Source: Saccharothrix sp. HUAS TT1 (GTDB lineage Bacteria; Actinomycetota; Actinomycetes; Mycobacteriales; Pseudonocardiaceae). Taken from it: 64,000 nt of DNA. Below are positions 1 through 64,000 of this stretch, piece by piece. The stretch is from the NCBI RefSeq assembly GCF_040744945.1, contig NZ_CP160453.1:5766001-5830000 (forward strand), in the 5' to 3' direction. A program made the position numbers and the translations under genes. How positions within the stretch are numbered: position 1 is the stretch's first letter; each line of letters starts with the position of its first letter. The notes beneath the pieces are model-generated. The model ran no database searches. It had not been told where the DNA came from and was given only the letters and a program-made list of their open reading frames with translations.

Positions 1-527
1 CGCTGATCGCCACCGGCTCCGGCGGTCCGGTGAACCCGCGCGACGTGTGGGCGTTGATCCGCAGGCTGGCGGTCGCCGCGGGGCCGGAGCTGGCCGAGGT
101 GGCCGACCGGATCCGGCCGCACGCGCTGCGGCACTTCTACGTCACCGCGGCGGCCGAGGCCGGTGCGGACATGACCCACGTGCAGGCCGACGTCGGCCAC
201 GCCTCGGTCGACACCACCAACCGCGTCTACAACCGGGCCGCCCGCCACCCCGACCGGTCCGCGGTCGACCTGGTGGAGCAGTCGTTGCTGCGGGCGCGGG
301 CCGACCGCGCGGCACGGCAGGCGCCCGCCCGGGCGGAGCTGCGGGAGCTGCTGGCCGGCCTGCCCGCGGCCGACCCGCTGGACCAGCTGGTGGCGATCGG
401 TCACCTCGAACGGCTGGTGGGGCGGCACCCGGAGCTGGCGCCGGCCGTCGCCGGCGCGCTCGCCGACCTGGACGGCCACCCCAAGGTCGCCGCCGAGGCG
501 CGGGCCGCCCGCGCCCGGCTCAGCTGA
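1..527 (+). CDS. Tyrosine recombinase/integrase, 3' part
   Basis: The gene enters from the left edge; the reading frame is open from base 3, so only the C-terminal 174 residues are present. They carry the end of a tyrosine-recombinase catalytic domain: an H-x-L-R-H box (HALRHF, near fragment residue 40), a G-H pair (VGHASVDTTN) and the likely nucleophilic Tyr in NRVYNRA. About 85 Ala/Arg/Leu-rich residues follow the Tyr, longer than in plain XerC/D. The stop lies 8 bp inside the convergent monooxygenase gene. The catalytic Arg and Lys lie outside the window, so activity and target (phage, plasmid, chromosome) cannot be judged. No attachment site is visible next to it. Confidence 0.85.
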   Translation, partial: LIATGSGGPVNPRDVWALIRRLAVAAGPELAEVADRIRPHALRHFYVTAAAEAGADMTHVQADVGHASVDTTNRVYNRAARHPDRSAVDLVEQSLLRARADRAARQAPARAELRELLAGLPAADPLDQLVAIGHLERLVGRHPELAPAVAGALADLDGHPKVAAEARAARARLS

Positions 528-1647
528 TCGTCACCGGCTTGCCGACCAGGCTCGTCGCGACCACCCGGTCCACGCCGGGCAGGTTCGACAACCGCATCGC
601 CACCCGCCGCGCCCGCAGCCGCCACGGCGACGCGGGCAGGAACCACCGCGCGCCCGACCGGGCCACCCGCTGCTTCTCCAGCACGACCGGCCGCCACGCG
701 CGCTCGTACCCGGCCAGGTCGTCCAGGTGCTCGGCCAGCACGTACGCGCCGCCGATCCCCAGCGACGCGCCCTGCCCGGCCAGCAGCGACACCGCGCCGC
801 ACGCGTCACCGACCAGCGCCACCCGCCCGGACGACCACCGCGGCAGCTCGACCTGCGCGACCTGGTCGTAGTAGACCTCCTCCGGGCACCGCGCCAGCGC
901 CCGCGGCACGACCCACCCCAGCGACCCGTACACCCGCGCCACCTCGGCCCGCGGGTCGGCGGGCAGCTCCGGCGAGGGCGCCCGGTGCACGGTGAACGCC
1001 GCCACCCGCCCGCCGCGCAGCCCGTAGAACCCGACCTGGCGGCCGACGGTGTCGGTGACGTGAAACCGCCCGGACACCCGCGCGTGGATCTCCGGGTCCT
1101 CGAACGTGAACGCCGCCGTGTGGAACCCCAGGTACCGCACGTGCCCCTCGCCGAACACCAGCCGCCGCACCGCCGAGTGCACGCCGTCCGCGCCGACCAG
1201 CAGGTCGCCGGACACCGCGGAGCCGTCCGCCAGCCGCGCGGTCACGTCGGAACCGCCGTCCTCGACGCCGACGACGCCCGCGCCGTAGCGCAGCTCCACC
1301 CCGGCGGGCAGCTGCTCGCGCAGCCCGCGTTCGAGGTCGGGCCGCATGATGCTCAGCAGCCGCCCGCCCACGGCCCGCGCGAACCGGTCGAACCGCAGCC
1401 CGGCCACCCGGCGGCCGCGCGCGTCGACGTAGGCGGCCTCGTCCACCCGGTACCCCAGCTCCCGCAGTCGCGGCAGCACGCCCATCCGCTCGGCGGCGTC
1501 GTAGCCCGGCCCGAAGAAGTCGATCATGTAGCCGGAGGCGCGCGGCCCGGCGGACCGCTCGACCACGACGACCTCGTGCCCGAGCGAACCCAACCGGTGC
1601 GCCAACGCCAGTCCGGCGATCCCCGCCCCGCTGATCACGACCTTCAC
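520..1647 (-). CDS. FAD-dependent monooxygenase
   Basis: A 375-residue flavoprotein of the PHBH/UbiH-type aromatic hydroxylase group. It begins with a Rossmann dinucleotide motif (VVISGAGIAGL), has the second FAD motif near the C-terminus (VALVGDACGAVSLLAGQG) and a central DLLVGADGVHSAVRR segment typical of class A monooxygenases. Known members hydroxylate aromatic or polyketide substrates with NAD(P)H and O2; the substrate here cannot be told. The GTG start forms a GTGA overlap with the stop of the upstream TetR gene, so the two are probably translationally coupled and controlled by the operator in front of the TetR gene. A substrate-responsive detoxification or tailoring role is inference. 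Confidence 0.88.
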   Translation of the reverse strand: MKVVISGAGIAGLALAHRLGSLGHEVVVVERSAGPRASGYMIDFFGPGYDAAERMGVLPRLRELGYRVDEAAYVDARGRRVAGLRFDRFARAVGGRLLSIMRPDLERGLREQLPAGVELRYGAGVVGVEDGGSDVTARLADGSAVSGDLLVGADGVHSAVRRLVFGEGHVRYLGFHTAAFTFEDPEIHARVSGRFHVTDTVGRQVGFYGLRGGRVAAFTVHRAPSPELPADPRAEVARVYGSLGWVVPRALARCPEEVYYDQVAQVELPRWSSGRVALVGDACGAVSLLAGQGASLGIGGAYVLAEHLDDLAGYERAWRPVVLEKQRVARSGARWFLPASPWRLRARRVAMRLSNLPGVDRVVATSLVGKPVTIS

Positions 1648-2165
1648 CGCAGCACCCTCCCCAGCACCGGCACGACGGCTCCCGCGGTCAGGTCGGGCGA
1701 CAACGCCCGGTGCAGCAGCACGCCGTCCACGGCCGCGGCCAGCACCGCGGCGGTCGCCTCCGGCGTCGGCACGCCCCGCGAGGCCAGCCACTCGGCGAGC
1801 GTGCGGCGGAACTCCACCAGCACCTCGGCCACCGCGTGGCGCAGCTCGTCGTTGCGGGTCGCGGCGAGGAACGTCTCGGTGAACAGCTCCTGCCCGCCGT
1901 GGCCGTCCAAAGCCGCGAGCAGCAGCCGCAGCGCGTCCTCGGGCGTCGCGGCCCGGTCCAGCAGCCCGGTCAGGCCGGTCACGGCGTCGCGCAGCGCGCC
2001 GACCGCGGCCTGCACCAGCACCGCCTGCGTCGAGTCGAAGTGGTAGTGCACGACCCCGGAGCCGACGCCGGCGCGCTCGGCGAGCACCCGCGTGCTGACC
2101 GCGCCCCAGCCCTTCTCCGCGATGAGTTCCGCCGCCGCGTGCAGCAGCCGTTGCCTGACCGTCAT
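1644..2165 (-). CDS. TetR-family transcriptional regulator
   Basis: A 173-residue TetR-type repressor. The N-terminal helix-turn-helix (residues about 3-50) has the usual pattern with VSTRVLAERAGVGSGVVHYHF as the recognition segment; the rest is an Ala/Leu-rich ligand-binding helical domain. The ATG at 2165 lies inside one arm of a perfect 14-bp inverted repeat, so the protein very probably represses its own transcription and that of the coupled monooxygenase. Only 31 bp separate it from the end of the upstream winged-helix gene, so the promoter must coincide with the operator and the transcript is nearly leaderless. The ligand is not deducible. Confidence 0.9.
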   Translation of the reverse strand: MTVRQRLLHAAAELIAEKGWGAVSTRVLAERAGVGSGVVHYHFDSTQAVLVQAAVGALRDAVTGLTGLLDRAATPEDALRLLLAALDGHGGQELFTETFLAATRNDELRHAVAEVLVEFRRTLAEWLASRGVPTPEATAAVLAAAVDGVLLHRALSPDLTAGAVVPVLGRVLR

Positions 2166-2196
2166 TTGGACGATCGTACTGGACGATCGTCCAAAT
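2164..2196. promoter_or_regulatory. TetR operator, perfect inverted repeat
   Basis: ATTTGGACGATCGT (2164-2177) is repeated as its exact reverse complement at 2183-2196 with a 5-base spacer. It fills the whole gap between the TetR gene and the gene upstream and covers the TetR start codon, as expected for an autorepressor site. Confidence 0.85.
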
Positions 2197-3261
2197 CTAC
2201 AGCCGGACCTCCCCGTCGATGCCCGCGAACCCGAGCAGCCGGCCGCCCTCGGCTTCCACGTCGGCCCGCTGCGCGCTGGTCAGCGGCCGGAACACCGTGA
2301 CGTCCAGGCCGGTGGCGGTGATCTTCCAGGTGCCGTGCACGAAGCCGTCCACCAGCAACGTCGGCTTGCCGCCGATGACGATCCCGCGCCGGTAGTCCTC
2401 GTCGGAGATGACCCTGGTGCGGTCGTCGTGGCCGAGCAGGAGGTTGTCGAACTCGGGCAGGAACCGGACCGGCGCGGGGGTGTCGGGGTCGGGCAGCGGC
2501 CCGTCCGGCACGTCGTAGAGCCGCCGCCCGCGCTCGTCGGCGAAGACCCGCAGGTCCATCGCCTCGACCACGGGCTTGAGCCGGGTCATGCCCACCCAGG
2601 TCTGCAGGTCCTTCACCGACGCCGGTCCGAACGCGGCCAGGTAGCGGCGCACCAGGTCCTCGACCGGCGCCGCGGGTCCGGCGGGACCGAGCCAGCGCGC
2701 GGCCGTCGTCCACGCCGCCGGTCCCGACCGCCCCCACACCGCCCGCGGCGTCGCCTGCACCGACGGCACGAGGTAGCTCGCCGCGTAGCCGAGCGCGTCG
2801 GCGTCGTGGCCGGGCCACTGCGGTCCGAGCAGGGCGCTCAACTCGGGCCGGGTGCGCGGCCGCTCCTCCAGCAGCGCCGCGGCGACGTCGAGGAACGCGT
2901 CCAGGTCGAGCCCGTCCAGCACGGAGCCGAACGGCGAGGAGGCGAACCGGCGGTGCAGGAACGGCCGCAGCAGCGGTTCGAGGCGGCCGTGGTCGGCGGC
3001 GGTGACCAGGTGGATGGTGGCGCGGTGCAGCGCGGCCCGGACCACCCGCCGGTCCAGCAGCAGCGCGCCCAGCTCGTCGGCCTCGAACGACCGGGTGCGC
3101 GACCACAGGCCGTAGTACGGCGAGAAGGGCTCCTGCGCCTGCAGGCCGACCAGGTGCTCCACCACCTCGACCGCCGGGCGCGACACCCGGTCGAGGAGGA
3201 ACTGCCGGTGCAGGGTCGCGCGGTTCAACGCCTTGGTGCTCAGCACGCCGGTCTCGATCAC
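2197..3261 (-). CDS. Winged-helix DNA-binding protein, AlkZ/YcaQ-like (HTH_42)
   Basis: A 354-residue protein resembling the HTH_42 (DUF1006) family. It has the family's early NRATLHRQ segment and a GLQAQEP stretch near residue 40 that gives a Q-x-Q motif; in AlkZ and YcaQ such a motif is part of the active site that excises bulky or cross-linked alkyl adducts. Tandem winged-helix folds are expected in the first two thirds. AlkZ-type relatives in actinomycetes give self-resistance to DNA-alkylating natural products, but many paralogues have unknown roles and no producing cluster is seen here. It is transcribed away from the P450 gene across a 145-bp gap. DNA glycosylase activity is inference. 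Confidence 0.75.
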   Translation of the reverse strand: MIETGVLSTKALNRATLHRQFLLDRVSRPAVEVVEHLVGLQAQEPFSPYYGLWSRTRSFEADELGALLLDRRVVRAALHRATIHLVTAADHGRLEPLLRPFLHRRFASSPFGSVLDGLDLDAFLDVAAALLEERPRTRPELSALLGPQWPGHDADALGYAASYLVPSVQATPRAVWGRSGPAAWTTAARWLGPAGPAAPVEDLVRRYLAAFGPASVKDLQTWVGMTRLKPVVEAMDLRVFADERGRRLYDVPDGPLPDPDTPAPVRFLPEFDNLLLGHDDRTRVISDEDYRRGIVIGGKPTLLVDGFVHGTWKITATGLDVTVFRPLTSAQRADVEAEGGRLLGFAGIDGEVRL

Positions 3262-3406
3262 CAGGCCACGCTATCGGCCATCGAGGACAACTCCGGTCCT
3301 CATTTCCCCGGTGCACGCCTCCTTCGTGTGAACCGACCGCAATCGCCCATTTCTCCGGGCGCCACGGGTACAGGGAAGTGCGGCAAGTGGAGGAGGGGCG
3401 TTCTCG

Positions 3407-4558
3407 ATGAAGATCGCGGATAGGCGCCGGTTCCGGCAGGACCCGCTGCGGTACCTGGACGACCTGCGGCGTGGCAGCGCGACGGGCGTGATCCGGTTGC
3501 CCTGGGGCGGCTGGTGCGTAAGCGACGCGGACCTGGCGCACACCCTGCTCCGCGGTCCCGAGCACAACGCCGGCCCGTCGTCGTTCTTCGGGGAACTGCT
3601 GCCGTCGCGGACCGCGCAGGTGGACGTGGGCCACGCGGTGCGGAACGTCCTGCGGTCCCGCCTCCCGCGGTACCGGGAGGCGATGGCCTCGGCGGTGGCC
3701 GCGCTGCCCGGGGCGACGCGGTGGCCGGAGACCGGCGCCGACCTCGTGCACGACTGCCTGGCCGACGTGCTGCTGCACCCCGGCGCCCCGGAGGTGCGCG
3801 GGCTGGTGGCCCGGGCGGTGCGCGGTGGCGTCGTGTTCCGCGCGCCGCGCGTGTGGCAGCGGGCGCGGGCGGAGGTGCTGCGCGCCAAGCTGGTCGCCGC
3901 GGTGACCGAACAGGCCCGGCAGCGCCGCGAGGAGGGCGTCGGCGAGCCGCGCGACGTGCTGGACGCCGTGCTCACCGCGTGCCCGGGCGACCTGTCGGAC
4001 CGGGCGGTGGCCGAGCTGCACCTGATGCTGTTCCGGTCGATCGTGGCGCCGGTCGCCACCTCGCTGGCGTGGTCGGTGCTGCTGGCCTGCCTGCGCCACA
4101 CGTCGGACGAGCCCTGGCCGTGGTCCGCCGACCACGTGCTGCGCGAGGCGCTGCGGCACCGGCCGATGGTGTGGATGGTCGGCCGCACCGTCACGCGCGA
4201 CACCGACTTCGGCGGCGTGCCGCTGCGCACCGGCGACGTCCTGTCGGTCAGCCCCTACCTGCTGCACCACGACGAGCGCCGCTGGGACGACCCCGGTGCG
4301 TTCCGGCCGGAGCGCTGGGCGGATCAGGACGGCCGCGGGCCCTACATCCCGTTCGGCGCGGGGCCGTTCACGTGCGCCGGCGCGGCGGTGGCCCACGAGC
4401 TGATCACCGAGGCGTTGCTGGCCCTCACCCGCGACGCCCGGCTGCGCGTCACCGGCGCCGACCCGCGCCCGGTCATGGCCGAGGGCGTCGTGCCCCGGCC
4501 CTTCACGGTCCACCGGACCCCTCACGCCCAGCTCAGCCCAGGTAGAGGAGGTGAATGA
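3407..4558 (+). CDS. Cytochrome P450, possible RiPP cross-linking enzyme
   Basis: A 383-residue P450. The haem loop F316-x-x-G-x-x-x-C323-x-G325 is complete and the K-helix E-x-x-R is E247/R250. The I-helix is atypical: the usual acid before the conserved Thr is replaced, reading A214-P-V-A-T218-S, as in some P450s with specialised oxidative-coupling chemistry. The protein is shorter than the common ~400 residues. The start follows a GGAGG-rich leader. No ferredoxin or reductase gene is adjacent. Two bases after its stop begins a 20-codon gene with an ideal ribosome-binding site, so the likeliest role is oxidative cross-linking of Trp/Phe side chains in that peptide. This rests on analogy with biarylitide, cittilin and atropopeptide loci, not on a recognised close homologue. 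Confidence 0.88.
   Translation: MKIADRRRFRQDPLRYLDDLRRGSATGVIRLPWGGWCVSDADLAHTLLRGPEHNAGPSSFFGELLPSRTAQVDVGHAVRNVLRSRLPRYREAMASAVAALPGATRWPETGADLVHDCLADVLLHPGAPEVRGLVARAVRGGVVFRAPRVWQRARAEVLRAKLVAAVTEQARQRREEGVGEPRDVLDAVLTACPGDLSDRAVAELHLMLFRSIVAPVATSLAWSVLLACLRHTSDEPWPWSADHVLREALRHRPMVWMVGRTVTRDTDFGGVPLRTGDVLSVSPYLLHHDERRWDDPGAFRPERWADQDGRGPYIPFGAGPFTCAGAAVAHELITEALLALTRDARLRVTGADPRPVMAEGVVPRPFTVHRTPHAQLSPGRGGE
4546..4554 (+). promoter_or_regulatory. Ideal Shine-Dalgarno for the 20-codon gene
   Basis: AGGAGGTGA matches the 16S rRNA tail over nine bases and lies within the last codons of the P450 gene. An in-frame ATG at 4555 is only 3 bases beyond AGGAGG, whereas the ATG at 4561 sits at a normal 9-base distance; this decides the start at 4561. 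Confidence 0.75.
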
Positions 4559-4560
4559 CC

Positions 4561-4623
4561 ATGACCGCCGTGTTGCACCGCGTTTTCCGCAACAAGCCGG
4601 CCCGCCGGTGGTTCTGGCAGTGA
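4561..4623 (+). CDS. Candidate RiPP precursor peptide, 20 residues
   Basis: A 20-codon gene two bases after the P450 stop, preceded by a nine-base Shine-Dalgarno match and followed within 6 bases by a 20-bp hairpin. The product is MTAVLHRVFRNKPARRWFWQ. It has a basic first part (R7, R10, K12, R15, R16) and an aromatic end, W17-F18-W19, before a final Gln. Very short precursors with an aromatic C-terminal core next to a single P450 are the hallmark of P450-cross-linked RiPPs (biarylitides YYH, cittilins YIYY, atropopeptides with Trp/Tyr cores, cihunamides WSNW). Here the peptide gene follows the P450, and a WFWQ core is not one I recognise. Leader-core border and maturation are inference; a chance ORF is the alternative, made less likely by the signals on both sides. 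Confidence 0.65.
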   Translation: MTAVLHRVFRNKPARRWFWQ

Positions 4624-4628
4624 CGGCC

Positions 4629-4675
4629 ACCGGTCCGGTGGTCCCGGGCGCGACACCCGGGACCACCGGACCGGT
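4629..4675. terminator. Perfect 20-bp hairpin, likely bidirectional terminator
   Basis: Arms 4629-4648 and 4656-4675 are exact reverse complements over 20 bp with a 7-base loop. It lies between the end of the peptide gene (4623) and the convergent end of the SHMT-like gene (4679). No U-tract follows, which is common for actinomycete terminators. Confidence 0.8.
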
Positions 4676-4678
4676 CGA

Positions 4679-5992
4679 TCAGGCGTCGTTGACCGCCCGC
4701 CGCAGGGCGATCGCGTCCGCCCGGACCCGCTCGGGCGGTTCGCGGTCGATCAGGGCGCGGCGCACGAGGTCGGCGATGGCGGGCTGGTGCTCGGGGGTGA
4801 AGCCGCGGCGGGTGATCTCCTGGGTGCCGATCCGCAGGCCGCGCAGGCCCTCGTCGATGCGCTGCCACGGCAGGCTGATGCCGCTGAGGTAGACGCCGGC
4901 CTCGCCGAGCAGCACGGCGGCCGCGTCGCCGCCGCCGAGGGTGAGCGCGTCGACCGCCAGGTGGTGGGAGCGGGTGAACTCGCCGTCGTGGCGGGCGACG
5001 TCGAAGCCGTTGTCGGCCAGCGCCCGGCCGAGCGCCCGCGCGTTGGCGATGCACGCCCGCGCGTACTCCGGCCCGTGTTCGGCCAGTTCGGCGGCGGTGA
5101 CGGCGAGGGCGCCGAGGCGGCCGGCGTCGTAGTTGGCGAGCATGCCGGGGTAGGCGACGGTCGAGACGCGTTCGGCCAGGTCGGGGTCGCGGGTGACGAC
5201 GCAGCCGCCGGACGGGCCGCCGAACGACTTGTAGGTGGAGAACGTCATCAGGTGCGCGCCCTCGTGCAGCGGGCGCTGGAACTCGCGGCCGGCGACGAGC
5301 CCGGCCATGTGCGAGGCGTCGTAGACCAGGACCGCGCCGACCTCGTCGGCGGCCGCGCGCACCGCGGCGACGTCGTGCGGGAACAGCATCAGGCTCGCGC
5401 CGATCACCACGATCCGCGGCCGGTGCACGCGCAGGAACGCGGGCAGCCTGCCGTAGTCGATGTCCAGCTCGTCGGGCAGGTAGGGCAGGTCGACCACGGT
5501 CAGGCCGCGGATGGCGGGCACGCCCTGGGCGTGGTGGCTGGCGTGGCCGCCGGCGAACTCGGGCAGCACCGCGATCTTGTCCCCGGCGCGGGCGAACGCG
5601 GTGTACACGGCCAGGTTGGCCAGCGTGGCGCTCTGCAGCCGGACCTCGGCGTAGCGGCCTTCCATCAGCTCGGCGACGAGCATCGGCGCGAGCACTTCCA
5701 CGGTGTCCAGGTGGTCCAGCCCGACCTGGTACTTCTCGCCCGGCCAGCCCATGCTCGGCCGGCTGGACACGCCGGTGGACACGGCCGCCGCGGCGGTGGG
5801 GCTGAGCACGTTGGTGCCCGCGTAGAGCACGATCCCGTCGTCGTCGACCTGCGCGGCGTGCGCTTCGAGGGCCTTGCGGACGGTGACCGCGACACCGGCG
5901 GCGGTCAGGTCGGCGGAGACGGCGGCTTCGACCTCGGCGAGCCTGCGCTGCGCCTGAGGTGAGGCCCAGGGCGCGATCCTGCTGTTCGTCAC
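4679..5992 (-). CDS. Serine hydroxymethyltransferase-like PLP enzyme
   Basis: A 437-residue fold-type I PLP enzyme of the SHMT family. The cofactor lysine lies in FSTYKSFGGPSGG (around residue 254), matching the SHMT active-site loop, and YDASHMAGLV matches the family's Asp-x-x-His motif. Length is close to bacterial GlyA (~420), but the N-terminus and some loops diverge, so it may act on another hydroxy-amino acid or an alpha-methyl substrate rather than being the housekeeping enzyme. The only plausible start in frame near the divergent promoter is GTG at 5992. It is transcribed away from a PucR-type regulator, the arrangement of a substrate-induced catabolic gene. It ends against the 4629-4675 hairpin. 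Confidence 0.82.
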   Translation of the reverse strand: MTNSRIAPWASPQAQRRLAEVEAAVSADLTAAGVAVTVRKALEAHAAQVDDDGIVLYAGTNVLSPTAAAAVSTGVSSRPSMGWPGEKYQVGLDHLDTVEVLAPMLVAELMEGRYAEVRLQSATLANLAVYTAFARAGDKIAVLPEFAGGHASHHAQGVPAIRGLTVVDLPYLPDELDIDYGRLPAFLRVHRPRIVVIGASLMLFPHDVAAVRAAADEVGAVLVYDASHMAGLVAGREFQRPLHEGAHLMTFSTYKSFGGPSGGCVVTRDPDLAERVSTVAYPGMLANYDAGRLGALAVTAAELAEHGPEYARACIANARALGRALADNGFDVARHDGEFTRSHHLAVDALTLGGGDAAAVLLGEAGVYLSGISLPWQRIDEGLRGLRIGTQEITRRGFTPEHQPAIADLVRRALIDREPPERVRADAIALRRAVNDA

Positions 5993-6050
5993 GATCGGGA
6001 ACGGTAGGACGTCGGTCGCGGGCGGGGCGACCGTCCGCGGGATGGAGTTG

Positions 6051-6068
6051 TTCCTACAGTTGTCGGAA
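6051..6068. promoter_or_regulatory. Near-perfect palindrome at the PucR start
   Basis: TTCCTACAGTTGTCGGAA is an inverted repeat with one mismatched pair (TTCCTACA/TGTCGGAA, 2-base spacer). It contains a possible -10 (TACAGT, 6055-6060) and reaches the first base of the regulator's ATG, so it may be an autoregulatory site in the divergent region. Confidence 0.45.
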
Positions 6069-6910
6069 TGCAGGAGCTGCTGGACGAGCTGTCCCGCGTG
6101 CTGGGACGTGGCGTGTCGGTGGACGACGTGGCGGGCCGGGTGGTCGCGCACAGCGCCCAGACCGACGACGTGGACGAGGCCAGGGTGCGGGCGATCCTGA
6201 CCCGGCGGGTGCCGGCGGACGTGGCGGCGTGGCAGGAGCAGCACGGCGTCGCGACCGCCACCGGGCCGGTGCGGGTGCCGGAGAACCCGGCGCTGGGTTT
6301 CCAGCAGCGGGTCGGCTTCCCGCTGCGGCACGGCGGGGTGCTGGTCGGCTACCTGTGGGTGCTGGGCGAGGCGCCCGACGTCGACCTGGGCGAGCGGCTG
6401 GCGGCGTTGGCGGCGCAGGTGCCCGCCGGCGAGCGCGCGCCGGTGCGGGTGGTGGTGGCGTTGCAGCCGCGGGTGGTGCGCACGGTGCCCGCCGGCGACG
6501 CCCTGCCGACCCTGCCGGGGCACGTCGGGGTGAGCGACCCGCACCCGCCCGACCGGACGGGCGCGGCGTACCAGCAGGCGCTGGCGGCGGCGGAGCTGGC
6601 GCGGCTGGACCCGGCGTTGCCCGATCAGGTGCGGTGGTCGGAGCTGGGCGCCTACCGGCTGCTGCTGGGCGCGTCGCCGGACGAGGTGCTGGCCGGGCTG
6701 TCCGACGTGCTGGTGCGGACGTTGGAGGTCTACCTGGACGCGGGGTGCGAGGTGCGGGTCGCGGCCGAACGCCTGCACCTGCACCGCACCAGCCTGTACT
6801 ACCGGCTGGGTCGGATCGCCGAGCTGACGGGCCGCGACCTGGCCGACGGCGGGGTGCGGCTGGAGCTGCACCTGGCGCTCAAGCTCGCCAGGCTGGCCCG
6901 GCGCCCGTAG
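6068..6910 (+). CDS. PucR/CdaR-type transcriptional regulator
   Basis: A 280-residue regulator with a C-terminal PucR-type helix-turn-helix (residues about 222-275): TLEVYLDAGCEVRVAAERLH followed by LHRTSLYYRLGRI, the family's recognition helix pattern. The N-terminal 200 residues have a degenerate sensory domain (GYLWVLGEAPDVD resembles a GAF/PAS core). PucR relatives activate purine, amino-acid or other catabolic genes in response to a substrate. Its divergent partner is the SHMT-like enzyme, which is the probable target. The ATG at 6068 is within an imperfect palindrome. It is much shorter than classical PucR (~500 residues). Confidence 0.82.
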   Translation: MQELLDELSRVLGRGVSVDDVAGRVVAHSAQTDDVDEARVRAILTRRVPADVAAWQEQHGVATATGPVRVPENPALGFQQRVGFPLRHGGVLVGYLWVLGEAPDVDLGERLAALAAQVPAGERAPVRVVVALQPRVVRTVPAGDALPTLPGHVGVSDPHPPDRTGAAYQQALAAAELARLDPALPDQVRWSELGAYRLLLGASPDEVLAGLSDVLVRTLEVYLDAGCEVRVAAERLHLHRTSLYYRLGRIAELTGRDLADGGVRLELHLALKLARLARRP

Positions 6911-6962
6911 TCGATCGCAGAGCCCGGCGAACCACGACCGGAACGCACGATAGGGTGATCGA

Positions 6963-6984
6963 CTTCCTGACCGACGTCAAGGAG
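6963..6984. promoter_or_regulatory. Imperfect inverted repeat before MarR gene
   Basis: CTTCCTGAC and GTCAAGGAG (7 of 9 pairs, 4-base spacer) overlap the Shine-Dalgarno AAGGAG of the MarR gene; TAGGGT at 6951-6956 could be a -10. A self-repression site is plausible but weakly supported. Confidence 0.3.
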
Positions 6985-6988
6985 TGAC

Positions 6989-7417
6989 GTGCCCGACGAC
7001 CTCGGCCTGCTGCTGTACCTGCCGCACCGCGAGCTGGAGAACAGGGTGTTCGCCGCCCTGGCGGAGGCGGGGTTCGACGACGTGACGCCCGCGCAGGCGC
7101 GGGTGTTCCACCGGATCGGCCGCGACGGTTCGCGGCTGACCGAACTCGCGGAGGCGGCGCGGATCACCAAGCAGACCGCCGGTTTCCTGGTCGACCAGCT
7201 CGAACGCGCCGGTTACGTGGAGCGCGGCCCCGACCCGACCGACGCGCGGGCCCGGCTGATCCGGGTGGCCCCGCGCGGCGAGAAGGCGATCCCGGTCGGC
7301 CTGGCCGCGATCGCCGAGGTCGAGCGGGAGTGGACCGCGCACCTGGGCCAGCGCCGGATGGTGGCGCTGCTGGACGCGCTGACCAGGTTGCGGGAGATCA
7401 CCGACCCGCGGCTGTAG
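6989..7417 (+). CDS. MarR-family transcriptional regulator
   Basis: A 142-residue MarR protein. The winged helix spans about residues 30-100: VTPAQARVFHRI, then LTELAEAARITKQTAGFLVDQLERAGYVER as helix-turn-helix, and the wing with DPTDARARLIRV (the conserved D-x-R of MarR). Dimerisation helices flank it. The GTG start has AAGGAG 5 bases upstream. It stands alone between the PucR gene and the convergent M20 peptidase gene, so its target may be only itself or a distant gene. The effector is unknown. Confidence 0.9.
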   Translation: MPDDLGLLLYLPHRELENRVFAALAEAGFDDVTPAQARVFHRIGRDGSRLTELAEAARITKQTAGFLVDQLERAGYVERGPDPTDARARLIRVAPRGEKAIPVGLAAIAEVEREWTAHLGQRRMVALLDALTRLREITDPRL

Positions 7418-7426
7418 CGGGCGCCC

Positions 7427-8713
7427 TCAGGAGGACAGGAACCGGTCCAGCACGCGGACCCCGAAGCGCAGTCCCTCCACCGGCACGCGCTCGTCCACGC
7501 CGTGCGGCATGGCGCGGTAGTCGTAGCCGTGCGGCAGGGACAGCGGCGCGAAGCCGTAGCAGTCGATGCCCAGCCGGGTGAACGCCTTGGCGTCGGTGCC
7601 GCCGCCCATGCAGTAGGGCACGACCACGGCGTCGGGGTCCTCGGCGCGCAGCGCGGCGGCCATCGCGTCGAACCACGGCGAGTCGATCGGCGCCTGCACG
7701 GGCGCGTTGTCGTTCAGGAACTCGCGCCGCACGTCCGGCCCCAGCGCGTCGTCGATCGCGGCCAGCAGGTCGTCCACGGCGCCGGGCAGGGTGCGCACGT
7801 CCAGCTCGGCGGTGGCGCTGCCGGGGATCACGTTCACCTTGTACCCGGCCTGCAGCACGGTCGGCGTGACGCTGTTGCGCACGGTGTTCTCGACCAGCTT
7901 CGCGGCCGTGCCGAACCGGGCGATGGTGGTGTCGACGTCGGCCAGGTCGACCGGCACGTCGAGCACCGCGCCGACCTGCTCGATGAACGCCCGCACGGTC
8001 TGGGTGAGCCGGACGGGGTGCTCGATCGCGGTGATGCGGGCCAGCGCGCCGAGCAGCTTGACCACGGCGTTGTCGTCGTTGCGGCGGGAGCCGTGCCCGG
8101 CGCGGCCGGTGGCGGTGAGCCGCAGGTGCGAGGTGCCGCGCTCGGCGGTGCCGATGGGGTAGACCCGGTGCCCGTCGACGGGGTGGGCGAAGCCGCCGGA
8201 CTCGCCGATCGCGGCCGCGCAGCCGGCGAAGAAGTCGGCGTGGTGGTCGACCAGCCAGTGCGCGCCGAACACGCCCAGGTCCTCCTCGTCGGCGACGAAG
8301 GCGAGCACGACGTCGCGGCGCGGCCGCCGCCCCTCGCGCGCCCAGTCGCCCAGCACGGTGAGGACCATGGCGACCATGTCCTTCATGTCGACCGCGCCGC
8401 GGCCCCACAGGTAGCCGTCGCGCTCGATCCCGGCGAACGGCGGCACGCTCCACTCGGCCGGGTCGGCGGGCACCACGTCCAGGTGGGCCTGCACCAGCAG
8501 CGCGGGCAGGTCCGGCTCCGAGCCGGGCACCCTGGCCAGCACGTTGCTGCGGCGCGGCGCGGGTTCGAGGATGGTGGCGGGCACGCCGACCGCGTCGAGG
8601 TGGGCCGCGACGAACTCGGCGGCCTCCCGCTCGCCCGCGGACTCGCCGCGGCCGTGGTTGGTGGTGTCGAACCGCAGCAGCGCGGCGCACAGGTCGACGA
8701 CGTCCTCAGCCAT
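7427..8713 (-). CDS. M20-family metallopeptidase (ArgE/DapE/CPG2 type)
   Basis: A 428-residue zinc peptidase. Metal ligands and catalytic residues are in place: QAHLDVV (H77, D79), GRGAVDMKD (bridging D109) and ADEED (catalytic and ligand Glu about 145-146). A dimerisation/lid domain fills the middle. There is no signal peptide, so it acts in the cytoplasm, probably hydrolysing di- or oligopeptides or acylated amino acids. Its start overlaps the end of the upstream M55 aminopeptidase gene by 8 bp, and both lie back to back with a dipeptide-type ABC importer, so use of imported peptides is the likely shared job. Its 3' end lies 10 bp from the convergent MarR gene. Confidence 0.9.
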   Translation of the reverse strand: MAEDVVDLCAALLRFDTTNHGRGESAGEREAAEFVAAHLDAVGVPATILEPAPRRSNVLARVPGSEPDLPALLVQAHLDVVPADPAEWSVPPFAGIERDGYLWGRGAVDMKDMVAMVLTVLGDWAREGRRPRRDVVLAFVADEEDLGVFGAHWLVDHHADFFAGCAAAIGESGGFAHPVDGHRVYPIGTAERGTSHLRLTATGRAGHGSRRNDDNAVVKLLGALARITAIEHPVRLTQTVRAFIEQVGAVLDVPVDLADVDTTIARFGTAAKLVENTVRNSVTPTVLQAGYKVNVIPGSATAELDVRTLPGAVDDLLAAIDDALGPDVRREFLNDNAPVQAPIDSPWFDAMAAALRAEDPDAVVVPYCMGGGTDAKAFTRLGIDCYGFAPLSLPHGYDYRAMPHGVDERVPVEGLRFGVRVLDRFLSS

Positions 8714-9533
8714 AGATGCCCTCCACCGCTCCGGCGGCGATCGCGGTCACGACCTTGAACGCCTGCATCGCCAGCGTCATGGACGAGGCGTCGAACCCGA
8801 CCCTACGTGGCCCTACCTGCTCCACGGTCGGCACGACCGCCGCGGCGGCGGCCAGGTGGGTGGCGTCGAACTCGACCTCGACGCGGTGCGCCGCCACCGC
8901 CGTCGGGCCGCGTCCGGCGCGACCCATGGCGGCCCGTGCGGCGGCGGTGATCAGGTCGGCGGTGACCCGCGGCGGCGAGCAGACGGCGGCGTAGCGGCTG
9001 ACGCACTCCTTGACGGCGACGAGCTCGGCGCCGGGCGCGTAGTCGCGGGCGTCGTCGCAGGTCCGGTCGTCGCCGGTGACCAGCAGCACGGGGACGCCGT
9101 GCTCGGCGGCCAGGGCGGCGTTGAGCCTGCCCTCGCTCGCCGGGACGCCGTCCAGCCACACGCCGGTGATGGAGTTCTCCAGGTAGGTGTGGGCGAGCAC
9201 GCCCTCCTGGCCCGCGCCCGCGTGGTAGCCGAGGAACACCACGCCGTCCACGCCGGAGTCCACGCCCTGCATCATCGACAGCGGTTTGTGCCGGCCGGTG
9301 AGCAGCCTGGCCCGCACGTCCAGGTCCTCCAGCAGGAGGTTGCGCTGGGAGGAGTGCGCCTCGTTGACCAGCACCTCGGTCGCGCCGCCCGCCCGGACCC
9401 CCTCGACGCAGGCGTTGACGTCGCCGGTGAACAGCCGGCGGAACCGCTGCCACTGCTCGGTCTGCGGGACGACGTCGGCGGTCCAGGTGACCCCCGTCGC
9501 CCCCTCCATGTCCGCCGAGATCAAGATCCGCAT
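8706..9533 (-). CDS. M55-family D-aminopeptidase (DppA type)
   Basis: A 275-residue protein that aligns position for position with the Bacillus subtilis D-aminopeptidase DppA active site: D8 and E10 (ISADMEG), H60 (NEAHSS), H104 (LGYHAG) and H115 (LAHTY). The known enzyme is a zinc-dependent decamer that cleaves D-Ala-D-Ala and other D-amino peptides in the cytoplasm. It is the first gene of a minus-strand pair with the M20 peptidase and is divergent from a peptide ABC importer, as in the Bacillus dpp operon where DppA and the transporter belong together. Recovery of cell-wall peptides is the likely role. The name DppA here means the aminopeptidase, not the binding protein. Confidence 0.92.
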   Translation of the reverse strand: MRILISADMEGATGVTWTADVVPQTEQWQRFRRLFTGDVNACVEGVRAGGATEVLVNEAHSSQRNLLLEDLDVRARLLTGRHKPLSMMQGVDSGVDGVVFLGYHAGAGQEGVLAHTYLENSITGVWLDGVPASEGRLNAALAAEHGVPVLLVTGDDRTCDDARDYAPGAELVAVKECVSRYAAVCSPPRVTADLITAAARAAMGRAGRGPTAVAAHRVEVEFDATHLAAAAAVVPTVEQVGPRRVGFDASSMTLAMQAFKVVTAIAAGAVEGIYG

Positions 9534-9627
9534 GGGTTCACCGTACCGAGCCGATGTCGGTTCTTGACGCGCGCCTCACCCTAGTGGTTACTTCTTGACT
9601 TTCACTCAGGGGCGGAGGGCGGTCACC

Positions 9628-11415
9628 GTGGGTATTCGACGGTTCGGCGCGGTCACGGCGGCGTTGGCGGTGGCACTGCTGCCCACGCCGACGACCGGGG
9701 CGGCGCAGGCGCAGCAGCCGGTGACGTTGCGGGTGGCGATCACCCAGCAGGTCGACTCGCTCAACCCGTTCCTGTCGGTCTTCCAGGCGGGCACCGAGGT
9801 CGGCAGGCTGATGTACGACTACCTGACCGCCTACGACGTGAAGGACCAGCACCCGGTCGAAGGGCTGGCCGACCGGTGGGAGTCCTCCGAGGACCGGCTG
9901 ACGTGGACCTTCCACGTGCCCGAGGGCAAGAAGTGGTCCGACGGGCGACCGATCACCGCCGGGGACGTGGCGTTCACCTACGACCTGATGATGCGCGACG
10001 AGGTCGCCGCCACCGCCAACGGCAGCTTCACCGCCGACTTCGAGTCCGTCACCGCCACCGACGACCGCACGGTGGTGATCAGGACCAAGCAGCCGCAGGC
10101 CACCATGCTGGCGCTGGACGTGCCGATCGTGCCCGAGCACGTGTGGTCGCAGGTCTCCGACATCGCCGAGTACCGCAACGACCAGACCCCGGTGGTGGGC
10201 AGCGGGCCGTTCGTGCTGAGCGAGTACCGGGCCAACGAGTTCATCCGGCTCAAGGCGAACAAGGACTACTGGCGCGGCGCCCCGAAGTACGACGAGCTGA
10301 CGTTCACCTACTACAAGACCGTGGACGGCGCGGTGCAGGCGTTGACCAAGGGCGAGGTCGACCTGGTCAACCGGATGGGACCGGCGCAGTTCGACTCGCT
10401 GGCGGACGAGGACGGCATCACCCGCAACAAGGCGCAGGGCCGCCGGTTCAACGAGATCGTGATCAACTCCGGCGCGGCGACCCGGGACGGCGTGCCGATC
10501 GGCGACGGGCACCCGGCGCTGCGGGACGTGGTGGTGCGGCGGGCCATCGCCAAGGCGATCGACCTGGACGCGATCATCGAGCGGGTCAACGGCGGTTACG
10601 CGCAGCGCGGCACCGGCCCGATCCCGCCGGTGTTCGCCGACTACCACCTCGAACCCGCGACGCCGCACCCGTACGACCCGGCCGCCGCGAACGCCGACCT
10701 GGACCGGGCCGGGTACGCGCGCGGCGCGGACGGCACCCGGGTCTCCCCGGACGGCAGGCGGCTGGAGCTGCGGCTGCTCGGGCACGCCAGCCGCGCCTAC
10801 GACGAGCAGGCGGGCGAGTTCGTCAAGCGGTCGCTGGCCGACCTGGGCATCGTGGTCGACGTGCAGATCGTCTCGGACAACCAGCTCAACGAGGCGGGCA
10901 CGGCGGGCACGTTCGACCTGCAGTTCTCCGGCTGGGGCACCAACCCCGACCCGGACTTCATCCTGTCGCTGCACACCTGCGGCCAGCGGCCCAACGCCGA
11001 CGGCAAGGGCGGCACCACCGACACGTTCTTCTGCGACGCCGAGTACGACGCCCTCTACGCACAGCAGCGCGCGGAATTCGACCCGGCCAAGCGGCGCGAG
11101 CTGGTCGAGCGGATGCAGCAGCGGTTCTACGACCAGGTGCCGGCGCTGGTCCTGGGCTACGACAACGCGCTGGAGGCGTACCGCAGCGACAAGTTCGCCT
11201 CCTTCCCGGTGCAGCCCGACCCCGGCGGCGTGATCATGGCGCAGAACGGCATGTGGGGTTACTACGGCGCGACGCCCGCCGCGGCGGCGGGCGAGCCGTC
11301 CGGGTCCGACACCGGCCTGGTGCTGGGCGTGGTCGGCGGCGCGCTGGTCGTGCTGGTCGGCGGCGCGTGGCTGGTGGCGCGGCGGCGCGGTCCGCGCGCG
11401 GAGGACCGCGAGTGA
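9628..11415 (+). CDS. Peptide ABC transporter substrate-binding protein, membrane-anchored
   Basis: A 595-residue family-5 solute-binding protein. The GTG at 9628 is preferred over TTG at 9595 because GGAGG (9613-9617) lies at proper distance and it leaves a compact signal peptide (IRRFGAVTAALAVALLPTP, cleavage after AQA). Typical family motifs follow: SLNPF, LADRWESSEDRLTWTF, KWSDGRPITAGDV and GSGPFVLSEY. It is unusual in lacking a lipobox cysteine; instead the C-terminus has a hydrophobic segment (GLVLGVVGGALVVLVGGAWLV) followed by RRR, which should anchor it to the membrane. It is the first gene of the importer operon; its stop overlaps the GTG of the permease gene. Substrate is inferred to be a dipeptide or oligopeptide. 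Confidence 0.93.
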   Translation: MGIRRFGAVTAALAVALLPTPTTGAAQAQQPVTLRVAITQQVDSLNPFLSVFQAGTEVGRLMYDYLTAYDVKDQHPVEGLADRWESSEDRLTWTFHVPEGKKWSDGRPITAGDVAFTYDLMMRDEVAATANGSFTADFESVTATDDRTVVIRTKQPQATMLALDVPIVPEHVWSQVSDIAEYRNDQTPVVGSGPFVLSEYRANEFIRLKANKDYWRGAPKYDELTFTYYKTVDGAVQALTKGEVDLVNRMGPAQFDSLADEDGITRNKAQGRRFNEIVINSGAATRDGVPIGDGHPALRDVVVRRAIAKAIDLDAIIERVNGGYAQRGTGPIPPVFADYHLEPATPHPYDPAAANADLDRAGYARGADGTRVSPDGRRLELRLLGHASRAYDEQAGEFVKRSLADLGIVVDVQIVSDNQLNEAGTAGTFDLQFSGWGTNPDPDFILSLHTCGQRPNADGKGGTTDTFFCDAEYDALYAQQRAEFDPAKRRELVERMQQRFYDQVPALVLGYDNALEAYRSDKFASFPVQPDPGGVIMAQNGMWGYYGATPAAAAGEPSGSDTGLVLGVVGGALVVLVGGAWLVARRRGPRAEDRE

Positions 11416-12368
11416 TCCGGCACCTGGCGGCCAAGGTCGGCGGCGCGCTGGTCAGCCTGCTGTTCGTGGTGGCGCTGGGGTTCCTGCTGTTCCGGGTGAT
11501 CCCCGGCGACCCGGTGGTGGCGATGACCCGCGGCCGGCCGGTGACCGGGGACCAGCTGGCCGAGCTGCGCGCCCGGCTGGGCGTGGACAAGCCGTTGCGC
11601 GAGCAGTTCGTGGACTACCTGGGCGCGGCGCTGCGCGGCGACTTCGGCACCTCCTACGTCTACAGCCGGCCGGTGCTGGAGCTGATCGGCGAGCGGCTGT
11701 GGCCGACCGTGCTGCTGACCGGCACCGCCACCGTGCTGGCCGTGGTGCTCGGGTTGTGGCTGGGCATCCGGGGCGCGTGGCGGCGCGGGTCGCGGTCGGA
11801 CCGGGTGTCCACGGGGCTGGCGCTGGCGCAGTGGGCGATGCCGACGTTCTGGCTGGGCATGCTGCTGTCGCTGGCCACCGGGGACCTGTTCCCCAGCGGC
11901 GGGATGCGCTACCCGGACACGCCGCCGGACTTCCTGTCGCAGGCGCTGGACGTCGCGCACCACATGGTGCTGCCGTGCCTGACCATGATCGCGGTGGTCT
12001 ACGCGCAGTACCTGCTGGTGATGCGGTCCTCGCTGCTGGAGGAGATGCACGCGGACTACCTGACCACGGCGCGGGCGAAGGGGTTGCGCGACGACCTGGT
12101 GCGGCGTCGGCACGCGGTGCCCAACGCGCTGCTGCCGACCGTGACGCTGGTGTTCCTGCACCTGGGGCTGGTGGTGTCGGGCGCGATCACGGTGGAGACG
12201 GTGTTCTCCTGGCCGGGGTTGGGGCTGTTGACCTACGAGGCGCTGACCGGGCCGGACCTGCCGCTGCTGCAGGGCACGTTCGTGGTGCTGGCGGGAGCGG
12301 TGATCACGATGAACGTGGCCGCGGACCTGCTCTACCGGGTCCTGGACCCGCGGGTGCGTGCGGCATGA
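11412..12368 (+). CDS. Dipeptide-type ABC transporter permease 1 (DppB/OppB)
   Basis: A 318-residue inner-membrane permease of the DppB/OppB class. It starts with the family's first helix and FRVIPGDPV loop, then GDFGTSYVYSRPV, and carries the EAA loop near ADYLTTARAKGL, which contacts the ATPase. Six transmembrane helices are expected. The GTG start overlaps the stop of the binding-protein gene (GTGA) and its own stop overlaps the ATG of the next permease, so the three are translated as a unit. Together with the neighbouring aminopeptidases it should import short peptides. Confidence 0.93.
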   Translation: MIRHLAAKVGGALVSLLFVVALGFLLFRVIPGDPVVAMTRGRPVTGDQLAELRARLGVDKPLREQFVDYLGAALRGDFGTSYVYSRPVLELIGERLWPTVLLTGTATVLAVVLGLWLGIRGAWRRGSRSDRVSTGLALAQWAMPTFWLGMLLSLATGDLFPSGGMRYPDTPPDFLSQALDVAHHMVLPCLTMIAVVYAQYLLVMRSSLLEEMHADYLTTARAKGLRDDLVRRRHAVPNALLPTVTLVFLHLGLVVSGAITVETVFSWPGLGLLTYEALTGPDLPLLQGTFVVLAGAVITMNVAADLLYRVLDPRVRAA

Positions 12369-13249
12369 CGACGATCGCGTGGCAGCGGCGGCGGGCGGCG
12401 GCACAGGCGACGTGGCGGGAGTTCGCCGCGCAGCGCGGCGGCCTGGCCGGGCTGATCGGGTTGGCGGTGATCGCGCTGCTGGCGGTGCTGGCGCCGCTGG
12501 TGACCGACGCGTCGGGGCTGGACGTGACGCGGGTGACCGCCCGGCCGTGGGAGCCGCCGTCGGCGCGGCACTGGCTGGGCACCGACCACAACGGGCGGTC
12601 GGTGCTGCTGCTGACCTGGTGGGGCACCCGGATCTCGCTGGTCGTGGGCCTGGCGGCGACGGTGCTGTCGGTGCTGATCGGCACGGTGGTGGGCATCTCG
12701 GCGGCGCACTTCGGCGGCTGGGTGTCGGCGGTGCTGATGAGGTTCACCGACTTCTTCCTGGTGCTGCCGTCGCTGGTGCTGGCGATCGCGCTGTCGACCG
12801 TGCTGCCGCGCGGTCTGGGCACGATCGTGCTGGCGATCGGGGTGACGGCGTGGCCCGCGACGGCGCGGCTGGTGCGCGCGCAGACGCTGGCGGTGGAGGC
12901 GCGGCCGTTCATCGAGCGCGCCCGCGCGCTGGGCGGCGGGCACGGGCACGTGATCGGCCGGCACGTGCTGCCCGCGGTGCTGCCGCTGGTGTTCGTGAAC
13001 ACGACGCTGACGGTGGCCAGCGCGATCGTGTCGGAGTCCACCCTGTCGTTCCTGGGGCTGGGCGACCCGACCCGGGTGTCGTGGGGGTCGCTGCTGCACG
13101 CGGCCAACATCCACGGCGCGGTGTCGCAGCGGGCGTGGTGGTTCCTCATCCCGCCCGGCCTGGGCGTGGTGTGCGTGGTGCTGGCGTTCACGCTGTGCGG
13201 GCGGGCGCTGGAGACGGTGCTCAACCCGCGGCTGAAGGGGGAGCGGTGA
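12365..13249 (+). CDS. Dipeptide-type ABC transporter permease 2 (DppC/OppC)
   Basis: A 294-residue permease of the DppC/OppC class. The N-terminal cytoplasmic part and first helix (GLIGLAVIALLAVLAPLV) are followed by the hallmark HWLGTDHNGRSV loop; the EAA loop is in PFIERARALGGGHGHVIGRHV, and LSFLGLGDP with WGSLL are typical of the C-terminal half. It overlaps the upstream permease by 4 bp (ATGA) and the downstream ATPase gene by 4 bp (GTGA). It pairs with permease 1 to form the channel of the importer. Confidence 0.93.
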   Translation: MTTIAWQRRRAAAQATWREFAAQRGGLAGLIGLAVIALLAVLAPLVTDASGLDVTRVTARPWEPPSARHWLGTDHNGRSVLLLTWWGTRISLVVGLAATVLSVLIGTVVGISAAHFGGWVSAVLMRFTDFFLVLPSLVLAIALSTVLPRGLGTIVLAIGVTAWPATARLVRAQTLAVEARPFIERARALGGGHGHVIGRHVLPAVLPLVFVNTTLTVASAIVSESTLSFLGLGDPTRVSWGSLLHAANIHGAVSQRAWWFLIPPGLGVVCVVLAFTLCGRALETVLNPRLKGER

Positions 13250-14829
13250 GCCTGCTGGAGCTGCGGGACCTGAGCGTGCGCTACCGCGGCGCGCGCGGCG
13301 AGGTGGCGGCCGTGCGGTCGGTGTCGCTGTCGCTGGCCGCGGGGGAGACGCTGGGGCTGGCGGGCGAGTCGGGGTGCGGCAAGTCGACCGTGGCGATGTC
13401 GGTGCTGCGGCTGCTGCCGCGCGACGCCCGCGTCGACGGCGAGGTGCTGCTCGACGGCGAGGACGTGCGGGGCATGTCGTGGGGCCGGCTGCGGGCGGTG
13501 CGGTGGGCGTCGGCGTCGGTGGTGTTCCAGGGCGCGATGCACGCGCTGAACCCGGTGCACCGGGTGGGTGAGCAGATCGCCGAGCCGATGCGGCTGCACG
13601 GCGTGACCGGGTCGGTGCCGGCGCTGCTGGAGCAGGTGGAACTGCCCGCGCGGACGGCCCGCGCCTACCCGCACGAGCTGTCGGGCGGGCAGAAGCAGCG
13701 GGTGATGATCGCGATGGCGCTGGCGTGCGAGCCGCGGCTGGTCATCGCCGACGAGCCGACCACGGCGCTGGACGTGGTGGTGCAGGCGCAGGTGCTCGCC
13801 CTGCTCAAGCGGCTGGTGACCGAGCGCGGCATCGGCCTGGTGATGATCAGCCACGACCTGTCGGTGCTGGCGTCCACCTGCGACCGGCTGGCCGTGATGC
13901 GGCACGGCGAGGTCGTGGAGGAGGGCCCGGCGCGCCGGGTGATCGCCTCGCCGACCCACCCGCACACGCAGGCGCTGGCGGCGGCGTTCCCGACCGTGGG
14001 CGATCCGCGGTCGCGGCACGTCACCGCGGCGGACGCCACCGACGGGCCGGTGCTGCTGCGCGCGGAGGGCGTGCGGGTGGACTACGGCTCGACCACGGCG
14101 GTGGCCGGGGTGGACCTGGAGGTGCGGGCGGGCGAGGTCGTCGCGCTGGTCGGCCAGTCCGGCTCGGGCAAGACCACCCTGGCCCGCACCCTGCTGGGCC
14201 TGCAACGGCCCACCGCCGGGCGGGTGCTGTTCGAGGGCGCGGAACTCCCCCGCTCGGCGGCGGGGCTGCGCGCCTACCGGCGGCAGGTGCAGCTGGTGCT
14301 GCAGGACCCGACGAGCGCGCTGAACCCGCGGCACTCGGTGTACGAGGCGGTCGCGGAGGGCCTGCGCATCCACAAGGTGCCCGGCGACGAGTCCGCGCGG
14401 GTCGCCGAGGCGCTGTCGCAGGCCGAGCTGCGGCCGCCGGAGCTGTTCTTCCCGTCGCTGCCGCACGAGCTGTCCGGCGGGCAGCGCCAACGCGTGGTGA
14501 TCGCCGGCGCGTTGGCGCTGGGCCCGCGGCTGCTGGTCGCCGACGAGCCGGTGGCGTCGTTGGACGCCTCGGTGCGCGGCGAGATCCTGGCCCTGCTGCT
14601 GCGGCTGCGCCGCGAGCTGGGCCTGGGCGCCCTGGTGATCACCCACGACCTCGGCCTGGCGTGGACGATCGCCGACCGGGTCGCGGTGATGTACCGGGGT
14701 GAGCTGGTCGAGCAGGGCACGGTGGAGCAGGTGCTGCTGTCACCGCGGCACGACTACACGCGCACCCTGCTCGCGGCCGTGCCTCACGACCAGCGCAGCA
14801 CCCGGCCGAACTGGACCAGCTCGCCGTAG
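13246..14829 (+). CDS. Fused ABC transporter ATPases (DppD-DppF type)
   Basis: A 527-residue protein with two complete nucleotide-binding domains, where many peptide importers use two separate proteins. Domain 1 (residues about 1-250) has Walker A GESGCGKST, signature LSGGQKQR, Walker B LVIADEPTTALD and the switch His in MISHDL. Domain 2 (about 265-520) has Walker A GQSGSGKTT, signature LSGGQRQR, Walker B LLVADEPVASLD and VITHDL. The C-terminal extension that often carries an iron-sulfur site in DppD/DppF is reduced. GTG start overlaps the permease stop. The last 46 bp overlap the convergent SDR gene, so the true C-terminus runs over the end of that gene. Confidence 0.93.
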   Translation: MSLLELRDLSVRYRGARGEVAAVRSVSLSLAAGETLGLAGESGCGKSTVAMSVLRLLPRDARVDGEVLLDGEDVRGMSWGRLRAVRWASASVVFQGAMHALNPVHRVGEQIAEPMRLHGVTGSVPALLEQVELPARTARAYPHELSGGQKQRVMIAMALACEPRLVIADEPTTALDVVVQAQVLALLKRLVTERGIGLVMISHDLSVLASTCDRLAVMRHGEVVEEGPARRVIASPTHPHTQALAAAFPTVGDPRSRHVTAADATDGPVLLRAEGVRVDYGSTTAVAGVDLEVRAGEVVALVGQSGSGKTTLARTLLGLQRPTAGRVLFEGAELPRSAAGLRAYRRQVQLVLQDPTSALNPRHSVYEAVAEGLRIHKVPGDESARVAEALSQAELRPPELFFPSLPHELSGGQRQRVVIAGALALGPRLLVADEPVASLDASVRGEILALLLRLRRELGLGALVITHDLGLAWTIADRVAVMYRGELVEQGTVEQVLLSPRHDYTRTLLAAVPHDQRSTRPNWTSSP

Positions 14830-15605
14830 AACTCCGGGCGGCGCTGCCCGAGCGCGAGGTCGAGCAGCGGCTTGGCGGCCTCGGCGGGGCTGGCGGCGCC
14901 GCTCATGTCGGCGAACCAGGGCCGGGAGGCGTCGGTGTCGACCAGGCCGGGGCACACCGAGGCGACCAGCGTGCCGGTGGCGGCGTCCGACTCGCGCCGT
15001 TCGGCGGCGACCACGCGCACCGCGGCGACCTGGCCGACCTTGGACGGGATGTTGATCCAGTCCGGCCAGCCCTGCGCCGCGGCCGTCCCGTCCAGCACGG
15101 CGTCGCGCCAGGCGAGCATCGCGGCGTCGACGTCGTCGAGCGAGCGGGTGGCGAAGCGCTCGTGCAGCGGTCGCGGCAACTGCCGCAGGGTGCCGAAGGA
15201 GCTGGCCACGACCAGCAGCGCGCCGCCGGGCCGCAGCACCGGCAGGAACGCGCGCAGCACGTGCGTGGTGCCCAGGTTGTTGGTGTCCACGAACTGCCCG
15301 ACCTGGTCGCGCGCCGGCGCGCCGGGGGTCAGCCGCGCGGCGGCGTTGGAGAAGACGGCGTCGACGCCGCCGTGGCGCTCGCGCAGCTCCTCGGCGAACG
15401 CGTCGATGGCGTCGCCGTCGCGGACGTCGAGCACGTGGGTGCGGACGGCGTCGTGGTCGATCCTGGCCGCCGCCTCGGCGACCCGCCCGGCGTCCCGGCC
15501 GGTGAGGTAGACGACGTCGGAGGGGGCGGCGCGGCGCGCCAGGCCCTCGGCGAGGGCGTAGCCGAGGCCCTGGTTGGCGCCCGTGACGATGGAGACGTGA
15601 CTCAT
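14784..15605 (-). CDS. Short-chain dehydrogenase/reductase
   Basis: A 273-residue SDR. The NAD(P) motif is TGANQGLGYAL near the N-terminus, VFSNAA replaces the usual NNAG, and a Ser/Ala-rich segment (VVASSFGTL) stands where the catalytic Ser is expected. The usual Y-x-x-x-K pair is not obvious: the region around WINIPSKVGQ keeps the Lys but has Ile where Tyr should be, so catalysis may differ from classical SDRs. The ATG overlaps the stop of the HxlR regulator gene (ATGA), indicating coupling and probable control by that regulator. It ends 46 bp inside the convergent ABC ATPase gene. Confidence 0.82.
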   Translation of the reverse strand: MSHVSIVTGANQGLGYALAEGLARRAAPSDVVYLTGRDAGRVAEAAARIDHDAVRTHVLDVRDGDAIDAFAEELRERHGGVDAVFSNAAARLTPGAPARDQVGQFVDTNNLGTTHVLRAFLPVLRPGGALLVVASSFGTLRQLPRPLHERFATRSLDDVDAAMLAWRDAVLDGTAAAQGWPDWINIPSKVGQVAAVRVVAAERRESDAATGTLVASVCPGLVDTDASRPWFADMSGAASPAEAAKPLLDLALGQRRPEFYGELVQFGRVLRWS

Positions 15606-15988
15606 GCGCCCATGGTGGCGTGCGCGGAGGAACCGATCGGTTCCTGCAGGTCCGGCTCGCCGGTCGCGTGCTGCCGCGCGTCGAGCAGGTCGCCGGTGTG
15701 CGCCTCCGCCCACGCGGCCAGCGCGCGCACCGGCGTCAGCAGCGACCGGCCCAGGCCGGTCAGCTCGTGCCAGCCGTCCACGCTGGTCAGCAGGCCGTTG
15801 CCGCGCAGCCGGGTCAGCGTCTGGGTCAGCATCTTGTTGCTGATGCCGCCGATGCGGTCCAGCAGCTCCCCGTACCGCAGCGGCCCGTCGCCCAGCGCGA
15901 CGACGACCACGACCGACCAGGTGTGCCCGACGACCTCCAGCGTGGTGCGGGCGGGGCAGTCGGCGAGGAACACGTCGTAGTCGCTCAC
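15602..15988 (-). CDS. HxlR-family transcriptional regulator
   Basis: A 128-residue regulator of the HxlR winged-helix family. Typical features are the early Cys-Pro-x-R segment (ADCPARTTLEVVGHTWSVVVV), RYGELLDRIGGISNKMLTQTLTRL as helix-turn-helix and the wing region after GLLTSVDGWHELT. Several HxlR proteins use the N-terminal Cys to sense quinones, aldehydes or disulfide stress; C11 here is in that position. Start is GTG at 15988, 4 bases after the acyl-CoA dehydrogenase stop, so it may be co-transcribed with that gene as well as with the SDR it overlaps. Confidence 0.88.
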   Translation of the reverse strand: MSDYDVFLADCPARTTLEVVGHTWSVVVVVALGDGPLRYGELLDRIGGISNKMLTQTLTRLRGNGLLTSVDGWHELTGLGRSLLTPVRALAAWAEAHTGDLLDARQHATGEPDLQEPIGSSAHATMGA

Positions 15989-15992
15989 ACCG

Positions 15993-17204
15993 TCACAAAT
16001 ACCGCTTGAGCTCCCGCTTGGCCAGCGACATCCGGTGCACCTCGTCCGGGCCGTCGGCCAACCGCAGCGTGCGGGCCGCGGCCCACAGCTCGGCCAGCGG
16101 GAAGTCCTGGCTCACGCCGCCCGCGCCGTGCGCCTGGATCGCCTTGTCCAGCACCCACTCCGCCATCAGCGGCGTGCCGATCTTGATGGCCTGGATCTCG
16201 GTGTGCGCGCCCTTGTTGCCGACGGTGTCCATCAGCCACGCCGTCTTGAGCACCAGCAGCCTGGCCTGCTCGATGCGCACCCTCGACTCGGCGATCCACT
16301 CCTGCACCACGCCCTGGCGGGCGATCGGCCGGCCGAACGCGACCCGGGAGACCGCGCGGCGGCACATCAGCTCCAGCGCCCGTTCGGCGATGCCGATCAG
16401 CCGCATGCAGTGGTGGATGCGGCCGGGGCCGAGGCGGGCCTGGGCGATCGCGAAGCCCTCGCCCTCGCCGGCGATCAGGTTGCCGGCGGGCACCCGGACG
16501 TCGTCGAACACGATCTCGGCGTGGCCGCCGTGCGAGGCGTCGGTGTAGCCGAACACGCGCATCCCGCGCTTGACGTGCACGCCCGGCGTGTCGCGGGGCA
16601 CCAGGACCATGGCCTGCTGGCGGTGCCGCTCGGCGTCGGGGTCGGTCTTGCCCATCACGATGAAGATCGCGCAGTCGGGGTTCATCGCGCCCGAGGACCA
16701 CCACTTGGTGCCGTTGATCACGTACTCGTCGCCGTCGCGCACGATGCCGGTGGCGATGTTGGTGGCGTCGGAGGAGGCCACGTCCGGCTCGGTCATGCAG
16801 AACGCGGACCGGATCTCGCCGTCCAGCAGGGGCCGCAGCCACCGCTGCTTCTGCTCGTCGGTGCCGAACATCGCCAGCACCTCCATGTTCCCGGTGTCGG
16901 GCGCGGCGCAGTTCAGGGCCTCGGGCGCCAGGTGCGGGCTGCGGCCGGTGATCTCGGCCAGCGGCGCGTACTGCAGGTTGGTCAGGCCGCCGCCGTGCTC
17001 GGGGTCGGGCAGGAACAGGTTCCACAAGCCCTGCGCGCGCGCCTCGGCCTTCAGCTCCTGCAGCACCGGCGGCCGGGCCCACGGGTCCTCGGCCTCGTGC
17101 AGCTGGCGCTCGGCGACCGGTTCGGCGGGGTAGACGAACTCGTCCATGAACCGCAGCAGCTTCGCGCGCAGTTCCTCGGTCTTGTCGTCGAAGGCGAAGT
17201 CCAT
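15993..17204 (-). CDS. Acyl-CoA dehydrogenase
   Basis: A 403-residue FAD enzyme of the acyl-CoA dehydrogenase superfamily (FadE/ACAD10-11 type). Family signatures are [15 protein letters not shown] (substrate and FAD contacts), [13 protein letters not shown], the GRPI segment and the C-terminal [15 protein letters not shown]. It should desaturate an acyl-CoA at the alpha-beta position. The ATG overlaps the stop of the APH-like gene. In actinomycetes and in human ACAD10/11 such dehydrogenases are linked with an aminoglycoside-phosphotransferase-like kinase and a HAD phosphatase-like module; all three occur here in order. A role in breakdown of hydroxylated acyl chains follows from that ACAD10/11 comparison. 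Confidence 0.92.
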
Positions 17205-18214
17205 CAGTGCTGCTCCCCTGAGATCGCGGCGAGGCCCTGGCGCACCAGCGGCAGGGTGAGTTGGCCGATCCGGTCGAACCCGGCGCCCACGGTCTTGCCG
17301 CGGGTGAAGCGGAAGTGGATGCCCTCCAGGATCACGGCGAGCTTGAAGTAGGCGAACCCCGTGTACCAGGCGAGGTCGCCGGTGTCGGCGCCGCTGCGCT
17401 CGGCGTAGCGGCCGACCAGCTCGTCGGCGCCGGGGAACCCCGGCAGCGTGGGCACGGTGCCGGTGATCGGGTCGTCCTCGCGCGCGCCGATGCCGTTCCA
17501 GTACACGCACAGCAGGCCGACGTCGGCCAGCGGGTCGCCCAGCGTGGCCATCTCCCAGTCCAGCACCGCGCTGATCTCCAGCGGGTCCTCGGTGACCAGG
17601 ACGTTGTCCAGCCGGTAGTCGCCGTGCACGATCGTGGCGCGGGCGGAGACCGGGACGCTGCCGGCGAGCCGGTCGCGCAGGTCGTCGATGCCGGGCAGGT
17701 CGCGGCTGCGGGAGGCGTCGAGCTGCTTGCCCCAGCGGGCGACCTGGCGGGCCAGGAAGCCGTCCGGGCGGCCGAAGTCGGCCAGGCCGACCCGCGCCGG
17801 GTCGACGGCGTGCAGGTCGGCGAGCACGTCGACCAGCCGTTCGGCCAGGGCCCGCGCCTTGTCCGGCGTGAGCCACGGGCACTGGTCGCGGTGGCGCAGC
17901 GCGACGCCGGGCACCTCTTCCATCAGGTAGAACGGCGCGCCCAGGACGTCGGTGTCCTCGCACAGCAGCTCGACCCGGGGCACCGGCACGGCGGTGTCGG
18001 CCAGCGCCTTGATCACCCGGTGCTCGCGGGCCATGTCGTGCGCGGTGGCCAGCACGTGGCCCAGCGGCGGGCGGCGCAGCACCCAGCGCTGCTCGCCGTC
18101 GGTGACCCGGTAGGTCAGGTTGGACCGGCCGCCGGGGATCAGCTCGCCGGTCAGCGGGCCGGAGCCCAGGTGGGTGGCGAGCCGGTCGAGGTCCAGGCCG
18201 GGCAATCCGGTCAT
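17204..18214 (-). CDS. APH-like kinase domain protein (ACAD10/11-type partner)
   Basis: A 336-residue protein of the choline/aminoglycoside kinase fold. N-lobe: [17 protein letters not shown] and the ATP-binding Lys/Arg strand RWVLRRPP. C-lobe: catalytic loop [13 protein letters not shown] (HGD-x-x-x-x-N) and metal-binding [12 protein letters not shown] (the DFG equivalent). ATG at 18214 (MTGLPG) fits the upstream HAD stop by a 4-base overlap. In human ACAD11/ACAD10 this domain is fused to an acyl-CoA dehydrogenase and phosphorylates 4-hydroxyacyl-CoAs; the adjacent dehydrogenase gene suggests the same chemistry here. An antibiotic-resistance role is less likely in this context. Confidence 0.87.
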
Positions 18215-18858
18215 GCGGCGGCTCCCCTGAGCTGCGCGATCACGGCGCGCGTGGTGTCGGCGTCGGTGTGCCGGTGGGCGTGCAGGCCGACCGACCGCGC
18301 CGCTTCGACGTTGACCGGCGCGTCGTCGAAGAACACGCACCGGTCGGCGGGCAGGTCGATCAGGTCCAGGGTGTGCTCGAAGATGCGCGGGTCCGGCTTG
18401 CGCAGCCCGATCCGGCCGCTGATCACGATCGTGTCGAACAGCTCCAGCAGCAGTTCCTCGGGGTAGCCCTCGCCCCAGCTGTTGGACAGCAGCACGGTGC
18501 GCAGGCCGTCGGCGCGCAGTTCGCGGACCAGGTCGACCATCCCGGGGTCGGGGTGGGCGCTGCCGAACATGCGGCGCAGCAGCCCCCGGGCCGCCACCTC
18601 GCGCCCGTCGAGGGTGAGCAGTTCGGCGGCCAGGAGGGCTTCGAACTCGGCGGCGCCCAGCTCGCCGGTCTCCAGCCTGGCCACGGGGTTGTCGGGGAGG
18701 GCGTCGCGGCCCATCCAGCCGCGCATGGTCCGGCTGTAGCGGTCCCGGTCGATGTTCTCCGAAGTCAGCCAGTCCTCGATGAAGGCGGGCACGGAGACCG
18801 TGAGCACGCCACCCCAGTCCAGCACCACGGCATCGATGCGCCGTTCGTCCACGTCCAC
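18211..18858 (-). CDS. HAD-family hydrolase
   Basis: A 215-residue haloacid-dehalogenase-like protein. Motif I is altered to [10 protein letters not shown] (D-x-G rather than D-x-D-x-T), motif II is LLSNSWG, motif III the Lys in [12 protein letters not shown], motif [11 protein letters not shown]. The D-W-G-G form is common in the epoxide-hydrolase-N/ACAD10-type HAD group. It is the first gene of a minus-strand run with the kinase-like and acyl-CoA dehydrogenase genes, matching the domain set of human ACAD10. GTG start at 18858 (18852 also possible). A palindromic operator lies just upstream. Phosphatase activity is not certain given the altered motif I. Confidence 0.87.
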
Positions 18859-18868
18859 GCCGCGAGGG

Positions 18869-18884
18869 TACCGACCGGTCGGTA
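18869..18884. promoter_or_regulatory. Perfect 16-bp palindrome, TetR-type operator
   Basis: TACCGACCGGTCGGTA lies 10 bp upstream of the HAD gene start, at the head of a five-gene minus-strand run. It has the form of TetR-family operators; similar ACCGACCGGT-type sites have been reported for acyl-CoA/fatty-acid regulators such as Thermus PfmR. No TetR gene is adjacent, so the regulator would be encoded elsewhere. Confidence 0.7.
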
Positions 18885-18968
18885 TGTGGGCAAGCGCGGC
18901 GGTTCCGGGTCGGTTCTCGCGTGGATTTGAGGTGGCGGTGCGAGGTGGTTGGCGCGACCGCGAGGTGG

Positions 18969-19493
18969 TCAGGCCGGTTCCGGGCGGGCGTTGCGCAGGC
19001 GGATGCCGCTGAAGCCGAGGGTGCTCGTGGTGACGCGATGCCAGAAGGGCCAGAGGTTGGTGGTCAGCCGCAGTTCGATGCCGGCTTCCTCGTGCAGCGC
19101 CGGCAGGTCGCCGACGGGGCTCGGCGCGCCGAGCGGGTCGACCGGTCGGGTGGCGACGTGCGCGTGGGGCGAGTCGCCGAAGGGCTCGAACGCGTCGGCG
19201 TCGAACCGGTAGGCGTGCAGGCGCGCGGTCCGCAGGCGGGGCAGCCAGCCGAACTCGATCGCGTGGACCCGGTCGGCGCCGAGCCAGGCCCGGTCCTCGG
19301 AGCTGGTGGTCGGCTCCACCCAGGCCGGCGCGCGCGGGCACTGGCGGGGGAACCAGTAGTCGGGGGCGCGGTCGTGGTCGACGGCCCACACGTAGGCCCC
19401 GGGCTGCCGGGCGGTGGCCGCGACGTGCGGCTCGAACCGGGTGATGGTCGGGTCTTCCGAGAAGTGCAGCACTTCCCCCGGAGCCGGTCGCAT
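18969..19493 (-). CDS. Conserved hypothetical protein (DUF6886-like)
   Basis: A 174-residue cytoplasmic protein with no membrane segment or signal peptide. It starts MRPAPGEVLHFSEDPTITRF, the typical opening of small actinobacterial proteins that I associate with DUF6886, and has Trp/His-rich stretches (YVWAVDHDRAPDYWFPRQ, NLWPFWHRV). A conserved-looking WLGADRVHAIEFGW segment lies in the middle. No catalytic motif is recognised and no function can be given. It is monocistronic on the minus strand, between the HAD operon and another small unknown gene. The ATG at 19493 is preferred because upstream codons look like non-coding sequence. Confidence 0.65.
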   Translation of the reverse strand: MRPAPGEVLHFSEDPTITRFEPHVAATARQPGAYVWAVDHDRAPDYWFPRQCPRAPAWVEPTTSSEDRAWLGADRVHAIEFGWLPRLRTARLHAYRFDADAFEPFGDSPHAHVATRPVDPLGAPSPVGDLPALHEEAGIELRLTTNLWPFWHRVTTSTLGFSGIRLRNARPEPA

Positions 19494-19554
19494 GACCCGT
19501 GATCCTCGCCCACCCCGGCCGGCCCGGTCGACCGGTTTCCGCACCGGGCCGACC

Positions 19555-20037
19555 TCAGTGGACGACGCCCCAGGTGCGCACGGCGGGGTCGACCAGCACG
19601 TCGAGCAGCGCGGTGGGCCGCTGGGCGGCGGTGACGCACGTGAGCTTGTCGCAGCGGTGCTCGACCTGGAAGCCGACGCCGCCCGGCGGCGTGATCCACA
19701 GCGTCAGGTCGTAGGAGACGTCCTCGTGGTCGTCTACCCGCTCGGCCGCGAGGACCTCCGCCCGCGCCGCCACCCCGGTGGCGCGGAGCGCGGCGGTCTC
19801 GCGCGCGTCATTACTCGCGCTCGCGCCGATGCCCCAGCCGATCAGCACCACCAGCAGGGTCGCCGAGATCCACAGCGCCACCTGCCACCAGGCGTCCGAG
19901 AACACCACGGCGACCGTGCCGCCCGTGAGCCCCACGACGACGACGCCCCACGCCGTGATCCTCTGCGCCCGCGCCGAGCGCGGGTCGGTCAGCCGCACCT
20001 GGGAGGGATTCGGCAGGGCACCTGCGGGTTCGACCAC
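19555..20037 (-). CDS. Hypothetical membrane protein, two transmembrane helices
   Basis: A 160-residue protein from GTG 20037 (an ATG-like start at 20130 would add 31 low-complexity residues). Two adjacent hydrophobic segments, ITAWGVVVVGLTGGTVAVVF and VALWISATLLVVLIGWGIGA, form a hairpin in the first half; the soluble C-terminal half (residues about 75-160) has alternating strands (GVAARAEVLAAERVDD, VSYDLTLWITPPG). Such two-helix plus beta-domain proteins are widespread in actinomycetes with unknown role. No neighbour suggests a function. Confidence 0.6.
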   Translation of the reverse strand: MVEPAGALPNPSQVRLTDPRSARAQRITAWGVVVVGLTGGTVAVVFSDAWWQVALWISATLLVVLIGWGIGASASNDARETAALRATGVAARAEVLAAERVDDHEDVSYDLTLWITPPGGVGFQVEHRCDKLTCVTAAQRPTALLDVLVDPAVRTWGVVH

Positions 20038-20158
20038 GGTCCGGAGCGTAGGGGACGCGGGTGGACGTCGTGCGCCTTCCAGTGGGTTGCGGACGACGTG
20101 TGCCGGGCCTACCTGCCGTAGACCCGGCACACGTCCGGGAATCCGACGACGGGGTCGG

Positions 20159-20596
20159 TCAGGCGTTGATCTCCTTGGGCGCGCCCTCGGTCTGGCCGAC
20201 GGCGATCTTGCGCGGCTTCGCCTTCTCGGCGACGGGGATGCGCAGCGTCAGCACGCCGGAGTCGTAGTCGGCCCGGATGTGGTCGGCGTCCAGCGAGTCG
20301 CCGAGGAACAGCTGGCGGGAGAACACGCCCAGCGGTCGCTCGGACACCTGCATCTCGACCTCGTCGGCGGTGCGGCGCGGGCGGCGCTCGGCCTTGACGG
20401 TGAGGACGTTGCGCTCCACGTCGAGGTCGATCGCGTCCGCCGTGACGCCCGGCAGGTCGAACTCGACCACGAACTCGTCACCGGCGCGGTAGGCGTCCAT
20501 CGGCATGGGCGAGGGCCGCGACCAGGTGCCGGGTCCGCTGAAGAACTGCTGCGCCAACCGGTCGAGCTCCCGGAACGGGTCCGTGCGCATCAACAT
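20159..20596 (-). CDS. Hsp20/alpha-crystallin small heat-shock protein
   Basis: A 145-residue small heat-shock protein. The alpha-crystallin domain spans about residues 30-125 ([53 protein letters not shown]), followed by a short tail. It should form oligomers that hold unfolding proteins. An AGGAGGTG Shine-Dalgarno precedes the ATG. It is divergent from a small DNA-binding-type protein, and both promoters share one inverted repeat, so expression is probably repressed at normal temperature by that neighbour. Streptomyces Hsp18 uses a different repressor (RheA), so the pairing here is a separate control scheme. Confidence 0.92.
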
Positions 20597-20651
20597 CGGG
20601 AAACACCTCCTGGTAGTGGGTCAATGCGCTGGTCTTGCGCTGACGGGTCCA

Positions 20652-20680
20652 GTTGTACCACGTCGTCAACTCGTTGACAA
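20652..20680 (-). promoter_or_regulatory. Predicted hsp18 promoter
   Basis: On the minus strand TTGTCA (20680-20675), a 17-base spacer and TACAAC (20657-20652) form a good sigma70-type promoter; the transcript would start near 20645 with a leader of about 50 bases. It overlaps the inverted repeat at 20662-20681. Confidence 0.6.
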
Positions 20681-20681
20681 C
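20662..20681. promoter_or_regulatory. Shared operator of the hsp18/regulator pair
   Basis: GTCGTCAAC and GTTGACAAC form an inverted repeat (8 of 9 pairs) with a 2-base spacer, and a further GTTGACGAC half site ends next to the regulator ATG (20700-20708). The repeat covers the -35 of both divergent promoters. Confidence 0.6.
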
Positions 20682-20702
20682 ACCTGATGTCGTCGGTAAG
20701 TT
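20674..20702 (+). promoter_or_regulatory. Predicted promoter of the hsp18 regulator gene
   Basis: TTGACA (20674-20679), 17 bases, TAAGTT (20697-20702). Transcription would begin at or next to the ATG at 20709, giving a leaderless mRNA. Confidence 0.65.
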
Positions 20703-20708
20703 GACGAC

Positions 20709-21269
20709 ATGGCGATCGACGATTACGAGACCGTCCGAGCGGCGGCCACCGGGGAGGACCTGAGCCCCGGGCAGGTGCTGTCCGCGCTGGTCCTGCTGCG
20801 GCGCTTGCGCGACGAGCTGGCCGGATGGGAACCGCAGCTGATCGCCGCGGCCCGTGAGCTGGGCACGAGCTGGGCCGAGCTGGCGCCCGCGCTCGGGGTG
20901 GCCAGCAGGCAGGCGGCCGAGCGCCGGTACCTGAGGTTGCGCCCGTCGGAGCTGGGCTCGACGGCCGAAGGCAGGGTGCGCGCCGAGCGGGACCGGAGGG
21001 CGGCCGACCGCGCGGTGTCGCAGTGGGCGCGCGACAACGCCGCCTCACTGCGCAGCCTGGCCGGTCAGGTCGGCCGGATGGACGTGGTGGTGCGGCAGGC
21101 GTTGGCGGACGACGACGCGGTCGCGCTGCTCGGACCGCTGACGTCGGCACTGGGCAGGGTCCGCCCCACCCACCCGGAGCTGGCCGAGGAGATCCAGGCG
21201 GTCACCGACCAGGCGGAGGAGGTGCGACGCGACACCCAGAACCTGCGAAACCCCCCAGCACCCGCCTGA
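20709..21269 (+). CDS. Probable Hsp18 transcriptional regulator
   Basis: A 186-residue, Ala/Arg/Leu-rich helical protein. Residues about 20-75 contain a helix-turn-helix-like segment (LIAAARELGTSWAELAPALG, ASRQAAERRYLRLRP). Proteins of this type beside hsp20 genes are commonly labelled HSP18 transcriptional regulator in actinomycetes. The second half is helical with several acidic/basic stretches and could dimerise or sense misfolded protein. It has an excellent predicted promoter with no leader, and an operator shared with the divergent hsp18 gene. Repression of hsp18 and itself is inferred from position; it is unrelated to RheA, HspR or HrcA in sequence. Confidence 0.75.
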   Translation: MAIDDYETVRAAATGEDLSPGQVLSALVLLRRLRDELAGWEPQLIAAARELGTSWAELAPALGVASRQAAERRYLRLRPSELGSTAEGRVRAERDRRAADRAVSQWARDNAASLRSLAGQVGRMDVVVRQALADDDAVALLGPLTSALGRVRPTHPELAEEIQAVTDQAEEVRRDTQNLRNPPAPA

Positions 21270-21584
21270 CCCCAGGCCCACCGCACCCAGGGTCGCCGCG
21301 CCGACCTGACCGGTGTGTATCCGGACTGCTGTGTGCCAGGACCGTCATGTGCTCGCGGCTGGTCGCGGGCGCGGGGGCTCGTGCCCGGCTCCGGGCGATG
21401 TCCGCGTTCCGGGGCGGGGTACCGGCGGCGGGAGGGTAGTCCTGTTCAGGGAGGAGGGGATCAACTGATCGGTCGGGTTCGGGTCGACCTTCTCCCGAGG
21501 GGATCCGGTCCTTTCGCGGCTCGTCCGCTTCCGCTCCGGCTGTCACGGTGGTGAGGGTGTCCACGAGTGGCAGGGGGAGATCGG
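21270..21584. other. 315-bp region without a recognised gene
   Basis: Between the hsp18 regulator and the quinoprotein gene. Short open frames exist on both strands but have no family resemblance or coding signals. GGGGGAGA near 21572 is the Shine-Dalgarno for the next gene. No hairpin, riboswitch or repeat that I could support was seen; the promoter of the secreted protein must lie here. Confidence 0.5.
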
Positions 21585-23201
21585 ATGCGGGTGCCGAAGC
21601 GGGTGGTGGCGCTGGTCGCGGTGGCGGTGGTGGCCGTGCTGCTGGGTGGTGGGGCGCCGGCGGCGGCGCCGGAGCGGGGGTGGCCGCACCGGCCCGGTGA
21701 CTGGGCGACGTGGTCGAAGGACCTGGCCGGGTCGCGGTACGCGGCGGCGGAGTGGTGGATCACGCCGCGCACGGTGGGGAAGCTGAAGGTGAAGTGGGCG
21801 TTCGCCTTCCCCCGGTCGCAGGCGCCGGTGCGCAGTCAGCCCGCCGTGGTGGGCGGGGTGGCGTTCTTCGGCGGGCCGGACGGGAAGTTCCACGCCCGGG
21901 ACGCGCGAACCGGCGCGGAGCGGTGGACGACGGACCTCTCGGGCATCGCCCCGGGAGCCCGGCCGGCCATCGTGTGGGACAGTCCGTCGGTCTCCGGCGG
22001 GCGGGTGTACTTCGGCGACCTCCGGGGTTTCGTCTACTCGCTGGACCAGGCCACGGGGCGGGTGGTGTGGGCCGAGCAGGTCGACGCGCACCCGGCGGCG
22101 ACGGTGACCAGCTCCCCGATCGTGCACGACGGGAAGGTCTACGTCGGCACGTCGAGCGGGGAGAACGCGGCGAACGGGCCGGACGGCGGGGATGATCCGA
22201 ACTACCCGTGCTGCACGTTCCGGGGGCACGTCGACGCGCTCGACGCGCGCACCGGCGAGCTGGTGTGGCGGCACTACACCGTGCCCGAACCACAGGCGGT
22301 CGGGACGTGGCCCAGTGGCGCGACGCGGTACGAGCCGTCGGGGGCCGGGGTGTGGAGTTCGCCGGTGGTCGACCCGCGCAGCGGCACCGTGTACGTCGGC
22401 ACCGGCCAGAACTACACCGGCAGCGCGGGCGACTTCGACACGCTGCTGGCGCTGGACCACCGCACGGGCGCGGTGAAGTGGCGCAACCAGGTCACCGAGG
22501 CCGACACGTGGCGAGGGTTGTGCAACAGCCCTGCCCCGGAGGGCTACTGCCCGGGGCTGGCGGACGGCTCGGCGTTGGACTACGACATCGGCGCGACCCC
22601 GAACCTGTTCACCGTCGGCGGCCGGCGGCTGGTCGGGGTCGGGCAGAAGTTGGGGGTCTACCACGTGTTCGACGCGGCGACCGGTGAGGTGGTGTGGCGT
22701 CGGCAGCTGGGCGTGCCGCTGCCCAGCGGCGGGATCTCGGGCATCCAGTGGGGCACGAGCTTCGACGGGCGGCGGCTGTACGTCGCCTCGTACTTCGCCG
22801 ATCCGGGGAAGGTGTTCGCGGTGGACCCGGGCACGGGCCGGGTGCTGTGGGAGACGCCGAACCCGGCGGACGGGTGCACGACCGGTGGCGCCGCCGCGCA
22901 CCCGGAGGTCTGCACGCTGGGTCACGGGCCGGCGGTGACGAGCAGCCCCGGCCTGGTCTGGGAGGGCAGCAACGACGGCAAGCTGCGGGCGTACTCGGCG
23001 CGCGACGGCCGGGTGCTGTGGACCTACGACACGGTCCGCGACTTCAGCGGCGTCAACGGGCTGCCGGGCCGGGGCGGCACGATCTCCGGCGGTGGCGGCG
23101 GCGCGGTGGTGGCCGACGGGATGGTGTACGTGCAGGCGGGCTACTGGCCGGACTACCCGAACCCGGACGGCGGTGACGTGCTGCTCGCGTTCGGCCTGTG
23201 A
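21585..23201 (+). CDS. Secreted PQQ-type beta-propeller protein (quinoprotein dehydrogenase-like)
   Basis: A 538-residue exported protein. The ATG at 21585 follows a GGGGGA site and opens a Sec signal peptide (KRVVALVAVAVVAVLLGG, cleavage near APAAA). The rest is a propeller of repeats with the W-motif spacing of PQQ proteins (ARTGAERWTTDL, DQATGRVVWAEQ, DARTGELVWRHY, DHRTGAVKWRNQ, DAATGEVVWRRQ, DPGTGRVLWETP, ARDGRVLWTYD). An adjacent Cys pair (NYPCCTF, about residue 209) recalls the vicinal disulfide next to PQQ in quinoprotein alcohol dehydrogenases, and the closest resemblance is to polyvinyl-alcohol-dehydrogenase-type proteins. There is no cytochrome c motif (C-x-x-C-H) and no PQQ biosynthesis gene nearby, so cofactor binding is uncertain. 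Confidence 0.83.
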   Translation: MRVPKRVVALVAVAVVAVLLGGGAPAAAPERGWPHRPGDWATWSKDLAGSRYAAAEWWITPRTVGKLKVKWAFAFPRSQAPVRSQPAVVGGVAFFGGPDGKFHARDARTGAERWTTDLSGIAPGARPAIVWDSPSVSGGRVYFGDLRGFVYSLDQATGRVVWAEQVDAHPAATVTSSPIVHDGKVYVGTSSGENAANGPDGGDDPNYPCCTFRGHVDALDARTGELVWRHYTVPEPQAVGTWPSGATRYEPSGAGVWSSPVVDPRSGTVYVGTGQNYTGSAGDFDTLLALDHRTGAVKWRNQVTEADTWRGLCNSPAPEGYCPGLADGSALDYDIGATPNLFTVGGRRLVGVGQKLGVYHVFDAATGEVVWRRQLGVPLPSGGISGIQWGTSFDGRRLYVASYFADPGKVFAVDPGTGRVLWETPNPADGCTTGGAAAHPEVCTLGHGPAVTSSPGLVWEGSNDGKLRAYSARDGRVLWTYDTVRDFSGVNGLPGRGGTISGGGGGAVVADGMVYVQAGYWPDYPNPDGGDVLLAFGL

Positions 23202-23207
23202 GCGGGA

Positions 23208-23882
23208 TCAGACCGGCAGGGTGCGGGACAGGAAGCGGGTGGTGAGGTCCCACGCGGTCGCGGCGGCGGCCGGGTCGTGGAACTTGGCGACGTGGTTGTG
23301 GAAGGCGTGGCCGGCGTCCTCCTGGACGTGGATCTCCGCGTTCGGCCGGGTGTCGACCGCGTCGACCACGCGCTGCACGGCCTCGCGCGGGATGTAGGGG
23401 TCCTGCCCGCCGAAGTGGAACTGGATCGGGCAGGTCACCGCGTCCATGACGGCGGTCCGGTCGGGCACGCCGGAGCCGTAGAACGACACGACCGCGTCGG
23501 GGTCGGCGGTGACGGCGGCCTCGTAGCCGAGCGTGCCGCCGAGGCAGAAGCCGAGGATGCCGGCGCGGCCGGTGCGGGCCTTGAGCTGCTGGAGGGTGGC
23601 GACGACGTCGGACACGCCCAGCGGGAAGTCGAAGCGGCCGGCGACCTCCATGGAGGCGGCGACGGCGGCGTCGTCGTGCCCGGAGGACCAGCCGGGCTCG
23701 ACGCGCCAGAACAGCTCGGGCACGGCGACGACGTAGCCGAGGCCGGCGAGGTCGGCGGCGACGGACTCGAGGTAGTCGTCCAGGCCGAAGATCTCCTGGA
23801 CCAGCACCAGCCCGGGGCCCTGCCCGGAGGCCGGTTCCCACACGGGTGCGTCGAACTCGCCGTCGGCGACCTTGATCCTCAC
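23208..23882 (-). CDS. Dienelactone hydrolase family protein
   Basis: A 224-residue alpha/beta hydrolase. The catalytic triad is Cys in GFCLGGTLGYE, Asp in GGQDPYIP and His in DAGHAFHN, as in dienelactone hydrolase. Family members open chlorinated dienelactones in aromatic catabolism or act on other small esters. It is the last gene of a minus-strand run with the S66 and S9 peptidase genes; its GTG start overlaps the S66 stop (GTGA), so it is translated together with them. No aromatic-catabolism genes are adjacent, so its natural substrate is open. Confidence 0.9.
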   Translation of the reverse strand: MRIKVADGEFDAPVWEPASGQGPGLVLVQEIFGLDDYLESVAADLAGLGYVVAVPELFWRVEPGWSSGHDDAAVAASMEVAGRFDFPLGVSDVVATLQQLKARTGRAGILGFCLGGTLGYEAAVTADPDAVVSFYGSGVPDRTAVMDAVTCPIQFHFGGQDPYIPREAVQRVVDAVDTRPNAEIHVQEDAGHAFHNHVAKFHDPAAAATAWDLTTRFLSRTLPV

Positions 23883-24748
23883 CCCACTACGGTTACCACA
23901 CCGCTGCCGCCGTCGATCTCGACCGACACGCCGAGCGGCACGGTGAGCTGGCCGGCGCAGTGCCCGAAGGGCGCGTCGGCGACGATCGGCACGCCGAGCC
24001 CGCCCAGCCGGTCGGCGAGCACGGCGGCCGGGTCGCCGCACCCGGTCCACGAGCCGAGCACGAGGCCGGCGACCCGGTCGAACCAGCCGGCGCGCAGCAG
24101 GCCGGTGAGCATCCGGTCGAGCCGGTAGGGCTCCTCGTTGACGTCCTCCAGCAGCACGACCGCCCCGTCCGGCGGCGGCGGGACCTGCAGCAGGCTGAGG
24201 TTGCCGCCGACCGCGACGCCCCGCGCGACGCCGGGCGCCATGCCGACGCCCGCGTAGGACGCCACGCCGGTGAACAGGGCGTCGCGCAGCCGGTCGCGGG
24301 CGGTGTCGTCCTCGACGAACGCCCTGGTGGCGACCATCGGCCCGAACCAGGTGGGCCGGTCCCGCGACCAGAACCGCTGGTGCAGGGCGGTGGTGTCGCT
24401 GGAGCCGACGAAGACCTTGTGGCGGGCGGTGACGGCGGCCCAGTCGACCAGGTCGACCATGCGCTGGCTGCCGTAGCCGCCGCGGGCGCACAGCACCCCG
24501 GCCACGGTCGGGTCGAGCCAGGCCCGCTCGAACGCCCGCGCCCGGTCGGCGTCGTGGCCCGCGAGGTGGGGCAGGGTCGGGTGGACGTCGAGGACGTGCG
24601 GTGCGAGCAGCACGTCCAGGCCCCACTCGCGCAGCCGCGCCACGCCGGCGTCGAGCAGGCCGGGCGGGCACGGTCCGGCGGGGCTGACCACGGCGACCCG
24701 GTCGCCCGGCCGCAGCAGCGGCGGCCGGGCGACGTCGGCCGGTGTCAC
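23879..24748 (-). CDS. LD-carboxypeptidase (peptidase family S66)
   Basis: A 289-residue S66 peptidase, similar to LdcA/MccF. The nucleophile Ser lies in VGSSDTTAL (family pattern S-D-x-T), Glu in LLEDVNEEPYRLDRML and His in APFGHCAGQLTVPLG complete the Ser-Glu-His triad. Substrates of the family are L,D-peptide bonds of murein tetrapeptides or the peptide-nucleotide bond of microcin C-type toxins. GTG start at 24748 overlaps the stop of the S9 peptidase gene by 4 bp and its own stop overlaps the dienelactone hydrolase start. No signal peptide, so cytoplasmic: murein recycling or toxin inactivation. Confidence 0.9.
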   Translation of the reverse strand: MTPADVARPPLLRPGDRVAVVSPAGPCPPGLLDAGVARLREWGLDVLLAPHVLDVHPTLPHLAGHDADRARAFERAWLDPTVAGVLCARGGYGSQRMVDLVDWAAVTARHKVFVGSSDTTALHQRFWSRDRPTWFGPMVATRAFVEDDTARDRLRDALFTGVASYAGVGMAPGVARGVAVGGNLSLLQVPPPPDGAVVLLEDVNEEPYRLDRMLTGLLRAGWFDRVAGLVLGSWTGCGDPAAVLADRLGGLGVPIVADAPFGHCAGQLTVPLGVSVEIDGGSGVVTVVG

Positions 24749-26655
24749 CGACGCAGCTCCAGCACCGGGACCCCCTCGGGGGTGAACCCGAAGACCTGGC
24801 CGTAGAACGACAGCTCCGCCTCCAAGGCGGCGACGATGGTCTCCGCCTTGCGGAACCCGTGCTGCTCGCCCTCGAACGTGAGGTAGGCGTGCGGGATGCC
24901 GGTGCCGTCCAGCGCGGCGGCGAACCGGTCGGCCTGCCCGGGCGGGCAGATCTCGTCCTCCAAGCCCTGCAGCAGCAGCACCGGGCCGGTCAGCCGGTCC
25001 ACCCGGTGCGACGGCGACCGCTCGGTGTACCGGTCGGCGGTCGCGGGCCACGGCCCGACCAGCCCCTCGACGTAGCGGGACTCGAAGTCGTGGGTCTCGC
25101 CGCCCTCGGCGGTCCACCCGGCCAGGTCCAGGATCGGGTACGCGACCACGGCGCACCGGTAGGTGTCGACCGAGGTCAGCGACGCCGCCGAGGTCCAGCC
25201 GCCGGCGCTGCCGCCGCGGATGCCGAGCCGGTCGCCGTCGGCGGCGCCCTCGTCGGCCAGCGCCCGGGCGACCAGGGCGCAGTCGTCGACGTCGACCACG
25301 CCCCACTGCTCGCGCAGCCGTTCCCGGAACGCCCGGCCGTAGCCGGTGGAGCCGCCGTAGTCGACCGCGACCACGCCGATGCCGCGGCTGGTCAGGTAGG
25401 CCAGCTCGGCGTCGAGCACGGGCGCGGAACGGGCGGTGGGCCCGCCGTGGACGTGCACGACGTAGGGCGGCTTCTCGCCGTCGGGGCCGGTGAAGTCGGG
25501 GTTGCGCGGTGGGTAGACGTAGGCCGGGACGTCGCCGTCGGGCCCGCTGAACACGCGTTCCTCCGGCACCGGCAGGTAGTCCGCAGGCAGCGCCGAGGCG
25601 GCCGAGGTGTGCTCGGTGAGCATCCCGGTGGACAGGTCCAGCGACACCACGGCCGACTCGGTCAGCGGTCCGGCGGCGCCGCTGACCACGACGCCGTCCT
25701 GCACGGCCAGGTGCGCGTGCCAGAACGGCAGGTCCACGTCGACGTCGGTGACGGTGCCGCTGCGCTCGTCGAGCACGGCCAGCGCGCCGGAGCGCAGCAC
25801 GGCGTAGCGGCCGGGTCCGATGGCGGCGAACCAGCGGTTGCCCAGCCGCCACATCGGCCCGCCCAGCTCCTCGGCGCACGGCGCGAGGTTCTTGGCGGAG
25901 CCGTCCAGGTCGATCCGGAACAGGTTCCACCAGCCGTCCGGGTCGGTCAGGACCAGCAGGGAGTCGCCCTCCCACTCGACCTGGCAGACGGCCTCGGTCG
26001 CGCCGCCGGCCAGCACCCGGTGCTCGGAGGAGCCGACCTCGGCCACGCACAGCTCGGCGCCGTCCCACGGCATGTCGGGGTGGTCCCAGCCGATCCAGGC
26101 GTAGTGGCGGCCGTCGGGCGAGAGCCGGGGCCCGGTCATGAAGTGGTGGCTGGAGGCCAGCACCCGCGGCCCGGAGCCGTCCAGGGGCAGCGCGACCAGT
26201 TCGCGGCGCACGTCGGTGGGCGCGTCGCCGGTCACGGTCTCGCGCACGCACCACACCTCGGCGTGGCCGGGTCCGGCGGTGAGGTCGGCGTAGCGGTGGC
26301 CGTGGCGCCGTTCGGGCTCCGGGCTCAGCGGCACGGGCCGGGGGTCGTCGGGGTCGAACAGGTACACGCGCTGGTCGTCCCAGTTGGTGAACGCCACGCG
26401 CGTCCCCTCCGGGGTGTCCAGCACGACCCACGGCCGGCCGCCGTACTCGTGGACGCGGTTGCGCACGTTCCACGGCGGGGGCAGCAGGTCCTGCCCGTCG
26501 CGCACCAGCGCGACCCGGCCGCCCTCGGCGGGTCGCCCCTCGGCCCACCAGGGGCGGCCGTCGTGCAGGTCGACCCAGCTCAGGCCCCCACCGGCCGCGG
26601 CGGCGTCGGCCGCGGCGATGGGCGATGTCCACGTTCCGTACGGTGCGATCTTCAC
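24745..26655 (-). CDS. S9-family prolyl oligopeptidase-like peptidase
   Basis: A 636-residue two-domain serine peptidase. An N-terminal seven-bladed propeller (residues about 1-370; WDDQRVYLFDP, RLSPDGRHYAWIGWD) filters access to a C-terminal alpha/beta hydrolase with Ser in IRGGSAGGWTS, Asp in LEDEICPPGQ and His in EGEQHGFR. It resembles acylaminoacyl-peptidase/dipeptidyl-aminopeptidase types and should cleave short peptides in the cytoplasm; no signal peptide is present. GTG start at 26655 (26658 possible). It heads an operon with the S66 and dienelactone hydrolase genes and is divergent from the DUF3090 gene. Confidence 0.92.
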   Translation of the reverse strand: MKIAPYGTWTSPIAAADAAAAGGGLSWVDLHDGRPWWAEGRPAEGGRVALVRDGQDLLPPPWNVRNRVHEYGGRPWVVLDTPEGTRVAFTNWDDQRVYLFDPDDPRPVPLSPEPERRHGHRYADLTAGPGHAEVWCVRETVTGDAPTDVRRELVALPLDGSGPRVLASSHHFMTGPRLSPDGRHYAWIGWDHPDMPWDGAELCVAEVGSSEHRVLAGGATEAVCQVEWEGDSLLVLTDPDGWWNLFRIDLDGSAKNLAPCAEELGGPMWRLGNRWFAAIGPGRYAVLRSGALAVLDERSGTVTDVDVDLPFWHAHLAVQDGVVVSGAAGPLTESAVVSLDLSTGMLTEHTSAASALPADYLPVPEERVFSGPDGDVPAYVYPPRNPDFTGPDGEKPPYVVHVHGGPTARSAPVLDAELAYLTSRGIGVVAVDYGGSTGYGRAFRERLREQWGVVDVDDCALVARALADEGAADGDRLGIRGGSAGGWTSAASLTSVDTYRCAVVAYPILDLAGWTAEGGETHDFESRYVEGLVGPWPATADRYTERSPSHRVDRLTGPVLLLQGLEDEICPPGQADRFAAALDGTGIPHAYLTFEGEQHGFRKAETIVAALEAELSFYGQVFGFTPEGVPVLELRR

Positions 26656-26772
26656 CACGGCGCCGACCTTAGCGCCGCCGTCCGGACGCCGGTCGGAGGT
26701 GATCGGCGCGCGGCGGTGTTCGCCCGTCGCCGAAAAGCGAGGGGCGAGGCTGCCGATCTTGCTCGCGTGGCC

Positions 26773-26778
26773 TAGGGT
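26773..26778 (+). promoter_or_regulatory. Possible -10 of the DUF3090 gene
   Basis: TAGGGT eleven bases before the ATG at 26789 has a common actinomycete -10 form and would give a nearly leaderless mRNA. No good -35 is seen. Confidence 0.35.
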
Positions 26779-26788
26779 CGTCGTTGTC

Positions 26789-27355
26789 ATGGCACGCGTC
26801 ATCCACGTATTCCGCCAGCCCGACCGGTTCGTCGCCGGCACAGTCGGGCAGCCTGGCGAGCGCACGTTCTACCTGCAGGCCTCCGAGGAGGCCCGGCTGG
26901 TCAGCGTGGCGCTGGAGAAGCAACAGGTCGCCGTACTCGCCGAGCGCATCGGCTCGCTGCTGGAGGAGGTGCACCGGCGGTTCGGGGCGGAAGTCCCCGA
27001 CGGGGTACCCGACGACCTCCGGGACACCGAACCGCTGGCGGTGCCGGTCGAGGAGGAGTTCAAGGTCGGCACGATGGGGCTGGGCTGGGACGCCGAGTCC
27101 CGCGCGGTGGTCATCGAACTGCTCGCGATCACCGAGGAGGAGGTCGACGAGGCGGTCGTGCTCGACGACACCGAGGAGGGCCCCGACGCGGTGCGGGTGT
27201 TCCTGAGCCCGGCGGAGGCGCGGGCGTTCGCCGAGCGCGCCGACCGGGTGGTGCGGGCGGGCCGCAAGCCGTGCCCGCTGTGCGCGGAGCCGCTGGACCC
27301 GGAGGGGCACGTGTGCCCGCGGCAGAACGGCTACCGTCGTTCGGACGAGGGCTGA
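26789..27355 (+). CDS. DUF3090-family protein with C-terminal zinc-ribbon motif
   Basis: A 188-residue protein of the actinobacterial DUF3090 family: starts MARVIHVFRQPDRFVAGTVG, contains GERTFYLQA and ends with a Cys cluster CPLC-x9-HVC (residues about 168-181) likely to bind zinc. The family is nearly universal in actinobacteria and sits with SCO1664-family, phosphatase and mshC genes; here the SCO1664-family gene follows after 7 bp, while mshC is not seen. Function is unknown; the cluster suggests a link with mycothiol-related or nucleotide metabolism but this is only association. Confidence 0.9.
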   Translation: MARVIHVFRQPDRFVAGTVGQPGERTFYLQASEEARLVSVALEKQQVAVLAERIGSLLEEVHRRFGAEVPDGVPDDLRDTEPLAVPVEEEFKVGTMGLGWDAESRAVVIELLAITEEEVDEAVVLDDTEEGPDAVRVFLSPAEARAFAERADRVVRAGRKPCPLCAEPLDPEGHVCPRQNGYRRSDEG

Positions 27356-27362
27356 GCCGGTC

Positions 27363-28157
27363 GTGGGTCCTGCCGACGACGGGGTGCTCGACCTGCTGCG
27401 GCGTGGCCGCATCGAGGTCGAGGGCCGGTTGGTGGACGCGTCGAACGCGACGTTGTTCTGCAGGATCGCCCTGGACGGCGTGACCGGTCAGTGCGTGTAC
27501 AAGCCGGTGCGCGGCGAGCGGCCGCTGTGGGACTTCCCGGACGGCACGCTGGCGGGTCGCGAGGTGGCGACGTTCCTGGTGTCGGAGGCGTCGGGGGCGC
27601 ACGTGGTGCCGCCGACGGTGCTGCGGGCGGGCCCGTTCGGGCCGGGCATGGTGCAGCTGTGGGTGGACACCCGCGAGGACGACGACCTGGTGGACATCGT
27701 GCCGGTGGACCAGGTGCGGCCGGGGTGGCGTTCGGTGCTGCGGGCGCACGACCGGTACGGGGACCCGGCGGTGCTGGTGCACGCCGAGCACCCGCGGGTG
27801 CGGTTGATGGCGGCGTTCGACGTGGTGGTGAACAACGCCGACCGCAAGGGCGGGCACGTGCTGCACGCGGTGGACGGCGCGGTGTACGGGGTGGACCACG
27901 GGATCTGCCTGCACTCCGACGACAAGCTGCGCACGGTGCTGTGGGGCTGGTTGGGCGAGGAGCTGCCCGAGGAGGCGGTGGAGGCGCTGCGGCGGCTGCG
28001 CCCGGCGCTGGACGGGCGGTTGGGCGAGGAGTTGCACGAGCACCTGACCCGCGCGGAGGTGCGGGCGTTGACCGAGCGGGTGGAGAAGCTGCTGGCGTCG
28101 GGGGTGTTCCCGGAGCCGTCCGACGACTGGCCGGCGATCCCCTGGCCCGCGTTCTGA
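27363..28157 (+). CDS. SCO1664-family protein (PI3/4-kinase-like fold)
   Basis: A 264-residue protein that follows DUF3090 with a 7-bp gap, GTG start. Kinase-like features are the nucleotide-lysine strand GQCVYKPVRGERPLWDFPDG, MAAFDVVVNNADRKGGHVL (a catalytic N-x-D-R-K loop) and YGVDHGICLH (metal-binding D-H). These match the SCO1664 family, whose fold resembles phosphatidylinositol 3/4-kinases. The substrate is not known. The conserved pairing with DUF3090 makes them almost certainly functionally linked and co-transcribed. Confidence 0.9.
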   Translation: MGPADDGVLDLLRRGRIEVEGRLVDASNATLFCRIALDGVTGQCVYKPVRGERPLWDFPDGTLAGREVATFLVSEASGAHVVPPTVLRAGPFGPGMVQLWVDTREDDDLVDIVPVDQVRPGWRSVLRAHDRYGDPAVLVHAEHPRVRLMAAFDVVVNNADRKGGHVLHAVDGAVYGVDHGICLHSDDKLRTVLWGWLGEELPEEAVEALRRLRPALDGRLGEELHEHLTRAEVRALTERVEKLLASGVFPEPSDDWPAIPWPAF

Positions 28158-28202
28158 TCGGCGGGCCCTCCCGCTGTCGGGGCTGTGTTGTCTACTTGCC
28201 GC

Positions 28203-28676
28203 GTGGACGTTGAACTGCACGAGGTGACCGCGGCCGATGTGCTGGTGTTCTTCGAGCACCAGCGCGATCCCGAGGCGGTGCGGATGGCCGCGTTCACCTC
28301 GGCGGACCCGTCGGACCGGGAGGCGTTCCTGGTGCGGTGGGCGCGGATCCTGGCCGACGGGTCGGTGGTGGCGCGGACGGTGGTGTTCCGCGGCGAGGTC
28401 GTGGGGCACGTGAGCCGGTACTTCCAGTCCGGCGAGCCCGAGGTGACCTACTGGATCGACCGGGCGCACTGGGGCCGGGGGCTGGCGACGGCGGCGCTGG
28501 GGTCGTTCCTGGCGGCGGAGTCGCTGCGGCCGCTGTACGCGCGGGCGGCGGTGGACAACGTGGGGTCGCTGCGGGTGCTGGCCAAGTGCGGGTTCGTCGC
28601 GGTCGGCGAGGACGTGGGGTTCGCCGAGGGCCGGGGTGAGGACGTGGAGGAGTTCGTCCTGCGGTTGGACCGGTGA
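28203..28676 (+). CDS. GNAT-family N-acetyltransferase
   Basis: A 157-residue GNAT protein. The fold order is visible: an N-terminal strand (VELHEVTAADVLVFFEHQRDP), motif D/C region (VVFRGEVVGHVSRYF), motif A YWIDRAHWGRGLATAALGSFL with the acetyl-CoA pyrophosphate loop (R-G-L-A-T), and motif B (AAVDNVGSLRVLAKCGFVAVG). This is the RimJ/RimL-like form acting on small amines or protein N-termini. GTG start at 28203; its stop overlaps the GTG of the next gene (GTGA), so the pair is coupled. Substrate unknown. Confidence 0.88.
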   Translation: MDVELHEVTAADVLVFFEHQRDPEAVRMAAFTSADPSDREAFLVRWARILADGSVVARTVVFRGEVVGHVSRYFQSGEPEVTYWIDRAHWGRGLATAALGSFLAAESLRPLYARAAVDNVGSLRVLAKCGFVAVGEDVGFAEGRGEDVEEFVLRLDR

Positions 28677-29449
28677 CGACGCTGGAGCAGCGCATGACGC
28701 GCCGCTTCGGCGCGGGGGTGCGCGGCTGGCCGGCCGGAGTGGACGCGCTGGTGGCGGGCCTGTGCCGGGACTGGGGCCTGGAGGTGGTGCGGCCGCTGTC
28801 GGGCGGCACGTCGCACGCGCTGCTGTGCGACCGCGCGGGCGAGCCGGTGGTGCTGAAGGTGACGCCGGAGCCGGCGATCGCGGCGCGGGAGCACGCGGCG
28901 CTGCGGGTGTGGGCGCCCTCGCCGCGGGTGGTGCGGGTGCCGGCGGCCGATCCGGCGCGGGGCGCGCTGCTGCTGGAGGGCCTGGTGCCGGGCACGCCCG
29001 CCGCGGACGGCCCGGGGTTGGCCGACGTGCTGCGCGAGCCGCACGTCCCGCCCCGCGAGGGGTTCCCGCCGTTGGCCGAGCGGGTGGACTTCGTCTTCGG
29101 GCTCCTGCGCCGCCGGCACCCCGGTGACCACGACGCGGCGCACGCGAGGGCGGCGGCGCCGGCGCGCGACCGGGTGCCGGCGATGATGCTGCACGGCGAC
29201 CTGCACTTCGGCAACGTGCTGGACGGCGGCGCGCGCGGGCTGGTGGCGATCGACCCGCGGCCGTGCGTGGGCGACCCGGCGGTCGACGCGGTCGACCTGG
29301 CCTACGCCTCGGCCGACCTGCGCGAGGGTGTCCGGCGGTGGTCGTCGGTGGTGGACGGCGACCGGTTGGCGGCGTGGTGCGAGGTGTTCGCCGGGTTCTT
29401 CCCCGATCACCCGTCGGTCGCCGGGCGGGCGGGGTCGGCGGGCCGGTAA
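28673..29449 (+). CDS. Aminoglycoside/hydroxyurea phosphotransferase-like kinase
   Basis: A 258-residue kinase of the APH(6)/hydroxyurea-kinase type. Seen are the ATP-binding lobe (LSGGTSHALLCDRAGEPVVLKV), the catalytic loop MMLHGDLHFGNVLDGG (HGD-x-x-x-x-N) and LVAIDPRPCVGDPAVDAVDLA for the metal ions, the pattern of streptomycin 6-kinases. Whether it gives resistance or phosphorylates a cell metabolite cannot be told; no aminoglycoside biosynthesis genes are present. GTG start overlaps the GNAT stop; the combination of an acetyltransferase and a phosphotransferase is reminiscent of a drug-modifying pair, but this is speculation. Confidence 0.87.
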   Translation: MTTLEQRMTRRFGAGVRGWPAGVDALVAGLCRDWGLEVVRPLSGGTSHALLCDRAGEPVVLKVTPEPAIAAREHAALRVWAPSPRVVRVPAADPARGALLLEGLVPGTPAADGPGLADVLREPHVPPREGFPPLAERVDFVFGLLRRRHPGDHDAAHARAAAPARDRVPAMMLHGDLHFGNVLDGGARGLVAIDPRPCVGDPAVDAVDLAYASADLREGVRRWSSVVDGDRLAAWCEVFAGFFPDHPSVAGRAGSAGR

Positions 29450-29460
29450 CGTCGCCGGCC

Positions 29461-30267
29461 GTGCGATCACACGACTACGGCCGCGACGTGCTGTCGGGCC
29501 GCAAGCGCAGGACGGTGCCCGAGGTGGTGGCCGAGGTCGGGCTGGTGGTGGAGGACCCGGCGTCGGGGTTCTGCGGCGCGGTGGTCCGGTTCGAGCACGG
29601 CCAGGTGGTGCTGGAGGACCGGAGGGGGCGGCTGCGGCTGTTCCCGCTGCGGCCGGCCGGGTTCCTGGTGGACGGCGCGCCGGTGACGCTGGTGCGGCCC
29701 GCGCCCGCCGCGGCCGGGCCGGCGCGGACGGCGTCGGGTTCGGTGCGGGTCGAGGGCCTGCGGGCCCGCACCGCGCGGGACAGCCGGATCTGGGTGGAGG
29801 GCCTGCACGACGCCGAGCTGGTGGAGCGGGTGTGGGGGCACGACCTGCGGGTGGAGGGCGTGGTGGTCGAGCCGCTGGACGGGGTGGACGTGCTGGCCGA
29901 CCGGATCGCGGAGTTCGGCACCGGGCCGGGTCGGCGGCTGGGCGTGCTGGTCGACCACCTGGTCGAGGGCAGCAAGGAGTCCCGGCTGGTCGCCACCGTC
30001 GACGACGCGAACGTGCTGGTCACGGGGCACCCGTACGTGGACGTGTGGCAGGCGGTGAAGCCGTCGTCGGTGGGGATCGCGGCGTGGCCGGTGGTGCCGC
30101 GCGGCGTGCCGTGGAAGGAGGGCGTGTGCGCGGCCCTGGGCTGGGGCGAGCCCTACGAGGGGTGGCGTCGGGTGCTGGCGGGGGTGTCGGGTTTCCGCGA
30201 CCTGGAGACGCCGTTGATCGGCGCGGTGGAGCGGCTGATCGACTTCGTGACCGAGCCCGTGGCCTGA
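29461..30267 (+). CDS. DUF3097-family protein
   Basis: A 268-residue protein of the actinobacterial DUF3097 family. It opens with YGRDVLSGRKRRTVPEV and contains RDSRIWVEGLHDAELVERVWG and VLVDHLVEGSKESRL, which look like TOPRIM-type strand-loop segments (conserved E-G and D-x-L). The end is PLIGAVERLIDFVTEPVA. A role in nucleic-acid or nucleotide handling is suggested by the TOPRIM resemblance but not proven. GTG start at 29461, 11 bp after the kinase gene stop. Confidence 0.87.
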   Translation: MRSHDYGRDVLSGRKRRTVPEVVAEVGLVVEDPASGFCGAVVRFEHGQVVLEDRRGRLRLFPLRPAGFLVDGAPVTLVRPAPAAAGPARTASGSVRVEGLRARTARDSRIWVEGLHDAELVERVWGHDLRVEGVVVEPLDGVDVLADRIAEFGTGPGRRLGVLVDHLVEGSKESRLVATVDDANVLVTGHPYVDVWQAVKPSSVGIAAWPVVPRGVPWKEGVCAALGWGEPYEGWRRVLAGVSGFRDLETPLIGAVERLIDFVTEPVA

Positions 30268-30307
30268 AACCGCCGCGTCCGGCCCGCGCAGGTGCGAGGA
30301 TGGGGGT

Positions 30308-30733
30308 GTGGCCGCGCTGATCTGGTTGGTCCTCGGTGTCGTCCTGGTGGCGGCCGAGATCCTTTCGGGCGACTTCGTGCTGGTCATGCTGGGGCTGGCC
30401 GCGTTCGGCGCGGCGGGCGCGTCGGCGTTGGGCGCGGACGCGCTGATCAGCGCGATCGTGTTCGGTGTGGTGTCGTTGGGGCTGGTGGTGGGCGCGCGGC
30501 CCGCGATCAGGCGGCGGATGGCGCTGGGCCAGGGGCACAAGTCGGGCGTGGAGGCCCTGGTGGGCAGCACGGCGATCGTCGTGTCCACTGTGGACGCCCA
30601 CGGCGGTAGGGTGCGGATCGGCGGCGAGGTGTGGTCGGCGCGGTCGCTGGACCACGGGGTCATCGAGCCCGGTGCCGAAGTCACTGTTGTCGAGATCTCG
30701 GGCGCGACCGCAGTGGTGCTGTCCGGGGCCTGA
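30308..30733 (+). CDS. nfeD: NfeD-family membrane protein
   Basis: A 141-residue short NfeD. Two or three hydrophobic helices in the first 65 residues (ALIWLVLGVVLVAAEIL, FVLVMLGLAAFGAAGASAL, LISAIVFGVVSLGLVVGA) are followed by a small OB-fold domain (LVGSTAIVVSTVDAHGGRVRIGG... VEISGATAVVL). NfeD proteins are the standing partners of SPFH/stomatin proteins, whose gene follows 16 bp downstream. Together they are thought to organise membrane microdomains or quality control. GTG start. Confidence 0.92.
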   Translation: MAALIWLVLGVVLVAAEILSGDFVLVMLGLAAFGAAGASALGADALISAIVFGVVSLGLVVGARPAIRRRMALGQGHKSGVEALVGSTAIVVSTVDAHGGRVRIGGEVWSARSLDHGVIEPGAEVTVVEISGATAVVLSGA

Positions 30734-30749
30734 GTGGAGGCTGGGAGAG

Positions 30750-32015
30750 TTGACCACCACGTTGATCGTGATCGCGGTCCTGGTGTTGTTCGTGCTGGTC
30801 GTCATGGTGAAGTCGGTGCTGGTGATCCCGCAGGCCACGGCCGCGGTGATCGAGCGGCTCGGCCGGTACCGCACGACCGCCGCGCCGGGGTTGAACATCC
30901 TGGTGCCGTTCTTCGACCGGGTGCGGGCCCGGATCGACCTGCGCGAGCAGGTGGTGTCGTTCCCGCCGCAGCCGGTGATCACCCAGGACAACCTGACGGT
31001 GTCGATCGACACCGTCGTGTACTTCCAGGTGACCGACCCGCGGGCGGCGGTGTACGAGATCTCCAACTACATCGTCGGCGTGGAGCAGCTGGCGACCACG
31101 ACGCTGCGCAACCTGGTGGGCGGGATGAGCCTGGAGGAGACGCTGACCTCCCGCGACCAGATCAACAACCAGCTGCGCGGCGTGCTGGACGAGGCGACCG
31201 GGCGGTGGGGCATCCGGGTGGCGCGGGTGGAGCTGAAGGCCATCGACCCGCCGCCGTCGATCCAGGACTCGATGGAGAAGCAGATGCGCGCGGACCGGGA
31301 GAAGCGCGCGATGATCCTCAACGCCGAGGGCCAGCGGGAGGCGGCGATCAAGTCCGCGGAGGGTCAGAAGCAGGCCCAGATCCTGTCGGCGGAGGGCGCG
31401 AAGCAGGCGGCGATCCTGACCGCGGAGGCGGAGCGGCAGTCGGCGATCCTGCGGGCGCAGGGCGAGCGGGCGGCCCGGTACCTGCAGGCGCAGGGTCAGG
31501 CGAAGGCGATCGAGAAGGTGTTCGCGGCGATCAAGGCGGGCCGGCCGACGCCGGAGGTGCTGGCCTACCAGTACCTGCAGACGTTGCCGCAGATGGCGCA
31601 GGGCGACGCGAACAAGGTGTGGCTGGTGCCGTCGGACTACGGCAAGGCGCTGGAGGGGTTCGCGAAGATGCTGGGCGCGCCGGGCGAGGACGGCGTGTTC
31701 CGCTACGAGCCGCCCGCCTACGAGAAGCCGGCGACGTCCGAGCCGGAGCAGGACGACCCGTCGGTGGCGGACTGGTTCGACACGGCGCCGGACCCGGCGG
31801 TGGCCGAGGCGGTGCGCGCGGCGGAGGCGGTGGCGCGCCAGGAGGTGCCGGGGCCGTTGGAGCCCACGGGGTCGCCGTCGCTGGAGTCGCCGTCGTCGGG
31901 TCCGGGCGCGGCGTCGCTGGGGCGTGCGGCGGAGGCGTCGGCGTTGGGGCGGGGTCCGGCGGCGCGTGAGGTGGGGGCCGGGCAGGAGGAGCCGCCCGGG
32001 GCGCCGCGGGAGTGA
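30750..32015 (+). CDS. SPFH/Band 7 (stomatin/QmcA-like) membrane protein
   Basis: A 421-residue protein with one N-terminal membrane helix (TLIVIAVLVLFVLVVMVKSVL), an SPFH domain (residues about 25-190; VIPQATAAVIERLGRY, APGLNILVPFFDRV, REQVVSFPPQPVIT, DTVVYFQVTDP), then a long Ala/Glu/Gln coiled coil with repeated AEGQ/AEGA units (about 195-270) that drives oligomerisation. A Pro/Glu/Ser/Gly-rich, likely disordered tail of about 100 residues ends it. TTG start 3' of GGGAGAG is the best match to the family N-terminus. It forms an operon with nfeD, closed by the hairpin at 32042-32074. Confidence 0.92.
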   Translation: MTTTLIVIAVLVLFVLVVMVKSVLVIPQATAAVIERLGRYRTTAAPGLNILVPFFDRVRARIDLREQVVSFPPQPVITQDNLTVSIDTVVYFQVTDPRAAVYEISNYIVGVEQLATTTLRNLVGGMSLEETLTSRDQINNQLRGVLDEATGRWGIRVARVELKAIDPPPSIQDSMEKQMRADREKRAMILNAEGQREAAIKSAEGQKQAQILSAEGAKQAAILTAEAERQSAILRAQGERAARYLQAQGQAKAIEKVFAAIKAGRPTPEVLAYQYLQTLPQMAQGDANKVWLVPSDYGKALEGFAKMLGAPGEDGVFRYEPPAYEKPATSEPEQDDPSVADWFDTAPDPAVAEAVRAAEAVARQEVPGPLEPTGSPSLESPSSGPGAASLGRAAEASALGRGPAAREVGAGQEEPPGAPRE

Positions 32016-32041
32016 CCTGTCAGTGATCTTGGACGCAGTCC

Positions 32042-32074
32042 GGGGGCGTCGGCCTGGTGGCCGGCGCCCCCTTT
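32042..32074 (+). terminator. Rho-independent terminator after the nfeD-SPFH operon
   Basis: A 13-bp stem (32042-32054 with 32059-32071, one G-T pair) and a TGGT tetraloop, followed by TTT. It starts 27 bases after the SPFH stop. Confidence 0.82.
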
Positions 32075-32156
32075 CGCGTGGTGGGGACGGGTGGGCGCGG
32101 TGGTGGGCGGCCGGCGGGTCGTCGGCGGGCGGGCCGGGGTGCGGTTGGATGGCGCG

Positions 32157-33119
32157 GTGGACGGTTTACCCGGTCGTGCGGCGACCGCGCTGGCCCGTGT
32201 CGATGTCGCGTGGCCGGTGCGGTGGGGCGAGTTGGCCGCGGTGGTGGCGGAGCTGTCGGACCTGGTGAGACGCGGTCCGGGTGCGGTGGTGGTGGCGCGC
32301 GAGCTGGCCGAGGTGCTGGTGGCGGCCTCCGGTGGCGAGCACCGGGCGGCGATGGCCGGGTTGGTGGACCGGGTGCTGGACCTGCACGCGGTGGCGTGCG
32401 CGGCCGAGCCGCCGGACGGGCGGGAGTTGGCGGCGTGGCTGCTGTGGTTGCAGACGGGGTTCGCCGAGCCGCCGGAGGTGCGGTTGGCGCCGTACGCGTC
32501 GGCGTTGGGCGCGGCGGGGTTGGCGGCCTACCGGGCGGAGGCGGTGGCGCGGTTCGAGCGGCTGCCGGTGATCGGGTTCGGCCGGCCGGGGCGCTACGAC
32601 CGGGAGCGGTGGGCGTTGCTGCGGGTGATGGAGGAGCTGGCCGAGCACACCGGCGAGGTGGACCTGCAGGTGCTGGTGCTGTCGCGGGACCTGTCGTCGG
32701 GGTGGCACTACCTGCAGGTGGCGACGGTGCTGCGGGACGCGGGCCGGTCGGAGGAGGCGTTGGGGTGGGTGGAGCGGGGTCTGGTGGCCACCGGCGGGCG
32801 CGGGGCGGCGGGTCGGTTGGTGGACCTGGGGGTGGACGAGTGCCTGCGGGTGGGGTCGGCGGGGCGGGCGGTGGAGCTGTGCCGGCGGGCGTTCGTGGCG
32901 CACCCGACGGTGGAGGGGTACTCGCGGCTGCGTTCCGTGGCGGCCGGGGCGGGCGGGTGGCCCGCGGTGCGCGCGGAGGTGTTGGCGTTCCTGGCCGGGC
33001 GCGCTGACGGCGTGCTGTGGCAGGTGGTGGAGGTGGAGCTGGCCGCGGTGCCGGGCGGTCCGGTGCCGGAGTGGCTGCGCCGCCTGCGCGCCGACCTCGC
33101 GGACGGCTCCGAGCGTTGA
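32157..33119 (+). CDS. Hypothetical helical-repeat protein
   Basis: A protein of 320 residues from GTG 32157 (GTG at 32091 or 32139 would extend it by 22 or 6 residues). It is rich in Ala, Arg, Leu, Val and predicted all-helical, with repeat-like pairs (WHYLQVATVLRDAGRSEEAL, GWVERGLVATGG, DECLRVGSAGRAVELCRRAF, YSRLRSVAAGAGGWPAVRAE) that resemble TPR units. It looks like the helical region found at the end of SWIM-zinc-finger proteins, but no zinc finger is present. No function can be assigned. It stands alone after a strong terminator and ends before the repeat/palindrome region at 33135-33204. Confidence 0.7.
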   Translation: MDGLPGRAATALARVDVAWPVRWGELAAVVAELSDLVRRGPGAVVVARELAEVLVAASGGEHRAAMAGLVDRVLDLHAVACAAEPPDGRELAAWLLWLQTGFAEPPEVRLAPYASALGAAGLAAYRAEAVARFERLPVIGFGRPGRYDRERWALLRVMEELAEHTGEVDLQVLVLSRDLSSGWHYLQVATVLRDAGRSEEALGWVERGLVATGGRGAAGRLVDLGVDECLRVGSAGRAVELCRRAFVAHPTVEGYSRLRSVAAGAGGWPAVRAEVLAFLAGRADGVLWQVVEVELAAVPGGPVPEWLRRLRADLADGSER

Positions 33120-33134
33120 ACTCACCGGTCCCGA

Positions 33135-33204
33135 ACGTAGGACACGGTGGTCGCGGACGTAGGACACGCGGGGTGTGGGGGTAGGACTCTCGCGAGAGTC
33201 CTAC
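33135..33204. repeat. GTAGGAC direct repeats and 24-bp perfect palindrome
   Basis: ACGTAGGACACG occurs at 33135-33146 and 33157-33168 (period 22). A perfect palindrome without loop at 33181-33204 has arms GTAGGACTCTCG and its complement, so the same GTAGGAC core is repeated three times direct and once inverted. The amidase stop codon lies inside the palindrome. It may be a bidirectional terminator or a dispersed repeat. Confidence 0.7.
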
Positions 33205-34580
33205 GGTCGGGGGGTGGGTGGGCGGCGGTCGGTCCAGGGGCGGGCGCGTTCGAGTTGGCCGGCGGCGGTGAGGATGGTGCGTTCGCCGCCGGTGGCGGCG
33301 ACGAGTTGGACGGCCAGGGGCAGGCCGGTGCGGGTGTGGCCGGCGGGGACGGCGGCGGCGGGGTTGCCGGTGATGTTCCACAGCGGCAGGAACGTGGTCA
33401 TGCGGGCGGCGGCGAGCAGCGCGGTGATGGCGGGTCGGCGGTTCCACTCGCCCACGCGCAGGGGCGGTCGGGTGAGCACGGGGGTGAGCAGCAGGTCGTG
33501 CTCGCCGAAGAGCCGGTCGGTGCGGGCGGTGAGCTTGGCGGTCTGGGCGTGGGCGGCGCGCACGGCGGGTGCGGGCAGGGCGCGGCCGAGGGCGGCGACG
33601 GCGCGGGTGCGGGCGTCGAGCCGGTCGGGCCGGTCCAGGTCCTGCTCGGTGGTGGCGGCGCTGTGCAGGTAGCGGGCGGCGAACCCGGCGGGTCCGGATA
33701 GGTCGCGCAGGTCGGGGTCGACGCGGGTGACGTCGTGGCCGAGGTCGGCGAGCAGGCCGGCGGTGTCGAGGACGGCGTCGCGGACCTCGGGGTCGACGGG
33801 GATGCCGGGTCCCCAGGTGCGCAGGGACACCGCGACGCGCAGGGTGCGGTTGTCGTGGACGGCGCGGAGGTGGTCGTCGCCTGGCGCGAGGACGTCCAGC
33901 AGCAGGGCGGCGTCGGCGACGTGGCGGGTGATGGGCCCGGCGACGACCAGGCCCTCCCAGACGTCGCGGTCGGGGGCGAGGGGGACGCGGTCGCGTTGCG
34001 GTTTGAGGCCGAACAGGCCGGTGCAGGCGGAGGGGATGCGGATGGAGCCCGCGCCGTCGGTGCCGATGGCGGCGCCGACGAGGCCGGCGGCGACAGCGGC
34101 GGCCGACCCGCCGCTGGACCCGCCGGGCGAGTGGTCGGGCGACCAGGGGTTGCGGGTGGCGCCCGCCCAGGTGGACTCGGTGTGCGGCCACAGGCCCAGT
34201 TCGGGCATGCGGGTGCGGCCGACGAGGACGGCTCCGGCGTCGCGCAGCCTGCGGACGATCTCGGCGTCGGCGGGCGCGGTGGTGTCGACGGCGGCGGTGC
34301 CCTTGGTGGTGGGCAGCCCGGCGAGGGCGATGTCCTCCTTGACCGCGACGGGCACGCCGAGCAGGGGCGCGTCCTCGCCGCGGGCGCGGCGGGCGTCGGC
34401 GTGGTCGGCCTCGGCGAGGGCGCGTTCGGCGAACACGAGCCGGAAGGCGTTGAGGACGCGGTCGTGCCGGTCGATGCGGCGCAGGCACTCGGCGACGAGG
34501 TCGCGTGAGGTCAGCGCGCCGGACCGCAGCAGGTCGGCCTGTCGGGCGGCGCCCGCGAAGCACGCGTCGGTCAGGTCCAT
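33201..34580 (-). CDS. Amidase-signature family amidase
   Basis: A 459-residue amidase-signature enzyme. The Ser-cisSer-Lys triad is complete: K81 (VAVKED), S155/S156 in GGSSGGS and S179 in GTDGAGSIRIPSA. It should hydrolyse a carboxamide such as an acylated amine or GatA-type substrate, but is not GatA since no gatB/C are near. Cytoplasmic, no signal peptide. It is transcribed alone on the minus strand, its stop inside a perfect palindrome. An N-terminal amphipathic segment (DACFAGAARQADLLRSG) is usual for the family. The exact substrate cannot be inferred. Confidence 0.92.
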   Translation of the reverse strand: MDLTDACFAGAARQADLLRSGALTSRDLVAECLRRIDRHDRVLNAFRLVFAERALAEADHADARRARGEDAPLLGVPVAVKEDIALAGLPTTKGTAAVDTTAPADAEIVRRLRDAGAVLVGRTRMPELGLWPHTESTWAGATRNPWSPDHSPGGSSGGSAAAVAAGLVGAAIGTDGAGSIRIPSACTGLFGLKPQRDRVPLAPDRDVWEGLVVAGPITRHVADAALLLDVLAPGDDHLRAVHDNRTLRVAVSLRTWGPGIPVDPEVRDAVLDTAGLLADLGHDVTRVDPDLRDLSGPAGFAARYLHSAATTEQDLDRPDRLDARTRAVAALGRALPAPAVRAAHAQTAKLTARTDRLFGEHDLLLTPVLTRPPLRVGEWNRRPAITALLAAARMTTFLPLWNITGNPAAAVPAGHTRTGLPLAVQLVAATGGERTILTAAGQLERARPWTDRRPPTPRP

Positions 34581-34590
34581 GGGGCGGACT

Positions 34591-34860
34591 CTAGGGCAGG
34601 ACCGGTCCCGGTCGGGTGATCCTGTTGGCGTGGCGGCGGCGCGCGCGGTGCGCGAGCAGGGCGATCAGCAGCAGCGGCCACGGGACCGGCAGCGGCGAGG
34701 CGGTCCAGGCGCCGGCGATCGGCAGCGCCCCGACCGCCGGCGCCGACGGGAGGCGGGCGGGCGCGGGCGGCGCGGGCAGGTCGGCGGTGAGCACGGCCGG
34801 GTGGGCGTGGTGTCCATGGCCGCGGTGCTCCGCGAACCGCGGTGTCGCGGCATCGGCCAC
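34591..34860 (-). CDS. Small His/Pro-rich protein with C-terminal membrane helix
   Basis: A possible 89-residue protein from GTG 34860. It has a His-rich start (FAEHRGHGHHAHPAVL), a Pro/Ala-rich middle and a C-terminal hydrophobic segment (WPLLLIALLAH) followed by basic RARRRHANR, which fits a tail-anchored or type I membrane protein. Metal binding by the His stretch is imaginable but unproven. The frame is supported mainly by this sensible domain order; no homologue is recognised. It ends 10 bp from the amidase start and is divergent from the pentapeptide-repeat gene. Confidence 0.4.
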   Translation of the reverse strand: MADAATPRFAEHRGHGHHAHPAVLTADLPAPPAPARLPSAPAVGALPIAGAWTASPLPVPWPLLLIALLAHRARRRHANRITRPGPVLP

Positions 34861-34876
34861 GAAGCGGTGACGGGAA

Positions 34877-34894
34877 GTACGTCCGTCGACGTAC
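34877..34894. promoter_or_regulatory. Inverted repeat upstream of the pentapeptide-repeat gene
   Basis: GTACGTC and GACGTAC are perfect inverted arms with a 4-base spacer in the divergent region between 34860 and 34906. Operator function is inference. Confidence 0.4.
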
Positions 34895-34905
34895 CGGGTG
34901 GGGGC

Positions 34906-35802
34906 ATGATCAGGGGTATGTCGTCGTGGTTGTGGCCGTTGGCGGTGGTTCTGGTCGTCGTCTGGATCGGGGTGCGGCACGCGCGCGCGTCCCGCTCGGA
35001 GACGTTGCTGGACGAGCACGCGCGGCGGCGGGTGGGCTCCGAGGGGGCCGCGCCGCCCGCCCCGGTGTCGGTGTGGCGGGAGGCCAACCGGCTGTTCCGG
35101 GCGGGCGAGGAGGAGGGGTTGCTGCTGCTGGCCGAGATCGGCAGGCAGGCGCCGCGGCGGCGGCAGGCGGTGGTGACGACGTGGTTGGCGGCGTTGCGGG
35201 GCGGGGTGAGCCTGGGGTTGGACGCGCCGTGGCGCACGGCGGTGCAGCGGGAGCTGGTGTCGCACCTGCGGCCGGGCGAGGACTTCTGGCCGGGGATGGA
35301 CGTGGTGGCCCCGGGCGCGATCCTGGTGGACTTCGACCTGTCGGGGTGCCGGGTGAACCGGGTGGACCTGACGGGGGCGGTGTTCCTGGGCGACGCGCGG
35401 TTCGAGGCGATGACGGTGACCGGTGACGCGACGTTCGAGGGCGCGCGGTTCCTGCGGCACGCGGTGTTCACCGAGGCGTTGTTCGCGCGGTCGGTGTCGT
35501 TCGGGTTGGCGGTGTTCGCCGGGAACGTGTCGTTGCGCTCGGCGCAGGTGGCCGACCAGCTGCTGTTCGCGCGGGCGAAGGTGTCGGGTCGGGCGGACCT
35601 GCGGCGGGCCGAGGTGTCGGGCCGGGCCGACTTCCGGCACGTGCGCTTCGGCGGGCGGGCGTTGTTCGCCGAGGTGGTGTTCCAGCAGGACGCGTGGTTC
35701 CGGCACGCCTGGTTCCGGGGTCGCACCGACGTGGGGTCGGCGTTGATCGGGGAGGCGGCGGAGTTCGGCAGCGCCCGGTTCGGCCGCCGCGTCCTGCAGT
35801 GA
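34906..35802 (+). CDS. Membrane-anchored pentapeptide-repeat protein
   Basis: A 298-residue protein; ATG at 34906 (or 34918). Residues about 5-25 form a membrane helix (SSWLWPLAVVLVVVWIGV). A linker with helices leads to a C-terminal right-handed beta-helix of pentapeptide-like repeats (about residues 140-295), with the A(D/N/x)(L/F)-x-x rhythm: GARFLRHAVFTEALFARSVSF, RADLRRAEVSGRADFRHVRFGG. Pentapeptide-repeat proteins can mimic DNA and shield gyrase (Qnr, MfpA), but membrane-anchored ones have unknown roles. No gyrase-related gene is adjacent. Confidence 0.82.
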   Translation: MIRGMSSWLWPLAVVLVVVWIGVRHARASRSETLLDEHARRRVGSEGAAPPAPVSVWREANRLFRAGEEEGLLLLAEIGRQAPRRRQAVVTTWLAALRGGVSLGLDAPWRTAVQRELVSHLRPGEDFWPGMDVVAPGAILVDFDLSGCRVNRVDLTGAVFLGDARFEAMTVTGDATFEGARFLRHAVFTEALFARSVSFGLAVFAGNVSLRSAQVADQLLFARAKVSGRADLRRAEVSGRADFRHVRFGGRALFAEVVFQQDAWFRHAWFRGRTDVGSALIGEAAEFGSARFGRRVLQ

Positions 35803-35809
35803 CCGGCGG

Positions 35810-36325
35810 TCAGACCGCCGTGCGGGTGCGGTGCCCGGCGACGTGGACGCGGTTGGCGCAGCGGGTGGTGCAGAAGCGGCGGCGACCGTTGCGGGAGGTG
35901 TCGACGTAGACGGTGCGGCAGCCGGGTCGGGCGCAGCGGCCGAGGCGGTGGGGGTCCTCGCAGACGGCGTGGGCGAGACCGGCGGCGGTGAAGGCGCGGA
36001 CGCGGTGGGGTGTGGGCGCGTGCTCGGGGGCGAAGTGCAGGTGGGGCGCGCGGCCGTCGTGGGTGGAGATGTAGGGCTTGGCGGCGGCCTCGGTGAGCAG
36101 GTCGTTGACCAGGGCGACCTGGTCGGGGGTGCGGTCGAAGACGGGGGCGAGGCGGGCGGCCCAGGCGGTGAGCTCGCGGGCCTGCGCCTCGTCCAGGGCG
36201 CCGAGGGGTTTGTAGCCGTGCTCGCGCAGCAGGGCGAGCAGGTCGTCGGCGGTGCTGTCGGGCCGGGCGTTGACCAGGGCGGCGGCGAGTTCGGCCGCCG
36301 CCCCGCCGTAAGGGTTGAAATGCAC
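35810..36325 (-). CDS. CGNR zinc-finger protein (ABATE/CGNR family)
   Basis: A 171-residue protein. The N-terminal ABATE-like helical part opens MHFNPYGGAAAELAAALVNA; the C-terminal CGNR zinc finger reads CARPGC-x-TVYVDTSRNGRRRFCTTRCANRV, in which the final C-G-N-R is changed to C-A-N-R. Four cysteines remain for zinc. Such proteins are presumed transcription factors, often with stress or antibiotic response roles. It ends 7 bp from the convergent pentapeptide gene and is divergent from the small cysteine protein and TetR pair across only 25 bp. Confidence 0.88.
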   Translation of the reverse strand: MHFNPYGGAAAELAAALVNARPDSTADDLLALLREHGYKPLGALDEAQARELTAWAARLAPVFDRTPDQVALVNDLLTEAAAKPYISTHDGRAPHLHFAPEHAPTPHRVRAFTAAGLAHAVCEDPHRLGRCARPGCRTVYVDTSRNGRRRFCTTRCANRVHVAGHRTRTAV

Positions 36326-36350
36326 TGAACCATGACATCACGCTGGTGCG

Positions 36351-36527
36351 GTGAACACCAGATGCCCCTGCTGCGGGTGGCCCAGCGCCGAGCGCGTGTA
36401 CCCGGTCTCCTCGCACCGCTCGGTGGACTACGTGCGGTGCGTGTGCGGGGTGTGGCTGGTGCTGGAGGCGGGCCGGGTGGTGGCGACGGCGGGCGCGGGG
36501 CGATCGACTAGTGTCCCGTCACCGTGA
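36351..36527 (+). CDS. 58-residue cysteine-motif protein coupled to TetR
   Basis: A small gene with GTG at 36351. The 58-residue product has C-P-C-C near residue 5 and C-V-C near residue 30 (RCPCCGWP ... VRCVCGVW), the spacing of a compact zinc ribbon. Its stop overlaps the GTG of the following TetR gene (GTGA), a sign that it is translated and coupled. Codon use matches the neighbours, with G/C at third positions. No family is recognised. It may be a cofactor or regulator linked with the TetR protein; the divergent gene also encodes a zinc-finger protein. Confidence 0.6.
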   Translation: MNTRCPCCGWPSAERVYPVSSHRSVDYVRCVCGVWLVLEAGRVVATAGAGRSTSVPSP

Positions 36528-37102
36528 CGAGCCGTCGGGACCTGCTGTGCGACTGCGCGATCTCGGTGTTGGCGGCGCAGGGCGGGCGCGGGCTGACGCA
36601 CCGGGCGGTGGACCGGGCCGCGGGGGTGCCGGAGGGCACGACGAAGAACTACTTCCCGTCGCGCGACGCGCTGCTCGGCGCGGCCGCGGACCGGATGACG
36701 TCCTCGCACGCGGCGGCGGTGCGGCGGTTGCGGGAGACGACGCCGGAGGGGGTCTCGCCGCAGGACGTGGCGCGGCTGTACCCGGCGCTGCTGCGGCGGG
36801 CGGTGCTGGAGGACCCGACGCAGCTGCTGGCGATGGTGGAGCTGTACCTGGAGGCGGTGCGCCGGCCGGGGGTGCGCGAGGCGCTGGGGCGGATGGCGGT
36901 GTCCAACGCCGAGGCGGGCGCGGGGCTGCACGCGGCGGCGGGGCTGGCGGGCGAGGTGCGCGGCGCGGGGCTGCTGGACGCCTACTTCCTGGGCGTGGCG
37001 GTGTCGTTGCTGGCGCTGCCCGAGGAGGCGTTGCGCGAGGTGGGCCTGGACGACCTGCCGGCGGTGGGGTTGGGCCTGTTCCACGCCGCCGTGACCCGGT
37101 GA
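36524..37102 (+). CDS. TetR-family transcriptional regulator
   Basis: A 192-residue TetR protein. The DNA-binding domain is at residues 1-50 (LCDCAISVLAAQGGRGLTHRAVDRAAG, VPEGTTKNYFPSRDALLGA), with the usual Tyr-Phe-Pro-Ser segment ending the recognition helix. The C-terminal ligand domain contains LYPALLRRAVLEDPTQLLAMVELYLEAVRRPG. GTG start overlaps the stop of the small cysteine protein. The ligand and targets are unknown; plausible targets are its own two-gene unit and the divergent CGNR gene. No clear palindrome was found in the short intergenic region. Confidence 0.9.
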   Translation: MTSRRDLLCDCAISVLAAQGGRGLTHRAVDRAAGVPEGTTKNYFPSRDALLGAAADRMTSSHAAAVRRLRETTPEGVSPQDVARLYPALLRRAVLEDPTQLLAMVELYLEAVRRPGVREALGRMAVSNAEAGAGLHAAAGLAGEVRGAGLLDAYFLGVAVSLLALPEEALREVGLDDLPAVGLGLFHAAVTR

Positions 37103-37111
37103 GGCCGGCGC

Positions 37112-37999
37112 TCAGCCGACGGGGACGAGCCGTCGCACGTCGGTGGCGCGCAGCTCGGTGGCCGGGGTGGGCTCGGCGCCGCAGCTCGGCGGCCGGGTGA
37201 GGGGCAGCTCGCGGGCGGTGACGGTGACGCGCCAGGCGCGGCCGTCGGCGTGGTGGACGGTGTCGCCGCGCACGGTGAGCACGTCGCGGCGCTCGCCGGT
37301 GAGGTCGCGCACGGCGAGTTCGGCGACCTGACCGTGCGCGTCGTGGGTGGAGCGGCCCCGGCAGCGCTCGGTGACGACGCGGCCCGCGGCGGCGTGGTCG
37401 AGCAGCCGGGCGGCGAAGTCGGGGTCCAGGCGGCCGTAGGTGTAGCCGGTGGGCAGCAGCACGCCGGTGGGCGCGAACCGGTGGCCGCCGGTGTGGGTGC
37501 ACTCCCAGACGGCGTCGGGGCGGGCGGCGGCGAGGTGTTCGGCCAGGGGACGGCCGCGCAGCGCGCAGCACACGTCGCGGCGGCTGTTGGCGCAGACCAG
37601 CAGCAGCGGCCCGGCGACGGGGGAGCCCAGGCCGGTGGGCGCGCCGGCGGCCAGGGCGGCGAAGTCGAGGTCGAGCAGGTCGGCGGGATCGGCGAGGTCG
37701 GCCCGCTCCAGACGGGACCGGCCGGGGGCGGTGACGGCGAGGTAGGCGCGGCGGGGCGCGTCGTGGTGGGTGTCGGCGTGGCGGCCGGGGCGGCGGATGA
37801 GCAGGACGCGGACGCCGGTGGCGGCGGCGCGGCGGGCGAGTTCGGCGCCCAGCGCGGGGTCCAACCGGCTCTCCACGAGGGCGTCGCGCCCCCACGGCCC
37901 GGGTTGTTCCAGGCAGATCCACGCCGCGGCGGTGGCGGCGGTGCCCGCCTGGGGTTCGTCGAGGTCCGCGGAGATCGCGGCGCAACGCGGCTCGGTCAC
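37112..37999 (-). CDS. Sucrase/ferredoxin-like (thioredoxin-fold 2Fe-2S) protein
   Basis: A 295-residue protein of the sucrase/ferredoxin-like family. The thioredoxin-like ferredoxin half has LLLVCANSRRDVCCALRG and VWECTHTGGHRFAPTGVLLPTGYTYGRL, giving the Cys and His residues expected to hold a [2Fe-2S] cluster; the N-terminal half keeps a related fold (AAWICLEQPGPWG). The name comes from old enzyme assignments; activity of bacterial members is unclear, with redox or electron-transfer roles likely. GTG at 37999 (or 38002). It stands alone on the minus strand, divergent from the hydrolase/SDR pair. Confidence 0.85.
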   Translation of the reverse strand: MTEPRCAAISADLDEPQAGTAATAAAWICLEQPGPWGRDALVESRLDPALGAELARRAAATGVRVLLIRRPGRHADTHHDAPRRAYLAVTAPGRSRLERADLADPADLLDLDFAALAAGAPTGLGSPVAGPLLLVCANSRRDVCCALRGRPLAEHLAAARPDAVWECTHTGGHRFAPTGVLLPTGYTYGRLDPDFAARLLDHAAAGRVVTERCRGRSTHDAHGQVAELAVRDLTGERRDVLTVRGDTVHHADGRAWRVTVTARELPLTRPPSCGAEPTPATELRATDVRRLVPVG

Positions 38000-38153
38000 C
38001 ACCCCAGGGTGCCCTGGTGCGGCCGTTCGAGTGACACCGGGGTTCGGGTTCACGCTTCCGAGTGGATTCGGTGGCTGTGCGTGTAGCCGTGTTCGCGGTG
38101 GGTGGACGCCGTTCGGGGGGCCTGGGGCGGTGTCGGGCCGTAGGTTCACGGTC

Positions 38154-38855
38154 ATGGTGATCACGGGAGAGGCGTCGGGCGTGCGGTTCGTGGCGATGCC
38201 GCCGCGCACGGCGGGCAGCCGGCGGCTGGTGGTGGTCTGGCACCTGATCGGCGAGCCGGACACCCCGGAGGGGATGGCCGCGGCGCTGCCGCTGGCGGGC
38301 CTGGACGCGTGGCGGGTGTACCCGGCGCTGCCGCCGTTCGGCGAGGGCCCCGACGGCGTGGCGGACGGGTACGCGCCCCTGGTCGAGGCGGCGCTGGCCG
38401 CGACGCCGGGGCTGCTGGAGAAGGCGCGGGCGCAGCTGGGCTGCGACGACGGGCCGGTGGACCTGGTGGGCGGCTCGGCGGGCGGCCACATCGCGCTGCT
38501 CACCGCCGTGCGCGGCCTGGCGCCGGTGCGGCGGCTGGCGGTGGTGAACCCGGCGGTGAGCGCGCAGGCCGTGGTGCGGGCGTCGGTGGACCTGGGCGTC
38601 CTGGCCCCCTACACCTGGACCGACGCCGCGCGCGCCGCCGCCGAACCCCTGGACGTCCCGGCCCGCGCGGCCGGGCTGGACGTGCCGCTGCTGGTCGTGC
38701 GCGGCGACGAGGAGTACCCGGCGTTCCGGCCGGTGCAGGACGCGCTGGTCGCCGCCGTGCCCGGCGCGCGGCTGGTGGAGGTGCCCGGCCTGGGCCACAT
38801 GCTGGTGACCCGGCAGGACGTGGTGGACCGGGAGGTGACGGCGTGGCTGGCCTGA
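38154..38855 (+). CDS. Alpha/beta-hydrolase
   Basis: A 233-residue alpha/beta-hydrolase fold protein. The nucleophile elbow is DLVGGSAGGHIALL (G-x-S-x-G), the acid is probably in VVRGDEEYPAF and the His in GLGHMLVTRQDV. It has a short lid and no signal peptide. The 3' end overlaps the SDR gene by 13 bp, with the Shine-Dalgarno of the SDR gene located inside this gene, so both are made together. An esterase or carbonyl-metabolism role is likely but unspecified. Confidence 0.85.
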   Translation: MVITGEASGVRFVAMPPRTAGSRRLVVVWHLIGEPDTPEGMAAALPLAGLDAWRVYPALPPFGEGPDGVADGYAPLVEAALAATPGLLEKARAQLGCDDGPVDLVGGSAGGHIALLTAVRGLAPVRRLAVVNPAVSAQAVVRASVDLGVLAPYTWTDAARAAAEPLDVPARAAGLDVPLLVVRGDEEYPAFRPVQDALVAAVPGARLVEVPGLGHMLVTRQDVVDREVTAWLA

Positions 38856-39556
38856 TCGTGGTGACCGGCGGCAGCCGGGGCATCGGCGCGGCGGTGGTGC
38901 GGCGGGTGGCCGCCGACGGCGCCCGGGTGGTGATCGGCTACCGGGCCGCGGCCGACGAGGCACGGGCGCTGGCCGAAGAGGTGGGCGGGGTCGCGGTGCG
39001 GGCCGAGGTGTCCGACGAGGACGACGTCGACGCCCTGTTCGACGCCGCCGCCGACCTCGGCCAGGTCACCGGGGTGGTGATCAACGCCGGGATCACCAGC
39101 CCGGTGGGACCGCTGGCCCGGCTGCGGACCGAGGACCTGCGCCGGGTGCTGGAGGTCAACGTGGTCGGCGCGCTGCTGTGCGCGCGGCGGGCGGCCCGCG
39201 ACCTGGTCGCCGGCGGGTCGATCGTGTCGCTGTCCTCGGTCGCGGCGACGCTGGGCGCGCCGGGGGAGTACGTGCACTACGCGGCCAGCAAGGCCGCGGT
39301 CGACGCGATGACCGTCGGCCTGGCCAAGGAGCTGGGACCGCGCGGCATCCGGGTCAACGCCGTCGCCGCGGGCACCGTCCGCACCCGGATCCACGAGCTG
39401 TCCGGCGTGCCCGACCGGCCCGACCGGGTGGCCCCGGCCATCCCGCTGGGCAGGCCCGGCGAGCCGGAGGAGATCGCCGAGGCGGTGGCGTGGCTGCTGG
39501 GGGAGGCCGCCTCGTTCACGACGGGCGCGGTGCTGCGGGTGGCCGGGGGGCTGTGA
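38843..39556 (+). CDS. Short-chain dehydrogenase/reductase (FabG-like)
   Basis: A 237-residue classical SDR. NAD(P)-binding VTGGSRGIGAAVV, INAGIT, catalytic Ser in IVSLSSVAA, and Y-x-x-x-K in HYAASKAAVDAM are all intact, ending with the FabG-like FTTGAVLRVAGGL. It should reduce a beta-keto or other carbonyl group. GTG at 38843 is chosen because GGAGGT lies 6 bases upstream. It is translated with the upstream hydrolase and overlaps the convergent methionine aminopeptidase gene by 41 bp at the 3' end. Confidence 0.92.
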   Translation: MAGLIVVTGGSRGIGAAVVRRVAADGARVVIGYRAAADEARALAEEVGGVAVRAEVSDEDDVDALFDAAADLGQVTGVVINAGITSPVGPLARLRTEDLRRVLEVNVVGALLCARRAARDLVAGGSIVSLSSVAATLGAPGEYVHYAASKAAVDAMTVGLAKELGPRGIRVNAVAAGTVRTRIHELSGVPDRPDRVAPAIPLGRPGEPEEIAEAVAWLLGEAASFTTGAVLRVAGGL

Positions 39557-40313
39557 GCACCCGCGGGCCGTCCTCGGTGATCGCCACGGTGTGCTCGACG
39601 TGGGCGGCGCGGCTGCCGTCTGCGGTGTGCAGCGCCCAGCCGTCCTCGGCCGCGTAGTACGCGTCGCCCCCGCCGGCGTGGAACATCGGCTCGATCGCGA
39701 TCGCCATCCCGGCCCGCAGGGTCAGCCCCCGCCCCGGACTGCCCTCGTTGGGCACGCCCGGCGCCTCGTGCATGGCCCGGCCGATGCCGTGCCCGCCGAA
39801 GTCCGCGGGCATCCCGTAGCCGGCGGCCCGGCCGATCACGCCGACGGCGTGCGACACGTCGCCCAGCCGCGCCCCCGGCACCGCCGCGGCGATCCCGGCC
39901 TCCAGGGCGCGCCGCGCGGTGTCGATGAGCAGCACGTCGGCGGGGTCGGCCTCGCCCACGACGAAGCTGATCGCCGAGTCGCCGTGCCAGCCGTCCAGGT
40001 GCGCGCCGCAGTCGACGCTGACCAGGTCGCCCTCGCGCAGCCGGTAGCCGTCGGGGATGCCGTGCACGACCAGGTCGTTGACCGAGGCGCAGATGACGCC
40101 GGGGAACGGGGTCGGCGCGAACGCCGGGTGGTAGCCCAGGAACGACGACCCCGCGCCGGCGTCCCGGATGACCTGGTGGGCCACCTCGTCCAGCTCCAGC
40201 AGGGAAACCCCGACCCGGGCCCGCGCGCGGACCGCCGCGAGCGCGTCGGCCACCACCAGACCGGCGGCGCGCATGGCGTCCAGCTCGCCGGGGCTCTTCA
40301 ACTCGATCACCAC
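39516..40313 (-). CDS. map: Methionine aminopeptidase, type I
   Basis: A 265-residue MetAP. Metal ligands are recognisable: VSVDCGAHLDGWHGDSA (two Asp), GGHGIGRAMHEAPGVPN (His and the substrate-binding His), AIEPMF (Glu) and VEHTVAI (Glu). It should remove the initiator Met from nascent proteins. Actinomycetes carry several map copies; this one is not beside adk/secY and so may be an accessory copy. There is no N-terminal zinc-finger or SH3-binding extension. Start is GTG at 40313 or 40310. It is divergent from a small XRE gene across a region with a 14-bp tandem repeat. Confidence 0.93.
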   Translation of the reverse strand: MVIELKSPGELDAMRAAGLVVADALAAVRARARVGVSLLELDEVAHQVIRDAGAGSSFLGYHPAFAPTPFPGVICASVNDLVVHGIPDGYRLREGDLVSVDCGAHLDGWHGDSAISFVVGEADPADVLLIDTARRALEAGIAAAVPGARLGDVSHAVGVIGRAAGYGMPADFGGHGIGRAMHEAPGVPNEGSPGRGLTLRAGMAIAIEPMFHAGGGDAYYAAEDGWALHTADGSRAAHVEHTVAITEDGPRVLTAPRPPAAPRPS

Positions 40314-40350
40314 TGGACTCCCACCGTCGGACCTCCGCCTGACACCGCTA

Positions 40351-40378
40351 CCGGTATTAGTATCCCGGTATTAGTATC
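40351..40378. promoter_or_regulatory. Exact 14-bp tandem repeat in the map/XRE divergent region
   Basis: CCGGTATTAGTATC occurs twice in direct succession (40351-40364, 40365-40378), ending 5 bases before the XRE start. It is strikingly AT-rich for this DNA and contains -10-like TATTAG/TAGTAT; it is a likely binding site for the XRE protein. Confidence 0.6.
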
Positions 40379-40383
40379 ACAGC

Positions 40384-40641
40384 ATGGTGCGACAGCCACT
40401 CACCCAGTCCGACCGCGACCGCGGCGAACGCCTCGGCGAGCTGCTGCGCCTGGCCCGCGGCCCCCGCAGCATGGTGGACGTCGCCGCGGCCGCCGGCATC
40501 TCCGTCGAAACCCTCCGCAAGATCGAACGCGGCCGGGTCCCCACCCCCGCCTTCTTCACCGTCGCCGCCCTCTGCGACGCCGTCGGCCTCTCCCTGGACG
40601 CCCTGTCCCGCGCCCTGGAACCCCAGCGGCTGTCCGCCTAG
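40384..40641 (+). CDS. Small XRE-family DNA-binding protein
   Basis: An 85-residue protein that is almost wholly a helix-turn-helix domain (residues about 14-78: ERLGELLRLARGPRSMVDVA, AAGISVETLRKIERGRVPTP, FFTVAALCDAVGLSLDALSR), of the Cro/CI type. It has no partner domain. The tandem repeat just upstream suggests autoregulation. It lies 4 bp before a methyltransferase gene on the same strand and is divergent from map. It is not accompanied by a toxin-like gene, so an antitoxin role is not supported. Confidence 0.87.
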   Translation: MVRQPLTQSDRDRGERLGELLRLARGPRSMVDVAAAAGISVETLRKIERGRVPTPAFFTVAALCDAVGLSLDALSRALEPQRLSA

Positions 40642-40645
40642 ACCG

Positions 40646-41260
40646 GTGCCCGACACCGACCACACCGCCCTGGTCCGCTCGCTGACCACCCCACGCCCCG
40701 TCCCGCTGGCGCCCGACATCGTGCTGCGCACCGCCGACGACGTCACCGCCCTGTGGGAGCGCACCGGCTCACCCGAACCACCGTTCTGGGCCTTCCCCTG
40801 GGCCGGCGGCCAAGCCCTGGCCCGCCACGTCCTGGACCACCCCGACCTCGTCGCCGGCCGCCGCGTGCTCGACCTCGCCGCCGGCTCCGGCCTCGTCGCC
40901 ATCGCCGCAGCCCGCGCCGGCGGCCACGTCACCGCCGCCGACATCGACCCCCTCGCGGCCGCCGCCATCGCCCTCAACACCCGCGCCAACGCCGTCACCG
41001 TCACCACCACCACCGACGACCTGCTCGACACCACCCCCGACACCGACGTCCTGCTCGCCGGCGACGTCTTCTACGACCGCGACATGGCCGCCCGCGTCGA
41101 ACCGTTCCTGCTGGCCGCCCACCGCCGCGGCGCCCTCGTCCTCGTCGGCGACCCCCACCGCTCCCACCTGCCCCGCGTCGCCACCCACGCCGTGCCCGTG
41201 CCCCACCACCTCGAAGGCGTCGAGGTCAAGACGACCACCGTGTGGCGACCCGCGCCCTGA
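40646..41260 (+). CDS. Class I SAM methyltransferase (METTL20/ETFB-lysine type)
   Basis: A 204-residue methyltransferase. Motif I is VLDLAAGSGLVAIAAARAG (residues 74-92), acid of motif II in ADIDPLA, post-I region DVLLAGDVFYDRDMA. The segment before motif I, PEPPFWAFPWAGGQALARHVLD, is typical of the METTL20/Nnt1-like protein-lysine methyltransferases. Known members methylate electron-transfer flavoprotein beta or ribosomal proteins; the target here is unknown. GTG start 4 bp after the XRE stop. Third-position codons are overwhelmingly C. Confidence 0.88.
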   Translation: MPDTDHTALVRSLTTPRPVPLAPDIVLRTADDVTALWERTGSPEPPFWAFPWAGGQALARHVLDHPDLVAGRRVLDLAAGSGLVAIAAARAGGHVTAADIDPLAAAAIALNTRANAVTVTTTTDDLLDTTPDTDVLLAGDVFYDRDMAARVEPFLLAAHRRGALVLVGDPHRSHLPRVATHAVPVPHHLEGVEVKTTTVWRPAP

Positions 41261-41300
41261 CCCACGCCCCGGCCCGCACCCACCACTAGAGTCGCCGATC

Positions 41301-42098
41301 ATGCGCGAAATGCGGGAACTCGCCCGCCGCACCTGGCCCGACGGCCGCTGGCACGCCGGGGGACTGACCTGGTCGCTGCACGAGCACCCCCACACCGACC
41401 AGCCCACCCGCACCTGGGGCGACCGCGCCTGGGGCCGACTGCCCGCACCCGGCGTCCTGCAGTGGCAGGTCCACCCCGACCACCCCGAACTCGCCGACGA
41501 CGTCCTGGACTGGGCCACCGGCGCCACCGACCTCACCGAAGTCGTCGCCTGGTCCGGCGAACCCCACCAGCTCGACGCCCTCACCCGCCACGGCTACCGC
41601 CCCGCACCCGGCCCCTTCCTCATCCGCCTCGCCCGCGGCCTCGACCACCTGCCCACCACCACCCCACCCGCCGGCTACCACCGCGCCCACGTCACCGACG
41701 ACCTCGTGCCAGCCCGCGTCCACGCCCACCGCGCCGCCTGGCACCCCTCCCACGTCACCGAGGACGGCTACCGCGCCCTGCGCGCCGCCGAGCCCTACCG
41801 CGAACACCTCGACCGCGTCGTCCTCGCGCCCGACGGCGCCGTCGCCGCCTCCTGCCTGGCCTGGCTGGACGACGGCGTGGGGGAGTGCGAACCCGTCGGC
41901 ACCCACCCCGACCACCGCCGCCTCGGCCTGGCCCGCACCGCCACCCTCGACGCCCTGCACGCCCTGCGCGACCTCGGCGCCCACACCGCCGTCGCCCACG
42001 CCCGAGGCGACGACGCCCACCCCGTCCCCGCCCACCTCTACCGCTCGGTGGGCTTCCTGCCGACCGGCCAGCGGACCCTCACCTACCGCCGCCCCTGA
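41301..42098 (+). CDS. GNAT-family N-acetyltransferase, two-domain
   Basis: A 265-residue protein. The C-terminal GNAT domain (about residues 130-260) has AASCLAWLDDGVGECEPVGT followed by HPDHRRLGLARTATLDALHAL, the motif A acetyl-CoA loop (R-x-x-G-L-A), and HLYRSVGFLPTGQ. The N-terminal half (VLQWQVHPDHPELADDVLDW, HQLDALTRHGYRPAPGPFLI) looks like a degenerate second GNAT fold, as in mycothiol synthase-type tandem GNATs. Substrate unknown. It lies in the C-rich island with the methyltransferase and a MarR gene. Confidence 0.85.
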   Translation: MREMRELARRTWPDGRWHAGGLTWSLHEHPHTDQPTRTWGDRAWGRLPAPGVLQWQVHPDHPELADDVLDWATGATDLTEVVAWSGEPHQLDALTRHGYRPAPGPFLIRLARGLDHLPTTTPPAGYHRAHVTDDLVPARVHAHRAAWHPSHVTEDGYRALRAAEPYREHLDRVVLAPDGAVAASCLAWLDDGVGECEPVGTHPDHRRLGLARTATLDALHALRDLGAHTAVAHARGDDAHPVPAHLYRSVGFLPTGQRTLTYRRP

Positions 42099-42138
42099 CC
42101 CGCCCGGCCCCTCGCCCCCGACCCGCCCGCCCAGAAAC

Positions 42139-42150
42139 AACAGCGCTGTT
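42139..42150. promoter_or_regulatory. 12-bp palindrome before the MarR gene
   Basis: AACAGCGCTGTT is a perfect palindrome ending 11 bases before the GTG at 42162. Position and form fit a MarR autoregulatory site. Confidence 0.55.
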
Positions 42151-42161
42151 ACATTAGGGGA

Positions 42162-42629
42162 GTGGACCACCACCCCGCACGCGACTACCTCGGCACCCGC
42201 CTGCGCCACCTGCTCGACCTGCTCGACGCCGACCTCGCCCGCGTCTACACCGACCTCGGCCTACCGGACTTCCGCCCCCGCTACACCCCGGTCATCCAAC
42301 TCGTCCGCGCCAGAGGACCCCAGTCCATCCGCGACCTGGCCGACACCATCGGCGTCACCCACTCCGCCATCAGCCAAACCGTCAACCAGATGCGCCGCGA
42401 CAACCTCGTCGACCTCCACCCCGGCGACGACGCCCGCACCCGCATCGTCCACCTCACCGACCACGCCCACGCCATCCTGCCCACCCTCGACGCCGAGTGG
42501 AACGCCACCGCCGCCGCCGTCCGCGACCTCGACGCCGAACTGCCCCACCCCCTCACCGACCTCATCGCCACCACCCTGCGAGCACTGGGGGACAAGCCCC
42601 TGCGCGACCGCATCCACGACCACCTCTGA
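42162..42629 (+). CDS. MarR-family transcriptional regulator
   Basis: A 155-residue MarR-type protein with the winged helix at about residues 40-115: GPQSIRDLADTIGVTHSAISQTVNQMRRDNLVDLHPGDDARTRIVHLTD, including the D-x-R wing. GTG start. The first helix is LGTRLRHLLDLLDADLARVY. The last 369 bp lie opposite an uninterrupted extension of the WYL regulator frame; the MarR gene is the better-supported user of that DNA since the family match runs over its whole length. Regulated genes may include the upstream GNAT gene. Confidence 0.88.
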   Translation: MDHHPARDYLGTRLRHLLDLLDADLARVYTDLGLPDFRPRYTPVIQLVRARGPQSIRDLADTIGVTHSAISQTVNQMRRDNLVDLHPGDDARTRIVHLTDHAHAILPTLDAEWNATAAAVRDLDAELPHPLTDLIATTLRALGDKPLRDRIHDHL

Positions 42630-43565
42630 CCCGTTCGCCGCCACCAACTCCGCACCCAACCGCGCCAACTCCGCCCGCACCTCCACCGACTCCACCACCT
42701 CCACCAACCCACCCCACCCCGCCAACACCTGCGCGATCATCAACGGCCCCGACGCCGACACCCGCAACCGCACCCGACCACCCACCTCCGCCACCACCTC
42801 GCACTGCAACCCGAACTGATCACGCAACACACCCGCGAACCGCGACTCCACCGACACCACCGCCGACACCGACGACCGCCGCCGCTCCACCTCCGACACC
42901 ACCCGACCCCACGCCACCGACAAGTCGAACCCCGCCGGCCGCGCGAACACCTCCTCCGTCACCCGCGCCGACACCACCCGATCCACCCGGAACGTCCGCT
43001 CACCCCCACCCGTCCCCGCCACCAAGTACCAAACCTCGTCCTTCTCCACCAACCCCCACGGCTCCACCACCCGCTCCGACCGCACCCGCCCACGCCCCTC
43101 GTACCCCAACACCACCCGCCGCCGCCCCACCACCGCCTCCTGCAACACCCCCACCAACCCCGGCCGACCCCGGCCCTCCCGACCCCACCCCGCCACATCC
43201 ACCACCACCGCGTCCGCCGCCGCCAACGCACCCTCCCGGAACGTCTCCGGCAACGCCCGCACCAACTTCCGCAACGCCGCCCGCACCTCCGGCGACCCCG
43301 CCGCCGCCGGACCCACCAACAAGAACAACGCCCGCGCCTCCGCCGAGGACAACCCGCTCAGATCCGTCCGCGCCCGCCCCACCAACCGCCAACCACCACC
43401 ACGCCCCGGCTGCGGGTACACCGGCACCCCCGCCGACGACAACGCCTCCAGGTCCCGACGCGCCGTCGCCACCGACACCTCCAACTCGGCCGCCAACTCC
43501 GCCGCCGTCACCCGCCCCCGCGCCTGCATCAACAACAACACCGCCACCAACCGATCCGCACGCAT
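42261..43565 (-). CDS. YafY/WYL-domain transcriptional regulator, frame open to 434 residues
   Basis: The N-terminal HTH_11 domain (residues 1-60: MRADRLVAVLLLMQARGRVT, AAELAAELEVSVATARRDLEAL) and a WYL domain (about 140-235; VVEPWGLVEKDEVWYLVAGT, RTFRVDRVV) with the WCX C-terminal part (to about residue 312, ELARLGAELVAANG) make a normal ~315-residue YafY regulator. The frame then has no stop for another ~120 residues of Gly/Val/Asp-rich sequence that is antisense to the MarR gene. Either the protein truly ends so, or a stop has been lost. It is divergent from a VOC gene with an inverted repeat between them, which it probably regulates. Confidence 0.8.
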   Translation of the reverse strand: MRADRLVAVLLLMQARGRVTAAELAAELEVSVATARRDLEALSSAGVPVYPQPGRGGGWRLVGRARTDLSGLSSAEARALFLLVGPAAAGSPEVRAALRKLVRALPETFREGALAAADAVVVDVAGWGREGRGRPGLVGVLQEAVVGRRRVVLGYEGRGRVRSERVVEPWGLVEKDEVWYLVAGTGGGERTFRVDRVVSARVTEEVFARPAGFDLSVAWGRVVSEVERRRSSVSAVVSVESRFAGVLRDQFGLQCEVVAEVGGRVRLRVSASGPLMIAQVLAGWGGLVEVVESVEVRAELARLGAELVAANGSEVVVDAVAQGLVPQCSQGGGDEVGEGVGQFGVEVADGGGGGVPLGVEGGQDGVGVVGEVDDAGAGVVAGVEVDEVVAAHLVDGLADGGVGDADGVGQVADGLGSSGADELDDRGVAGAEVR

Positions 43566-43584
43566 GACCCCAGTCTCACCCCCA

Positions 43585-43607
43585 AAGTGCTCACAAGGTC
43601 AGCACTT
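43585..43607. promoter_or_regulatory. Inverted repeat between WYL regulator and VOC gene
   Basis: AAGTGCT and AGCACTT are perfect inverted arms with a 9-base spacer, 20 bp from the WYL start. YafY-type regulators often control the divergent gene through such sites. Confidence 0.6.
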
Positions 43608-43653
43608 CACCCACCACCCTGGGAGACACCGACGACGAGAAAGAAGACCCACC

Positions 43654-44067
43654 ATGCTCCGCGGACTCACCACCACCAGCTTCTTCGCCGACGACCTCGA
43701 CGCCGCAGCCGCCTGGTACACCCGGCTCTTCGGCATCGAGCCCTACTTCAAGGTCCCCAACGGCTACATCGAGTTCCGCATCGGCGACTACGAACACGAA
43801 TTCGGCATCGTCCACAGCGACCACGCACCCCACGACACCCGCACCGGCCCCGCCGGAGCCATCGCCTACTGGGCCGTCGACGACCTCGACACCACCCTCG
43901 CCCGCCTCACCGAACTCGGCGCCACACCCCACGACCCGCCCACCCGCCGCGGCGACGGCTACACCACCGCCAGCGTCATCGACCCCTTCGGCAACATCCT
44001 CGGCATCATGATCAACATCCACTACCACGACATCCTCGACCGCCACACCCACCCCGAAACCCCCTGA
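43654..44067 (+). CDS. VOC-family (glyoxalase/bleomycin-resistance-like) protein
   Basis: A 137-residue single VOC-domain pair. The beta-alpha-beta-beta-beta units are seen in LTTTSFFADDLDAAAAWYTRLFGIEPYFK, YIEFRIGDYEHEFGIV and AIAYWAVDDLDTTLARLTELGA, SVIDPFGNILGIMINIHY, with possible metal ligands H (EHEFG) and the acidic/His residues near the end. ATG at 43654 fits the domain start. Divergent from the WYL regulator, a frequent pairing in actinomycetes; it may bind or detoxify a small molecule sensed by the regulator. Confidence 0.85.
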   Translation: MLRGLTTTSFFADDLDAAAAWYTRLFGIEPYFKVPNGYIEFRIGDYEHEFGIVHSDHAPHDTRTGPAGAIAYWAVDDLDTTLARLTELGATPHDPPTRRGDGYTTASVIDPFGNILGIMINIHYHDILDRHTHPETP

Positions 44068-44172
44068 ACAGCACCGGGCAACCCCGAAGCACGGGGGCTG
44101 TACCGGTTCCGACACCACGATAAAGTCCGCACTCCTGCCAGCGCCCCACGCCAGCGCCCCCAAGGAGCACGG

Positions 44173-45390
44173 ATGCCGCCGCGGATCTCGGTCGTGATCC
44201 CCACCTACAACCGCGCCGAACTGCTCCGCCGCACCCTCGACAGCCTCGCCGACCAACACCTCCCACCCGACGACTACCAGGTCATCGTCTCCGACGACGG
44301 CTCCACCGACCACACCACCACCGTCATCGACACCTTCACCCACCGCCTCGACCTGCACTACCACCACCAACCCGACCTCGGCCGCCGCCTCCCACTCGCC
44401 CGCAACCAAGGCGCCCGCCTCGCCACCGCACCCGTCCTCGCCTTCCTCGACTGCGGCACCCTCGCCGGACCCGACTTCCTCAACGCACACCTCCACGCCC
44501 ACACCACCACCGACCACCCCCTCCTCAACCTCGGCTACGCCTACGGCTACCAACCCTGGAACCCCACACCCGGCCTCGCCGACGCCATCACCACCCACAC
44601 CCCCAGCCAGGTCCACCAGCAGTTCAAGGACGACCCCGGCTTCCGCGACATCCGCCACGAACCCCTCGCCGCCGTCGACTTCCAACCCGACCGCCTCGCC
44701 TACCCCTGGCTCTACGCCTGGGGCATGAACCTCTCCCTGCGCGCCACCGACTTCCACGCCGTCGGCGGCTTCGACGAGCGCTTCACCAGCTGGGGCACCG
44801 AAGACCTCGAACTCGGCTACCGCCTCCACAAGCACGGCCTCGCCACCCGCTTCGACCTCACCGCCTGGGCCGTCGAACCACCGCACGAACGCGACACGGG
44901 GGAGATGCTGGCCAGCGCCAAGCGCACCATGCGCCAGTTCCTCGACAAGACCCACGAACCCGACGTCGAACTCATCTGGGCCGCCCTCGAACGCGACGAC
45001 CCGCTCATCGCCGAAGCCGAGCACCACACCCTCACCCAATGGACCGAACGAGCCCGCACCCTCGACGTCCGCCCCGAGATCGACCGCCACACCGCCGACG
45101 CCGGGGGACCGGTCTGCGTCCTCGGCTGCGGCGGCGACATCCCCGACACCCTGCCCGAGGGCAGCGTCCTGATCGACTTCGACGCCGAACTCCTCGCCAA
45201 GGCAGGCGGCGGACACACGCGCCACCACGCCATCGGCCTCCAGATCCCGCTCCCGGACGACGCGGTCGACCGCGTCGTCATCACGTCGCGCCTCGAAGGC
45301 ATGTGGAGCACGTGGGGCGACGTCATCACCGCCGAGGCCCGCCGGGTCGGCAGGGAAGTGCCCCGGACGACCTCCGAACGTCTTACTTAA
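44173..45390 (+). CDS. Family 2 glycosyltransferase with C-terminal methyltransferase-like part
   Basis: A 405-residue protein. Residues 1-~230 are a GT-A family 2 glycosyltransferase: ISVVIPTYNRAELLRRTLDSL, VIVSDDGSTDHT, LAFLDCGTLAGPDFL (where D-x-D is replaced by D-C-G) and GGFDERFTSWGTEDLELGYRL, the acceptor-site E-D of the galactosyltransferase-C type. The last ~100 residues (PVCVLGCGGDIPDTLPEGSV to VITAEARRVGRE) resemble a compact SAM-methyltransferase Rossmann segment. No membrane helix. Sugar and acceptor are unknown. It is the last gene of the C-rich island; its final codons run into an AT-rich stretch. Confidence 0.82.
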   Translation: MPPRISVVIPTYNRAELLRRTLDSLADQHLPPDDYQVIVSDDGSTDHTTTVIDTFTHRLDLHYHHQPDLGRRLPLARNQGARLATAPVLAFLDCGTLAGPDFLNAHLHAHTTTDHPLLNLGYAYGYQPWNPTPGLADAITTHTPSQVHQQFKDDPGFRDIRHEPLAAVDFQPDRLAYPWLYAWGMNLSLRATDFHAVGGFDERFTSWGTEDLELGYRLHKHGLATRFDLTAWAVEPPHERDTGEMLASAKRTMRQFLDKTHEPDVELIWAALERDDPLIAEAEHHTLTQWTERARTLDVRPEIDRHTADAGGPVCVLGCGGDIPDTLPEGSVLIDFDAELLAKAGGGHTRHHAIGLQIPLPDDAVDRVVITSRLEGMWSTWGDVITAEARRVGREVPRTTSERLT

Positions 45391-45459
45391 CATAATGTAG
45401 ATTATCGGCGTTACGAACAGCCTGGTCACGGTGCCGGAGCGCGGACCGTCCACACAGGC

Positions 45460-45473
45460 CGAACGCACGTTCC
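45460..45473. promoter_or_regulatory. LexA (SOS) box-like sequence 1
   Basis: CGAACGCACGTTCC fits the actinobacterial/Bacillus LexA pattern CGAAC-N4-GTTCG except for the last base. An identical copy occurs 366 bp downstream. LexA binding is inference. Confidence 0.4.
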
Positions 45474-45825
45474 GCAAACACCGCGCACCGACACCTCCGG
45501 CGCGCCGTCGATCCGCCTGCGTGTCCAGCCCGCACACACAGACAACGACGCGGCGGACGCCTGGTGGGTCGGCGGCAGCGCCGGGCGACCGGGAAGGCGA
45601 CGGGTCGATGGCGCGGCGTCGCGTCGGCGTCCCGGCACACCACCAGAGAAACGTCACGGTGACGGATCAACGGTGGTGTCAGCGGACATCGACGCGACGC
45701 ACACCGCGCGACGACGTCGGCGTTGATCAACCCGGCGGCGCCCCGAGGAGGTCCCAGCCGCTCGGCACCGCGCCCCGCCGGCCGTCCAGGAGCCGGTGCG
45801 ACGCGCGTCGAGCGCGCAGTGCACG

Positions 45826-45839
45826 CGAACGCACGTTCC
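45826..45839. promoter_or_regulatory. LexA (SOS) box-like sequence 2
   Basis: A second exact CGAACGCACGTTCC, about 340 bp upstream of the recombinase start. Two identical copies in an otherwise gene-free region ahead of DNA-repair genes make chance less likely. Confidence 0.4.
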
Positions 45840-45920
45840 AGGGGTCGAACCGGCCGACGACGAGGTGCCCAAGAGAGGCATCCCCCAGTTGGGCCCCGAC
45901 CCCTTCCGGACCACCTTTTG

Positions 45921-45942
45921 ATGGATAATTGCCATTATCCAT
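45921..45942. repeat. Perfect 9-bp inverted repeat, AT-rich
   Basis: ATGGATAAT and ATTATCCAT with a TGCC loop. It is far more AT-rich than its surroundings and lies 240 bp before the recombinase gene; a recombination core site, operator or terminator are all possible. Confidence 0.6.
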
Positions 45943-46180
45943 GAGTTGATCATGGTTGTGGGTGCAGGAGCTGTTCGCTGCCGCTCCGGCACGGCTGCCG
46001 CCGCACGGCGCACGGCGCCCGCCCCCTCGCCTCCCCGCGGCCCTGCGCGTGCTCGTTCGCTCGTGCGTTCGCCGACACGGGACCGGCGCATCGGGTGAAC
46101 CTGCCGGATATCGCCTCACTCCCCTCCCCTGCCGTCGTGGGCGCGTCGGATTGTCGGTGGTGTGCGGTAAGAAGATCGAC

Positions 46181-47152
46181 ATGCGTGTGCTTGCCGCTCA
46201 GGAGTCGTTCTTCCTCGCCCGTCGGCCGAGGAAGGACTCGCCGCACACCACGGCGGCGTACCGGCGTGACCTGGCGGGGGTGACGTCGTTGCTGGCGGAG
46301 GTGACGGGCACTCCCCCGGACGGCCTGGTGATGGCGGACCTGTCGGCGCGGAACCTGCGGGCGGCGTTCGGGGTGTTCGCGGATTCGCACGCGAAGTCGT
46401 CGGTGTTGCGGGCGTGGTCGACGTGGAACCAGTTCTTGACGTTCTGCGTGGCGGAGGAGTTGGTGGCGGGCAATCCGATGGGTGCGGTGGCGCGACCGAA
46501 GACGCCGCCGCTGGTGCCGAAGCCGTTGCGGGGTGAGGACACGCCGGAGCGGTTGTTGGCGGCGGCGGCGGAGGGCGCGCGGAAGGCGCGTGATCCGTGG
46601 CCGGAGCGGGACGTGCTGGTGTTGGCGTTGGGTTTGGTGGCGGGTTTGCGGTCGGCGGAGATGCGGACGTTGACGTTGGCGTCGGTGGTGGGTAGGCCGG
46701 GTGAGCGGCGGTTGCACGTGGCGGGCAAGGGGAATCGGGATCGGTCGGTGCCGATCGAGCCCGCGATGGATCGGATCATCGAGCAGTACTTGGTGTCGTG
46801 TCGGCGGCGTTTTCCGCAGGGGCGGTTCGATCGGGGGTCGGCGTTGTTGCGCGATCGGCACGGTGAGCCGATCGGGCGGGGTGGGTTGGAGTACTTGGTG
46901 CGGTCGTGCTTCCGGTGGGCGGGTTTGCACGACCGGGTGCCGTCGGGGGCGAATTTGCACGCGTTGCGGCACACGTTCGCGACGCGGTTGGCGGAGGACG
47001 GGGCGTCGGCGTCGGAGATCATGGCGTTGTTGGGTCATGCGTCGTTGGCGACGTCGCAGAACTACATCGAGGCGACGGCGCGGGAGCGGCGGGCGGCGGT
47101 GGCGGGTAATCGGACGTACGTGTCGTTGGCGCGTTTGCCGGAGCGGGAGTAG
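46181..47152 (+). CDS. Tyrosine recombinase (XerC/D-like)
   Basis: A 323-residue tyrosine recombinase from ATG 46181 (the frame is open upstream but that part is compositionally non-coding). The N-terminal SAM-like core-binding domain (residues 1-~100) has FFLARRPRKDSPHTTAAYRRDL. The catalytic domain shows Arg in GLRSAEMRTL, Lys in AGKGNRDRSVPI, H-x-L-R in LHALRHTFATRL, G-H in LLGHASLATSQNYIEAT with the nucleophilic Tyr. All residues needed for activity are present. It is followed 100 bp later by Ku and LigD genes, sharing their G/T-rich composition. Chromosomal-dimer resolution is unlikely given the divergent sequence; integration or inversion of a nearby element is possible. Confidence 0.9.
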   Translation: MRVLAAQESFFLARRPRKDSPHTTAAYRRDLAGVTSLLAEVTGTPPDGLVMADLSARNLRAAFGVFADSHAKSSVLRAWSTWNQFLTFCVAEELVAGNPMGAVARPKTPPLVPKPLRGEDTPERLLAAAAEGARKARDPWPERDVLVLALGLVAGLRSAEMRTLTLASVVGRPGERRLHVAGKGNRDRSVPIEPAMDRIIEQYLVSCRRRFPQGRFDRGSALLRDRHGEPIGRGGLEYLVRSCFRWAGLHDRVPSGANLHALRHTFATRLAEDGASASEIMALLGHASLATSQNYIEATARERRAAVAGNRTYVSLARLPERE

Positions 47153-47251
47153 TGGTGTTGGTGGGTGGGGTTTGTCGTGGTGTGCTCGATTGTTAGCCCG
47201 TTCGGGTGACGTGTTGGTGCGGATCGTGCTGGTAGGGGGTAGTCACGTGGC

Positions 47252-48142
47252 ATGAGGTCCGTGTGGCGTGGGGCGATCTCCTTCGGGTTGGTGACGATCG
47301 GTGTGCGGTTGTACACGGCCACGGAGGAGCACGACTTCCGGTTCAACCAGGTGCACCGCGAGGATGGCGGGCGGATCCGGTACCGGCGGGTGTGCCAGGT
47401 GTGCGGTGAGGAGGTCGCTTACGCCGACATCGCGAAGGGTTATGAGCTGGACGACGGTCGGGTCGTGGTGATGGAGGCCGAGGACTTCGACAAGTTGCCG
47501 ATCAGCACCGATCACGCGATCGACGTGTTGGAGTTCGTGCCGGTCGAGGAGATCGATCCGATTTATTTTCAGAAGACTTATTACTTGGAGCCGGACAAGG
47601 CGGCGACGCGTCCTTATGTGTTGTTGCGGACGGCGTTGGAGCGGAGTGGTCAGCTGGCGGTGGTGAAGATCACCATTCGGCAGCGGGAGACGTTGGCGAT
47701 GTTGCGGGCGCGGGATGAGTTGTTGGTGATGCACACGATGTTGTGGCCGGATGAGGTGCGGAAGCCTGATTTCGAGTTCTTGGACTCGGAGGTGGAGGTG
47801 CGTCCGCAGGAGTTGAAGATGGCGGCGTCGTTGGTGGACAGCATGGCGGGGTCTTTTGATCCGGGTGATTTCACCGATGATTACACGGTGGCGATGCGGA
47901 AGGTGATCGAGGCGAAGGCGGAGGGTGCGGAGTTGCCGGATCGGCCTGAGGTGGAGGCCGGTGAGGTGATCGATCTGATGACGGCGTTGGAGCGGAGTGT
48001 GGAGCAGGCGAAGTCGGCGCGGGGTGGGGTGTCGGCCGGTCGCAAGCCGGTGGCGCGGAAGTCGGGGTCGGGGTCGTCGGGTAAGGCGTCGGGGGCGGGG
48101 TCGCGGAAGGCTCCGGCGAAGAAGAAGGCGAAGCCCGCCTGA
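47252..48142 (+). CDS. ku: Non-homologous end-joining protein Ku
   Basis: A 296-residue bacterial Ku. It opens MRSVWRGAISFGLVTIGVRLYTATEEHD, the hallmark of the family, with the DNA-ring core to about residue 250 (RVCQVCGEEVAYADIAKGYE, VEEIDPIYFQKTYYLEPDK, MHTMLWPDEVRKPDFEFL) and a Lys/Ala/Gly-rich basic tail (about 265-296) that in other Ku proteins aids DNA threading and LigD recruitment. A homodimer should bind double-strand ends and call in the ligase and polymerase encoded downstream. It uses more A/T third-position codons (ATT, TAT, TTT, GAT) than its neighbours. Confidence 0.96.
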   Translation: MRSVWRGAISFGLVTIGVRLYTATEEHDFRFNQVHREDGGRIRYRRVCQVCGEEVAYADIAKGYELDDGRVVVMEAEDFDKLPISTDHAIDVLEFVPVEEIDPIYFQKTYYLEPDKAATRPYVLLRTALERSGQLAVVKITIRQRETLAMLRARDELLVMHTMLWPDEVRKPDFEFLDSEVEVRPQELKMAASLVDSMAGSFDPGDFTDDYTVAMRKVIEAKAEGAELPDRPEVEAGEVIDLMTALERSVEQAKSARGGVSAGRKPVARKSGSGSSGKASGAGSRKAPAKKKAKPA

Positions 48143-48158
48143 GGCGGGGCGGCGTGGG

Positions 48159-49622
48159 ATGGGTGGGGATCTTTCGGAGTACCGGCGCAAGCGGGTGGCG
48201 GGGCGGACGCCGGAGCCGGTGCCGGGTGGGGACGGGGTGGTGTCGGGGGGTGGTGGTGACACGTTCGTGATCCAGGAGCACCACGCGTCGCGGTTGCACT
48301 GGGATGTGCGGTTGGAGCGGGGTGGGGTGTTGGTGTCGTGGGCGGTGCCGAAGGGGTTGCCGTCGGAGCCGGGGGTGGTGCGGTTGGCGGTGCGCACCGA
48401 GGATCACCCGTTGGAGTACGCGTCGTTCTCGGGGGTGATCCCGCGGGGTGAGTACGGGGCGGGTGAGGTGGTGATCTGGGATCGCGGTCGGTACGAGACG
48501 GTGAAGTGGTCGGACCGCGAGGTGGACGTGGTGTTGCACGGGTCGCGGGTGGAGGGTGGGTTCGTGTTCTTCCGCGGCGGGTCGGGTGGTGGTTCGCCGG
48601 GTGGTGGGTCGGGGTGGATGGTGCGGCGGCGGCAGGGGGCGGTGCGGCCGGGGTGGGTGGGGTTGCCGGAGTCGGTGGCGCCGATGTTGGCGACGCCGGC
48701 GGTGGAGTTGCCGGGTCCGGCGTCGAGGTGGGCGTTCGAGTTCAAGTGGGACGGGGTGCGGGCGGTGGCGCGGGTGGAGGGTGGTCGGGTGCGGTTGACG
48801 AGTCGGTCGGGCAACGACGTGACGGGGACGTATCCGGAGTTGCAGGGGTTGGGTGCGCAGTTGGGCGCGACGGAGGTGTTGTTGGACGGGGAGATCGTGG
48901 CGTTGGCGGGTGGGCGGCCGAGCTTCGGGGCGTTGCAGCGGCGGATGCACGCGTCGGCGGCGCAGGCGCGGCGGTTGGTGGCGGGGACGCCGGTGACGTT
49001 CCTGGTGTTCGACGTGTTGCACCTGGACGGCTCCCCCACGGTGGACCTGCCGTATTCGCGGCGGCGGGAGTTGTTGGAGGGGTTGGGGCTGCGGGGTGCT
49101 CATTGGTTGACGCCGAGGTCGTTCCCGGGTGCGGGTGCGGCGGTGTTGGCGGCGAGTCGGGAGCAGGGGTTGGAGGGGGTGGTGGCGAAGCGGCTGGATT
49201 CGCGGTACTCGCCGGGGCAGCGGTCGCCGTGGTGGGTGAAGGTGACGTCGGTGTTGACGCAGGAGGTGGTGGTCGGGGGGTGGCGGCCGGGGGTGGGCAA
49301 GCGGGCGGGTCTGGTGGGGTCGTTGTTGGTGGGTGTCCCGGGCGAGGGGGGCGGGTTGGTGTTCGCGGGGTCGGTGGGGACGGGGTTCGACCAGGCGGAG
49401 CTGGAGGTGTTGACGGCGCGGTTGTCGTCGTTGGGGGTGGGGCGGTCGCCGTTCGCGGAGGGGGTGCCGCGGGAGCGGGCGCGGGGTGCGCGGTGGGTGC
49501 GGCCGGTGTTGGTGGGTGAGGTGGTGTTGCGGCAGTGGACGGCGGATGGCCGGATGCGGTTCCCGGCGTGGCGGGGGTTGCGGCCGGACAAGTCGCCCGG
49601 GGAGGTGCGGCGTGGCGGGTGA
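48159..49622 (+). CDS. ligD: LigD-type phosphoesterase-DNA ligase
   Basis: A 487-residue protein with the LigD 3'-phosphoesterase domain first (residues about 25-150; FVIQEHHASRLHWDVRLE with the two His and Asp that bind metal, and SFSGVIPRGEYGAGEVVIWDRG) and an ATP-dependent ligase domain after it (about 175-485; motif I lysine in FEFKWDGVRAV, VLLDGEIVA as motif III, GVVAKRLDSRY as motif IV, WWVKVT as motif V). It processes and seals double-strand breaks held by Ku. The polymerase domain, fused in mycobacterial LigD, is a separate downstream gene here. ATG at 48159, 16 bp after the Ku stop. Confidence 0.95.
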   Translation: MGGDLSEYRRKRVAGRTPEPVPGGDGVVSGGGGDTFVIQEHHASRLHWDVRLERGGVLVSWAVPKGLPSEPGVVRLAVRTEDHPLEYASFSGVIPRGEYGAGEVVIWDRGRYETVKWSDREVDVVLHGSRVEGGFVFFRGGSGGGSPGGGSGWMVRRRQGAVRPGWVGLPESVAPMLATPAVELPGPASRWAFEFKWDGVRAVARVEGGRVRLTSRSGNDVTGTYPELQGLGAQLGATEVLLDGEIVALAGGRPSFGALQRRMHASAAQARRLVAGTPVTFLVFDVLHLDGSPTVDLPYSRRRELLEGLGLRGAHWLTPRSFPGAGAAVLAASREQGLEGVVAKRLDSRYSPGQRSPWWVKVTSVLTQEVVVGGWRPGVGKRAGLVGSLLVGVPGEGGGLVFAGSVGTGFDQAELEVLTARLSSLGVGRSPFAEGVPRERARGARWVRPVLVGEVVLRQWTADGRMRFPAWRGLRPDKSPGEVRRGG

Positions 49623-50517
49623 CGCGCTGGTGCGGGTGGAGGGTCGGCGGTTGAAGCTGACGAACCTGGACAAGGTGCTGTACCCGGAGGTGGGGTTCAC
49701 CAAGGCGGAGGTGATCGACTACTACACGCGGATCGCGCCGGTGTTGTTGCCGCACGTGGCGGGTCGGCCGATGACGGTGCGGCGGTACCCGGACGGGGTG
49801 GGTGGGAAGTCGTTCTTCGAGAAGAACGCGCCGTCGCACGCGCCGGAGTGGGTGCGGACGGTGCGGGTGGCGACGCCGGGGTCGTCGCGGGGTGCGGGGT
49901 ATGCGGACTTCGTGGTGGTGGACGGGTTGGCGACGTTGGTGTGGTTGGCGAACCTGGCGGCGTTGGAGTTGCACGTGCCGCAGTGGTCGGTGGGTGCGCG
50001 GGGTGGGCGGCGCTCCCCCGACTGGGTGGTGTTCGACCTGGATCCGGGTGAGCCGGCGACGGTGGTGGAGTGCTGTCGGGTGGCGTGCCGGGTGCGGGAG
50101 GTGTTGGTGGGTGACGGGTTGTCGCCGGTGGTGAAGACGAGCGGGTCGAAGGGGTTGCAGGTGTGCGCGGCGGTGTCGGTGTCGTCGCCGGAGCGGACGT
50201 CGGAGTACGCGAAGGGGGTGGCGCGGCGGTTGGCGGGTGAGTTCCCGGGTGAGGTGGTGTGGCGGATGGGGCGGGCGGAGCGGGTGGGGCGGGTGTTGGT
50301 GGACTGGTCGCAGAACAACCCGGCGAAGACGACGGTGGCGCCGTACTCGTTGCGGGCGCGCGGGCTGCCGTCGGTGTCGACGCCGGTGACGTGGGCCGAA
50401 GTGGAGGGGTGCCGGGTGGTGGAGGACCTGGTGTTCCTGGCCGACGAGGTGCGGGAGCGGGTGGCGGGGTCGGGTGACCTGTTCGGCGGGGGAAAGTCGG
50501 TGCCGTTGCCGCGGTAG
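49612..50517 (+). CDS. LigD-type polymerase/primase (separate gene)
   Basis: A 301-residue archaeo-eukaryotic primase-type polymerase of the LigD-Pol family. It starts with LKLTNLDKVLYPEVGFTKAEVIDYYTRIA, has the metal-binding pair in WVVFDLDPGEP, the SG-K-G loop VKTSGSKGLQV (Gln where many LigD-Pol have His, as also occurs in other stand-alone actinobacterial forms) and RVLVDWSQNNPAKTTVAPYSLRA. It fills gaps, preferring ribonucleotides in known members. GTG start lies 11 bp inside the ligase gene, so the two are translated together; with Ku they make a complete three-gene end-joining operon. Confidence 0.93.
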   Translation: MAGDALVRVEGRRLKLTNLDKVLYPEVGFTKAEVIDYYTRIAPVLLPHVAGRPMTVRRYPDGVGGKSFFEKNAPSHAPEWVRTVRVATPGSSRGAGYADFVVVDGLATLVWLANLAALELHVPQWSVGARGGRRSPDWVVFDLDPGEPATVVECCRVACRVREVLVGDGLSPVVKTSGSKGLQVCAAVSVSSPERTSEYAKGVARRLAGEFPGEVVWRMGRAERVGRVLVDWSQNNPAKTTVAPYSLRARGLPSVSTPVTWAEVEGCRVVEDLVFLADEVRERVAGSGDLFGGGKSVPLPR

Positions 50518-50550
50518 GCGTCGTATCCTGGCCGACTGCCTATCGGAGGG

Positions 50551-51114
50551 ATGATCATGCGGCGTGAGGCGAGCGGGGACGAGGAGATCCGGGCGGCGTG
50601 GGTGGAGGAGCCGCCGGTGTTGAACTCGGCGGTGCGCCTGGTGGAGTACGACCCGGCGTGGCCGGGGTTGTTCGAGCGGGAGGCCCGGCGGGTGCGGTCG
50701 CTGCTGGGTGGCGAGGTGCTGCGGTTGGAGCACGTGGGGTCGACGTCGGTGCCGGGGTTGGCGGCGAAGCCGATCGTGGACATGGTGCTGGTGGTGGCCG
50801 ATCCGGCGGACGAGTCGCGGTACGTGGCGCCGTTGGAGGCGGCCGGGTACCGGTTGGTGATCCGGGAGCCGGAGTGGCACGAGCACCGGGTGTTGAAGGG
50901 GCCGGACACGGACGTCAACCTGCACGTGCACCCGCCGTCGAGTCCGGAGGTCGCGCGGATGGTGGCGTTCCGGGACCGGTTGCGGTCCGATGAGGCGGAT
51001 CGGGTGTTGTACGAGCGGGTGAAGCGGGAGCTGGCGGCGCGGACCTGGACTTACATCCAGCACTACGCGGATGCGAAGAGCGCGGTGGTGGACGACATCA
51101 TGTCGCGCGCCTGA
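50551..51114 (+). CDS. GrpB/UPF0157-family nucleotidyltransferase-fold protein
   Basis: A 187-residue GrpB-type protein: VRLVEYDPAWPGLFEREARRV, LEHVGSTSVPGLAAKPIVDMVLVV (the G-S-T-S and D-x-D-like residues of the nucleotidyltransferase fold), and HEHRVLKGPDTDVNLHVHP. Members are sometimes fused to dephospho-CoA kinase. Function is not established. It follows the polymerase gene after 33 bp with a good AGG-rich ribosome site and may be carried in the same transcript, though a link to DNA repair is not known. Confidence 0.9.
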   Translation: MIMRREASGDEEIRAAWVEEPPVLNSAVRLVEYDPAWPGLFEREARRVRSLLGGEVLRLEHVGSTSVPGLAAKPIVDMVLVVADPADESRYVAPLEAAGYRLVIREPEWHEHRVLKGPDTDVNLHVHPPSSPEVARMVAFRDRLRSDEADRVLYERVKRELAARTWTYIQHYADAKSAVVDDIMSRA

Positions 51115-51207
51115 GGTTTTCCGGGGTGGGTGGCCGCGGGGTCCGGGTTGTCGGGTGCTCCGGGGGTTCGGGCTTCGCGGTGTCGGCGGTTCGGGGAGGA
51201 TTCGCGG

Positions 51208-54201
51208 GTGCGGTTCGGGTTGTTGGGTCCGATGGTGGTGCGGCGCGCGGACGGGTCGCCGGTGCGGGTCGGCGGGCCGCGGTTGCGGGCGTTGTTGGCG
51301 TTGTTGGCGGTGGACGCGGGGCGGGTGGTGGGTGTCGGTCGGGTGCGGGAGGCCCTGTACGGGTCGCGGCCGCCGGTGGGGGTGGACAACGCGATCCAGT
51401 CGCAGGTGTCGCGGTTGCGGGCGGTGCTGGACGTGGAGGTGGAGCGTTCGGCGGCCGGGTACCGGTTGGTGGTGGACCCGGGTGAGGTGGACGCGGTGCG
51501 GTTCGAGGAGCTGGTGGCGCGGGGTCTGCCGGGTGAGGCGCTGGCGTTGTGGCGTGGTCCGGCGTTGCGGGACGTGGGTGAGGCGCCGTTCGCGGCGGTG
51601 TGCGCGGCCCGGTGGGAGGAGCTGCGGTTGCGGGCGGTGGAGGAGCACGACGGGGCGCCGGTGGGGTTGTTGCGGGAGTTGGTGGCGGCGCACCCGACGC
51701 GGGAGCGGTTGGTGGCGCGGTTGGTGCGGGCGCTGCACCGGGAGGGGCGGCAGGCGGAGGCGTTGGAGGTGTTCGGGCGGGCGCGGCGGGTGTTGGTGGA
51801 GGAGTTGGGCGCGGACCCCTCCCCCGTGCTGGCGGCGGCGCACGGCGAGGTGGTGCGGGGTGAGCGGCCGGTGGCGCGGCGGGTGCTGCCGGCGCAGTTG
51901 ACGGGTTTCGTGGGTCGTGAGGTGGAGTTGGGGTGGGTGGGTGAGGCGTTGGCGGCGTTCCGGTTGGTGACGTTGACGGGGCCCGGTGGGGTGGGCAAGA
52001 CGCGGTTGGCGGTGGAGGCGGCGGGTCGGGAGTCGGGTGAGGTGTTCTTCGTGGACCTGGCGCCGTTGGGGGTGGGTGGTGACGTGCCGCGGGCGGTGGT
52101 GTCGGCGTTGGGGTTGCGGGAGGACGGGTTGCGGCCGGTGACGGCGCCGGTGGCGCGGTTGGTGGCGGCGTTGCAGGACCGGCCGGTGCTGGTGGTGCTG
52201 GACAACTGCGAGCACGTGGTGGACGACGTGGCGGCGTTGGCGGGGGCGTTGTTGCCGGCGTGTCCGGGGTTGCGGGTGTTGGCGACGTCGCGGGAGGCGT
52301 TGGGGGTGACGGGCGAGGCGGTGCGGCCGGTGCCGCCGTTGGGGGTGGAGGGGGTGTCGTCGGCGGCGGTGCGGTTGTTCGCGGATCGGGCGGTGGCGGT
52401 GAACCCGTCGTTCCGGTTGGACCCGGTGACGGCGCCGGTGGTGGCGGGGATCTGCCGGGCGTTGGACGGGTTGCCGCTGGCGATCGAGTTGGCGGCGGCG
52501 CGGGTGCGGTCGTTGCCGGTGGCGGAGGTGGCGGCCCGGTTGGGTGACCGGTTCGGGTTGTTGTCGCGGGGCAGTCGGGCGGTGGTGGCGCGGCACCGGA
52601 CGTTGCACGCGGTGGTGGAGTGGAGTTGGGGGTTGTTGGCGCAGGACGAGCGGGTGGTGGCGCGGCGGTTGACGGTGTTCCGGGGTGGGGTGACGTTGGC
52701 GGGTGCGGCGGCGGTGTGCGGGGTGGCGGGTGTGGAGGAGTTGGTGCCGTCGTTGGCGGACAAGTCGTTGGTGGAGGTGTCCGGTGACCGCTACCGGATG
52801 TCGGAGACGATCCGGGAGTTCTGCGCGGCGCGGTTGGCGGAGTCCGGTGAGGAGCAGGTGGTGCTGCGGGCGCACGCGGAGCACTTCGCGGGGTTGGCGG
52901 CGGAGGCGGCGCCGCACCTGTTCGGGGCGGAGCAGCTGGTGTGGTTGGCGCGGTTGGCGGCGGAGGACGAGAACCTGACGGCGGCGGCGCGGTGGGCGGC
53001 GGCGCACGACCACGCGGTGGCGTTGCGGTTGGCGGCGGACCTGGGGTGGCCGTGGTGGTTGCGGGGTTCGCGGACGCAGGGTGCGGAGCTGGCGGCGGAG
53101 GTGGTGCGGGCGGTGGGGCCGCAGGCGCCGCCGGGGTTGGCGGAGGAGCACTTGTTGTGCGTGGTGAACGCGTCGTCGACGGGTGCGGGGTTGCCGGGCG
53201 CCCCGTCGCCGCGGGAGCCGTTGCCCAGGGGGTTGCCGGGTCGGCCGACGCGGCCGTTCCTGACGGTGTTGTGGGGTATGGCGCACGGGGCGCCGTCGGG
53301 GGGCGCGGCGGAGTTGGCGCGGTTGCGAGGGCGGTTGTTGGGGTCGGGGACGTGGAGTCGGGCGCTGGGCCGGTTGGGGTCGGGGATGCAGCACCGGTAC
53401 GCGGGGCGGGTGGGTGCGGCGCGGGAGGACTTCGGTGCGGCGTTGGCCGGGTTCCGGGAGGTGGGTGAGCGGTGGGGCACGTCGTTGGCGTTGGCGCAGT
53501 TGGCGGCGTTGGCGCGGGCCGGTGGGGAGCTGGGGGTGGCGGTGGGGTTCCTGGACGAGGCGTTGGCGTTGTCGCGGTCGTTCGGGGCGAACGAGCACAC
53601 GGCGAACCTGTTGTGCGTGCGGTCGGAGTGGGCGTGCCATGGCGGTGACCTGGACGGCGCGGCGGCCGATGTGGAGGAGGCGGCGGTGCTGGCGCGGTCG
53701 CAGGGGGCGGTGGAGACGGTGGCGCAGGCGTTGCTGGGTCGGGCGGAGGTGGCGCGGCGGCGTGGTGAGGCGGGTGCGGCGCGGCGGTGGTGCGAGGAGG
53801 CGTTGCGGGTGTGCCCGCGGGGGTGGTTCGGGCCGGAGCAGGTGCGGTCGTTGGCGCACGTGACGGCGGGGTGGGTGGAGTTGGGGTGCGGTGACGGCGT
53901 GGCGGCGGCGCGGGCGTGGGGTCGGGCGGCGGTGTCGGCGTTGGAGTGGGGCAACCAGGTGGTGTTGGCGCGGGTGGTGGAGGGGCACGCGGCGGCGGCG
54001 GTGGCGGCCGGTGACGGTGAGCGGGCGGCGGTGCTGGTCGGTGCGGCGCGGGGGTTGCGGGGCGAGGTGGTGGTGGTCGACCCGGAGGTGGTGGCGGTGG
54101 AGCGGGCCGCGCGGGCTGCGGTGGGCGGCCGGTTCGACGTGGTGTCGGCGCGGGGCGCGGCGTTGGGGTGGGACGGGGTGGCGGCCCTGCTCGACCCGTG
54201 A
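51208..54201 (+). CDS. BTAD/AfsR-like regulator with NB-ARC and TPR domains
   Basis: A 997-residue regulator. Residues 1-~85 are an OmpR-type winged helix (VRFGLLGPMVVRRADGSPVRV, AIQSQVSRLRAVLD), ~90-215 a bacterial transcriptional activation domain, ~230-520 an NB-ARC/AAA ATPase (P-loop TGPGGVGKTR, VLVVLDNCEHVV, LRVLATSRE, GLPLAIELAAARVRSLP), and ~560-997 TPR-like helices. This is the AfsR/SARP-large layout; related proteins switch on antibiotic clusters or nutrient responses when phosphorylated or ligand-bound. GTG at 51208 with GGGGAGGA before it. No biosynthetic cluster is next to it, so targets are unknown. Very G- and TTG-rich coding. Confidence 0.92.
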   Translation: MRFGLLGPMVVRRADGSPVRVGGPRLRALLALLAVDAGRVVGVGRVREALYGSRPPVGVDNAIQSQVSRLRAVLDVEVERSAAGYRLVVDPGEVDAVRFEELVARGLPGEALALWRGPALRDVGEAPFAAVCAARWEELRLRAVEEHDGAPVGLLRELVAAHPTRERLVARLVRALHREGRQAEALEVFGRARRVLVEELGADPSPVLAAAHGEVVRGERPVARRVLPAQLTGFVGREVELGWVGEALAAFRLVTLTGPGGVGKTRLAVEAAGRESGEVFFVDLAPLGVGGDVPRAVVSALGLREDGLRPVTAPVARLVAALQDRPVLVVLDNCEHVVDDVAALAGALLPACPGLRVLATSREALGVTGEAVRPVPPLGVEGVSSAAVRLFADRAVAVNPSFRLDPVTAPVVAGICRALDGLPLAIELAAARVRSLPVAEVAARLGDRFGLLSRGSRAVVARHRTLHAVVEWSWGLLAQDERVVARRLTVFRGGVTLAGAAAVCGVAGVEELVPSLADKSLVEVSGDRYRMSETIREFCAARLAESGEEQVVLRAHAEHFAGLAAEAAPHLFGAEQLVWLARLAAEDENLTAAARWAAAHDHAVALRLAADLGWPWWLRGSRTQGAELAAEVVRAVGPQAPPGLAEEHLLCVVNASSTGAGLPGAPSPREPLPRGLPGRPTRPFLTVLWGMAHGAPSGGAAELARLRGRLLGSGTWSRALGRLGSGMQHRYAGRVGAAREDFGAALAGFREVGERWGTSLALAQLAALARAGGELGVAVGFLDEALALSRSFGANEHTANLLCVRSEWACHGGDLDGAAADVEEAAVLARSQGAVETVAQALLGRAEVARRRGEAGAARRWCEEALRVCPRGWFGPEQVRSLAHVTAGWVELGCGDGVAAARAWGRAAVSALEWGNQVVLARVVEGHAAAAVAAGDGERAAVLVGAARGLRGEVVVVDPEVVAVERAARAAVGGRFDVVSARGAALGWDGVAALLDP

Positions 54202-54316
54202 CGCGCCGGGGTCGCGGACCGGGTCCGGTGGGGACAGTGGGTCCGCTCCCCCGGTGTGGAGCGGGACGGGGACGGTGAGGGCGGCCGGGGCGGGGTGGGT
54301 CTCCTAGGCTGGTGGC

Positions 54317-54778
54317 ATGCCGAGGATCGCCACCGCCGACACCGTGTCCCGCGACGACCTGCTCGCGTTCCTGCGGCCCCGTCACCGGGCCCTGCTGGTG
54401 ACCACGCGTTCCGACGGGCGGCCGCAGGTGTCGCCGGTGGCGTGCGGTGTGGACGGGCAGGGGCGGATCGTGGTGTCGACCTATCCGCGGCGGGCGAAGT
54501 CGCGCAACGCCCGCCGGGACGAGCGGGTCACGGTGTGCGTGCTGTCCGACGACTGGGACGGCCCGTACGTGCAGGTCGACGGGCGGGCGGAGGTGCTGGA
54601 CCTGCCCGGGGCGCTGGAGCCGCTGGTGGAGTACTACCGGTGCATCGCCGGTGAGCACCCGGACTGGGACGAGTACCGGGAGGCGATGCGGCGGCAGGGC
54701 AAGGTGCTGATCCGGGTGACGATCGAGCGGTGGGGTCCGGTCGCCACCGGCGGTTTCCCGCCCGACCTGGCGGGCTGA
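54317..54778 (+). CDS. PPOX-class F420-dependent-type oxidoreductase
   Basis: A 153-residue split-beta-barrel protein. The family sequence runs RDDLLAFLRPRHRALLVTTRSDGRPQVSPVACGVDGQGRIVVSTYPRRAKSRNARRDERVTVCVLSDD, with the Arg/Lys residues that hold the flavin or F420 phosphate, followed by WDGPYVQVDGRAEVLDLPGA. Such proteins, common in actinomycetes, reduce small molecules with F420H2 or bind FMN/haem. Cofactor is not certain from sequence. It is followed by a G/C hairpin and the convergent VOC gene. Confidence 0.88.
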   Translation: MPRIATADTVSRDDLLAFLRPRHRALLVTTRSDGRPQVSPVACGVDGQGRIVVSTYPRRAKSRNARRDERVTVCVLSDDWDGPYVQVDGRAEVLDLPGALEPLVEYYRCIAGEHPDWDEYREAMRRQGKVLIRVTIERWGPVATGGFPPDLAG

Positions 54779-54783
54779 CCCCT

Positions 54784-54804
54784 CCCCCGCCGCCGGGGCG
54801 GGGG
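54784..54804. terminator. G+C-rich hairpin between convergent genes
   Basis: CCCCCGCC and GGCGGGGG are perfect arms with a 5-base loop between the PPOX stop (54778) and the VOC stop (54806). Likely bidirectional terminator. Confidence 0.6.
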
Positions 54805-54805
54805 C

Positions 54806-55468
54806 TCAGGTTCCCGGGCGGTCGGCGCACCGGGCGCCGCCCCAGCCGGGCGGGTCCTCCAGCAGCACGGCGGTGTTCCCGGCCGGGTCGGCGACGGTGA
54901 CCACCACCCCCGCGGGCGTCCGCTCGGGTCCGGCCGCCACCGTGCCGCCCAGGGCGACGGCGTCGGCGGCGGCGCGGGTGGCGTCGGGGACGGCGAAGTG
55001 GCAGCTCCAGCCGCCGTCGGCGGTGACGCGGCCCGCGACGGGGCGGCGGTCGTCGGCGACCGCGACGTCGTAGAGGGTGCTCTTGGCGCCGGGGTCGCGG
55101 ACCTGCCAGCCCAGCTCGCCCGCCCAGTGGTCGTCGCTGTCGGGGCCGGCCGCCAGTTCGACCCAGCACGGCTCGCCGGGGCGCGGCGGCGGCGCCCACG
55201 GGCCGTGCAGCACGCGGCCCCGGTCGACCGCGGCGCCGTCGAGCTCGCGCGGCCCGGACCCGGCGAACACCACGCGCCAGCCGGACGCGCCGGGTCGCAC
55301 GTGGGTGGCGAGGCGGTCGCCGACCCAGCCGGTGAACGAGCCGTCGGGTTCGGCGATGATCACCCAGCCGAGCAGTTCGGCGTAGAAGCCGGCGACGGGT
55401 TCGGGGTGGGCGGCGCCCAGTTCGACGCGGCGGACACCGCGCGCTGGGCTGTCGGGGGTACCGGGCAC
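54806..55468 (-). CDS. VOC-family protein, duplicated domain
   Basis: A 220-residue protein of two VOC modules: residues about 12-115 (VRRVELGAAHPEPVAGFYAELLGW, GWRVVFAGS) and about 120-215 (GEPCWVELAAGPDSDDHWAGELGWQV, SCHFAVPDATRAAADAVALGGTV, VVVTVADPAGNTAVLLED). It resembles hydroxylase-associated or antibiotic-binding VOC proteins (CFP30-like). No signal peptide. It lies between the PPOX gene (convergent) and the large GGDEF-EAL gene (same strand, 31 bp gap). Function not assignable. Confidence 0.85.
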   Translation of the reverse strand: MPGTPDSPARGVRRVELGAAHPEPVAGFYAELLGWVIIAEPDGSFTGWVGDRLATHVRPGASGWRVVFAGSGPRELDGAAVDRGRVLHGPWAPPPRPGEPCWVELAAGPDSDDHWAGELGWQVRDPGAKSTLYDVAVADDRRPVAGRVTADGGWSCHFAVPDATRAAADAVALGGTVAAGPERTPAGVVVTVADPAGNTAVLLEDPPGWGGARCADRPGT

Positions 55469-55498
55469 GGCGGTGACTTCCCATCGGGGGCGGGGAGA

Positions 55499-57547
55499 TC
55501 AGGAACGCGCCCCATCCTCCGCACCGGCCATGCGGGACGACAATGCGCCGTTCGGCGGCTGTGGCTGCTCCGAGAGGACCTGTGCCAGCGGTCGGGGCCG
55601 GCCGAGGTGGAAGCCCTGGCCGACGCGCACGCCCAGTCGCAGCAGCGCGTCGACCTGCGCGGGCCGCTCCACCCACTCGGCGACCGCGGACAGGCCGAGC
55701 CCCTGGGCGATCTGCACGATGCCGGCCACGAGCACGGCGTCGGTGGAGCGTTCGTCGATGCCGCGCACGAACTCGCCGTCGATCTTGATGCCGGTGATGG
55801 GCAGGTGCTTGAGGTGCACGAACGAGCCGAACCCGGAGCCGAAGTCGTCCAGGGTGATGCGGCAGCCGAAGCCGCGCAGCTGCAGCGCCAGCGCGCGGGC
55901 GGCGTCGAGGTTGGTGACCGCGGCGGTCTCGGTGATCTCCAGGCCCAGCCGGCCCGGGGCGACGCCCGCGGTGGCGAGCAGGTCGAGCACGAACCCGCCG
56001 AAGTCGGGGTCCTCCAGGGTGCGGCCGGAGACGTTGACGTTGAACCGCAGCTCGGGGTCGGGGTGGGCGACCAGGGCGTCGACCGCGGTGGACAGCACCC
56101 ACCGGTCGATGTCGAGCACCAGGTTGGACCGCTCGGCCTCGGGCAGGAACTCGGCCGGGCCGAGGTGGGGCTCGCGGCCGTCCTCCAGGCGCAGCAGCAG
56201 CTCGTGGCCCAGGGTCCGGCCGGTGGCCAGCTGCACCATCGGCATCGCGTGCAGCGCCAGGCCGCCGTGGTCCAGGGCGGTGCGCAGCCGGTCCAGCACC
56301 GAGACCCGCTTGGCGGTGTCGGCGTAGTGGCCGGGTTCGTAGACGGTGACGCGGTCGCGGCCGGCGGCCTTGGACGCGTACAGGGCCAGGTCGGCGTTGG
56401 CCAGCACCAGCTCCCACGTGTCGCCGGGCCCGTAGGCGGCGACGCCGGTGGACACGGTGACGTTGCCGCTCGCGGCGCCGCCCGGCGGCAGGGCGGTGAC
56501 CGCGTCGCGCAGCCGTTCGGCGACGCGGACGGCGTCGGCGGGGGTCGCGCCGGGCAGGACGACGGCGAACTCGTCGCCGCCGAGGCGGCCGATGAGCTGC
56601 GAGGGCTCCAGCCGGGACCGCAGGGCCGCGCCGAGGGCCTTCATCAGCCGGTCGCCGACGGTGTGGCCGCGCAGGTCGTTGACGTCCTTGAAGTTGTCCA
56701 GGTCCAGCAGCAGCATCGCGCCCGGTGCGCCGCCGGCGAGCCGGCGCTCCAGCTCGCGGGTCACCGCGCGGCGGTTGGCCAGCCCGGTCAGCGGGTCCTG
56801 CTCGGCCAGCGCCAACAGCTCGTCGTGCACGCGGCGGGCCCGGGTGATGTCGTGCGCGCTGCCCAGCACCCGGCGCGGGGCGCCGTCGGGGTCGGCGACG
56901 ACCTCGCCGAAGCACTCGAACCACCGCTCGTCGTGCCCGGCGACGGGGACCGTGCGGTGGGTGAAGGAGAACCCGGCGCCCGAGCGCAGCGCCTCCTGCA
57001 GGGTGGCCTGGATCATCGGCAGGTCCTCGGGGTGCACCAGGGCGGCGTAGCCGTCGAGGTCCAGGGTGGTGCCCGGCGCGAACCCGAACATCTCCAGCAG
57101 CGTGTCCGACCACACCACCCGGTCCTCGGCCAGGTGCCACTCCCAAGTGCCCATCCGGCCCAGGACCTGGGCGCGGCGCAGCGCGTCGGCCTCGTGGGTG
57201 GCCTCCAGCTCCCGGTCGCGCCAGGAGGTCACGTCCACCACCCGGTACAGCAGCCGTCCCCGCCCGCCGGCGCCGTCGTCGGGCAGGGGGTGGCAGGCGA
57301 CCTCCAGCCAGCGGTGGCCGGCGTGGTGGGCGCCGGTGGTCAGCAGCGCCAGGCCGGGTCGGGGCCGTTCGGGGGCGCCGGGCAGCAGCGCGGGCAGCGA
57401 CCGGCCGACCACCTGCCGCGCCGGCACGCCCAGGATCTCCGCCAGCGCCGGGTTGACCCAGGCCAGCGTGCCGCTCGCGTCCGTCACACCGAAACCGACG
57501 TCGGCCCGGTCGAGCACCTCGCGGTGCAACGCGCCGTTGCCGTCCAC
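55499..57547 (-). CDS. PAS-PAS-GGDEF-EAL cyclic-di-GMP protein
   Basis: A 682-residue protein without a membrane segment. Two PAS domains (residues about 5-120, VGFGVTDASGTLAWVNPALAEILG; and 125-240, MGTWEWHLAEDRVVWSDTLLEMFG) precede a GGDEF domain (about 250-410) with intact GRLGGDEFAVVL, and an EAL domain (about 430-670). The R-x-x-D inhibitory site before GGDEF is replaced by EPSQ, so product inhibition is unlikely. EAL residues are mostly kept (E in HELLLR, NVNVSG, EITETA, LDDFGSG, IKIDGEF) although AEGVE reads AEWVE. It may both make and degrade c-di-GMP in response to a PAS ligand. GTG start preceded by GAGGAGG. Confidence 0.92.
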   Translation of the reverse strand: MDGNGALHREVLDRADVGFGVTDASGTLAWVNPALAEILGVPARQVVGRSLPALLPGAPERPRPGLALLTTGAHHAGHRWLEVACHPLPDDGAGGRGRLLYRVVDVTSWRDRELEATHEADALRRAQVLGRMGTWEWHLAEDRVVWSDTLLEMFGFAPGTTLDLDGYAALVHPEDLPMIQATLQEALRSGAGFSFTHRTVPVAGHDERWFECFGEVVADPDGAPRRVLGSAHDITRARRVHDELLALAEQDPLTGLANRRAVTRELERRLAGGAPGAMLLLDLDNFKDVNDLRGHTVGDRLMKALGAALRSRLEPSQLIGRLGGDEFAVVLPGATPADAVRVAERLRDAVTALPPGGAASGNVTVSTGVAAYGPGDTWELVLANADLALYASKAAGRDRVTVYEPGHYADTAKRVSVLDRLRTALDHGGLALHAMPMVQLATGRTLGHELLLRLEDGREPHLGPAEFLPEAERSNLVLDIDRWVLSTAVDALVAHPDPELRFNVNVSGRTLEDPDFGGFVLDLLATAGVAPGRLGLEITETAAVTNLDAARALALQLRGFGCRITLDDFGSGFGSFVHLKHLPITGIKIDGEFVRGIDERSTDAVLVAGIVQIAQGLGLSAVAEWVERPAQVDALLRLGVRVGQGFHLGRPRPLAQVLSEQPQPPNGALSSRMAGAEDGARS

Positions 57548-57615
57548 GCGCCCCTCCTCGCCCACCCGCGCGTCATGATGGTCGAGACCACGCGCGGTGG
57601 GCAAGCCGACGCGGT

Positions 57616-57972
57616 TCAGCGCAGCCGCTCCAGCCCCCGGGCGGTGTCGACCAGTTCGCCGGCCAGCCGCCGCAGCTCCGCGCCGTCCGCGCCGTCGGCG
57701 GCGGCGGTCGCGACGTCCTCGGCGGCGCAGCGCAGCTGGAACAGCCGGTCCTGCAGGTCGGCCAGCTCCCCCGCGGACAGCACCACGGCGTCCTCGGGCA
57801 GCCCGCCGCGCTGCACCGCGGCGCGCCGCTCGTAGGCGCGTTGCCGGCAGGGCTGCGCGCAGTACCGGCGGGGCCGGCCGATGCGGCCGCTGTCGGGCAG
57901 GCGACGCCCGCACCAGGCGCAGTGCCTGGCTTCCTCACGGCGCGCCGCGACGTGCTCGGTCACCTGCTCCAT
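57616..57972 (-). CDS. Small zinc-finger-like protein
   Basis: A 118-residue protein from ATG 57972. The first third has CAWCGRRLPDSG-x-I-GRPRRYCAQPCRQRAYERR, a C-x2-C-x14-18-C-x3-C cluster followed by Arg-rich helix, the form of actinobacterial FCS/MYM-like zinc fingers. The rest is a leucine-rich coiled helix (DLQDRLFQLRCAAEDVATAA, GAELRRLAGELVDTARGLERL). Likely binds nucleic acid; no experimental function is known to me. It lies 68 bp upstream of the GGDEF-EAL gene on the same strand and is divergent from the glycerophosphodiesterase gene. Confidence 0.75.
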   Translation of the reverse strand: MEQVTEHVAARREEARHCAWCGRRLPDSGRIGRPRRYCAQPCRQRAYERRAAVQRGGLPEDAVVLSAGELADLQDRLFQLRCAAEDVATAAADGADGAELRRLAGELVDTARGLERLR

Positions 57973-58039
57973 GGCCGGCGACGGTATCCGGCTACCCACC
58001 GGTCACCGCAACGCCACGCCGCCAGGGCAGACTCCGGGT

Positions 58040-58813
58040 GTGACCGCGAACCACCCCTACCTGTCCGGGCCGCACCCCCGCGCGTTCGCCCACCGGGGCT
58101 GGCACCTCGACGAGCTGGCGGGGATGGAGAACTCGCTGGCCGCGTTCCGCCGCGCCGCCCGGGAGGGGTTCCGCTACCTGGAGACCGACGTGCACGCCAC
58201 CTCCGACGGGGTGGTGGTGGTGCACCACGACGCGGTGCTGGACCGCACCACCGACGCGACCGGCCCGGTGGCGGCGCAGCCGTGGTCGGCGGTGCGCCGG
58301 GCGAAGGTCGGCGGGCGGGAGCCGGTCGCGCGGCTGGAGGACCTGCTGGAGGAGCTGCCCGACGCGCTGGTCAACGTCGACGTCAAGGCCGACTCGGCGG
58401 TCGTGCCGGTGCTGGAGGTGCTGCGCCGGGTCGACGCGCTGCACCGGGTGTGCCTGGCGTCGTTCTCCGACAAGCGGCTGGCCCGGCTGCGGCGGCTGGG
58501 CGGCCCGGGGCTGCTGACGTCGATGGGCCCGCGCTCGGTCGGGGCGCTGTGGGCGGCGGGCCGGGCGCCGCTGGTGGGGCTGCCGGTGCGGGGCGCGGTG
58601 GCGCAGGTGCCGGTCAACCAGGGCCGGCTGCTGGTGGTCGACGGCCGGTTCGTGCGCGTCGCGCACCGGCGCGGCCTGGAGGTGCACGTGTGGACGGTGG
58701 ACGAGCAGGCCGAGATGCGGCGGCTGCTCGACCTCGGGGTGGACGGGCTGGTCACCGACCGGCCCGACCTGCTGCGCGACGTGCTGGTCGACCGGCGGGC
58801 CTGGGCGGGCTGA
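58040..58813 (+). CDS. Glycerophosphodiester phosphodiesterase
   Basis: A 257-residue GDPD-fold enzyme. Catalytic HR is in AFAHRGWH, metal ligands in YLETDVHATSDG (E, D) and catalytic His in VVVHHDAVLDRTTD; the C-terminal HVWTVDEQAEMRRLLDLGVDGLVTDRPDL is typical. It cleaves glycerophosphodiesters to glycerol 3-phosphate and an alcohol. There is no signal peptide, so it is probably cytoplasmic. GTG at 58040. It lies between the zinc-finger gene (divergent) and an MFS transporter gene. Confidence 0.92.
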   Translation: MTANHPYLSGPHPRAFAHRGWHLDELAGMENSLAAFRRAAREGFRYLETDVHATSDGVVVVHHDAVLDRTTDATGPVAAQPWSAVRRAKVGGREPVARLEDLLEELPDALVNVDVKADSAVVPVLEVLRRVDALHRVCLASFSDKRLARLRRLGGPGLLTSMGPRSVGALWAAGRAPLVGLPVRGAVAQVPVNQGRLLVVDGRFVRVAHRRGLEVHVWTVDEQAEMRRLLDLGVDGLVTDRPDLLRDVLVDRRAWAG

Positions 58814-58858
58814 CCGCGTCGCGCGGCGTGACGTGCGGGAGGCCGGTTGGCAACAGGT

Positions 58859-58876
58859 TGGTGGTGATCACCACCA
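58859..58876. promoter_or_regulatory. Perfect 18-bp palindrome before the MFS gene
   Basis: TGGTGGTGATCACCACCA lies over the -35 position of a probable promoter whose -10 is TATACA (58892-58897). This is the geometry of a repressor operator for the transporter gene at 58908. Confidence 0.7.
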
Positions 58877-58907
58877 CCGGGTGGACGGCGATATACAGTC
58901 CGCCCCC

Positions 58908-60305
58908 ATGAGCGTGGCCGACAGCACCGCACCCGCCGTGGACCGCAGGCGGGAACAGCGCGGGTGGACCTGGTACGACTGGGCGAACTCGGTGTTCCCC
59001 ACCTCCGTGGTCACCGTGTTCCTCTCCGGCTACCTGACCGCGGTGGCCAAGGAGGCGGCCATCGCCGACACCGCCCGCAACGGCGCGGACGCCTGCGCGG
59101 AGGGGTCGCTCAAGCAGTGCGACATCTCCCTGTTCGGCGCCTACTTCCCCGCCGGGTCGCTGTGGGGCTACCTGCTGTCGATCGCCACGGTCGTGCAGGT
59201 GGTGGTGCTGCCGGTGATGGGCGCGATCGCCGACCGCACCCAGAACAAGCGCCGCATGCTGGGCGCGCTGGCGTTCACCGGCTCGGCCGCCACGATCGCG
59301 CTGGCCGCCGTCGGCGGCGACGACTGGCACCTGGGCGTCGCCCTGTTCATCCTGGGCAACATCTGCTACGGCGCGTCGGTCGTCGTGTACTACGCGTTCC
59401 TGCCCGAGATCGCCGCGCCCGACGAGCGCGACGCGGTGTCCTCGCGCGGCTGGGCGTTCGGCTACCTGGGCGGCGGCCTGGCGCTGGCGGTGCAGCTGGC
59501 GCTGTTCGTCGGCCACGACGCGGTCGGGTTGAGCGAGGGCGCCGCGGTGCGGGTCGGGTTCGTGCTCTCGGGGCTGTGGTGGGCCGGGTTCACCCTCATC
59601 CCGCTGGCCAGGCTCAAGCGGCACCAGGCGCCGCACGGCACGGAGTCGGGGGCGTCGGTGATCACCGCCGGGTTCGCCGAGCTGCGCCAGACCGCGAAGC
59701 AGGCCCGCATGTTCCCGCTGACGCTGGCGTTCCTGGGCACCTACCTCATCTACACCGACGGCATCGCCACCGTCGCCAACGTCTCCGCCCAGTACGGCCG
59801 CGACGAGCTCAAGCTCGACGAGACCGTGCTGATCACCACGATCCTGATCGTGCAGTTCGTCGCGTTCTTCGGCGGCGTGCTGCACGGCCGGGTGGCCCGC
59901 TCGTGGGGGGCGAAGCGGACCATCATGGTCAGCCTGTGCGTGTGGATCGTGGTGATCGGCGCGGCGTTCTTCGTGCAGGCCGGGCAGCAGGGGCAGTTCT
60001 ACGCGCTGGCCGCGGGCATCGGGCTGGTGCTGGGCGGCACGAACGCGCTGTCGCGGTCGCTGTTCAGCCAGATGATCCCGCCCGGCCGCGAGGCCCAGTA
60101 CTTCTCGCTCTACGAGGTCGGCGAGCGCTCCACGTCGTGGCTGGGGCCGCTGGTGTTCGCCGGGGTCGGGCAGGCCACCGGGTCGTTCCGGCTGGCGATC
60201 ATCTCGCTGGTGGTGTTCTTCGTCCTCGGGTTCGTGCTGATGATCTTCGTGCCGGTGCGGCGGGCCATCACCGCCTCCGGCAACCCCGTCCCCGCCAAGG
60301 TCTGA
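58908..60305 (+). CDS. MFS transporter, UMF1/Atg22-like
   Basis: A 465-residue membrane protein with about twelve helices. The opening WTWYDWANSVFPTSVVTVFLSGYL (Y-D-W-A-N-S) is diagnostic of the UMF1/Atg22-like family of MFS proteins, and GAIADRTQNKRRML is the loop 2-3 signature. A central cytoplasmic loop (RLKRHQAPHG) separates the halves. Yeast Atg22 exports amino acids from the vacuole; bacterial members have no settled substrate. An 18-bp palindrome over its promoter indicates tight control by a regulator encoded elsewhere. Confidence 0.9.
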   Translation: MSVADSTAPAVDRRREQRGWTWYDWANSVFPTSVVTVFLSGYLTAVAKEAAIADTARNGADACAEGSLKQCDISLFGAYFPAGSLWGYLLSIATVVQVVVLPVMGAIADRTQNKRRMLGALAFTGSAATIALAAVGGDDWHLGVALFILGNICYGASVVVYYAFLPEIAAPDERDAVSSRGWAFGYLGGGLALAVQLALFVGHDAVGLSEGAAVRVGFVLSGLWWAGFTLIPLARLKRHQAPHGTESGASVITAGFAELRQTAKQARMFPLTLAFLGTYLIYTDGIATVANVSAQYGRDELKLDETVLITTILIVQFVAFFGGVLHGRVARSWGAKRTIMVSLCVWIVVIGAAFFVQAGQQGQFYALAAGIGLVLGGTNALSRSLFSQMIPPGREAQYFSLYEVGERSTSWLGPLVFAGVGQATGSFRLAIISLVVFFVLGFVLMIFVPVRRAITASGNPVPAKV

Positions 60306-60324
60306 CCACCGCGCTGCCGGCCCC

Positions 60325-61059
60325 TCACGCGGCGGGCGCCGGGAGCCGGGCCGACCAGGGGCGGAACAGCGCCACCACGACCGCGGCGACCGCCCACGAC
60401 ACCAGCAGCGTCGTGACCGACAGCCCCGGCGCGAACGCCACCGACGCCGCGCCCGCCACCAGCGCCACCGGCGCGATCGCCCACCACACCCGCGGCGTCG
60501 GCGGCGCCTCCCGGTGGAACCCCAGCACCGCCGCCGCGGTGGCCGCCAGCGCCGGCACGTGCCACACCGGCGCCCACCACGGCAGCCCCGCCGCCACCGA
60601 CCACACCGCGGCCGCCAGCGTCGCCAGGCCGAGCAGCCCGGCGGCCACCCGCCCCACCGCGCGCCGGCCCGTGACCAGCGCGGTGAACGCCACCACCGCC
60701 GGCACGTCGTACCACCAACCCGGCACGTCGTACCACCAGCCCGGCACGTCGCCCGCGAACCCGACCCGCGCGCTCATCGTCCACGACTGCGCCGCCGCGA
60801 CCAGCAGCCCGAGCAGCCCGGTCAAGGCCAGCAGCCGCGTCGCCGTGCCCGCGGGCCGCCGCGCGCCCAGCCGCACCCGCGCCGACAGGGCCAGCGTCGC
60901 GCCCGCCTCGCCCCACCCGGGCCACCCGTGCTCCAGGTCCAGCCCGTCGGTGCGGTCGGCCAGGAAGATGCCCGCCATCTCCTCCTCCCGCTCCGCCCGG
61001 TACCAGGCGGGCAGCAGCCGCAGCAGCGCCCGGTAGCGCCGTTCCAGGTTCGACCTCAC
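60325..61059 (-). CDS. Integral membrane protein coupled to PadR regulator
   Basis: A 244-residue protein. The first 75 residues are cytoplasmic and resemble the segment found in PadR-linked membrane proteins (ERRYRALLRLLPAWYRAEREEEMAGIFL). Six to seven hydrophobic helices follow (LLALTGLLGLLVAAAQSW, VVAFTALVTGRRAVG, AAGLLGLATLAAAVWSVAAG, VWWAIAPVALVAGAASVAFA, TTLLVSWAVAAVVVALF). It contains an in-frame tandem duplication of VPGWWYD (21-bp DNA repeat). GTG start overlaps the PadR stop, so expression is PadR-controlled. Similar PadR-membrane pairs respond to envelope-active compounds; function here is not shown. Confidence 0.82.
   Translation of the reverse strand: MRSNLERRYRALLRLLPAWYRAEREEEMAGIFLADRTDGLDLEHGWPGWGEAGATLALSARVRLGARRPAGTATRLLALTGLLGLLVAAAQSWTMSARVGFAGDVPGWWYDVPGWWYDVPAVVAFTALVTGRRAVGRVAAGLLGLATLAAAVWSVAAGLPWWAPVWHVPALAATAAAVLGFHREAPPTPRVWWAIAPVALVAGAASVAFAPGLSVTTLLVSWAVAAVVVALFRPWSARLPAPAA
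60701..60751. repeat. 21-bp in-frame tandem repeat in the membrane protein gene
   Basis: Units start at 60701 and 60722 (one base differs) with a partial third unit; each full unit encodes GWWYDVP. It lies in a periplasmic or loop segment between helices. Slippage could change the copy number. Confidence 0.75.
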
Positions 61060-61379
61060 AGCGCCCCCCTCGCCCTGAGCACCGACGACGCGGCGCGCAC
61101 GTTCGCCGACAGCCGGGCCACCTCCGCCGACAGCACCCGCACCCCCGCGTCGGTCAGCCGGTAGTAGCGGCGCAGCCGCCCCTGGTGGACCTCCTCGCGG
61201 TCGCGCTCGGCCAGGCCCTCGGCGACCAGCCGGTCCAGCACCCCGTAGAGCGTGCCGACCCGCAGCCGCATCCGGCCCTCCGACAACCCCTCGACCGCGC
61301 GCACGATCGCGTACCCGTGCAACGGCTCCTCCGCCAACGCGGTGAGCACCAGGAACACCTGCTCCGATATACCTCTCAC
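61056..61379 (-). CDS. PadR-family transcriptional regulator
   Basis: A 107-residue PadR protein of the short type. Winged helix: ISEQVFLVLTALAEEPLHGYAIV, RLRVGTLYGVLDRLVAEGLAERDREEVHQGRLRRYYRLTDAG, then a single C-terminal dimerisation helix. The GTG at 61379 gives the family length; the longer frame is non-coding upstream. The region before it is rich in GATATA-type words (GATATACC near the start, GATATATC at 61402-61409) unlike the GC-rich surroundings, a probable operator. It is coupled to the downstream membrane protein gene by a GTGA overlap. Confidence 0.9.
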   Translation of the reverse strand: MRGISEQVFLVLTALAEEPLHGYAIVRAVEGLSEGRMRLRVGTLYGVLDRLVAEGLAERDREEVHQGRLRRYYRLTDAGVRVLSAEVARLSANVRAASSVLRARGAL

Positions 61380-61401
61380 ACCGCACGTTATACCGCTTCG
61401 C

Positions 61402-61409
61402 GATATATC
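61402..61409. promoter_or_regulatory. AT-rich palindrome upstream of padR
   Basis: GATATATC, with related GATATACC (61365-61372) and GTTATACC (61387-61394) words nearby, forms an AT-rich cluster over the expected promoter and start of the PadR gene; PadR proteins often bind ATAT-rich palindromes. Confidence 0.45.
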
Positions 61410-61528
61410 TCGGCAAGCTTTCCGAGCCGGCGCGCGGCCCGGGGGCCCGGGGCTTCCGGGTCGGGTCGCGGCAGGTCGGGGCAGGTCCGTGCGCCGTCCG
61501 CGCGGCCTGCGCACTAGGGTGGCCCGCC

Positions 61529-62257
61529 GTGGAACCGATCACCCCCGCCCCGGACCCGACCGACGCGCTGTCCTCCGTGCCCGCCTCCGGCGCCGGCCGC
61601 GGCCTCGCGCCCACCGGGCGGCTGAGGTTCTTCTTCGGGCCGATGGACTGCGGCAAGTCCACGCTGGCCCTGCAGATCGACCACAACCAGGCCCGGCAGG
61701 GCCGCCGCGGCCTGCTGCTGGTGCGCCACGACCGCTCCGGCGCGCCCACCATCTCCAGCCGCATGGGCCTGGCCCGCAACGCCCTGGAGGTCCACGAGGA
61801 CATGGACCTGTGCGCGCTGGTGCGCGACTTCTGGGCGCACGGCAGCCGGGTGGACTACCTGATCGTGGACGAGGCGCAGTTCCTGTCCGCCGACCAGGTG
61901 GACCAGCTCGCCGAGCTGGCCGACGACGCCCGCCTGGAGGTCTACTGCTTCGGCCTGGCCACCGACTTCCGCAGCAGCCTGTTCCCGGGCTCGCGGCGGC
62001 TGTTCGAGCTGGCCGACGAGCTCAACGCCATCCAGGTCGAGGTGCTGTGCTGGTGCGGTCGCCCCGGCCGGTTCAACGCCCGCGTGCACGACGGCGAGGT
62101 GGTCCGCGCCGGCGACACCGTCCTGGTCGCCGACACCGTGCCGCCGCCCTCGGCCGACGCGGTGGACGTGCGCTACCAGGTGCTGTGCCGCACCCACTTC
62201 CGCACCGGCGACCTGGGCCCGCACACCGTCAAGGGCCACCAGCTCAGCCTCACCTGA
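61529..62257 (+). CDS. tdk: Thymidine kinase (type II)
   Basis: A 242-residue thymidine kinase. P-loop FFFGPMDCGKST, lasso and Walker B in YLIVDEAQFLSADQVDQL with the catalytic Glu, and a structural zinc site from VLCWCGRPGRF and VLCRTHFRTG (His replaces one Cys). It phosphorylates thymidine for DNA synthesis. About 28 residues precede the core, longer than in other bacteria; GTG at 61529 has TAGGGT (61515-61520) as a possible -10 and would be nearly leaderless; a later start is possible. Confidence 0.93.
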   Translation: MEPITPAPDPTDALSSVPASGAGRGLAPTGRLRFFFGPMDCGKSTLALQIDHNQARQGRRGLLLVRHDRSGAPTISSRMGLARNALEVHEDMDLCALVRDFWAHGSRVDYLIVDEAQFLSADQVDQLAELADDARLEVYCFGLATDFRSSLFPGSRRLFELADELNAIQVEVLCWCGRPGRFNARVHDGEVVRAGDTVLVADTVPPPSADAVDVRYQVLCRTHFRTGDLGPHTVKGHQLSLT

Positions 62258-62331
62258 CCCCGCCCCCGCTGGACGACGCCGGTTTCGCGTCCCACAATGG
62301 ACAAACCACGTTGCCGGAACCGGGACACGAC

Positions 62332-62934
62332 ATGAGCGCACCGCGCGAGCACGAGCACGGCCCCGAGGGGGCGCACGACGACGTGCTGGACAAGGTCGGC
62401 GAGCGGCTGCGCCACATCCGCACCAGCCGGGGCGCGACGCTGGCCGACCTGGCCGAGGCCACCGGCATCTCCAAGAGCACCCTGTCGCGGCTGGAGTCCG
62501 GGCAGCGCCGCCCCAGCCTGGAGCTGCTGCTGCCGATCGCGCGCGCCCACCGGGTGCCGCTGGACGAGCTGGTCGGCGCGCCGCCGGTGGGCGACCCGCG
62601 GATCCGGCCGGTGCCGATCCGCCGCAACGGCATGACCGTGCTGCCGCTGACCCAGCAGCCGGGCGCGCTGCAGGCGTTCAAGATGATCATCCCCCACCGC
62701 GGCGAGCCCGACCCGCGCACGCACACCGGCTACGAGTGGCTGTACGTGCTGTCGGGGCGGCTGCGGCTGATCCTGGCCGACCACGACGTGGTGCTGGTGG
62801 CGGGCGAGGCCGCGGAGTTCGACACCCGGCTGCCGCACTGGTTCGGCGCGGTCGGCCCGGAGCCGGTGGAGGTGCTGAGCCTGTTCGGCAAGCAGGGCGA
62901 GCAGATGCACATGCGCACCGGCCGCAAGCCCTGA
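62332..62934 (+). CDS. XRE-cupin transcriptional regulator
   Basis: A 200-residue protein with an N-terminal XRE helix-turn-helix (residues about 22-78; VGERLRHIRTSRGATLADLAE, ATGISKSTLSRLESGQRRPS) and a C-terminal cupin_2 barrel (about 110-185; GYEWLYVLSGRLRLILADHDVVLVAGEAAEFDTRLPHWFGA). Such regulators sense a small ligand in the cupin. The His-rich start (EHEHGPEGAHDD) is variable. It is alone between thymidine kinase and a Nudix gene; targets unknown. Confidence 0.92.
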   Translation: MSAPREHEHGPEGAHDDVLDKVGERLRHIRTSRGATLADLAEATGISKSTLSRLESGQRRPSLELLLPIARAHRVPLDELVGAPPVGDPRIRPVPIRRNGMTVLPLTQQPGALQAFKMIIPHRGEPDPRTHTGYEWLYVLSGRLRLILADHDVVLVAGEAAEFDTRLPHWFGAVGPEPVEVLSLFGKQGEQMHMRTGRKP

Positions 62935-62971
62935 CCTCCCCGCCGTCGCCGCGACCCGCCAGACTGTGCGC

Positions 62972-63442
62972 ATGACAGGCAGGCGCAGCGCCGGGATCCT
63001 CCTGCACCGGGTGGTCGACGGCGGTCTCCAGGTGCTCCTGGGCCACATGGGCGGCCCGTTCTGGGCGCGCAAGGACGAGGGCGCGTGGTCGATCCCCAAG
63101 GGCGAGCCCGACGGCGAGGAGGACCCGGAGGCCACCGCGCGCCGGGAGTTCGTCGAGGAGCTGGGCCTGCCGTTGCCCGAGGGCGAGCTGGTGCCGCTGG
63201 GCGAGGTGCGCCAGTCCGGCGGCAAGGTGGTGCGGGCGTGGGCGCTGGCCGGCGACCTGGACCCCGACCAGGTGATTCCGGGCACGTTCACGCTGGAGTG
63301 GCCGCGCGGCTCCGGCCGCTACCGGGAGTACCCGGAACTCGACCGCGTCGCGTGGTTCCCGCTCTCCGAGGCGCGGTTGAAGCTCGTGTCCGCGCAACGG
63401 GACTTTCTGCACAGACTCGCCCGAAATCACTCTTTCGAGTGA
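62972..63442 (+). CDS. Nudix hydrolase
   Basis: A 156-residue Nudix enzyme with an intact Nudix box (G-x5-E-x7-R-E-x2-E-E-x-G) at about residues 46-68, including ARREFVEELG. The surrounding sequence (SAGILLHRVVDGGLQVLLGHMGGPFWARKDEGAWSIPKGEP ... ELDRVAWFPLSEARLKLVSAQRDFLHRL) is that of the broad NTP/ADP-ribose pyrophosphohydrolase group often labelled predicted NTP pyrophosphohydrolase. It likely cleans up modified nucleotides or sugar nucleotides. ATG at 62972 (GTG 62966 possible). Confidence 0.9.
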   Translation: MTGRRSAGILLHRVVDGGLQVLLGHMGGPFWARKDEGAWSIPKGEPDGEEDPEATARREFVEELGLPLPEGELVPLGEVRQSGGKVVRAWALAGDLDPDQVIPGTFTLEWPRGSGRYREYPELDRVAWFPLSEARLKLVSAQRDFLHRLARNHSFE

Positions 63443-63911
63443 CACTGAAGTTATCGAGGGGATGAAGCATCCGTTTGGACGTTTGGGTGCGGGCCGTCCG
63501 GGTGATTCATCCTCATGTTCGCCACCGGCCACACCCGTGCCGCCACCGAGCGTGGTGACGGCTCCGAAACCCGTCGATATGACTTTGCGTGACCACAACC
63601 ATGACGGACGTCACTACTGCTGCGTTAAACCCGCCGTAACGTCGCCCTGCGTGGTCGGTCTAAGCTGTCGCAGCCGCACGACTTCGAGCGGGACTGCTCC
63701 ATCAGTGTGATGGCGTACCCCGGTAGCTTGATAACGCGTCACGAACCGGCCGCGATTGCATCCCTTAGGAGGAGCCTTCGTTGACGGGTGAAAGACGTCA
63801 CTGTGGGCGACGATGACCGTGAAGCCGGGAACGAACGGAGCAGTCCGATCGTTGCACTCGGTGAGCAACAAGCCTGGGCCCCGGCCCTGAGCCGAGCGAA
63901 AGGACACCGCC
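63443..63911. other. 469-bp intergenic region upstream of rbpA
   Basis: No convincing gene. It contains an AGGAGGAG sequence (63767-63774) followed by a TTG-initiated 11-codon frame (63781-63816), and a sigmaR-like promoter (63827-63853). Frames at 63462 and 63788 lack family features. No riboswitch or tRNA was recognised. Confidence 0.5.
63827..63853 (+). promoter_or_regulatory. Predicted sigmaR/SigH-type promoter of rbpA
   Basis: GGGAAC, an 18-base spacer and GTT match the consensus of the thiol-stress sigma factors (GGAAT/C-N18-GTT). Transcription would begin near 63861. In Streptomyces rbpA is a known sigmaR-regulon member, which supports the assignment. Confidence 0.75.
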
Positions 63912-64000
63912 ATGGCCGACCGCGTTCTACGGGGTAGCCGGCTCGGAGCAGTCAGCTACGAGACCGACCGCAATCACGACCTCGCCCCGCGCCGGTCGGT
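63912..64000 (+). CDS. rbpA: RNA polymerase-binding protein RbpA, 5' part
   Basis: The first 29 residues, beginning MADRVLRGSRLGAVSYETD, match the conserved N-terminal tail of RbpA, the actinobacterial protein that binds sigma factor and core RNA polymerase, stabilises the open complex and affects rifampicin sensitivity. The gene runs off the right edge; the zinc-ribbon-like core and sigma-interaction domain are outside the window. GAAAGGA precedes the ATG. A sigmaR-type promoter about 60-85 bp upstream fits its known induction by thiol oxidation. Confidence 0.93.
   Translation, partial: MADRVLRGSRLGAVSYETDRNHDLAPRRS

What the first reader, a model, noticed from the sequence alone, without database searches (positions are those of the whole stretch)
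3407..4675. P450 plus 20-residue aromatic-tailed peptide: candidate new P450-modified RiPP
Two bases after the P450 stop starts a 20-codon gene with a nine-base Shine-Dalgarno match and a perfect 20-bp hairpin right behind it. The product ends RRWFWQ. Known minimal RiPP loci pair one P450 with a very short precursor whose C-terminal aromatic residues are cross-linked. Here the peptide follows the enzyme, the core would be WFWQ (or RRWFWQ), and the P450 I-helix lacks the usual acid. I recognise no described family with this core.
Basis: partly seen in the sequence, partly recalled or inferred. Interest (0 to 1): 0.9.

Follow-up and report, generated by a model that had tools for sequence, protein, structure and literature searches.

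The report
P450-made Trp-x-Trp peptide gene pair
A two-gene locus in a soil-type actinomycete pairs an oxidising enzyme with a 20-residue peptide whose relatives keep the same head and two tryptophans one residue apart, so the enzyme probably staples those tryptophans into a tiny ring; this looks like a further branch of a known kind of natural product.

Summary
In detail: the P450 gene (3407-4558), a 20-codon gene starting two bases after its stop with a nine-base Shine-Dalgarno match (4546-4554), product MTAVLHRVFRNKPARRWFWQ, then a perfect 20-bp hairpin. In 34 of 34 non-redundant loci with a P450 at least 51% identical (own locus included), a short ORF with the same basic leader lies behind the P450 (33 with a strong SD; L022 without). 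In 28 of 34 it ends in Trp-x-Trp plus 0-3 residues; both Trp and one leader Arg are invariant while x is Y, N, I, F, K or D. This is a RiPP precursor with its modifying P450. The only invariant cross-linkable pair is Trp17/Trp19, so the likely product is a Trp-x-Trp macrocycle. It fails the sequence tests for atropopeptides/bitryptides (no KSLK-type motif, wrong Trp spacing) and biarylitides. P450-cross-linked RiPPs ('cyptides') are a known superfamily, and this class may already be catalogued in papers I could not read. No cross-link was shown. I rate it a new variant of a known kind.

The parts
3407..4558 (+). Cytochrome P450, 383 aa, the putative peptide cross-linking enzyme; heme Cys323, ExxR 247-250; I-helix acid and Thr not conserved
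4546..4554 (+). Nine-base Shine-Dalgarno match AGGAGGTGA for the peptide gene, inside the P450 3' end; a similar G-rich SD lies upstream of each of the 28 W-x-W starts printed
   Evidence: one search prints the 28 start regions
4561..4623 (+). Precursor peptide gene, MTAVLHRVFRNKPARRWFWQ (leader about residues 1-16, core W17-F18-W19-Q20; the cleavage site is inferred). Alternative ATG at 4555
   Evidence: leader and W-x-W conserved in 28 loci, own included
4629..4675 (+). Perfect 20-bp hairpin, 7-nt loop, probable terminator; a long stem of different sequence follows the gene in most of the relatives examined
   Evidence: in 24 of 28 W-x-W loci (own included) the stem is longer than 95% of shuffles

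Best explanation
A minimal, two-gene RiPP pathway. P450 and precursor are probably made from one transcript; the precursor has its own strong SD and the transcript ends at the hairpin. The basic, probably helical leader ([RKH]-R-[IV]-[FL]-x-x-K-P-x-R-R in most members) guides the peptide into the P450. The P450, which lacks the usual acid/Thr pair for oxygen insertion, abstracts electrons or hydrogens and couples the indole side chains of Trp17 and Trp19 (loss of 2 H), closing a Trp-x-Trp ring. A host protease then cuts at or near the Arg-Arg, releasing cross-linked WFWQ (or an R-extended form). Shown: gene pair, conservation, the invariant Trp pair and Arg, the P450's family. Inferred: co-transcription, leader recognition, the Trp-Trp bond and its atoms, the cleavage site, and the product's role (probably a secreted small molecule; no transporter, protease or immunity gene was seen directly beside the pair in this window).
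For: 34 of 34 non-redundant loci with a P450 at least 51% identical over 300 or more residues (own included) carry the small ORF at -72 to +47 nt from the P450 stop, all with [RKH]R[IV][FIL] in the leader (33 called with an SD of 5 or more bases; L022 by its ORF alone). In the 28 W-x-W peptides (26 distinct genes): Trp 26/26 and 26/26, leader Arg(-10) 26/26, Pro(-4) 24/26, Arg(-1) 24/26, x = Y12 N8 I3 F1 K1 D1. Constant leader with a hypervariable inner residue is the RiPP pattern. pN/pS about 0.56. SD and downstream stem kept. No neighbouring ORF is shared by more than six of the 31 loci compared, mostly with 1.4-2.5 kb flanks, so the pair looks like the unit. Best NCBIfam match, far below its cut-off, is the RiPP cross-linking P450 ApyO (2.3e-20), which joins two aromatic residues at i,i+2 (PMC13192836, passages seen). 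Nine P450 loci at about 30-38% identity also have downstream aromatic-tailed peptides (L055-L060, L063, L064, L067).
Against: No product, mass or structure is known. Six of 34 loci depart from W-x-W: WEPDVWL-type (L050-L053), WSSSGSDWE (L022) and NSWFRAS with one Trp (L054), so a Trp-x-Trp bond is not universal in the wider group. A partial distant match (L062) has no such peptide. The pN/pS of 0.56 is only moderate for so short a gene. The AlphaFold model shows only a P450 fold; no enzyme-peptide complex was modelled, and residues 318-322 next to the heme ligand are below pLDDT 50.
Confidence: 0.8

Rival explanations
1. The locus is a plain member of an already described class (one of the cyptide groups, the 11 classes of P450-modified RiPPs, or the cittilin-type shandoamide/syrinamide/citreamide class), so little but the core WFWQ is new. 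This does not contradict the mechanism above.
For: Passages of later papers report 1057 clusters in 11 categories and '19 novel BGCs' in the cyptide survey (PMC12299652), and 787 P450s in cyptide classes other than biarylitides (PMC13417212); a group this common would probably be caught. That the 19 are groups is recalled. One relative (L023, core WNWE) is in a genome whose contig length equals that of a Saccharothrix syringae record, and one product set is called syrinamides.
Against: In the results listed by my searches no W-x-W P450 precursor appeared (two searches listed only 30 of 277 and 15 of 141 papers). SyrB is called cittilin-type, and that its strain is S. syringae is a guess from the name.
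Confidence: 0.6
2. The P450 joins Trp to another side chain or atom (for example Trp to the final aromatic residue in WYWY cores, or indole to backbone as in tryptorubin), or makes more than one bond, so W-F-W-Q would carry a different or additional ring.
For: x is Tyr in 12 of 26 distinct genes, in cores WYWY and WYWYAG. Atropopeptide P450s make one to several bonds of several types in such cores (PMC11450843, sections read).
Against: The residue after the second Trp is Q, H, P, A, E, Y or absent, and x may be K, D, N or I, so no other aromatic partner is constant.
Confidence: 0.25
3. The Trp-rich short ORF with a hairpin is a translation attenuator (a trp-leader-like element) or a spurious ORF.
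For: Short, Trp-containing, followed by a strong stem.
Against: The next gene (SHMT-like, 4679-5992) is convergent, on the minus strand, so there is nothing downstream to attenuate here. The ORF follows this P450 in 34 of 34 loci and keeps its leader.
Confidence: 0.02
4. The peptide is not the substrate but a small partner or regulator of the P450.
For: Strict linkage to the P450.
Against: The inner core residue is hypervariable beside invariant Trp, and more distant P450s have unrelated aromatic tails: this fits a substrate better.
Confidence: 0.06

Closest known systems
Atropopeptides / bitryptides (tryptorubin, amyxirubin, scabrirubin, cihunamides)
   Same: Small locus, often only one P450 and one precursor of about 20-30 aa with Trp near the C-terminus
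   Different: No KSLK-type leader motif in 28 of 28; Trp at i,i+2 instead of i,i+3; precursor behind the P450, whereas in the one KSLK locus I found (L079) it is in front; P450 25% identical to that locus's P450
Biarylitides (P450Blt, BytO, myxarylin)
   Same: P450 plus very short precursor, three-residue ring with partners at i,i+2
   Different: Biarylitide precursors are about five residues, MxYxY/H (PMC13417212, passages); here 20 residues with a leader and W-x-W
Aminopyruvatide P450 ApyO
   Same: Best NCBIfam match (2.3e-20; 72.7 bits against a cut-off of 525); joins an aromatic pair at i,i+2, accepts one Trp, needs a basic residue in the substrate (PMC13192836, passages)
   Different: Multi-gene cluster with an RRE and other enzymes, 66-aa precursor, Tyr-x-Tyr
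Cyptides (roseovertin, rubrin, lapparbin)
   Same: The proposed superfamily of P450-made aryl cross-linked RiPPs, into which this would fall
   Different: None of these three named products joins Trp to Trp (passage of PMC12299652); whether another cyptide group is W-x-W could not be checked (paper not held)

Membership tests
P450-cross-linked RiPPs (cyptide superfamily) | P450 gene linked to a short precursor with a conserved aromatic pair | tested here: met
   34 of 34 loci (51% identity or more) have the linked ORF, 28 of 34 with W-x-W
P450-cross-linked RiPPs (cyptide superfamily) | A P450-made bond between two aromatic side chains | not testable with these tools
   Needs expression and MS/NMR
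Atropopeptides | KSLK-type leader motif (KSLK, RSLK, ESLK, KSRK, KPLK, PSLK; PMC11450843) | tested here: not met
   0 of 28 W-x-W peptides have any of the six; a KSLK peptide was recovered in G690 as positive control (L079)
Atropopeptides | Core xWxxxx (Trp at position two of a core of about six residues) | tested here: not met
   Only three residues follow the first core Trp here; two or three in 27 of 28, five in L019
Atropopeptides | Atropopeptide class P450 | tested here: inconclusive
   84/333 (25%) identical to one KSLK-linked P450 (L079) against 51-67% within its own group; one reference only
Bitryptides | xWxxWx core | tested here: not met
   Trp spacing is i,i+2 in 28 of 34, i,i+5 in 4, other in 2
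Biarylitides | Precursor of about five residues, MxYxY/H | tested here: not met
   20-residue precursor, no Tyr or His in the core
Cittilin-type (shandoamide, syrinamides, citreamide) | Precursor and P450 similarity to SanA/B, SyrA/B, CreA/B | not tested
   Sequences not found; the type is named in one passage; the paper I tried was not held
RiPP | Genetically encoded precursor with conserved leader and variable core beside its modifying enzyme | tested here: met

The most novel reading that the evidence does not exclude
A structurally undescribed family of P450 RiPPs in which a dedicated P450 group closes a three-residue Trp-x-Trp ring (smaller than the i,i+3 Trp ring of scabrirubin) from precursors with a K-P-x-R-R leader, with close relatives that have moved to wider Trp spacings (W-EPDV-W); here the product is a cross-linked WFWQ.
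Probability: 0.4. Interest if true: 0.65.

Novelty: new variant of a known kind. Interest (0 to 1): 0.5.

Why it matters
If right, the pair is a very compact biocatalyst for joining two tryptophans one residue apart, a ring that I expect to be strained and hard to make chemically (inference). The inner residue is Y, N, I, F, K or D in nature, which suggests an engineerable scaffold. The group, with W-x-W, W-EPDV-W and single-Trp members, would let one ask how a P450 sets ring size. Genes of 20 codons are easily missed by standard annotation.

Tried and rejected

Literature: no paper listed by searches was seen to hold this precursor or a W-x-W P450 precursor; lists were capped (30 of 277, 15 of 141) and matching is by words, so this is weak evidence of absence. 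Look-ups of Nam 2023, Hu 2023 and four ids of related papers or reviews were not held; Liu 2024, He 2023 and An 2023 (cihunamides) were not looked up by id and are known only from other papers' text and recall. Seen: PMC11450843, abstract, sections 4 and 13, section 5 parts 1-3 of 4; PMC12352619, abstract, section 4, section 5 part 1 of 3, one passage; passages only of PMC13383641, PMC13192836, PMC12299652, PMC13417212 and PMC12951456.

Full report
Observation. The window holds a 383-aa P450 gene (3407-4558, +) and, two bases after its stop, a 20-codon gene (4561-4623) for MTAVLHRVFRNKPARRWFWQ, preceded by AGGAGGTGA at 4546-4554 and followed by a perfect 20-bp inverted repeat at 4629-4675. An ATG at 4555 overlapping the P450 stop would add two residues. 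The flanking genes lie on the minus strand: an AlkZ-like glycosylase (2197-3261) and an SHMT-like enzyme (4679-5992). The two genes therefore stand alone. The window is G000:C1:5766001-5830000 of an 8.7-Mb genome; same-genus genomes have contigs as long as named Saccharothrix and Actinosynnema records.

The enzyme. Pfam calls a P450 (3.3e-24); the best NCBIfam match, far under its cut-off, is the RiPP P450 ApyO (2.3e-20). In an alignment of the window P450 with 62 of the 120 homologues listed (53-69% identical; 272 found) the heme Cys and ExxR are invariant. The I-helix positions that normally hold Asp/Glu and Thr are S/G/A and mostly non-Thr. The AlphaFold2 model (pLDDT 84.9, pTM 0.87) is a P450 fold.

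Relatives. One scan of named genomes gave 7 loci. Whole-genome searches, own genome counted, gave 8 of 200 genomes of the family at E 1e-60, 3 of 394 of the class, 11 of 25 of the genus and 18 of 390 of the family with a homologue as query. In genus g71 (Streptomyces by a contig-length match to a named record) it was 19 of 392 at the loose E of 1e-22, of which 11 below 1e-100. The locus is thus patchy but spread over several actinomycete genera.

The peptide gene in relatives. After removing redundant loci, and keeping those with at least 50% identity over 300 or more residues, 34 remained (own included). All 34 have a short ORF at the end of the P450 gene with [RKH]R[IV][FIL] in the leader; 33 have an SD of five or more bases, and L022 (MLAALRRIFSFTPASNWSSSGSDWE) was not called by the SD rule but seen. 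Twenty-eight end in W-x-W plus 0-3 residues: WYWY, WYWYAG, WNW, WNWA, WNWE, WIWH, WIWP, WKW, WDW, WFWQ. Four end W-[ED]-P-x-V-W-L, one is L022, and one (L054) has a single Trp (NSWFRAS). In 26 distinct W-x-W genes both Trp and Arg(-10) are fixed while x varies. Start regions show similar G-rich SDs, and 24 of 28 have an unusually long stem behind the gene. As a control, 28 other P450 loci gave four SD-led short ORFs, three without an aromatic end; the fourth is the RWYYYHHI locus L067 found again through a neighbouring match.

Neighbouring classes. P450s at 30-34% identity have downstream peptides ending FWYLYHHI, HWYLYHHI or RWYYYHHI, and one at 38% has AWRIW; a partial match, L062, has none. 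One genome (G690, which holds a 100% match to an Amycolatopsis xylanica protein) contains three P450-peptide loci: RWNW, RWYYYHHI and a KSLK peptide ending AWYIWW that lies upstream of its P450. The last serves as a positive control for atropopeptides, and its P450 is 25% identical to ours. On the trees the W-x-W loci are not a single well-supported clade: L007 (WNW) groups with the W-EPDV-W loci, and some forks are open.

Mechanism. The strict linkage, constant leader and hypervariable inner residue mark a RiPP precursor and its enzyme. Because only the two Trp are constant aromatic residues of the core, the likely bond joins them. Which atoms are joined, whether more than one bond is made, the cleavage site and the function are inferred. 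Host proteolysis at Arg-Arg is plausible, since no protease gene lies beside the pair; for atropopeptides a ubiquitous protease is believed to act (PMC11450843, Introduction read).

Comparison. [quoted passage not shown] bitryptides by xWxxWx. Both sequence tests fail here. Biarylitides use five-residue MxYxY/H precursors (PMC13417212, passages). Three-residue rings between aromatic residues are known for biarylitides and ApyO (PMC13192836, passages). No W-x-W P450 precursor turned up in the results listed by my searches, but lists were capped and the surveys most likely to contain one were not held. I therefore call it a new variant of a known kind and give 0.6 to the class being already catalogued somewhere.

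Noticed in passing
L050, L051, L052, L053 (peptide just after the P450 stop): Related P450s with cores WEPDVWL, WEPNVWL, WDPPVWL: two Trp five residues apart on the same leader.
   Followed up: partly
L056-L060, L063, L064, L067: P450s about 30-34% identical with 28-30 aa downstream peptides ending FWYLYHHI, HWYLYHHI or RWYYYHHI; PDB 9ULW matches one of them (L058) at 1.4e-61.
   Followed up: partly
L055: P450 38% identical with downstream peptide MRKFIRRLQDVTAKQAWRIW, a W-x-x-W end without KSLK.
   Followed up: no
G690: L030, L067, L079: One genome with three different P450-peptide RiPP loci (RWNW, RWYYYHHI, KSLK...AWYIWW).
   Followed up: partly
L025, just after the peptide stop: The stretch coding WYWY and stop is repeated directly after the stop codon, one base out of frame.
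   Followed up: no
G288: L061, L065: P450 match split over two frames while the peptide gene (ends RRWYWY) is intact; decay or a sequencing error.
   Followed up: no
G110: L016, L020: Two copies of the locus in one genome with different cores, WNWA and WYWY.
   Followed up: no
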